Shown piece after piece: positions 1 to 33,411 of a stretch of 33,411 bases of DNA. Positions within the stretch are counted from its first letter, which is position 1, and each line of letters starts with the position of its first letter. Source of the DNA: Candidatus Altimarinota bacterium (GTDB lineage Bacteria > Patescibacteriota > Gracilibacteria > BD1-5 > UBA2023); assembly GCA_017993345.1 (NCBI GenBank), contig JAGOMW010000001.1:1-33411 (forward strand), in the 5' to 3' direction. A program made the position numbers and the translations under genes. The notes under the pieces were generated by a model. It searched no databases. It saw only the letters and a program-made list of their open reading frames with translations, and was not told where the DNA came from.

Positions 1-1483
1 AATCTGAGAGAGACTTCTTTGTTTCATCTGAAAAATCTTTTGAAGTACGAATTGCTGTAAGTATTTTCTCTTCTCGCTCGAGAGCAATCATAAGGTCATG
101 TTCATATCGAGCAATATCATCAGACTTAATCGGATCAAGGTATCCGGCAGAACCAGCAAAAATAATCACTACTTGTTTCTCGAATGTAACTGGTGAATAC
201 ACATCTTGTTTAAGAATTTCCACCATTCTCTTTCCACGTTCGAGTTGTTTTTTTGTATCTACATCGAGATCAGAAGCGAACTGAGAAAATGCTTCAAGTT
301 CACGATACTGAGCAAGGGAAAGCTTAAGAGTTCCTGCATTCTTCTTCATTGCTTTTGTCTGAGCAGCTCCACCCACACGAGAAACAGAGAGTCCAACATT
401 GATAGCTGGCTTTATACCCGAATTAAAGAGTCATGATTCAAGAAAAATCTGACCATCCGTAATAGAAATCACATTGGTTGGAACATACGCTGATACATCA
501 CCACCTTGAGTTTCGATAATCGGAAGAGCCGTGAGAGAACCAGCACCAAGTTCATCGGAAAGTTTTGCTGCACGCTCAAGAAGACGAGAATGAAGATAAA
601 ATACATCCCCAGGATACGCCTCACGTCCTGGTGGACGACGAAGAAGAAGTGACATCTCACGATAAGCATTTGCATGTTTCGTAAGATCATCATAGATAAT
701 AAGCCCATGTTCTCCATTAAACATAAAGTATTCACCCATAGCCGCTCCAGCATATGGAGCAAGCCATTGCATAGCCGCTGGAGATGATGCACCAGCAGAA
801 ACAATAATTGTATAATCCATAGCACCCGCCTTTCGAAGCTCCTCTGCAATAGCAACGATTTTTGAATCTTTTTGACCTATAGCCACATAGATACATTTTA
901 CTCCATTTCATTTTTGGTTCAGAATGGTATCGATAGCAATCTGTGTCTTCCCTGTTTGACGATCACCAATAATTAATTCACGTTGTCCACGCCCAATAGG
1001 AACAAGAGCATCAATTGCCTTAATACCTGTCTCCAATGGTTCATGTACTGATTTACGACTCATAACACCAGTTGCAACATTTTCTGCTGGACGATATCCA
1101 GAGTTTTTGATTTCACCCAGTCCATCGATCGGATTTCCAAGTGGATCAACTACACGACCAAGAAGTCCTTCCCCCACTGGAATTTCAAGGATTTTTCCTG
1201 TAGCAGTTGCGAGCATGCCCTCAGAAACAGTAGAGAAACCGGAAAGTATAACCACTCAAACATAGTGTTCTTCGAGATTCATAGCAACTCCACGAGCTCC
1301 TGATTCAAAAGCTACTACCTCATTATAAGAAATATTTCGAAGTCATACGATCTTTGCAATACCATCCCCAAGATAGACAACTGTTCCAGAATTTACACGA
1401 TCAGGTGAAAGCTCTACAGAATCAATCTGAGTTTCAAGTTGTTTAATAATATCTTGCGCGAGATCAATAGGAGAATGAGACAT
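1..1483 (-). CDS. atpA: ATP synthase F1 subunit alpha (3' end cut by window edge)
   Basis: Nucleotide-binding, mostly regulatory subunit of the F1 head of ATP synthase, at the cytoplasmic face of the membrane. The 494 visible codons start at ATG 1483 ([10 protein letters not shown]); only the last dozen or so residues are missing at the left edge. Walker A is GDRQTGKT at about residues 173-180, followed by the family blocks [15 protein letters not shown] and [12 protein letters not shown] and the alpha hallmark [11 protein letters not shown]. Four in-frame UGA codons (around 1340, 1256, 909 and 432) must be read through. Those giving IVGLRN and YVGVVI fall on glycines conserved in AtpA, which supports UGA=Gly. 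It is the last visible gene of atpB-E-F-H-A, about 100 bases after atpH. The start has no Shine-Dalgarno. atpG, atpD and atpC presumably lie beyond the left edge. Confidence 0.97.
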
Positions 1484-1583
1484 AATGGAAAAGTTAGAGA
1501 TTTGAATTTATGAGAAAAAATATTCAAGGAGAAATCTATAAGTAAATTATAGATTTTAAACCAAAATACTTTCAAAAAATAAG

Positions 1584-1943
1584 CTAAACAGAAGGTTTTA
1601 AAAGTGTGAGAAATTTTTCGAGGGAGATATCCACAAGATCATCTCAAGCAAAAACTCGAATTCACCCTGAAATCTGTGGATTTTCTTTACAAGAAAGATC
1701 AGAAGGATGTTCTAATCAAGGAAATGCTTCCAAAAGACATTTATAAGCATATTCTTTTACAACTGACTCTTCGAGAGAGGGTGCATATTCAACTCGAACT
1801 TGGAGGGCTGGAAGATTTTTTGGATCAACAAGCTTTGCATGTTTTCAGATTTGCAGAAGAGAAAGACGGTATGATTTTAATATCTTCAAAGTACTCTCAA
1901 GATCAGATCGAGAATAATCAGAAAGATGGTTGATAGCTGGCAT
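1584..1943 (-). CDS. atpH: ATP synthase F1 subunit delta, short and divergent
   Basis: Predicted delta (OSCP-like) subunit linking the peripheral stalk to the F1 head. The 119-residue frame starts at ATG 1943 (MPAINHLSDYSRSDLES), needs four UGA-as-Gly codons, and ends at TAG. The identifying part is the C-terminus: SGGIRVFAGDDLVDISLEKF matches the delta signature (roughly GGxxIRxGDxxIDxSxxxxL), and the gene occupies the expected place between atpF (33-base gap) and atpA. Delta is usually about 175-180 residues, so most of the N-terminal six-helix domain is shortened or very divergent. An opposite-strand open frame at 1676-1936 covers the same DNA, has no ATG start and resembles nothing, so I treat it as a shadow. 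Identity rests on the C-terminal motif plus synteny. Confidence 0.75.
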
Positions 1944-1976
1944 AAAAAATGGAAATTGGAATAGAAAGAGAGAAAC

Positions 1977-2453
1977 CTAGAGTTCTATAGAGGCTGTATT
2001 TTTTTTCAAAAAATCAACGTTTGCTTCATTGTTTCCAAAAAGTTTTTGATTTAAACGAATAGCAATATCAAGAACTTTTTTCTTGAGCGTATCAGCCATT
2101 TCCTTTCTTTCAATATCGATATCAGCCATACCCTTAAGTCGAACATTTTCAGCATCGATACTTGCCTTATTTATAATCTCAGCCGCCTCTCCTTTTGCAT
2201 TTTCCAAAAGAGTAGAAGTCATATTTTTTGCCTCATGACGAGCATCTCTAATGATTACATCTGCTTCTTTATGAGCATTGTTTACTATTTCTGCAGAATC
2301 AAGAAGTCGGGCTTCGAGATCAGCTCGTTTGAGAGACTCATCGTTCAAATACTTCATATATGGAATGAAGAAAAATTTACGAAGCACGAGTGCAATAATG
2401 AGGAAGTTAATTCCCTGTATAATAAACGATCAAAGATCAAAGAGAGTACCCAT
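1977..2453 (-). CDS. atpF: ATP synthase Fo subunit b
   Basis: Peripheral-stalk subunit of ATP synthase, anchored in the membrane by one N-terminal helix. The 158-residue protein starts at ATG 2453 (MGTLFDLGSF, where the second Gly is UGA). A hydrophobic segment spans about residues 8-27 and is followed by KFFFIPYMKYL, a typical b-subunit membrane exit. The rest is a long charged, alanine-rich helix (for example DARHEAKNMTSTLLENAKGEAAEIINKA) expected to form the right-handed coiled-coil dimer. Length is normal for bacterial b (about 155-170). A start at 2387 would remove the membrane anchor, so the upstream ATG is chosen. It lies 57 bases after atpE and 33 before atpH. Confidence 0.93.
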
Positions 2454-2510
2454 GAGGAAAGACGGTTAGAATATTTTGAAAGAATTCTCAAAAAAAGAGG
2501 TATTCAGAAA

Positions 2511-2711
2511 TTATTTTTGGATAAGAAAAATCGAAGCAAAAGCAAGAAGACCTGGTACCTCACAAAGAGCGATAGCTGTAAGCATCTTAATAACGATATC
2601 TCCTGAAGCAGAAGGATTTCGACCGATAGCTTGCATGGCACCCATACCAATAAGTCCAACACCAATACCAGAACCAATAACACCTATAAGAGCAAAAGGA
2701 AGGAAATCCAT
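2511..2711 (-). CDS. atpE: ATP synthase Fo subunit c (proteolipid)
   Basis: Rotor-ring subunit carrying the transported ion. The 66-residue product from ATG 2711 (MDFLPFALIGVIGSG) is a two-helix hairpin: a glycine-rich helix 1 (GSGIGVGLIGMG), the polar loop AIGRNPSAS, and helix 2 with the carboxylate in ALCEVPGLLAF. The carboxylate is followed by Val, not Ser or Thr, so the Na+ ligand pattern is not evident and H+ coupling is likelier. An in-frame ATG at 2786 would add 25 residues (MLIGELGYFLSVTTSQVS...). I prefer 2711 because it gives the standard hairpin and because T-rich leaders here readily produce hydrophobic in-frame extensions. None of its glycines is encoded by UGA. The leader carries a GC-rich hairpin. 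Confidence 0.93.
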   Translation of the reverse strand: MDFLPFALIGVIGSGIGVGLIGMGAMQAIGRNPSASGDIVIKMLTAIALCEVPGLLAFASIFLIQK

Positions 2712-2787
2712 AAAATGAAAAATAAAAAAAATAGAAACCTGAGAAGTGGTTACGGAGAGGAAGTATCCGAGTTCACCAATAAGCATC

Positions 2788-2814
2788 AGGGGGGAAAGAT
2801 CATCTCTCCCCCCT
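2788..2814 (-). other. GC-rich intercistronic hairpin between atpB and atpE
   Basis: The transcribed strand reads AGGGGGGA, an 11-base loop, then TCCCCCCT: a perfect 8-bp stem with six consecutive G-C pairs, beginning 5 bases after the atpB stop. No T-tract follows, so it does not look like a full terminator. A stabilising or processing structure that helps the c subunit (about ten copies per complex) exceed subunit a (one copy) is an inference. Confidence 0.6.
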
Positions 2815-2819
2815 AACCC

Positions 2820-3656
2820 TTAGTGATGAGAATCATCTGGAAAGGATTCTTGGATATACATAGACGAGAGGGTCATAAATATATATGCTTGAAGGAAAGC
2901 GACCAAGAGCTCAAAAAACCAAAATGGAAGAGAAAGGAACTGCCAAACTCCTGTATTCAATGAAGGAATAAGTGTACCAATATAGATAGCAACACTGATC
3001 AATATAGCACCTACAAATATATTAAGAAAAAGACGAATTGAAAGTGATCCAACCCGAATAAACTCACCCATAAAATGAAGCCAACCTACAAATACATTTA
3101 CCACTTTTTCAGTCATCGTAGCTCATTCAAAATGAAAAAGATAATGTTTTAAATGTTTCACTGGACCTTTCAAATAAAAAGCTGTTATCTGAGCTACAAG
3201 AACTACGGTTAAACCAAGAACAAGGGTAGTACTAAAGTCAGAATATATAGGACGGAGATAATGTCCAAGCCACTCATGTTTCGAAACGATCACAAACCAA
3301 TCAACAATGAGTCCAAAGATATTTCCAGCAAATACAACAAACATAATTCCTCAGAGAAGCCACATATAGTTTTCGGCTTGTTTCTGACTTCAGAGAAGTC
3401 CAGTAATATTTACGAGCATACGAGAGGTAATATCGAGTCCAAATGCCTTGGTTTTTGGAAATCTATCCGTACGAATCGCCACATAAAAAAGGGCAATAAG
3501 GGAAAAAATGATACCCATAAAAATCCACGTAGAAAAAACCGTATTGGTTATGTGAATATTTCCAACCATCCAATCACCAATCTCCGTTCATTTTGGTGCA
3601 GGTATATGTGGACCAGTTGCAACCTCTGTTGCAGATGTTTCAGAAAGTGTATTCAT
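2820..3656 (-). CDS. atpB: ATP synthase Fo subunit a
   Basis: Membrane stator subunit forming the ion half-channels next to the c-ring. The 278-residue protein starts at ATG 3656 (MNTLSETSATEVATGPHIPAPK) and ends at TAA 2820. It has several hydrophobic segments (around FMGIIFSLIALFYVAI, MFVVFAGNIFGLIVDWF, and LVLGLTVVLVAQITAFYLKG). The key family block is FIRVGSLSIRLFLNIFVGAIL, which contains the essential arginine of the helix facing the c-subunit carboxylate, and a final hydrophobic hairpin FELLVAFLQAYIFMTLSSMYI. In-frame UGA codons (for example APKGTEIGDW, LLGSQK, LLGGIMFV, HFEGATMTE) are read as Gly. It is the first gene of the operon, about 12 bases after a predicted transcription start. 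Confidence 0.95.
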
Positions 3657-3674
3657 AAGCTTAAAATCGAGCGA

Positions 3675-3702
3675 AGTATATAAAAAAGCTTTTCTTTTGC
3701 AA
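3675..3702 (-). promoter_or_regulatory. Promoter of the atp operon
   Basis: On the minus strand TTGCAA (3702-3697), a 16-base spacer and TATACT (3680-3675) form a sigma70-type promoter. Transcription would start near 3668, leaving only about 12 bases before the atpB ATG and no Shine-Dalgarno. The sequence after the -10 box (TCGCTCGA) resembles that of the 29889-29917 promoter (CGCTCTGA). Confidence 0.7.
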
Positions 3703-3762
3703 GAGTTTTTGTTTCTTTTTACCCAACAATTCAATTAAAGTAACACAAAAATGCTTAAAAAA

Positions 3763-3800
3763 TAAAGATGCCTCTCATAGTATTCTGAGAGGCATCTTTA
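3763..3800 (-). terminator. Intrinsic terminator after the MBL-fold gene
   Basis: A perfect 15-bp inverted repeat, TAAAGATGCCTCTCA and its complement, separated by an 8-base loop. It lies 9 bases past the stop of the 3810-4271 gene. On the minus strand the stem runs into a T-rich stretch (TTTATTTTTTAAG), so it terminates that transcription unit just before the atp promoter region. Confidence 0.85.
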
Positions 3801-3809
3801 TGTTAAAAA

Positions 3810-4271
3810 TTATTCTCCCATAACAACCAATCCCATCTTCTCAACAGAAAGATCTGATTCCTTGAGTTTATATTTTTGAATGGTTCCTTCTATATTCCCG
3901 AGACTTGCAGCATATTCATGAGCAAGATTGCCAAGAGTGAGAAGCATTCTTGGTTCCATTTTTTCAATCAAAGCAGCCGAAGCATGACTTGTAGGAGTGA
4001 TGAGAATGTCGAGGTCACCTAAAAAATTCAACTCTTCAGAAGAAAGTTCAATCATGAGTGTTGGTATATATCAAACACGATATCCCTCTATACGAAGTTG
4101 ATAAATCCTTACCCCATTTTGCTCATGGGCATAAGCAAGAAAACCACCTTTTTCATATTCCCCTGACATATCAAGAACAAGACCATCAACCTCTACAGAA
4201 GAGGAAAGAAAAGTAATAGTTTTCTTATCAGATTCAAGAGAAAGAGTATTATTTTTATAAAAAAATTCCAT
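3810..4271 (-). CDS. Small metallo-beta-lactamase-fold protein (Lactamase_B_3-like)
   Basis: A 153-residue cytosolic protein from ATG 4271 (MEFFYKNNTLSLES), with one in-frame UGA (YRVGYIP). The pattern DMSGEYEKGGFLAYA, then YQLRIEGYRVGYIP, then EELNFLGDLDILITPTS and LIEKMEPRMLL, follows the order of short MBL-fold proteins seen across CPR and other bacteria: a PGEYE block, a lipid-like strand pair, an LGDxDILxxP block and a KxxPxxxI block. The classical HxHxDH zinc motif is absent, so catalytic activity is doubtful and no substrate can be named. It follows the Nudix gene by 62 bases and ends at a strong terminator, so the two may be co-transcribed. Confidence 0.6.
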
Positions 4272-4333
4272 ATGTATTTAAGATAATTATTGAGAATATA
4301 AGAAACAAGGAGTTGATCTAGATACTAAACATC

Positions 4334-4783
4334 TTACATGAAATGACGATTTTTTTCTAGAAAACCAACAACATCTGGCTTCAGAAAAACATTTTTTAAT
4401 TCTTCAGGAGTAAACCATTTATAACCAATAAAACGTTCTTCACGACGAGGTCTTGGTTCCATTTTTCAAGTATACTTCACGAGAAACAAGGAAACTTCCT
4501 TATGGATAATCGGGGAACCTTCAAGATATCCAGCAATAAAGGAATAGGCAATTTTGTTCATAAACTTGACGACATGGAGGTCTTTTTCAGAAAGTCCCGT
4601 TTCTTCCGAGATTTCACGTAATGCCGTCTCCAAAACCGTCTCATCTTCTTCGATATGCCCCTTCGGAAGAACATACTCGAGTTCATCACGAGCATTCTTC
4701 CATGCGAGCATAAGAACTTGTATATGAGATCAGATTTTCCTATACACCATACCGCCAGCACTCTTTTCATGGAGTTCTGTCAT
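4334..4783 (-). CDS. Nudix hydrolase
   Basis: A 149-residue Nudix (nucleoside diphosphate linked to X) pyrophosphohydrolase. A full Nudix box, GHIEEDETVLETALREISEETGL, sits at about residues 41-63 and satisfies Gx5Ex7REUxEExGU, giving the Mg2+-binding glutamates. The N-terminal block GGMVYRKIGSHIQVLML and the LPKGH entry resemble the Ap4A-hydrolase/MutT-like branch, but the substrate cannot be fixed from sequence. The C-terminus has a helix PEELKNVFLKPDVVGFLEK. ATG 4783 (MTELHEKSAGG) is chosen because the N-terminal strand lies downstream of it and UGA-as-Gly joins it to the Nudix box. A second UGA (VKYTGKMEP) is also read through. Confidence 0.9.
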
Positions 4784-4998
4784 GTGTGTAAATGATATTA
4801 AATAAAAGATTATATGGAGTATAGTGAGAAATCTGAAAAAATCAAAAAAGTCCATCCAAAAGTTGCATTTTCCCCGTTTTTTCATACGCTACACTGAAGT
4901 TCTGAATTCTTGATTTATTTTACAATAAATTCTCCATATTAATACGTGCAAGTAAAAATATGAAATAGTGTTCATATATAATTTCTAATCATTCACTC
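4784..4998. other. Divergent Nudix/dnaN intergenic region
   Basis: About 215 AT-rich bases between divergent genes. They hold the Nudix -10 box and, on the plus strand, TATAAT at 4977-4982, 16 bases before the dnaN ATG, with no clear -35. I saw no consensus DnaA boxes, no dnaA and no tRNA, so there is no support for an origin here despite dnaN. Confidence 0.5.
4809..4814 (-). promoter_or_regulatory. Probable -10 box of the Nudix gene
   Basis: TATAAT on the minus strand, 25 bases before ATG 4783, with a weak TTCAGA 17 bases further upstream. The -10 is a perfect hexamer; the -35 is poor. Confidence 0.45.
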
Positions 4999-6123
4999 AT
5001 GCGTTTTCGTATCGATACTGACCTTTTTCGAAAAGCTATTGAAACTGCAAGTCACGCAACTGGAACGAATAATCTCACTCCAATACTCGAAAACATCCTT
5101 ATCGAAGCCGGATATAAGCGCCTTGTATTGACTGGAAATAACCTCGAAATGGCAATCGAATATATCATAGAAGACAACGTTGATATAGAGGCTGAGGGGA
5201 AATTTACTATTTCCTCAAAGTTTCTCACCTCTTATATAGCACTTGTGCAAGATCGTGAAGTAATAGTAGAGCTCGAAAAATGAGGAAGTCTCAGATTTAC
5301 TACTGCGAGTAGTACAACAAAATTCAAGTGAGCAAGTGCTGAGAAATTTCCAGTCATACCAAATCTCATAGCCCAAAATCCTCTTAAAATCGATACGAAG
5401 GATCTGAGAACTGCTATCGATAAAACCCTTTTTTCAACAGCAGATGGAGCTGTTCGTCCGGTACTTGCAGGAATCTTTCTAAAACCAAGTACATCAGGAC
5501 TTATTTTTGCTTCAACTGATAGCTTTCGTCTCTCAGAATTCATAGTAAAGACAGATATTGAAAACCCACCCCAAAGTGTGATTATCCCCAAAAAAACAGC
5601 CCAAGAACTTTCCCGTATCGTTTCTGATGAAGATGGCACTCCGCAGATTGAACTCTATTTTCATGAGAATCAACTTCTCGCAATTCGTGGGAATATACGA
5701 GTATCTTCTCGACTCCTTTCTGGAAAATTTCCTGATTATGAATCATTTTTTCCAGTAGAGTATAAAACAAAAAGTATTGTTCTTCGATCTGACTTTATGA
5801 CGAGCTTAAAGCAATCCAATCTGGTTGCACGAGAAAATAATTATAATACACGAATTCGGTCAAAGCATGAGGGTATTATCGAAATATCAACTGGTGATAC
5901 CGAAATATGAGCATCCAATATCTCACTCACTGGATCAGTAGAATGACAAGAAGATATTGTTGGAATCAACGCACAGTACCTCCTTGAAACACTCTCTGTT
6001 ATGAGAGAAGATTATATAAGTCTTGAGTATAAGTCAGCACTTTCACCAATTATCATAAAATGAGTTCCTGCGGATGATGGAAAATATAGTTACCGACATC
6101 TGATTATGCCACTCAAGATATAA
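4999..6123 (+). CDS. dnaN: DNA polymerase III beta subunit (sliding clamp)
   Basis: Ring-shaped processivity clamp that tethers DNA polymerase III and other factors to DNA. The 374-residue protein from ATG 4999 (MRFRIDTDLFRKAIETASHATG) has the three-domain clamp layout: LTPILENILIEA in domain I, DLRTAIDKTLFSTADGAVRPVLAGIFL opening domain II, and SRLLSGKFPDYESFFP, a well-known DnaN block, leading into domain III. It ends at KYSYRHLIMPLKI, typical of the C-terminal tail. Five in-frame UGA codons are read as Gly (for example LEKGSLRF, EIGASNISL and IIKGVPADD). Length is normal (about 365-375). pheS follows after 37 bases on the same strand, and dnaA is not adjacent. Confidence 0.95.
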
Positions 6124-6160
6124 TATATAATTATCTTATACCACCACCTCAAATATATTT

Positions 6161-7180
6161 ATGATCAATCAACTCAATACTCTTGAAATCCGAGCAATTT
6201 CATCAATAAGTATCCTCCATACAGAGGAGTCACTTATAGAATATAAAAATACACTTTTAGGGAAAAGTGGAGAACTTACTATCATCCTTAAATGACTCAA
6301 GGATCTTTCTCCAGAAGATCGTGGCACAGTTGGAAAAAGGGCAAATGAAATCAGAGATAATCTAAATACCGCCTTCGAATGTCAAAAAGAAATTATAAAA
6401 CGAGCATTTATAGAATCATTATTGTCCAAAGAAAAAGAAGATGTAACTATTCCCTTTCCAAAGAATCATGGAAGTTTGCACCCTATAACAAAGGTCCAGA
6501 TGGACGTAGAAGATACATTTAGACGTATGGGATTTGATATATTTGAGTCGATGCAGATGACTACTGAATATCTGAATTTTGATGCGGTAAATATTCCAAA
6601 AACACATCCTGCTCGTGATATGCAGGATACTTTTTGGCTTGAATGAAATGGAAATGTACTCGCGACTCAAACATCTTGCATGCAAAATCTCATCATGAAA
6701 AATGAGAAACTTCCAATAAGAGCAATTATTCCAGGGAGAGTCTTTAGGAATGAAGACGTGGATGCAACTCATGACAATACATTTTATCAGATAGAATGAA
6801 TCGTAATTGATAGAAATATAGGTATGTGACATCTCAAGTTCACAATCAAAACAATGCTTTCAGATGTCTTTGGTAAAGAGGTTTCAATACGTATGAGGCC
6901 TGGATACTTCCCTTTTGTAGAACCAGGAGTAGAAATCGATTTTTCCTGTCCATTCTGTAATGGCGATGGATGTAAGATATGTAAATGATCTGGATGGATT
7001 GAATTTATGGGGGCAGGACTTATTCATCCAAATGTTTTGAAAGAAGGATGACTGGATCCGAGTATTTATTCTGGATTTGCTTTTGGATTTGGACTCAATC
7101 GACTTGTAATGATTAAATATTGAATTCCTGATCTTAGGTATTTTATGAACCCAGATATTCGGTTTTTGAAACAATTTTAA
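6161..7180 (+). CDS. pheS: Phenylalanyl-tRNA synthetase alpha subunit
   Basis: Catalytic alpha chain of the alpha2beta2 enzyme that charges tRNA-Phe. The 339-residue protein starts at ATG 6161 (MINQLNTLEIRA). The N-terminal coiled-coil arm is followed by class II aaRS motifs: HPARDMQDTFWLE, then ATQTSCMQN, then RVFRNEDVDATHDNTFYQIEG (motif 2 region), and GFAFGFGLNRLVMIKYGIPDLR (motif 3). CPFCNGDGCKICKGSGWIE is the Cys-rich insertion found in many bacterial PheS proteins. Seven UGA codons are read as Gly, several at conserved sites such as IEGIVID and KYGIPDLR. The partner gene pheT is not next to it, which is unusual. A terminator follows directly. Confidence 0.96.
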
Positions 7181-7210
7181 GAAAAAATGGTTTCATATTT
7201 GCTCATTTGA

Positions 7211-7247
7211 AAGTTATTTGTTATAATAAAGCAAATAACTTTTTTAT
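7211..7247 (+). terminator. Intrinsic terminator after pheS, with a -10-like box in its loop
   Basis: AAGTTATTTG pairs with CAAATAACTT (10 bp) around an 11-base loop and runs into TTTTTATT, ending at the ATG of the next gene (7249). The loop contains TATAAT (7222-7227), with TTGCTC 17 bases upstream (7199-7204). The element may therefore both stop pheS transcription and start that of the downstream gene. Confidence 0.7.
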
Positions 7248-7248
7248 T

Positions 7249-8400
7249 ATGAAACGAATAATGCTCGAAGAGCAGTTCAGAGAACTTTTTATTAGTACAG
7301 AAAATCAATATATCAATCTATTTGGACAAAAATATATAGGAAAATATTATTTTTTAGAAAACCTTAACAAAGAATGACTTTTTCCAGAAGAGAAAACCCT
7401 CTGGATTCAGAAAATAAAAAATCAATCATGGGATGATCTCATTATTGAAAATAATGAAGTGGAAATACTTATTTTTCAGTCAGAAGAGATAATTGATTTT
7501 TTTGAATTTCAATCATTTATAGAATCAAAAATGATTAATTGAAAAATTATTTTTACAACTGATCTACCGATAATCGAGATATGAGTAAGTAACTTTGAGA
7601 TTTCTGGAGTCTATTTTCGTGAATTTTGTAAATATTCTGGTCTTGAGATAACAGTAAAGGAGCTTATGATTGGGAATATAGATATTAAAAAAGGGAATAT
7701 ACTTCTGGGTCAGTATATCCAAAGGGGATACTTTCCATCCCATCTTGATAAACCAGACCGTATTTTTTCTGACTTTGAAGAAAAATGTACAATTATGAAA
7801 CAAGAATTATATAAAAAAGAATATAATGAATTTATGGAATTTCTCAGAACCTTAGCTATGAATACATGAAATCTCTTCAAGGCCGATCAGCTTGCAAAGA
7901 TGCTATGAATTTCTCGGAGAAAAATCCATAAGTATATGGAGATTCTTTTGAAATATAATTCAATAGCTGCTATCTGACCATGGAGTGAAAACTCTCTCAC
8001 TGAAACTACTCGGCACGTGAAAGTATATTTTACAGACCTCTCATTTCTCCATGCGCTCCTTGGGGATCTTCACTTTCAAGGAGCTATGAAAGAATGAGCA
8101 ATCCAAAACTTTGTATACCTAGAACTCAGGGAAAAACTCTGAAAAACACATGATCTTTTCTTCTATAGAAAAAAATCATGAGCAGAAATAGCTTTTCTTC
8201 TTATTCATAAAGAAAGCTGAATGATTACACCTATTGAGGTTCACGTACGCGAAACCGATGTTATTTCACAGATACTTCGAAGCTTTGATGAATCATACCA
8301 TGATCGAGTTGATTACTATATGATTAGCAATGAATCTCGCTATGGAAAAAAACAATTGAATGAAAAACCACTAATTATTATCCCACACCTTGCTATATAA
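7249..8400 (+). CDS. DUF4143-type protein lacking the AAA P-loop
   Basis: A 383-residue protein. Its C-terminal half matches the layout of DUF4143 proteins (usually fused to an AAA ATPase domain): FLRTLAMNTGNLFKADQLAKMLGISRRKIHKYMEIL (winged-helix-like), GPWSENS, VYFTDLSFLHALLGD, then a PD-(D/E)XK-like core FFYRKKSGAEIAFLLI and ITPIEVHVRE. The N-terminal ~170 residues occupy the place of the AAA domain but show no Walker A or B motif, so ATP hydrolysis seems lost. Ten UGA codons are read as Gly, more per length than in the housekeeping genes. Some relatives are described as antitoxin-like or DNA-associated; the real role is unknown. It starts right after the pheS terminator and ends at a bidirectional terminator. 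Confidence 0.65.
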
Positions 8401-8425
8401 AAATCCTACTTAAAGTAGGATTTTT
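8399..8425. terminator. Bidirectional intrinsic terminator
   Basis: AAAAATCCTAC and GTAGGATTTTT form an 11-bp stem around a 5-base loop, with T-tracts in both directions. It separates the plus-strand DUF4143-type gene from the minus-strand GT-C-like gene, and overlaps the stop codon of the former. Confidence 0.85.
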
Positions 8426-8429
8426 AGTT

Positions 8430-11400
8430 TTATAAGCCAGTTTGAGAACTAGTCCCTGAGAGTGTATTTCCAGATCATTGTATAAAAGAATTCTTAAGAT
8501 CGGACGGGGGTACAAATTTTGCTGGAGCAGGAAGTATAAATCCATCTGGAAGATCCGTAATTTCAAATAGTGCAAACCAACTTTGTCCAAGATATCGTGC
8601 TAAAACTGATTTTTGCTTTTCCAAATCATTTCACTGATCCAAGATTTCTTTTTTTATGTTTGCAAGTATAGGATATTCTGTATCAGCACCTTCATTAATT
8701 CGTTTAAGAATATAATTCTGACATTGTGCTAGTTTTTGATTTCTTGATATCTGCTTTCAATCTCTATACGTTTCATAATTTGTTCCGGCAATATCTACAA
8801 ATTCATCATTTGTAAGAAGTTTTCATCTTCTTCTCTCTTCAATAGCAAATTGAAGACAGAAGTTATCAGTAGATACAAGTTTTAGGTTTTTAGCCGTCAT
8901 GGTCGTAAGAAGCTTCTCGAATCGTGTAATTAAAGCGCGTCGAGGATCTTGATCGATAGTAGCAGCATTTAAATCTACTAAGAGATATTTGAGTCAGATT
9001 TTTTGCATGCGCTGTACTGTCACCTCAGGGGATGGATCGTAGAAATAATTTCAGAAAGCAAAAACAAGGCTATCATCAAAATATCGTGTTGAATTTTTAT
9101 TAATCAAGTAAGTCATAAAAGTACCGATACGATAAATACCTCAAAGATTCTCTGTTTCTCTGCTTGGATAGAGAATATGGGAGTTCATATACTTTCCAAG
9201 AATCCTTAAGTCAGAAGAAATAGTAGCATTTCCTGAATTTTGATTCTGTAAAATAAATGCATGAAGCTGATCGAGTGGAACACTTTGAATTTTTCCAGAG
9301 GTAAGCAAATTGCTGATGTCAGGAGAAACGAGTTTTTCTTGAAAGTTCTTAAAAATATCTTCCGGATTCTTTATATTCATTGTTGCAATCGGAACAAGAT
9401 AATCACTTCTGTTTGCAAAAATAGATTCATCTTGGGAAAGAATATTGTATTTATATTCATTAAAACCAGCACTCGCATAAGTACGCTGCATATAAACACT
9501 CATTTTCTTGATATCTCCTCACACGTCCATATCTCTTCTATCGACAAAAACATCGTCCATTCATGCCTTTGGTACATATTTTCAAACTACACCGAGATAT
9601 GTATCTGAATAACCTCAACGGAGATTATTCCAAGCATGAGGAAATGCCGATCGTACAAAATACATTCCAATAACAAAGAAGAGGAGAAGCGAAAGAGTAA
9701 AAAAGATGGTAATTTTATTTTCATCTTTTTCATCCTCATCATCATATAAGACAAAACGAGATGCTGCAAACCCAATAATAAGAAAACATCAAAAATAAAA
9801 TACTATTCCGTACCAAACAATTCCAAAAGCTGAAAGCCAGAAAAGAAAACCATATAATCCCATAAACATCATGATATCTCTGAATTTTGTATTCAACTCA
9901 CTTTCTTTTCTTATATATGCAAAATGGCTTGATATAATAATAAGGAAGTTTATTGCAAGAAGGATTACATAACCGAGAGGAAGTGTAATCTTTGAGAAAA
10001 GACTCGTAAATTTTCATCCTAAATCACTCAAAAATACAGAATCAAGAAATGGAAAGAAGCAATATACAATATTTATAATCATTAATCCAAGAATCAGTAT
10101 CCTATAGATACCATACGAACTTCTCATAAATAAGAGTAATCCTGGAACGAGTGCAAGAAAAAGATAGGTTATATCAGTGAATTCTCAAGATTGATTTTTC
10201 TGAAAGGTGAGATTCACTGGAAGTTTCATATAGTTATTAAGTCATTTTTCCTGACCAAAATAACGAGAAAAATCCTCATTTTGAGACTGTCCATCGGAAG
10301 TAATAGATGCATCTAACGAAGCATTGGTACGAGCATCGTATTCAGATTGTGAATATATTTTTGTATAATCAAATACTGTTGGTCAACGAGAACCACTCAA
10401 CATGGTATCAATTGTAATAGTGGGGTATGCCTCTGATATATTTTTAATAAGCCATGGAATCAACGAGCCTATAACACCGACTGTGAAGACAAGAAGAGAA
10501 ATAATCCAATATTTAAAATCTTGCATACTTCTTCTCTTAATCCATACGAAAAGGAAAGAAGAAAGGGAAAGGAAAAAGAGTCAGAGAGAAATTTGTGTAA
10601 TTAGGAGATGGTTATCCATAGGCATCCAGATAAATATCTTCTTCCAAAGATCAAACTGAGTGAATATAGCAAGAAATCCAAAGAAAAATCCAAAGTAACC
10701 ACCAATTCATAAAAATCGATATGAAATAAGTCAGATTGATCACAAAATCAACATCAATGAAGTTACTTTTACTGAGAATGTAAAGCCAATTATCAGAGCA
10801 GAAAGTGCAAGAATAGAAAGATTTTTACGGTCAAATTTCTGAGCATTCCAAACTGAAAAAAGAAGCATAAATCCACTTATTGCAAAAAAGAGATACGCAG
10901 GATCTAGTTTCATATCTTTCGCCTGTTGAAATACCGTCATCGGCATTGCATAATAAATGGCTGCGAAAAGAATTGGCAGAGACAAAAGGGATTTTTTTCC
11001 AGATTCAGCAAGTGTGTAAGAAAGTGTTGATATAATAGCAATTACAGCCAGTATTCATCAAAGTTGATTAATATAAAATGCCTGTGCTGCATTAAAATTA
11101 AAGAAGAAACCAGTTCCAGTAATAAGTTGCCAAGAATACATACCAGAACCCTTCATAAGTTCTCCCGAGATTGCCATTATCTTTGGGAAATTCATATACA
11201 CCCCAAGATCATCCCATCCAATTGGCATGGGTCGAATAATACTTATAAGGGCTACGCCAAGGAGAAAAGTAAGAAAAAAATACCCAAACTCAATGGAAAG
11301 GAGTTTCATATTGAATTTTTCTATGAAACCACCCTCAAGGTTATGATTATCCAGCAGGATCTTTCGGGTAGTTATATCTCTATAAGTCTCTTTATGTCAT

Positions 11401-11981
11401 TTAAAACCTATGGTGAGCAGAAGAATAATAAGCACCGCTAGACCAGTGAAGTTATACATACCTATACTCCCCAAAACCAAAAGTCCTACAGTAAACAATA
11501 AAAATCCTATAGTTACCTCAACAGGAACTCGTATACGTATATCTACATCTCTCCAATGAGGAATAGCAATGGAGATAATTGAAAATCCGGAGCTTCTTGT
11601 CAAAAAAACAAGAAAGAGAGGATATATTAAGAGGGAGAGTATATGGAAAAAGAGGACCAATCAAGACGGTTTTACCTCAAATCCAGCTACTGATCGGCTT
11701 ACTTCTGGGAAATTACTATAGAGGAGAGAAAGAATAAATATATGAAATACAGTAATTCCTAAAATAGTAAAAAACCCAAATCTTAACTTCTTTGTCGGAA
11801 AGACGAAAATAGTAAGAATTTTATAAGTGATATAAATAAATCCGATAATCAAAAAATAAGAAAGATATCAAACAGCTGTTTCTATATGATTGATTCGACT
11901 ATAAAAATCAGAATAGTAAATCATAATAATTGTTATTGCCCAGAGAATCATTCAAATTCCGGAAAATATAAGTGAGAACAT
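8430..11981 (-). CDS. Giant polytopic membrane protein, GT-C glycosyltransferase-like
   Basis: A 1183-residue protein from ATG 11981 (MFSLIFSGIGMILWAITIIM), continuous only with many UGA codons read as Gly. About two thirds is a series of roughly fifteen or more hydrophobic helices. The loop RPMPIGWDDLGVYMN, just after a membrane helix, resembles the acidic first extracytoplasmic loop of GT-C enzymes (PMT/ArnT/GT39 type). A polar region around SLDASITSDGQSQNEDF sits between helices, and the last ~390 residues are soluble (KYLLVDLNAATIDQDPRRAL, then a low-complexity tail SGNTLSGTSSQTGL). Likely role: transfer of a lipid-linked sugar outside the membrane during surface glycan assembly. This is inferred from topology and the adjacent flippase. 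No exact family is recognised. Confidence 0.6.
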
Positions 11982-12011
11982 GGAAAAATGGTTAAAAATA
12001 GAAGAAAAAAA

Positions 12012-13565
12012 TTATTTCTTTTTACGTACCTCTTGAATAATAGAAAGAAATTCTTTTCACTTTTTAAAATTCAATATCAGAAATATAGCGATACTTATAG
12101 AAAAAACAAATAGAATCTCAGAAAGTGCTTTCATTTTTCCAGAAAATCCAAAAATAGCAGGAGAATGTGAATTATAAAAAATGAAATAAATACCTATAAG
12201 TAGAAATATGGCAAAAGCATTTTTCAATAAAAAACTCCAATCAATCTTTCCAACATATTCTCATACAACTTTATAACTGAGATACCACATAAGCGTCCAG
12301 GATATACCTACAGAAAAAGATGCAGCACTGGATGCAGTTGGAAACGGTATGATCTGAAACTTAAATGCAAGAATCATAGATGTCATGACAATGATATTTA
12401 AAAATAAGGTCTTTATAAAAATACCAATTCTCTGCCGAACCATACCCATTCAGGCCATTATCTGAAAATTTATCTGAATAAGGACATTAAGAACGAGAAA
12501 TGGGGCAATAAAATAAAGCGCATATCCTGACGGAGCATATTGAGGACCATACAAAAAGACAGCAAGAGTGACTCATAACATACAAAAAAGACCACTTGCC
12601 CAAAGAATCATGACGGACATAGTTGATGAAAAAAGAGTGTGGATCGTTCTAATTTTTTCTATTTCTCATCGAGATCAAATTTCAGAGATCACTGGAAAGA
12701 GAAATCCAATAATGGGTCCAAGAAAAATAAATGGAATCCCCACAAGAGAAAGGTACATAGCATAAATACCGCCTTCTGTAGCGGTGGTGAGTCACTGCAA
12801 TATCTGTTGATCAAGCTGATGAAGAAGTGTTCCGATATTTGCCGTTAAAAATGTTCCGAGAGAGTACTTAATAAATGTGAGCTTAAGTACAGGATCAACT
12901 CGCATTTTTACACCCTGAAAATAAATCACATAATAATACTTGTAGGAAAGGAAAAAGGAAAAAGCCACAGCAAGAAATATAGCAAGAATCCATATCCATG
13001 CGTAACTGAGTAGATTTCCAAGTCAAATAAATGACAAGCCTCCTATACCGATAGCCGTCATAAACATACGAAAAAAATCAAGTCCTTTTTGTAATTTTGT
13101 ATTTTGGGACACACTAAAAAGAATGGTCCCTATCTGCATCAAATTTCAACCAAGGAAGTAAAGGGACATAACTTGAATCACCTCTTTTGCAAGAGGACTT
13201 TTAAAATGCCAAACGGAAAGGAAATCAGCCAAATAGAAGAGGAAAATAGTAAGAATAATACTAGTAAATATCTGTACTACAAAAGCGAATACGAGTAAAT
13301 ACTTACACCGAGCATAGTCTTTGAGGACAATATATTTTGGAAGAAAATAATTCAAGCTCTCTGTAATACCAAAATCATTATATGCCTGCAATAATCAGAG
13401 TAAACCAATAATACCATATAGAATACCAATCTCTTCAACGGAAAGGTCTCCTGTGAGAATAATACGTATAAAATAACCAATTGGAGCTACCAGGAAGGTA
13501 AAGAAAAAAATCCAAGAACCTTTTTTCACAAATTTTTCAGAGAGAGTTTCATTTTGATTTAACAT
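12012..13565 (-). CDS. Polysaccharide flippase (Wzx/MurJ superfamily)
   Basis: A 517-residue integral membrane protein from ATG 13565 (MLNQNETLSEKFVKKGSWIFFF). It has about a dozen to fourteen hydrophobic segments and the N-terminal block typical of lipid-linked oligosaccharide exporters: FLVAPIGYFIRIILTGDLSVEEIGILYGIIGLLGLLQAYNDFG followed by ITESLNYFLPKYIV. It would flip undecaprenyl-linked sugars across the membrane. The Wzx-like N-terminus argues for a surface polysaccharide substrate, but a lipid II role (MurJ) is not excluded since no other flippase is in view. It sits 11 bases after ftsE and 30 before the GT-C-like gene, so co-transcription is likely. The C-terminus is a short lysine-rich tail (VRKKK). 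Confidence 0.8.
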
Positions 13566-13576
13566 ACAATAAGTAT

Positions 13577-14254
13577 CTATACATTATAGGTTCAGGCTTG
13601 GATATCAGAAAAAACACCACCATTTGCGAAAGTAATCACCCGTTTTTTCATAGAATTTACCAAACGATCATCGTGTGTTGATATAACGATCGTCTTCCCC
13701 TGTTGATGAAGTTTTTCTAGGAGAGAAATAATTTCTTCAGCATTTTTTGGATCAAGATTTCCTGTTGGCTCATCACCAATAATAATATCAGGATTATGAA
13801 TCAGGGCTCGAGCAATCGCAGTTCGCTGAAGTTCACCACCAGAAAGTGATTCTATGAATTTATCTTTTTTTGTAAGAAGTCATACCTGTGCTAAAACCTC
13901 TGGAACTCGTTTGAGGATAGTGGAGTTATCATATCAACATACTTCCATAGCAAATGCTACATTTTCACGAACTGTTTTAAGAGGAAGGAGCTTGAAGTCT
14001 TGAAAAATAACTCCAATATTCCTCCTATAAGAAAGTAAATCCTGAGAGTGGAGTTTGTAAATATCACGATCCTGTGAATCAAGTATCTTTCCACTTTTTG
14101 GAGGAAATGCACCAATCATTCCTCGGATGAAACTTGTTTTTCCACTTCCAGAAGATCCTATAATAAAAACAAAATCTCAACGTTCAAGGGAGACATCGAT
14201 ATTTTTTAGAATCGTTCGTTCACCATATGCGAGACTTACTTTAGAAAATTTCAT
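13577..14254 (-). CDS. ftsE: Cell division ATP-binding protein FtsE
   Basis: ABC ATPase that, with membrane partner FtsX, controls peptidoglycan hydrolysis at the division site. The 225-residue protein from ATG 14254 ([18 protein letters not shown]) has Walker A GSSGSGKT at residues 33-40, the FtsE-typical Q-loop [22 protein letters not shown], signature [15 protein letters not shown], Walker [13 protein letters not shown] and switch His in STHDD. Four UGA codons are read as Gly (ERGDF, VCGYD, QVGLL and QAGTY), and the frame ends at TAG 13577. Length fits FtsE (about 220-230). No ftsX is next to it; the next gene is a flippase. It lies in an envelope operon, 128 bases after the PBP gene. Confidence 0.93.
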
Positions 14255-14382
14255 AATTCAAATAGGATAAGGAGATGATACTTACTGAATAAAGTAATAA
14301 TTCTATAGTATAAATAGAACTATTTTCAAGGTGAGAAAATTTTAATGAATCGTAGATCTTATAGTTACACTAAAAAAATGAT

Positions 14383-17300
14383 CTATCTTGGAAGTATATT
14401 TAGAGTAATATTTTTCTTTGTTACTTGTATATTTGCATCTGTTACCTGAATAGTAATATTATGCGAACCAACTGAAAGACCAGTTGAATTTATTGGAAAA
14501 ACAAATATATCACCATTTTTGGTACTTTGAACCACATTTCCATCAATTAATATAGTTATTTCACGCTCAAGGGTAGAAATAACGGTACTAAACCTCAAAT
14601 TAAAGGCATCACCATTATAGAGATTGATTTGCCCATCATTGCCCTTTGGATTAATCATGGTTATTGATGGTGGAATTTTTGAGGTTGCTTCACTTATTGA
14701 GGTAGAAGAATCGCCTCCAATAAGGATAGATTTTGACTCTGTATAACGAAAACCATAAATATCAACTACCTCTACATGGATAATATCTTCTCATTGTGGA
14801 AGATTCGTAGCTATACGTTCAGATCCCTCTTTTTTTCCACCACTTCCATACACATTCTCAAGTAAAATCTTATCATCATATTTTATAGATATCTTAGCAA
14901 TAGCTCTATCCCCTTTCCAAGAAGCAACAATAATTTTCTTTCCTGATGTATCAGTATTTGCGTTCACTCAAGCAAGTGCTATAGAAATATCGAGTACTCA
15001 AGCTACACCTGGACGTTCACATGGAAGTTCAGAGGAAAGCATATCTCATGATCCACTGAAAGAACTTCCGATACTCGCAAAAAATCCAGTTGTCCAAGCA
15101 GGATCATAACCATCAATAACTGGTTTTGTTGTTGGAATAAGTATATGTCCAATGGAATCTTGTGGCGTGTTTTCAGAAACTGGACCATTACAAAGTGTAT
15201 CTATTTCCTGATCTTTATATCCTCAATCAGCATCAGTTAACTTCACTGCCATGATAGTAGATATTTTTTGTGAGTCTGGTGTAGAATCCGTAGCAAGTTT
15301 CCCACTTGTTTTCGATATGGTATATGTATAGATACCTTCTGGCTTTTTCCAATCTTCCTTTGGAAGATTTTTATGAGCAAATTCCATAAATGGCTTCCAG
15401 ATTCCAGCAGCACAATTGAGTCCATCACAGCTTCATTTTGTAGCAGAACCATCAACATTTCCAGCCCACACAAGACTCGTAATCTGTGGAGAATATCCGA
15501 CCGTCCAGAGATCTCCAGGAAGGATGGTGTCGGTTCATTTTTTGGCTGGTTTATTCGAAGTACCAGTCTTAGCAGCAATCACCCGCCCTCAAACAGTCAG
15601 GGCATTTCTCCAGAATCCATCTGGACGATTCTCTGGATTTGAGAGTATCTGTGTAAGAATATATGATGCAGCTGGTGAAAAAACAACATTATCCTTTGTT
15701 TCTTTGTGTTCTTCGAGTATATTCCCATCAGAATCCTCTATTTTATCGATTGCGTAGATATCCCTCTTCACTCCTAGGTTCGCAAATACACTATATGCCT
15801 GCATGAGTTCAATCGGTTTTAATTCTGCGGTTCATATTGACATAGTTGCAGAATATGGAACATTATGTTTATAATTGATGCCCAGTGTGTTTGCAAAAGT
15901 AACAATAGACTCCTCTCATCATGCAAGAAAAAACATTTTTACAGCAGTAATATTCCGAGAATATGCAAGTGCATTTTTCACCATCATAATTCCCTTAAAC
16001 TTATTATCATAGTTATTTGGTGCCCATTTTCCAAAAGTTGTTTTTATATCAGCAATAGGTGTCTCTGGACCGATGGGATTTTTTGATATTGCAAGTGCGT
16101 ACTCAATCGGCTTAAAAGAGGATCCGGGCTGTCTTTTTGCAAGGATCATATTATTATTTCCACCATGCTCAGAATCAAAGTAATCAGGTCAACCAACCAT
16201 AACCAAAAGCTTTCCAGTCTTATTATCCATACTCACGAGTGCTGCGCTCGTTGCACCATACTGGGCTTTATTTATAGCAACTTGTTTTCTTACTAATTCC
16301 TCACCCTTTTCTTGAAGCGAAGGATCGAGTGTGGTATATATTTTTAATCCCTGAGTAATATCGATATCTTTTCCATATTTCGTTTCTAGATACTCTTTTA
16401 TATACATTACAAAATATGGATATTTTATATTTTCTGTATATTTATTGAACTCAAATTCTAACCCATCATAAACTACTTTTTTAAAAGTTGGTCCATCAAT
16501 TTTTCACTCAGTAAACATGCGTCCAGCCACAAAATCTTTTCGACCAATCGTATATTCTACTGCATATGAATCAGTTCATCCAGATCCTGTAAAATCCTTC
16601 TTTATGAGTATATCACCAAAAAAGTTTAGCAAATTATCGTAATCAGTTTGGATACAGCCATCACTTTCCGGAGCAAAAGTACGATCTCTTACATATTCTT
16701 TCTTTACACCACAAATCTTTACTCACGATGTATCACCATGAATGGTTATTCAGCTGAGATAATTCTTAAGCTCATTATAAAGTGGGGCATATTCTTTCCT
16801 ATTTTCAGGCGTATCAATGGATATTTTTGATAGAGAATCAGAAACAGGATAAAGAGAAACAAATCACATAAGACGATCCCTATGTGAATAAGGAGAATAG
16901 TACGTTGGACCCTTTGGAAGCGATCAAAGAATCGATGCACCAAGTGGACCAACATCCTTTGCTGATTTTCAGAAATACGTTTTTGAAGCCTCTTCTATAC
17001 CATTTGCATTATATCAAAAAGAGATGGTATTAAGATACATTTCTAAAATCTTCTCTTTTGAATAGGTTTTATTGAGCCTATACGATAAGTAAGCCTCTTG
17101 AAATTTACGCTTCAAAGAACGCTCATTGGTAAGAAGAGTATTTTTTATAAGTTGTTGAGAAATCGTGGAAGTCCCCTTTATATCTGAAGTATTCCCCAGT
17201 GCATATCGTCAAAATGCACGTAGAATACCCATAAGATCAATTCATGGATTTTCATAAAATGTCTTATCCTCAGTGCTTATTATCGCATCCCTTATTGAAG

Positions 17301-17637
17301 GAGAAATATTATCATAATCTATATATGTTCGTTTCCCATCATTAAAAAGTGTATAGATAGGATTTTTATCTTTATCATAGATGATAGTACTCTCACGAAA
17401 ATAATCACCCCGTTCAAGTGATTCTATATCTGGAACACCACGAAGAAATAAGGCCCAAAGGAGCATTATCATAAAACTTCATAGAAGGATAAGAACTCAT
17501 AGAACCTTCCAGAAGCTTATTTTATGAAATATATTTTTCAGAAAGTCTATAATGTTCGATAAAAAATGAACACCTGAATGAAGTGTCTTCTTTTTACGAA
17601 AAGCAACTGATTTCTTTTTAAATTCTCGGTATTGCAT
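14383..17637 (-). CDS. Class A penicillin-binding protein with C-terminal Ig-like domains
   Basis: Bifunctional peptidoglycan polymerase of 1084 residues. After a basic cytosolic start (MQYREFKKKSVAFRKKK) comes one membrane helix (about 44-66). The GT51 transglycosylase domain has STEDKTFYENPGID (catalytic Glu near 123) and KGTSTISQQLIKNTLL. The transpeptidase domain has SxxK at S506-K509 (GSSFKP), SxN at 560-562 (SRN) and KTG at 689-691 (AAKTGTS). The last ~250 residues look like two Ig-like beta domains (WKGDRAIAKISIKYDD and ITILIDGNVV), ending at TAG. Many UGA codons are read as Gly. Class A PBPs are usually 700-900 residues, so the tail is an extension. It starts 15 bases after lcp. Confidence 0.95.
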
Positions 17638-17652
17638 GTTTATAAAAAAAGA

Positions 17653-19356
17653 TTAAAAACTTTCCCATTCTCCCGGCTGTATAGTAGAATTTGATTCTGT
17701 AGAAATTGGGTTGATATTTGTATTTTTTTGGGTTGTTGTTTTTACGGGAACTTCTAGAGAAGATGGATTTACTTTTTGATTTTGAGTCGTTCCTCATGAA
17801 AGTATTTTTATAGGCTTTTTTTCTCAAGAAAGAGACTCTTTTGGAGTAAATGGCATATAATAAGGAGTTTTCACAAATGAGAAATAGTTCTTAATATCCT
17901 TTCCTATAACGATCTCGATTTTTGGCCCGGATGTACTGACATATTCATTACGATCTACGATTGTCACTGGTATTGATTTTTCAACCATTCCTAGAGCTTG
18001 TACAACTTCTGAATCAGGAGAAATACCTATATTCAAATCTGCATGCCAATAAATATTTATATGCGACTGCTCTATAGTACCTGTTGCAGTACTGATAATC
18101 TTATCAGTACTCAGCGGAAATCAGATTTTCGCAAGAGCATATCCAATTTCTGATGCTTGTTTTTTCTCTGTTGGATCAGAAACGATAACGATATTTTTTT
18201 CCATATTTCTCATGCCTGGAAAAGCGAATGTCACTCAAACAAATCGTTTTATATCGGTATAGTAACTCAGTTTATTTGCTTGTGCATTTTCAGGAATAAC
18301 TACCGAAGCACCACCAAAAAGTTCCCTACTTGGTGAATAGAGAAAACTTCCAGGCATACACTTTGTTAAAGATATGCATTCATTTGTCAGTGAAACAATG
18401 CTAATTTTATCAGATGAGACATCACGGAATGTTAATCCATATGCAGCCATATTTGCAACACTTAGATCTGTATCAAGATGTGCGATAACTGCATTATAAA
18501 GATCTCAGAGTTTGATAGGATTTGTTATATATCAAAGAGAGAAGGCCTTTTCCTTTATTGCCTTTATAATAAGCTGTTGTCGATTTGAGCGATCAAAATC
18601 ACTCGTTGAGTGCCGTGAGCGTGCATACTTAAGAGCAGTAGCTCCATTCATTTTCTGAAGTCATTTTTTTACAGAAAACACTTCCCAGCCCCAATTGTCA
18701 TCAGGATATTCTCGATCGATCAAGTCATTTGGTACATCCACGTCAATTCCTCAAAGTATATCAACAATCTGCCTAAATCCTGAAAAATCTATTACCATAT
18801 AGTGATCAATAGGTTGACCAGTAATTTCAGAAACCTTGTCAGCTAAATATTGTATTCCTACCTTATCACGTTTTCAGAGATCATAAAGGCTATTTATGCG
18901 CCCAGCACCCTTTCATCCTGGATAAGCAATATAAAGATCTCTCGGAATGGACAGAAGTGTAACGTGTTTGGTGTCTTCATTGAGCGATGCGAGCATAATT
19001 GAATCAGTGAGATCTGCACCTTCATGCCCCTTTCATCCTATACCAGTAATAAGAATATTCGTAGTGCCTTTTGCCTTCTGGGAAAAAATCTCTTCTACAA
19101 GTGGTGGCTTAAAGGATTCTGAACCATTTTGTGAATTGCTCTCAAAGGCTTTTTTTCCAGCAAAAGCTCAACCAGAAATAACCAAAACAAGAAATATTCA
19201 AAAAATAGCTCGTTTCCAAGAAGATGATTTCGTTTGATTGCATTTCTGTTTTTCTATTTCTATACCAGAAATTCATACCGAAGAATCTTGTTCTTCTTGA
19301 GGTTTTGCAAAGATTGGAGCTTTTGTAGCTATTTTTTTAGTTTTGAATGAAGACAT
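17653..19356 (-). CDS. LytR-CpsA-Psr (LCP) family protein with LytR_C domain
   Basis: LCP enzymes move lipid-linked glycans onto peptidoglycan or proteins outside the membrane. The 567-residue protein from ATG 19356 (MSSFKTKKIATKAPIF) has a cytosolic N-terminus and one membrane helix (about 48-66). The LCP domain carries DSIMLASLNEDTKHVTLLSIPRDLYI, GRINSLYDLG, GIDVDVPNDLIDREYP, and GATALKYARSRHSTSDFDRSNRQQ with its conserved arginines. The C-terminal part (NIVIVSDPTEKKQASEIGYALAKIGF through KIEIVIGKDI) fits a LytR_C domain, then a Ser/Thr/Asn-rich tail. Many UGA codons fall on expected glycines. It heads the envelope operon with PBP, ftsE, flippase and GT-C-like genes, fitting attachment of the exported glycan to the wall. 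Confidence 0.92.
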
Positions 19357-19364
19357 ATAGGAAG

Positions 19365-19393
19365 ATTATAGAAAAAAAGGGGGTTTTTCCAAA
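19365..19393 (-). promoter_or_regulatory. Promoter of the envelope operon, probably leaderless
   Basis: TATAAT (minus strand 19370-19365) lies only 8 bases before the lcp ATG (19356), so RNA should start at or next to the ATG. A weak TTTGGA (19393-19388) is 17 bases upstream of the -10. The arrangement TATAAT-CTTCCTAT-ATG closely parallels TATAAT-CTTCAACT-ATG at groEL. Confidence 0.6.
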
Positions 19394-19497
19394 CATTATT
19401 TCACATTTTTTTCTAAAAAATTAAGAATATGTAAAAAAGTTGTGAGTTTATTCGATTTTCTTGAGAAAAGATTCTATACAAGAATAGGGGTTTTCTT

Positions 19498-19525
19498 TTG
19501 ACAATTTAAAAAAAGAGACTACATT
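19498..19525 (+). promoter_or_regulatory. Promoter of rsmH-ftsL-recR
   Basis: Consensus TTGACA (19498-19503), 16-base spacer, TACATT (19520-19525), about 32 bases before the TTG start of rsmH. The 200-base divergent region 19357-19557 otherwise holds only the opposing lcp promoter and AT-rich sequence. Confidence 0.6.
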
Positions 19526-19557
19526 TTATCTAGTTTTTCGTTTCTATTTTTCTTATT

Positions 19558-20487
19558 TTGCCATCTACTTTACACGATCCTGTTCTTCTAGAATCAGTGA
19601 TGAACATCTTCATAAAACCAGATACAAAAAAACACATTGTGGTCGATGCAACTCTTGGGCTTGGTTGACATGCGAGTGAAATGTGTAAAACTCTCAAAAA
19701 AGAAGATATTTTTATTGGTTTTGACAGGGATAGTGAGAATCTCAAGAAAGCAAGTGAATACATCGAAAGTGTACAGAAAAATATTTACCCCATTCTTATA
19801 CACTCAAGCTTTTCCCAATTAAAAGAAAGACTAATGGAAAGAAATATAAAAGAAATTGATTTTATTCTTTACGATCTTGGAGTGAGTAGTGTTCACTATG
19901 ATGACTCTATTCGTGGTTTTTCTCTCAGAAATGACGGACCTCTGGATATGCGATTTAATAGAAAAGAATGAAAAACTGCAGCAGATCTTATACATACACT
20001 CGATGTACGCGAACTATCAAAAATATTTACTCTGTACGGAGAAGAAAAAAAATCATGGTTTATTGCTCAAGCAATAGTAAAAGCACGTGAAAAGAAAAAA
20101 ATAGAAACTACTTTTGAGCTCATAGATATTATTGAGAAATCAAGCTTTGATAAAAAATCATCACTCAGGGTTTTTCAGGCAATACGAATCGCTCTTAATG
20201 AAGAATTTACACATATAGAGTCATCACTAAAACAAGCACTCGAGCTCCTAGCAGTTTGATGAAAAATAGCAGTTATCACCTTCCATTCACTGGAAGATCG
20301 TCTCGTAAAAAATATATTTACTCAATACCTCGAAGATACTATCAATGAAACTACTGGTCAAATAGAAATACCGTCACAATACCGAAAATACACAAAAAAA
20401 CCAATTATTCCAACAGATGAGGAAATACACAATAATCCGAGAAGTCGAAGTGCAAAAATGCGCATAATCGAACGGATTCGTATTTAA
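19558..20487 (+). CDS. rsmH: 16S rRNA (cytosine-1402 N4) methyltransferase RsmH
   Basis: SAM-dependent enzyme that methylates N4 of C1402 in the 16S rRNA decoding centre; classically first in the dcw division cluster. The 309-residue frame begins with TTG at 19558 (MPSTLHDPVLLESVMNIF). The family needs the HxPVLL block near its N-terminus and no ATG lies upstream before a TAG at 19531. The SAM motif is VVDATLGLGGHASEM, where the second Gly of GGH is UGA. Further blocks are FILYDLGVSSVHYDDSIRGFS, LDMRFNRKEGKTAADLI, RVFQAIRIALNEEF, AVITFHSLEDRLVKN and NPRSRSAKMRIIERI. It is followed by an FtsL-like gene, as in dcw clusters. Confidence 0.96.
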
Positions 20488-20513
20488 AAAATTTATTCCA
20501 TAATTTTCATATC

Positions 20514-20879
20514 GTGAATTCTAATATTCTCATTGCAAAAAAATGACATATTCCTTTCTTCTCTGAAAGAAAGTCAGCACGAGAACACTATCGACTCAAT
20601 TTCACTCAAACGTATATTCTTGCGATTATCATGATAGCGTGTCTTTGAGTTTATTATGTATGGGTTTTAAATGAAAATGCCACAAAAGGATATAACATAC
20701 GTACACTTCAAACAAAAAATAGAGAACTTTCTTTTCAAGAAAATCTTCTCGATATTCGTATTGCTGAATGACAGTCTATTGGTACAATTATGACCAGTCC
20801 AATAGTAAGCACTATGCAAAATGTTGATAAAACAACATTCCTTGTTATCAAAGGAACTGACAGATTACAAAAAGAATAA
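20514..20879 (+). CDS. FtsL-like bitopic division protein
   Basis: A 121-residue protein from GTG 20514 (MNSNILIAKKGHIPFFSERK), 26 bases after rsmH. It has a short basic cytosolic part, one membrane helix (about 36-52: TYILAIIMIACLGVYYVWVL) and a short extracytoplasmic region that starts as a coiled coil (YNIRTLQTKNRELSFQENLLDIRIAE). Size, topology and position right after rsmH match FtsL/septum formation initiator proteins, which form a complex with FtsB and FtsQ. FtsL sequences are poorly conserved, so the name rests on synteny and topology. Three UGA codons are read as Gly. recR begins 4 bases after its stop. Confidence 0.65.
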
Positions 20880-20883
20880 TTTT

Positions 20884-21474
20884 ATGCCAGAAACTCTCAG
20901 AAGACTCATCGATATAATTCATTTCCTCCCTGGAATTGGAGAAAAAACCGCAGCAAAACTTGCCTTCTTTTTACTCAAAGCAAATAGTGCCTATGTGAAA
21001 AATTTTGCAAAAACTCTCGCTGAACTCCATGAAAAGGTAACCGAATGTGATGGGTGTCATGGAATGACGGATGTTGGAAGTCCACTCTGTAAAATCTGTT
21101 CTGATAAGAAAAGAGAAACTTCGCTTCTGTGTGTTGTCGAAGACTATCTCGATATGATGTCCATAGAAAGAACCTGAGTGTATCATGGATACTATCATGT
21201 GCTCGGTTGAGTTATCTCACCCATTGCATGAACATTACCAGATAAACTGAACTACAAAACACTTTTTCAAAAAATAGAAGAAAACCATTCTATACAAGAA
21301 ATAATCATTGCTACAAATCCAAATATCGAGTGAGAAGCCACGGCACTCTATGCGATCGAACATATGCCACGAGAAATAAAAATCTCTCGCCTCTCGAAAG
21401 GACTTCCCCATGCTGGTTCTATCGAGTATGCTGATGAAATTACACTCTTATCAGCCTTTCGATGAAGATGATAA
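20884..21474 (+). CDS. recR: Recombination protein RecR
   Basis: Component of the RecFOR pathway that loads RecA at gaps. The 196-residue protein from ATG 20884 (MPETLRRLIDIIHFLPGIGEKTAAKLAFFLL) has the helix-hairpin-helix (LPGIGEKTA), the four-cysteine zinc finger CDGCHGMTDVGSPLCKICSD, and the Toprim domain (SLLCVVEDYLDMMSIERTG, YYHVLGGVISPIAGTLPD, EIIIATNPNIEGEATALYAIE), ending with the C-terminal block ISRLSKGLPHAGSIEYADEITLLSAFRGR. Six UGA codons are read as Gly, including invariant ones in GGVISP and EGEATA. An in-frame ATG at 20821 overlaps the previous gene and is rejected. Length matches RecR (about 198). Confidence 0.97.
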
Positions 21475-21505
21475 AAACAATCTATCAACACGAAAAATCC
21501 TCATA

Positions 21506-21543
21506 TATAAAATCCCCTTCTTTTGACAGAAGGGGATTTTATA
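21506..21543. terminator. Bidirectional intrinsic terminator between recR and rplA
   Basis: TATAAAATCCCCTTCT and its complement form a 16-bp stem around a 6-base loop TTTGAC, with T-runs on both strands. It lies between two convergent genes and should end both transcripts. Confidence 0.9.
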
Positions 21544-21551
21544 AGTTTATA

Positions 21552-22250
21552 CTAAAGTGAATTTACATCAACACGAATACCAGGACCCATAGCATTACAA
21601 ATATAAAGAGTCTTTATGAAAGTAGTACTTCCTTTTACTCCTGAAGGACGTGCTGATTTCATAGTTTTTACAAATGACTCAATATTTTCAGTGAGTTTTG
21701 CTGTTCCAAATGAAAGCTTTCCAACAATTGAGTGAATATTTCCTTGTTTATCATTTTTAAACTCAAATCGACCAGCAAGAAGTTCTTTAGAGATCGCGAG
21801 AAGATCTTCACCAACCGTTCCAGCCTTTGGATTTGGCATAATTCCTTTTGGACCGAGAATTTTTGCAACCTTACCCATTTTTCTCATCATACCAGGAGTG
21901 GCGATAGCGATATCAAAATCAAGCTTTCCAGCAACAACTGCATCAATAAGATCATCACCACCAGCCACAGAAACACCTGCAGCTTTTAACTCTGCCTCAT
22001 TTCCTACATCAGTAAAGGCACCAATACGTTTTGTTTTTCCTGTTCCGTGAGGAAGAGAAAGAGTCGAACGAACCATTTGATCTGCCTGACGTGGATCGAT
22101 ATTGAGGTTAAAGTGAATTTCGATTGTAGGATCAAATTTTACTGTATTTGTACGCTCAAGAAGCTCTACTGCTTCCGAAAGAGTGTATATACGTTCTGCT
22201 TCAATCAAAGCAACTGCCTGATTGTATTTTTTTCCGTGCTTTACAGCCAT
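21552..22250 (-). CDS. rplA: Ribosomal protein L1 (uL1)
   Basis: Large-subunit protein that forms the mobile L1 stalk near the E site. The 232-residue product starts at ATG 22250 (MAVKHGKKYNQAVALIE). A GTG/ATG further upstream would add a leader-derived extension and is rejected. Family blocks are FDPTIEIHFNLNIDPRQADQMVRSTLSLPHGTGK, DFDIAIATPGMMRKMGKVAKILGPKGIMPNPKAGTV, FEFKNDKQGNIHSIVGKLSF and MKSARPSGVKGSTTFIKTLYICNAMGPGIRVD. None of its roughly 25 glycines uses UGA, the clearest case of UGA avoidance in the window. rplK, the usual neighbour, is absent. It has its own promoter and a structured leader, so it is probably monocistronic. Confidence 0.98.
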   Translation of the reverse strand: MAVKHGKKYNQAVALIEAERIYTLSEAVELLERTNTVKFDPTIEIHFNLNIDPRQADQMVRSTLSLPHGTGKTKRIGAFTDVGNEAELKAAGVSVAGGDDLIDAVVAGKLDFDIAIATPGMMRKMGKVAKILGPKGIMPNPKAGTVGEDLLAISKELLAGRFEFKNDKQGNIHSIVGKLSFGTAKLTENIESFVKTMKSARPSGVKGSTTFIKTLYICNAMGPGIRVDVNSL

Positions 22251-22275
22251 AATAAAGAAAAATAAAGAAATAATG

Positions 22276-22318
22276 GTCCAGTCGTCATCGTGTTGCATAT
22301 GACTCCCATTTTTTGGAC
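22276..22318 (-). promoter_or_regulatory. Probable L1-binding leader (autoregulatory mRNA site)
   Basis: At the predicted 5' end of the rplA mRNA the RNA folds as GUCCA, 9-base strand AAAAUGGGA, inner stem GUCAU, 10-base loop, AUGAC, 3-base strand GAC, UGGAC. Two 5-bp helices thus flank an asymmetric internal loop with GGGA on its long side. That layout resembles the L1 site on the 23S L1 stalk and on L1 mRNAs. Position right at the mRNA 5' end and upstream of rplA supports feedback control. The assignment is inferred. Confidence 0.5.
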
Positions 22319-22324
22319 GTGCAA

Positions 22325-22351
22325 ATTATACAGAAAAAGCGAGAAATGCAA
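22325..22351 (-). promoter_or_regulatory. Promoter of rplA
   Basis: TATAAT (minus strand 22330-22325) with TTGCAT (22351-22346) 15 bases upstream. Transcription would start near 22318, exactly at the 5' foot of the leader hairpin. It lies immediately after the stop of the deacetylase gene, for which I see no terminator. Confidence 0.6.
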
Positions 22352-22359
22352 GCTTATTT

Positions 22360-23259
22360 TTATTTTCTATTTACTGAAGTTTCAATATATTTCTCGTAAA
22401 AATCAGGAGGTGTATCCGAATGGATACGAGTGCGGTTCAGTTCGAGAAAGCTCGGATGTGCCCTATCATAGTTTTTTCCGAATCCCGTCGACCACGTGAG
22501 GCTGTATCCACATTTTTTCTCGATCGCTGTATCGAACTCATGATTCAGTCGTCCACTCGGATACACGTAGGCAAAAATCGGCTTTAGAGTCAATTTTTCG
22601 AGAATCTGCTTTGATTCACACAGATTACTCGTGAGTGCTTCGAAAGATAACTTACTATGATCCTCATGAAAAAGTGAGTGAGATGCGATCGTGATGAGTG
22701 GATCTTGACTCAGTTTCACTACTTCATCGCTCGTGACGAATCATTTTTTCCCGATATCTCCAGCGATAATACCCAGAAAAAATGGAACTTGATAGCGTGT
22801 GGCAATCGGAGCAAGATCCGTGAAGCTATCTGACCATCCATCATCGGCGGTAAATATCCAGACATTTTCCCCAGGAAAACATCCTGACCGGATCGATCTT
22901 TCCAAGTCCTCCCCTATCATAAGCATTATTTTTCACGTATCAGCAATGGATCTTACTTTTTGCATATGGGCCTCAAAAAGTGCGGGCGAGACCGAGAGAT
23001 CCTGAGTCGACGGAGTATCGTACGGATCCGCATCACGGATATAGTGATACATAAAAAAATGAATATCTGGCTTGCGGATACAGGGTGGTGATGGGGATGG
23101 CGGTGCGGGAGTGTGTAATAAATCCGAAACTATATTTCTACCTGGGACAATAGACATATCAGTAACAATTGATTGATTGTAGAAAAAGAAGAAGATTAAT
23201 AAAAATGAGATCACTCACATACCCATTCAAAAGAAAAATGCACGAAGAAAGTATAGCAT
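22360..23259 (-). CDS. NodB-type polysaccharide deacetylase, membrane-anchored
   Basis: Carbohydrate esterase 4 family protein of 299 residues from ATG 23259 (MLYFLRAFFFGMGMGVISFLLIFFFF), which gives an N-terminal signal anchor, then a proline-rich linker (HTPAPPSPSPPC). The NodB fold shows HFFMYHYIRDADPYDTPS, the catalytic Asp pair in FTADDGWSDSF, the metal-binding SHSLFHEDH and the later block FAYVYPSGRLN. It probably N-deacetylates peptidoglycan or a surface glycan outside the cell. Four UGA codons are read as Gly, including DTGKIM and KKGFVT. Starting at GTG 23214 would cut the hydrophobic anchor. It follows the nucleotidyltransferase gene by 4 bases, so they are co-transcribed with murD. 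Confidence 0.88.
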
Positions 23260-23263
23260 AATA

Positions 23264-24457
23264 TTATCGAATAGTCTCACCAGGAAGAGTTGTTCCGTTG
23301 CTAGAAATTATTCTACCAGGATATATAATTGTTCCGATACCAAGATGTGCCCCATCTCCGATGATCACTCCGAGTTTTCTATGTCCCGTATCAACCAATT
23401 TATCTTTAATCATTACTCGGATATTTTTTGCATCATGCCGAAGATTCGCCACCATAGAATTTCCACCGATATTTACATCATTTCCAATAATCGAATCCCC
23501 AATATAACTCAGGTGTGGAATAGAAGAATGATCGCCAATGTAAGAATTTTTACATTCTACAGAAAAACCAACCTTAGTACTCTCGCCAATACTTGTGTTT
23601 CATCGAATATAGGCATTTGGACCAATAACCGATCATTTCCCAAAATATACATTTCACTCAATAGAAGTTCCAGACTTAATAATAACCCCTTCTTCAAGAT
23701 AAATATTTCAATTTATAGACACATTTGGTTCTATAATTGCTCATTTATTAAGAGTTTCTGAATAATTTCCGATTATCTCATTATTTGCTTTTAGAAGATC
23801 CCATGGATATCCTATCGTAATCCACTTCCCCTTCGCCTCAACAAGAGCCATACGGTCCTCTTCGATATATTTTTGCATTAGGTCAGTGATCTCAAGTTCT
23901 CCACGAGGAGAAAGCGGGAGAGTATGAAGGAGTGGGAATATCTGATCATCCAGCTTGAATACTCCTATATTCGCCAGATTACCAGAGGAAGGATCAGTCG
24001 GTTTTTCTATAATACCTGTGAGTTTTCCAGTATCGTCCACAGAAAAAATCCCAAAATCCTCGGGACGATCGACTGCCTTTGCTAGGATGCTATATCCAGG
24101 TGTATTTCTCAGTGACAAAATATCCTCACTCGCATAGAGATCATCTCCCGATACAACAAGAAACTCTCCAGAAATCTTTCCATCGAGCGAGAGGATCGCA
24201 GCACCGGTTCCTGATTTTTCATCCATCTGCACGATATAATGAACTGGTTTTCAGTGATAAGTAGTTCCAAAGTATGTGGAAAATTGCTCCTTCTTGTATT
24301 TTACAATAAAAAATATCTCATCGAATTCAGAGATGATCGACTCGATATTGTGTTCGATTAGTGTTTTTCAACAGATCTTCAAGAGGGGCTTTGCTGTGGT
24401 ATCTGTGAGTGGTCTCATCCGAGAACCTTCTCCTGCTGCCATGATGACAAGATGCAT
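23264..24457 (-). CDS. Sugar-1-phosphate nucleotidyltransferase with left-handed beta-helix domain
   Basis: A 397-residue two-domain enzyme from ATG 24457 (MHLVIMAAGEGSRMRPLTDT). The N-terminal Rossmann-like domain has the signature AAGEGSRMRPLTDTTAKPLL, the block SGDDLYASEDIL, the phrase IIEKPTDPSSGNLANIGVF and ELEITDLMQKYI. It would make an NDP-sugar from NTP and sugar-1-phosphate. The C-terminal third is a hexapeptide-repeat left-handed beta-helix (VIIKSGTSIEGNVYFG, VIGPNAYIRGNTSIG, GNDVNIGGN, IIGDGAHLGIGTIIYPG), as in GlmU and archaeal-type bifunctional enzymes, suggesting acyltransfer. UGA codons repeatedly fall at the turn glycines of the repeats. It could supply UDP-GlcNAc, but the sugar is not proven. 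It lies 56 bases after murD. Confidence 0.85.
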
Positions 24458-24513
24458 ATAAAAAATGGAATGAAATATGGAATGAGTTTTTTATTTTTTT
24501 GGAAACAACTTAT

Positions 24514-25806
24514 TTAGAGACTTTTCACAGCACTCCGAAATTGTTCTGCACGATCAAGATAATCTCGAAACATCCCGAAACTCGCACAACCAGGAGAAAG
24601 AAGAAGTACATCACCTATGATACATTTTTGATTTGCCTGCATTACAGCATCATTCATGGTTTCTGAGAAGACAAAAGGAGTACTGGCAGAAAGGCATTTC
24701 TTTGATAAAAGATCACGAGTAGCACCTATAAGAACAACAAACTTTACTGTTTCTTTAAGTTTTTGCTCTAGTCAATCAAATGGATCTCCCTTATCAGAAC
24801 CACCAGCAATAAGAACTATCCTTTGTGTAGGAAAAGATCCAAGAGCAGCTAAAAGACTTTGACAACTGGTAGATTTTGAATCTTCAACATAACGAATTCC
24901 ATTTTTTTCAGCAATTAACTCCAAACGATGTGGAAGTCCATGGATATTTTGGAGGTATTTTTTTATTCTTTTTGAGCAGATTTTCATTTCATTCATAACA
25001 AGAGTACAAGAAAGGATATTCATTGCATTATGCATTCCAGAAAAATGAGTTTCCGAAAGTCGATATACTCGACGACCAGAAATAACTATATCCTCACCAT
25101 TGGTCCTATCTTTCAAGTCATTTCACTGAGAGAAAAAACGAGTATTCTTTGGGGGGGATACACTTAATCTCTGTTCTCAGGCAAACTCAAGTATTTGTTT
25201 ATTGAGAAATGATTTTCTTTTTGTATGATAAAAAATATTCATTTTTGCATCTGCATATTCCTGAAGATCCTGATGCCAATTCAGATGGTCTGATTTTAAA
25301 TTTGTAAAAATAGAATAATCAGAAGTATAGTCTTTAATAACGTGAGACATAAAACTGGAAATCTCCACTACAATATATCATTTCCTTTCTTTTTTTTGAA
25401 GAATTTCTAAAACCGTTTTCGAAAATGGAGCATCGAAATTACCAGAAATATAGACACTTTTTTTGACTTTTTGATTCTTCTCGGGTATAGTACTACTATC
25501 GAATTCTTGTTTCAAGAGCTGATACATCATCCAAGAAGTTGTTGATTTCCCATCAGTACCAGTGATCGATACAATTTGAAATCATTCAGGAAGATATTGA
25601 TAAGCGAAATCAAGTTCAGCCACAACCTTCCCTGTTTGGTAAACGGTATGTGTTCATGGAACTCCTGGTGAAGGAATAATGTAATCATATGCCTCATAGG
25701 AAACAAGATTATCAGAATCATCTCGCATATCATAAGCAAGAGAAAGGTAATCGCAGAGGGCTGCAACTGCAGATCCAACTTTATTTTTTCAGTATATAAG
25801 TATCAT
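24514..25806 (-). CDS. murD: UDP-N-acetylmuramoylalanine--D-glutamate ligase
   Basis: Cytosolic ATP-dependent ligase adding D-Glu to UDP-MurNAc-L-Ala; D-Glu comes from MurI, encoded nearby. The 430-residue protein from ATG 25806 (MILIYGKNKVGSAVAALCDYL) has the N-terminal nucleotide-sugar domain (GKNKVGSA, IIPSPGVP), the Mur-ligase P-loop ITGTDGKSTTSW, the block VVEISSFMSHVI, then SIFTNLKSDHLNWHQDLQEYADAKMNIF with the carbamylated-lysine region, and C-terminal blocks LPHRLELIAEKNGIRYVEDSKSTS and VLLLSPGCASFGMFRDYLDRAEQF. The P-loop uses Asp-Gly-Lys-Ser where Asn-Gly-Lys-Thr is usual. Several UGA codons are read as Gly. Its start codon overlaps the divergent start at 25805. Confidence 0.93.
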
Positions 25807-27304
25807 GTTTTTTAGTATAAGAAAAAAATATAAAATACAACCATTCTTTTACGGTGGAAAACTCGGTACTGGAAAGGTATTATCAGAATTTAGTGCAGAT
25901 TTTGAGGGACAAACAAGAGGTTGAGTAGACCTCGTAACCCTACAAAAACAACAGAAAATTAAATGAACGCTCCATGATATCTACCATGTACCTAAGTTTG
26001 AAGATATTTCAGACCTATATGTTTTTTTTAAAGACCTAGAGTGAAAAGACACAAATCTTGAATATAGTGAGTACAAGGCATGAATTATTCGAGATATTTG
26101 TCTCGCATATAGACATGCCATACAATATCTGGAACAAGAAAATTACTACGTACCAAAGCTCTGAAAAAATCCCCAATCACCTGGAGACATCATACAAATA
26201 ATGCATCGTTGAGAAAAAATGCAAAAAGCACAGGATAAAATTGGCTATTGTACTATTCTTAAAGAAGTACTTTGATTTTTTAGAATTATTCGTTGTAAAG
26301 AATTTACAATAGACTATAAGACAGGAAAGATAGATCTTCGTAATAAAGAATTTATAAAGGAGGTGATGGATATATTTTCAAGTAAGGAATTTATATATTC
26401 GAATGAATCAAAACAATTTTCAGAAGATTCCAATACCATGGATGGTGACCTTCTTTTAGAAAATAAAAAATTTCCAATCTATGCAGGATTTGATGTAAAA
26501 ACTGTGTATTCTATGATAGAAAAAATGGATGGTCAAGAAAAGTATAATCTGCCGGAAGCATTTAAAGATATACATAGAATGCGAATAGAGCTCAGAGCTC
26601 CCTGTGAAGCACTTAGAACAGCAAAGCTCTTATTTAATAAGTTTGGGAAAAGTTTAAAAATCGAGAATGTTTGAAACATGGTATCAGAAAATGATTTAAA
26701 GGAGTACATTCAACAGTTTTGTTCTTGAGAAGAAGATAAAAATTTTAGAGAAGAACTTGAAAAAAACCTATCGAATGAAAAAGAGGCAGTTTTTGATGCA
26801 AAAAAAGCATATAGTTCAGATCGTCAAGAGCTCAAACTTTCCAGAAACTCAAAACCACCTATCGAGATTCAAATAGTCCTCGTTAATAATAACAATGAAA
26901 CTGGATGGGCCCATCATGATATCTATAAAATTCGAAGAAAAATTGTAGCGAAAATAAGACGACATGGATGGATAGGAATAAATGGAATAAATACAATCAT
27001 AGATGCAGTAATAGAAAAAAATACGGCCCATAATAATGGGAAATCAACAATTATCTACTCGAAAGAACAGATATATAAACATATTCTCTCAGAAGGATTC
27101 TTAATGCCTATTCGTTGAGCAAGTGAATGAGATATGAATAAAAAAATAAAGATTAATCATTTTTCAACAAAAGAAGTGCTTGAAAAATATAAACATAACT
27201 ATTCAAGCTCAAGTCAGTTATGAAATATTTCTGTTCACCTTGGCAGTCAATGAGTATCATGATTTATACCACTGAGTTGAATTTCCTTTCCATCCAACTC
27301 CTAA
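25805..27304 (+). CDS. Unrecognised 499-residue protein, faint RelA/SpoT-like motifs
   Basis: No family recognised with confidence. The frame from ATG 25805 (MFFSIRKKYKIQPFFYGG) to TAA 27304 holds 15 UGA-as-Gly codons, the highest count for its size here. It is soluble, Lys/Asn/Glu-rich and without a signal peptide. Residues 230-265 contain KTVYSMIEK and FKDIHRMRIEL, and residues 354-375 contain EIQIVLV then WAHHDIYK. This spacing recalls RelA/SpoT nucleotidyltransferases: a KxxxSxxxK element, a DIxxxRI strand with metal-binding Asp (D255), and an ExQI strand with the catalytic Glu (E354) followed by an HHDIYK helix. A charged, probably helical stretch (about 290-345) lies between. This could be a divergent (p)ppGpp synthetase-like fold, but that is a hypothesis. 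It ends 40 bases inside the convergent murI. Confidence 0.6.
25814..25840 (-). promoter_or_regulatory. Promoter of the murD operon, probably leaderless
   Basis: TATACT (minus strand 25819-25814) lies 7 bases before the murD ATG, with TTGTAT (25840-25835) 15 bases further upstream. RNA would start at about the ATG. The promoter lies inside the first codons of the divergent 25805-27304 gene. Confidence 0.5.
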
Positions 27305-27953
27305 ATTTCTCTACAGATTCAAATCCTGGATCGATAATATCAAGATTATAAGTCTGGTGAATTTCTCACCAGACTTTTTCTATACTTGTGCGAATAAGAG
27401 GATAATGAGTACATCAGAGAACAAGGGCTTCGATATCTGCAGAAAACTGACTCAGATACTCTCGAAGGAGTACTTCTATCTCCTCTCAGGAGAGGATACC
27501 ATATTCTATGAGTGGCACGAGTCCTGGGGCTCCTATCTCCTCGACGATCACTGAATCATCTAAGATATGAACGCGTTCTTTATACATACGACTTCTTACG
27601 GTAGCATCTGTAGCGATTACTCCTATCTTCTTATATCATCATTCCACTACTTTTTCTGCACCAGGGATAGTTACACCGAGAATGTGTTTTCATGGGAAAA
27701 CCTCATTTTGAAGCCAACGAAGAGCATGAACACTCGCTGTGTTACAAGCAAGTATAACTACATCAGCTCATTGATCAAAAAGCTTCTGTACTCCGATTTT
27801 CGTAAGTTCTCGAATTTCTCCCTGTGGTCGATTTCCATAAGGAGCATTTTTCCGATCCATTTCGAGGATCATAGTTATTTCTGGAAATGCTTTCTGAAAA
27901 ACCTCCATCACAAGTTTTCCTCAAAGCCCAGAATCAAAGAATCAAAGAATCAT
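27264..27953 (-). CDS. murI: Glutamate racemase
   Basis: Interconverts L- and D-glutamate, supplying D-Glu to MurD for peptidoglycan. The 229-residue protein from ATG 27953 (MILGFFDSGLGGKLVMEVF) carries both catalytic cysteine motifs, VILACNTASVHALRW and LVLGCTHYPLIRTSI, plus the phosphate-binding FDSGLGG and APYGNRP blocks. Nine UGA codons are read as Gly, including a tandem pair (VVEGGYKK) and positions in GLGG and LGCTHYP that are invariant. It is slightly shorter than usual (about 255-270). Its 3' end overlaps the tail of the convergent unknown gene by 41 bases and contains that gene's apparent terminator. The ATG directly follows the T-tract of the secD terminator. Confidence 0.96.
27351..27379 (+). 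terminator. Plus-strand terminator embedded inside murI
   Basis: AGTCTGGTGA, 5-base loop, TCACCAGACT, then TTTTT: a perfect 10-bp stem with a T-tract on the plus strand, 46 bases after the stop of the 25805-27304 gene. It lies wholly in murI codons (around VWGEIHQTY). On the minus strand no T-run follows (TTATAATC), so it should act only on the plus-strand transcript. Confidence 0.75.
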
Positions 27954-27983
27954 AAAAAAAAGATCAGGTTTGAATCTGATCTT
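27954..27983 (-). terminator. Intrinsic terminator after secD, abutting the murI start
   Basis: On the minus strand AAGATCAG, an 8-base loop and CTGATCTT form an 8-bp stem followed directly by a T-run (27960-27954), which touches the murI ATG (27953). It lies 24 bases after the secD stop. Confidence 0.75.
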
Positions 27984-28007
27984 AATATTTTTTATTTTTT
28001 TACAAAA

Positions 28008-29729
28008 TTATTTTTTTATTCCGATAAAGAGTTGTGTATTTTTCATCATTTTCCGTCCAACAGCTATAAGGAGAATACGTGAGACCCACATAGCAGTAAA
28101 GAGAGAGAGGACAATACCGAGAGCAAGCATAAGACCGAAACCACTAATGAGAGAAACTCCAGCCCAGTAAAGGATAACTGCGGAAGTAAGGGATGTTATA
28201 TGTGAATCCCAAATTGCTGTCCACGATTTATCAAATCCGATAGATATAACCTTCTCTGAGGCTACACCATCACGGATAGCTTCGCGCATACGTTCGAAGA
28301 TAAGGATATTTGCATCGATTGCCAGACCAATAGAAAGAATAATACCTGCGATAGAAGCAAGAGAAAGTGTAAGTCCGAATGATTTTATGATAGCAACAAG
28401 GAGGAATGCATAGAAAACGAGAGCTACTCAAGCAACCAACCCAGACACTCTATAGAACCAGATCAACAAAGTAAGAATAACTAGAAGTCCTATACATCCA
28501 GCTAGTAGAATTTGATTCAATGCATTTGCTCAGATTTTTGCATCAATAGTACGCTCAGAAGTGAGATATATCGGTGCTGGAACAATACCTGTATTGATAC
28601 TATTGGCAAGCTCAGTAGCTGATTGGATAGTATAACTTCCAGTAATACGAGCGGAACCATCCAGAATTGGAGTATTAACTGTTGGATCAGTAAGAAGCTG
28701 TCCACCAACAAATATACCAAGACGTTTTCCGACAAGACGTTTTGTAAGTTCAGCGAAAATCTTTTTTCCCTCATCATTAAAGACGAGATTTACAGAAATA
28801 TCGAGAAAATTTTGACTATCTACATTCGCACGAACAAGGTATTTATCATTGAGTACTTTTCCATCAGCTGTTTTTGCTGGCATCCATTCACTTGGACGCT
28901 CATCTATATAGAGAAGACTATAATCATACCCCTTTGTATTTACTACTGAACCACTTGAATTGGTTGTAGGTATATCATATCGTTTTTGAAGATTGATGAT
29001 TGCGTACCCACCAGGACCAACTACAGTCTGACCACTTCCACCAATAGTCTCATCTCCAGGAATATAGATGACTGGGGATGTATAAGGAATAGTAGCAGTA
29101 TCTATATTCGGAAATTGAAATTTCTTTGGAATTGCTCCTGTTGATGTCATGTATCCCACATTTTCATACTGATCACGATATTTCACTCATACAGTGGAAA
29201 ATGGCGAAGTCTTCAGTTCTGTGAGTGCATTTTCAGCAAGGATTTGACGAGCTTTTTTATCCTCCTCAGTAACAGATGTTTTTTGTTCACGAAACTCTAT
29301 CTGTACCACCTTTCCAATAGTTGCTTTTGCACGAGCAATATCTTCTGCATTTTGGATACGTTTTTCATCATCTGACATATTGCCATAGTCTTTTACTGGA
29401 ATTTGTACGATAATATGATTTTCATTTGATCCGTATTTTGCGGTTTGGATAGTCGGCTCGGAAAGTCCAAGACTCGATACACGAGCATCAACGATCTTCT
29501 TGAGAGATTCAACTACTGATTTATCATTTATTCCAGCACCTGATTGAGTCTTGAGTGCGGAAAGATCCACCTTATAATCAAGCTCAACTCCACCATGAAG
29601 ATCGAGTCCGTATTTATATGGCTTTACAAATGATGGTGGAATAATACCTACCTTTTCCCATGGAAAAATATAGAGAGCCGCAGAGATTACTAAAACCAAA
29701 ATGAGGAGGATACGAGGCGCGAGTTTCAT
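28008..29729 (-). CDS. secD: Protein translocase subunit SecD
   Basis: Membrane component of the Sec accessory complex that uses the proton motive force to aid late protein export. The 573-residue protein from ATG 29729 (MKLAPRILLILVLVISAALYIF) has a first membrane helix, the conserved YGLDLHGGVEL block, a large extracytoplasmic P1 domain (VDARVSSLGLSEPTIQ, IIVQIPV, and a long insertion around residues 190-290), then the SecD-specific LANSINTGIVPAPI, and five C-terminal helices with SLASIAGIILSIGLAIDANILIFERMREAI. UGA codons are read as Gly (STVGVKY, AKIGANA, LVAGVAL). secF, usually adjacent or fused, is not beside it. It has a leader of about 130 bases. Confidence 0.95.
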
Positions 29730-29866
29730 AAATGAACGAATGAGTAAATAAAGAAGGAAGTGTGCAGGGTGAAAAACAAAACCAAATATTCACTTCAGAC
29801 ACACAATGTATTTATTAAAGAAGAAGGAAGCAGACGAATGCCTTTTTTCCGCTTGAATTTCGGGTG

Positions 29867-29917
29867 ATTATAAAAAAAGTAGAAGATTTTGCAAGAAAAA
29901 AGAAAATAGTATATACT
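29867..29917. promoter_or_regulatory. Divergent secD/HD promoter pair sharing one palindromic -35
   Basis: The self-complementary hexamer TTGCAA (29889-29894) is 17 bases upstream of TATACT (29912-29917) on the plus strand. On the minus strand it is 16 bases upstream of TATAAT (29872-29867). Both are near-ideal spacings. The rest of the 223-base gap 29730-29952 holds the secD leader (T-rich, with a weak GTGAA/TTCAC hairpin) and a 35-base HD leader. Confidence 0.7.
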
Positions 29918-29952
29918 CGCTCTGAATTTATATTCTTCTAATCTCATTTTTC

Positions 29953-30582
29953 ATGATCATCGAACAGGCAAAATCATATGTTTTTGATATTCTTCGCAAA
30001 TGCGAACACTATCAGTATCATAATCCATCTCATACTCAGGGCGTTCTCGAGCGTGCTACCTATATAGGAATGAATGAGGGAATCGGTAGAGAAGATATGG
30101 AAGACCTACAACTTGCCTGCCTTTTTCATGATACAGGATTTACAGAACAATATGAAAAAAATGAATATATCGGTGCAAGGATTGCACGTATGTGGCTCAA
30201 ATGAAAAAATCATCCAGAAAACCGAATCGAAAAAATCGAAGGGATTATTATGGCAACTGTCCTTTTTTCAAAACCAAAAACCCTTCTCGAAGAAATTATC
30301 CAAGATGCAGATCTCGATAACATAGGCACAAAAGAAGAATTCTATTATTCACTCGACTACTTAGAAGAAATACGCAGCGTTGGTCATACAGAAATATCTG
30401 ACTGTGCGTATTGGCAATTTGTATATACCCTCCTTACTCGATTTAAATTCCATACAAAAACTGCAAAAAAAGAAAGGCATCACCAGCAACTTAGAGATAT
30501 TGATCATCTTGAAAAATTTCTCGAAATGCTCTGATGTAGTATTCCAACTGTTGACGGATCAAAAATGCACGCAGTTCAATAA
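29953..30582 (+). CDS. HD-domain phosphohydrolase-like protein
   Basis: A 209-residue cytosolic protein from ATG 29953 (MIIEQAKSYVFDILRKCEHYQYHNPSHTQGVLERA). It has the HD-fold metal ligands in order: H27 in YHNPSHT, H59-D60 in LACLFHDTGF, and Asp in IIQDADLDNIG (D118/D120). This matches small HD-domain hydrolases that act on nucleotides or cyclic nucleotides, but the substrate is unknown. Two UGA codons are read as Gly; the second (EMLGCSIPTVDG) extends the protein by 15 residues to TAA 30582. It has a good promoter and is transcribed away from secD. A hairpin overlapping the groESL CIRCE element follows. Confidence 0.8.
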
Positions 30583-30596
30583 TTTTTCTCTTAAAA

Positions 30597-30623
30597 TTAG
30601 CACTTTATAAAAATGAGTGCTAA
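30597..30623 (+). promoter_or_regulatory. CIRCE operator (HrcA binding site) of groESL
   Basis: TTAGCACTT, 9-base spacer, GAGTGCTAA: one mismatch from the CIRCE consensus TTAGCACTC-N9-GAGTGCTAA. It lies 5 bases upstream of the groES -35 box, so the HrcA repressor should block transcription except under heat or folding stress. Because it is followed by seven T residues and lies 14 bases after the HD gene stop, the same repeat may also terminate that gene. Confidence 0.92.
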
Positions 30624-30628
30624 TTTTT

Positions 30629-30656
30629 TTGACTTCAAAATATTTTTTTATAGAAT
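30629..30656 (+). promoter_or_regulatory. groESL promoter
   Basis: TTGACT (30629-30634), 16-base spacer, TAGAAT (30651-30656), immediately after CIRCE. RNA would start near 30663, about 50 bases before the groES ATG. Confidence 0.7.
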
Positions 30657-30713
30657 AGGCACCAGAGAAAAATAGTATATTTTCTCATATATTATATTTT
30701 AATCTACTTCTCT

Positions 30714-31028
30714 ATGACCCTTTCTTCAAATATGATCGACCAGATCACTCCCCTTTCAGACAGAGTTCTTCTGAAGCCGATCGAAGCTGAAAAAGTAACT
30801 GCTTCTGGAATTATCATCCCAGATAGTCCAAACAAAGAACGCCCATATATTTATGAGGTTGTATCTGTTGGACCAGGAAAAACTGGAAAAAACTGAGAAC
30901 TCATAACTATTGATCTCAAAAAATGAGATCGGGTAATTTCTGGACAGTACTCTGGAGATGATGTAAAAATCGGGGATATTCCCTATAAGATAGTCGCTAT
31001 TGAATATATTCTCGCAAAAGTTAACTAG
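30714..31028 (+). CDS. groES: Co-chaperonin GroES
   Basis: Heptameric lid of the GroEL folding chamber. The 104-residue product from ATG 30714 ([26 protein letters not shown]) has the GroES core [12 protein letters not shown], the mobile-loop region [18 protein letters not shown], the strand [14 protein letters not shown] and the C-terminal [24 protein letters not shown]. Two UGA codons fall on conserved glycines (KNGEL and KKGDR). An internal ATG at 30732 (MIDQITPL) would give the more usual 98-residue length and cannot be excluded. It is controlled by CIRCE, with groEL 40 bases downstream. Confidence 0.95.
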
Positions 31029-31054
31029 ATATTTATACATAAAATATTAATTCT

Positions 31055-31060
31055 TATAAT
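31055..31060 (+). promoter_or_regulatory. -10 box 8 bases before groEL, possible leaderless promoter
   Basis: Perfect TATAAT in the groES-groEL gap, with CTTCAACT between it and the groEL ATG. No good -35 is visible (TTTATA at 17 bases). It could give an additional groEL-only transcript starting at the ATG. Confidence 0.4.
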
Positions 31061-31068
31061 CTTCAACT

Positions 31069-32718
31069 ATGTCAAAATCAATTCACTTTGGAGACGAGGC
31101 TCGTCTCAAGATGTTCTCTGGTATGGAAAAAGTAGCAAAAGTCGTCGGATCTACTATCGGACCAAAAGGTCGAAATGTAATCTTTTCGAAATCTTATGGA
31201 GCTCCTCAGGTAACGAATGATGGGGTGACGATCGCGAAAGAGATCGAACTCGAAGATCCGATCGAAAATATGGGTGCGGAACTTATAAAGGAGGCAGCCA
31301 GTAAGACCAATGACGCTGCCGGAGATGGAACTTCGACAGCAACGATCCTTACGTATGCAATGGTAAAGGAAGGTCTCAGGGAAATCCGATCAGGAATCAA
31401 TGCGATCGAACTGAAAAATGGAATGAAAAAAGCATGAAATCTCGTCATCGAAGAACTTGCTAATATGAGTAAACCTCTCAACACTCAGGAGGAAATAGAG
31501 CAAATAGCTACTATATCGGCCCAAGACTCTGAGGTTGGACAAATCATCGCAAAGGCCATGAAAGAAGTTGGGAAGGATGGTGTCATCAGTGTGGAAGAAG
31601 GTCGTACTTTTGGTCTCGAAGTCGAGGTTACTGAAGGTATGAAATTCGAGAATGGATATATATCACCGTATATGATCACTGATCCAGAAAAAATGCTCAG
31701 TCGTATCGAAAATGCGCATATACTGATCACTGATAAAAAAATATCTACCCTCAAGGATATAATCAATGTTCTCGAATCACTTGCAGCATCAGGAAAAAGA
31801 GAGCTCGTTATCATCGCAGAAGATATCGACGGAGAGGCGCTGACGGGTATTATTCTCAACAAACTCAAAGGAGCTCTGACTATCCTCGGCATCAAAGCAC
31901 CAGGTTTTGGAGATAGAAAAAAAGAAATCCTCAAAGATATAGCTATCCTGACTGGTGCAACCGTTATCAGTGATGAGATTGGTTATAAGTTGGAAAATGC
32001 AACTATCGAACACCTCGGTCAGGCAAATGCAATTATTGCCACGAAAGAATCCACTACTATCATCGGTGGTGCAGGAGAAAAACACCTGATAAATGGTCGT
32101 GTAAATGAACTCTACGCACAGATAGATGCTACAAAGTCAAACTATGACAAAGAAAAACTTGCTGAACGTGTTGCAAAGCTTGCTGGTGGAATTGCTGTCA
32201 TCAAGGTCTGAGCTGCGAGTGAGGTAGAAATGAAAGAGAAAAAGCTCCGTATCGAAGATGCACTCAATGCTACGAAAGCAGCAGTTGATGAAGGTATCGT
32301 AGCTGGTGGTGGAGTTGCTCTCCTGAAGGCATCAAGAATACTAGCAACCACTGAATTTTCCAAAGAAGAAAAGGTAGGTGCAGATATCGTTGCAAGAGCT
32401 CTTTCATATCCAGTATTTCAGATAGCTGAAAATGCTGGAAAAGAAGGATCGGTCATCGTGAATGAAGTTCGATCACATTCTGAGAGAGACTACGGATATG
32501 ATGCAAAAAATGATGAATATAAAGATCTTGTCAAAGCAGGGATCATCGATCCTACCAAGGTTGAAAGATGCGCACTCGAAAACGCGATATCGATCGCTGG
32601 TATGTTCCTCACAACAGAAGCCTTGATAGTGGAAAATCCGAAAAAAGAGGAGCCAAGCATGCCTCAAGGTGGAGGAATGGGGGGCATGGGAGGTATGGGA
32701 GGTATGGGAATGTACTAA
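31069..32718 (+). CDS. groEL: Chaperonin GroEL
   Basis: ATP-driven 14-subunit folding chamber, essential in bacteria. The 549-residue protein from ATG 31069 ([27 protein letters not shown]) has the ATP-binding blocks [57 protein letters not shown], the apical [53 protein letters not shown], the block [26 protein letters not shown], and a GGM-repeat tail ending GMGMY. Only two UGA codons occur (KKAGNLVIEEL and IKVGAASE), both at conserved glycines and few for a Gly-rich protein. Length is normal (about 540-550). Confidence 0.98.
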
Positions 32719-32722
32719 TAAT

Positions 32723-32749
32723 AAAAATCTCACCATTGGTGAGATTTTT
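32723..32749. terminator. Bidirectional intrinsic terminator after groEL
   Basis: AAAAATCTCACC, loop ATT, GGTGAGATTTTT: a 12-bp stem with T-tracts on both strands, lying between groEL (plus) and the convergent cupin-like gene (minus). Confidence 0.88.
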
Positions 32750-32750
32750 A

Positions 32751-33176
32751 TTATATATATCACTGGATTGGAACGCGTATAACACAAGCATCAGAACCAT
32801 TAGAAGCCGTAACAGAGTGTGGAATTTTTGGATCAAAAGAAAGAATCATTCATACTTCCAACTCTATTGATTCAGATCATACTCGAAAAATACATGTACC
32901 ATTTACATGGGTTACTAAGAGTACAAAATTTTCTATTGCACCCTTATCAATATGCTCAGCGACTGATCGAAAAATACTTAGACCTGCGTATTTTTCACCT
33001 CCAATCAATCATAAGCCCTTCATAATTCATCGCACTTCCTCTAAGACTCCTGGTATTTCAGAGCCAAGAATTACCTCATGTTGCATAGTTGGACTTAATT
33101 CCTCTAAACGAAATTCTTCTATTTGAGAAAAAGTAGATAAATCTCAAGGATGAAAAGTTCCGATTTCTCGTAACAT
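32751..33176 (-). CDS. Cupin-like small protein
   Basis: A 141-residue protein from ATG 33176 (MLREIGTFHPGDLSTFSQIEEF) to TAA 32751, intact only with six UGA codons as Gly, a high share for its length. The C-terminal half looks like a single cupin barrel: NFVLLVTHVNGTCIFRVGSESIELEVGMILSFDPKIPHSVTASNGSDACVIRVPI, where the GMILSFDPKIPHSV turn and one His fit cupin motif 2. The usual His-x-His of motif 1 is missing, so metal binding and catalysis are uncertain. The start lies 1 base after the stop of the upstream cyclic-nucleotide-binding gene, so the two are translationally close and probably functionally linked. Confidence 0.6.
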
Positions 33177-33177
33177 A

Positions 33178-33411
33178 CTATTTCATATTATTATCTTGAG
33201 TTTTCTTGTGTCCATGACTTACACGCTCTTTGATACGTCTCATAACCTCAGCCTTCATCTCATTACTGTGTTTTCCATGCTTAAACAGCGTCAGAAAATC
33301 ATCCTTCAAGAATACTTGAATCTCAGTATCCTCAATAGTTTCGACCGTTGCAGTTCGTGGCTCATCAGTAATGAGAGCAATTTCCCCGAAAAATGATCAT
33401 ACTCAGAGAGT
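33178..33411 (-). CDS. Cyclic-nucleotide-binding-domain protein (5' part beyond window)
   Basis: The last 77 codons of a minus-strand gene, whose start lies past the right edge. The visible part opens inside a cNMP-binding domain: the phosphate-binding cassette GSFFGEIALITDEPRTATVET matches the family pattern GxxFGExALxxxxxRxATVxA, including the Arg that contacts the cyclic phosphate. It is followed by EDTEIQVFLKDDFLTLF and a basic C-terminal tail (EVMRRIKERVSHGHKKTQ) without a recognisable DNA-binding helix-turn-helix. Two UGA codons (LGVGSFFG) supply cassette glycines. It may be a stand-alone sensor domain or the end of a larger protein. TAG 33178 abuts the cupin-like gene. Confidence 0.85.

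What the first reader, a model, noticed from the sequence alone, without database searches (positions are those of the whole stretch)
25805..27304. 499-residue unknown protein with RelA/SpoT-like catalytic pattern
KTVYSMIEK, FKDIHRMRIEL, EIQIVLV and WAHHDIYK occur in the order and roughly the spacing of (p)ppGpp synthetase domains, but the flanks are unfamiliar and a helical insert separates the halves. It sits between murD and murI, hinting at a link of alarmone-like nucleotide signalling with wall synthesis. It is the best candidate in the window for something undescribed.
Basis: inference. Interest (0 to 1): 0.55.

Follow-up and report, generated by a model that had tools for sequence, protein, structure and literature searches.

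The report
Swappable RelA-like enzyme beside wall genes
This gene of a small-genome bacterium encodes a remote relative of the alarm-nucleotide enzyme RelA, and very different versions of it have been exchanged at one fixed spot between two cell-wall genes, which looks more like a defence or conflict gene than a wall regulator, although its reaction has not been tested.

Summary
Window 25805-27304 (+) is a 499-residue gene under code 25. Its centre is a divergent RelA/SpoT (RSH) synthetase domain: family profile against canonical Rel gives probability 96.9%, E 1.9e-10 (ten column-shuffled controls 0.4% or less). K232, K240, D255 and E354 are kept in 45 of 45 relatives aligned. PF04607 itself is below cut-off. 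Canonical Rel is a separate gene in 75 of 77 genomes of the order (not found in this incomplete one).

New here: in the window's family (f1) the gene fills a fixed slot between murD and murI in 15 of 27 genomes (one side shown in 4 more). The occupants belong to deep classes that conflict with the genomes' relationships: sister genomes carry different classes, genus groupings are rejected (p 7e-9 and 7e-84), and the class changes at least five times among 15 loci. Close pairs show purifying selection like murD. The catalytic core is shared by all classes; the flanks mostly are not. In family f3 it lies instead behind a tRNA-methyltransferase-like gene (15 of 22).

Most likely a gated RSH-type pyrophosphokinase in a conflict role, like toxSAS/CapRel. 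A wall link is weaker. Activity and role are inferred.

The parts
25805..27304 (+). the RSH-like gene (called RSHx here), 499 aa, code 25
25805..26416 (+). N-terminal region (about residues 1-204), predicted helical at low confidence; weakly like the N-terminal region of classes B and f3, unlike class C and unlike the HD domain of canonical Rel
26447..26974 (+). RSH-synthetase-like domain (residues 215-390)
26498..26500 (+). K232, invariant Lys (the K of canonical RxK)
   Evidence: 45 of 45
26522..26524 (+). K240, invariant Lys (SxxxK)
   Evidence: 45 of 45
26567..26569 (+). D255, invariant catalytic-type Asp
   Evidence: 45 of 45
26645..26812 (+). insert between the halves (about residues 281-336; limits approximate)
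26864..26866 (+). E354, invariant catalytic-type Glu of ExQ
   Evidence: 45 of 45
26975..27301 (+). C-terminal region (residues 391-499), class-specific
25804..25807 (.). CATG in which the start codons of RSHx (+) and murD (-) overlap
   Evidence: the same overlap read from coordinates in G005 and G011 and G010
24514..25806 (-). murD, head-to-head neighbour, one wall of the slot
   Evidence: TIGR01087 283.5 bits
27264..27953 (-). murI-like racemase, tail-to-tail neighbour, other wall of the slot
   Evidence: PF01177

Best explanation
RSHx is a second, highly divergent RSH-family enzyme. Shown by comparison: homology of its central domain to the Rel synthetase domain, conservation of the two Lys, the Asp and the Glu of the pyrophosphate-transfer site, variable parts around that core, and occupation of a fixed slot between murD and murI by deep classes that conflict with the genomes' relationships. 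Inferred: it moves a pyrophosphate from a nucleoside triphosphate to a 3'-OH, but with altered base recognition. In the window protein the position of the strand-1 Arg that binds adenine in CapRel is Asp230, and the G-loop Tyr position is Arg340, so the acceptor is probably not free GDP/GTP bound in the canonical way. Inferred and least certain: the enzyme is kept off by its own flanks, is switched on by a class-specific trigger such as a phage or other invader, and then stops growth by modifying nucleotides or tRNA ends, as CapRel and other toxSAS do. Shifting triggers would explain why whole classes are exchanged at one address.
For: Homology; fold (RSH synthetases in 24 of the top 25 rows, Z 3.9-6.3). 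Catalytic residues 45 of 45. Separate canonical Rel in 75 of 77 genomes. Class exchange: pairwise identities, RSHx tree, AU tests, murD+murI tree with at least 5 class changes among 15 loci. Purifying selection in close pairs, dN/dS 0.06-0.16 in five pairs against murD 0.07-0.17 in four. Shared core with class-specific flanks. Patchy presence, 44 of 77 genomes. No small neighbour gene recurs that could be a separate antitoxin. CapRel active-site residues and autoinhibition: PMC9712102, passages.
Against: No defence-gene context; 0 PADLOC families for the window protein; no relative found in phage, plasmid or viral collections. The slot is a housekeeping block kept over a family, unlike usual defence islands. 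Slow evolution in close pairs is not what a fast arms race would give. No class was shown to be toxic, and no trigger or autoinhibiting element was identified. The window class alone aligns to canonical Rel only weakly (hhalign 28%).
Confidence: 0.45

Rival explanations
1. A wall-linked alarmone synthetase: RSHx makes a (p)ppNpp-like nucleotide that tunes D-glutamate supply (MurI) or its ligation (MurD), and is co-regulated with murD from the overlapping divergent starts.
For: Abuts both murD and murI in 15 of 27 f1 genomes and lies within about 0.7 kb of murD in 4 of the 8 loci of family f13 examined (G106, G249, G086, G206), in a different arrangement. Purifying selection like murD in close pairs.
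Against: murI-murD pairs without RSHx exist (G025, G026, G006, G001, G002). f3 genomes keep RSHx elsewhere (15 of 22 behind a tRNA-methyltransferase-like gene). 33 of 77 genomes of the order gave no RSHx that I count. Class exchange is hard to explain for a fixed regulatory task.
Confidence: 0.22
2. An RNA-directed pyrophosphokinase or nucleotidyltransferase with a housekeeping role (tRNA end control), not a conflict role.
For: In f3 it is directly downstream, same strand, of a TIGR01177/Trm-G10-like methyltransferase in 15 of 22 genomes, and next to a TrhP-like U32 gene in 4. FaRel2 pyrophosphorylates tRNA ends (PMC11559606, start of abstract in the listing).
Against: The methyltransferase is in 71 of 77 genomes but RSHx in 44, so the pair is not obligate; in f1 and part of f13 the neighbours are wall genes. 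Class exchange and patchiness.
Confidence: 0.13
3. A catalytically dead RSH fold used as a nucleotide sensor or scaffold.
For: Asp in place of the strand-1 Arg and Arg in place of the G-loop Tyr in the window protein; strand-2 Arg kept in only 25 of 45.
Against: Both Lys, Asp and Glu invariant in 45 of 45 across very distant classes.
Confidence: 0.12
4. Class mixing is an artefact: chimeric assemblies, or several ancestral copies sorted out by loss, with no exchange.
For: The relatives are draft assemblies without names, one per species; the G010 bin holds pieces of more than one murD.
Against: RSHx and murD or murI lie on the same contig in every case counted; 5 changes are needed among 15 loci; no genome shows two classes at the slot.
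Confidence: 0.08

Closest known systems
Long RSH enzymes Rel/RelA/SpoT (PF04607 synthetase domain)
   Same: Order of motifs RxK..SxxxK..D..GxR..ExQ..E.G..H..Y; homology at probability 96.9% for the family; fold match Z up to 6.3.
   Different: No similarity of the N-terminal region to the HD domain (0.6% or less); no TGS/ACT hit; class-specific flanks; insert before the G-loop; S and H of YxSxH replaced (mostly D/N/E and K).
Small alarmone synthetases RelP/RelQ
   Same: Synthetase-type domain without hydrolase; fold rows 5ded, 6fgk, 6ex0.
   Different: About twice as long or more, with about 200 residues before and about 110 after the domain; base-binding residues altered.
toxSAS and the fused toxin-antitoxin CapRel
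   Same: Synthetase-like core with extra domains in one chain; fold rows 7ztb, 9erv; no separate antitoxin gene seen beside it.
   Different: In CapRel the toxin is N-terminal and the pseudo-ZFD C-terminal (PMC9712102, passages); here the long extra part is N-terminal. Toxicity and triggering unknown; not found on phages.
Allelic restriction-modification loci (hsd of enterobacteria; recalled, no call)
   Same: Divergent whole-gene classes alternate at one chromosomal locus.
   Different: A different enzyme, and seen here between species, not strains.

Membership tests
RSH superfamily (synthetase domain, PF04607) | PF04607 match over the curated cut-off | tested here: not met
   19.9 bits, cut-off 27; 4 of 11 relatives match PF04607 at E<=1, best E 4.5e-6
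RSH superfamily (synthetase domain, PF04607) | profile-profile homology to the Rel synthetase domain | tested here: met
   45-row domain profile: probability 96.9, E 1.9e-10, shuffles 0.4% or less; class A alone only 28%
RSH superfamily (synthetase domain, PF04607) | catalytic Asp and Glu, and the two Lys | tested here: met
   D255, E354, K232, K240 in 45 of 45 aligned rows
RSH superfamily (synthetase domain, PF04607) | adenine-binding Arg of strand 1 (R79 of CapRel, PMC9712102) | tested here: not met
   Asp230 in the window protein; Arg in 37 of 45 of the family
RSH superfamily (synthetase domain, PF04607) | adenine-binding Arg of strand 2 (R116 of CapRel) | tested here: met
   Arg260 in the window protein; 25 of 45 of the family
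RSH superfamily (synthetase domain, PF04607) | G-loop Tyr | tested here: not met
   Arg340 in the window protein by alignment; Tyr or Phe in 31 of 45; the alignment is less sure there
RSH superfamily (synthetase domain, PF04607) | RSH nucleotidyltransferase fold | tested here: inconclusive
   model pLDDT 66, pTM 0.59; Foldseek no hit at E<=0.001; VIA rows 1-23 and 25 are RSH enzymes at Z 3.9-6.3, rmsd mostly about 5, but Z under 8
RSH superfamily (synthetase domain, PF04607) | pyrophosphate transfer to a nucleotide | not testable with these tools
   needs biochemistry
Long RSH (Rel/RelA/SpoT) | HD hydrolase domain before the synthetase | tested here: not met
   hhalign of each class's N-terminal region against 13 canonical N-terminal halves: 0.1-0.6%
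toxSAS / CapRel | toxicity relieved by antitoxin or autoinhibition | not testable with these tools
   needs expression tests
toxSAS / CapRel | adjacent antitoxin gene or fused pseudo-ZFD | tested here: inconclusive
   no recurrent small neighbour seen; the C-terminal region was not compared with the pseudo-ZFD alone
toxSAS / CapRel | match to a defence-system model | tested here: inconclusive
   0 PADLOC families at E<=1 for the window protein; the library is of 2023

The most novel reading that the evidence does not exclude
A new kind of immune or conflict locus: a chromosomal slot fixed beside a housekeeping gene (between murD and murI in one family, behind a tRNA-methyltransferase-like gene in another) that holds one of several deeply divergent, single-gene, trigger-gated RSH-type pyrophosphokinases, exchanged between lineages as allelic classes, with an acceptor other than GDP/GTP.
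Probability: 0.25. Interest if true: 0.75.

Novelty: new variant of a known kind. Interest (0 to 1): 0.55.

Why it matters
If true, small-genome Gracilibacteria-like bacteria carry, beside their ordinary Rel, a second RSH enzyme whose catalytic core is frozen while base recognition, flanking domains and whole classes change at a fixed address. That gives a ready comparative set for asking what RSH enzymes can use as acceptor, and whether immune-type RSH genes occupy dedicated chromosomal slots. It also warns against reading a conserved murD-murI neighbourhood as proof of alarmone control of the wall.

Tried and rejected
Chance resemblance: rejected (with shuffled controls). The helical N-terminal half as a decayed HD hydrolase: no support (the first version of that comparison, printed stale values for the canonical HD rows and was redone). 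Fast drift of one vertically inherited gene as the whole cause of the divergence inside f1: rejected by the conflicting trees and by the slow change in close pairs (dS is near or over 1, so the ratios are rough). Against me here: some pairs inside a class are well below murD (G007-G019 35% against 74%, G007-G010 32 against 64, G000-G008 29 against 56, G009-G021 29 against 50), so faster change adds to the exchange. A second RSHx flanking murD on both sides in G010: looked likely, rejected, since the two murD pieces are only 63% alike over 100 nt, so the bin mixes organisms. Exchange breakpoints inside murD or murI: sliding identities showed nothing clear. The nearby HD-domain gene as alarmone hydrolase: it also stands beside murI/secD in G006, in which no RSHx was found, so it belongs to the block. 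Full-length structure: pLDDT 48, best PDB match E 0.44. Viral collections gave no relative. Literature: no paper found that describes such a protein (listings only); passages of PMC8080830 and PMC11452946 hold no 'ppGpp' or 'stringent'.

Rows dropped: the 45-row tree and residue counts leave out RSHx of G027 (contig end), G041 (frame broken), G031 (no ORF hit), and G016, G020, G045, G046, G061, G065, G072, G075, G076 (found or fetched later). The 45 were found through profiles built on the same motifs, which favours conservation of those motifs. Three of the 47 matching genomes (G052, G054, G064) were set aside: two overlap canonical Rel, one scores 18 bits.

Full report
Observation. Translated with table 25, window 25805-27304 gives 499 residues with 15 TGA read as Gly. 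The frame was found intact in the window's own contig, G000:C39. Eleven of the 15 TGA sites are Gly in relative G005 and 11 in G011, several written GGN, which supports both the code and the frame.

What the core is. Pfam gives PF04607 RelA_SpoT below its cut-off (19.9 against 27 bits, residues 231-376); NCBIfam gives nothing. A profile of 11 relatives finds Rel in the PDB (7oiw, E 7e-4), and one of 29 finds five Rel/RelA sequences among six hits (best E 0.0035). The domain alignment of 45 relatives matches 13 canonical Rel of the phylum at probability 96.9%, E 1.9e-10, while 10 column-shuffled controls stay at or under 0.4%. A model of residues 196-442 (6 sequences, pLDDT 66, pTM 0.59) has no significant Foldseek hit. 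In the VIA second look, rows 1-23 and 25 of 50 are Rel, RelA, SpoT, small synthetases, CapRel or Tas1 (Z 3.9-6.3, rmsd mostly about 5), with the first unrelated row also at Z 3.9. The values are modest, but the list is consistent.

Residues. In 45 of 45 aligned rows K232, K240, D255 and E354 are kept; Gly367 in 42 and Glu365 in 37. Residues that read bases vary. The strand-1 Arg is kept in 37 (Asp in the window protein and its class) and the strand-2 Arg in 25; the G-loop position is Tyr or Phe in 31 (Arg in the window protein). In CapRel the two Arg coordinate adenine and the Tyr is the G-loop Tyr (PMC9712102, passages). So the transfer site looks intact and the specificity altered; the latter is inference.

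Not the cell's Rel. PF04607 over its cut-off is found in 75 of 77 genomes of the order; the own genome, 80.65% complete, is one of the two without it. RSHx is a further gene, in 44 of 77 genomes (47 matches at E<=0.001, three set aside), nearly always one copy. Outside the order it was seen in the class and once in a contig titled Moraniibacteriota; in 379 genomes drawn from the phylum only a handful of matches extend beyond the span shared with canonical Rel.

The slot. Of 27 genomes of the window's family f1, RSHx abuts both murD and murI in 15 (G000, G003, G004, G005, G007-G013, G019, G021-G023), one side is shown in 4 (G015, G016, G018, G027), one (G024) is near a murI-like piece and a distant murD, two have it elsewhere (G020, G026), and five gave none (G006, G014, G017, G025, G028). 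The orientation is murD<- ->RSHx-> <-murI. In the window and in G005, G010 and G011 the start codons of murD and RSHx overlap in CATG (coordinates). In G025, G026 and G006 murI and murD are directly adjacent without it; likewise in G001 and G002 of family f2.

The occupants are exchanged. murD, murI and secD are 43-87% identical among these genomes; RSHx falls into classes with mostly 16-32% between them. Genus g4 (labels of the tool) holds classes A (G011, G008), B (G009) and C (G007, G010); genus g2 holds C (G003) and B (G004). The RSHx tree supports the classes (SH-aLRT: A 100, B 96 with two f3 rows inside, C 100). RSHx rejects G003+G004 as a clade (p 6.6e-9) and g4 as a clade (p 6.8e-84), while murD rejects class A (p 0.006) and class C (p 0.009) as clades. 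On a murD+murI tree, where G003/G004 (100/100) and G008/G009 (99/97) are sisters, the class must change at least 5 times among 15 loci. In close pairs RSHx is about as constrained as murD: dN/dS 0.06-0.16 (five pairs) against 0.07-0.17 (four pairs). More distant pairs inside a class can lie well below murD (for example G007-G019, 35% against 74%), so faster change adds to the exchange. The relatives are draft assemblies without names, one per species, so exchange within a species was not tested.

Modules. The synthetase-like core is shared by all classes (pairwise hhalign 78-99.9%). The N-terminal region is shared by B, f3, f13 and others (90-99%), weakly by A (53-65% with B and f3), not by C (3.2% or less). 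The C-terminal regions match across classes at 43% at best. None of the N-terminal regions resembles the HD domain of canonical Rel (0.6% or less).

Other addresses. In family f3, RSHx lies directly behind, on the same strand as, a TIGR01177/UPF0020 methyltransferase in 15 of the 22 f3 genomes with RSHx (coordinates). The best PDB relatives of that methyltransferase are tRNA guanine-N2 methyltransferases. RSHx is next to a TrhP-like U32 gene in four, and next to a DUF84 NTPase in three genomes, two of f3 and one of f1. In family f13 it lies within about 0.7 kb of murD in 4 of 8 loci, in another arrangement. The murD link is therefore real but not universal.

How it most likely works. Shown: homology, an intact set of transfer-site residues, an extra gene beside Rel, a fixed slot, class exchange, class-specific flanks. 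Inferred: pyrophosphate transfer with unusual donor or acceptor recognition; gating by the flanks; a conflict role as in toxSAS and CapRel. I put the RSH identity at about 0.9, and the whole statement with the conflict role at 0.45. A wall-tuning alarmone synthetase is the main rival (0.22).

Known or new. No described family covers the protein in the libraries searched, and no paper on it was found. It is best filed as a new, divergent branch of the RSH superfamily, not as a Rel, SAS or toxSAS.

Noticed in passing
23264-24457 (-): A GlmU-like protein that scores 442.6 bits against the archaeal-type model TIGR03992 (cut-off 292), above all bacterial GlmU models.
   Followed up: no
29806-30582 (+): An HD-domain protein (PF01966) divergent from a SecD-like gene; the secD-HD pair follows murI in many f1 genomes, also in G006 in which no RSHx was found.
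   Followed up: partly
L080:8996-10195, L082, L091, L092, L094, L096, L097, L098, L161-L164: RSHx of family f3 lies directly downstream of a Trm-G10-like methyltransferase; several RSHx clades share this second address.
   Followed up: partly
L105:5549-9091; L080:6009-8907: In G026 (f1, class C, empty murI-murD junction) and G063 (f3) different RSHx classes stand beside the same DUF84 NTPase and deoxynucleoside kinase genes.
   Followed up: partly
L157:569-2320: In the mixed bin G010 a second, G026-like RSHx is convergent with the 3' end of another murD.
   Followed up: partly
L106:912-3686: In G122 the RSHx frame is 925 residues long with a Nudix-looking N-terminal part (by eye from the translation).
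   Followed up: no
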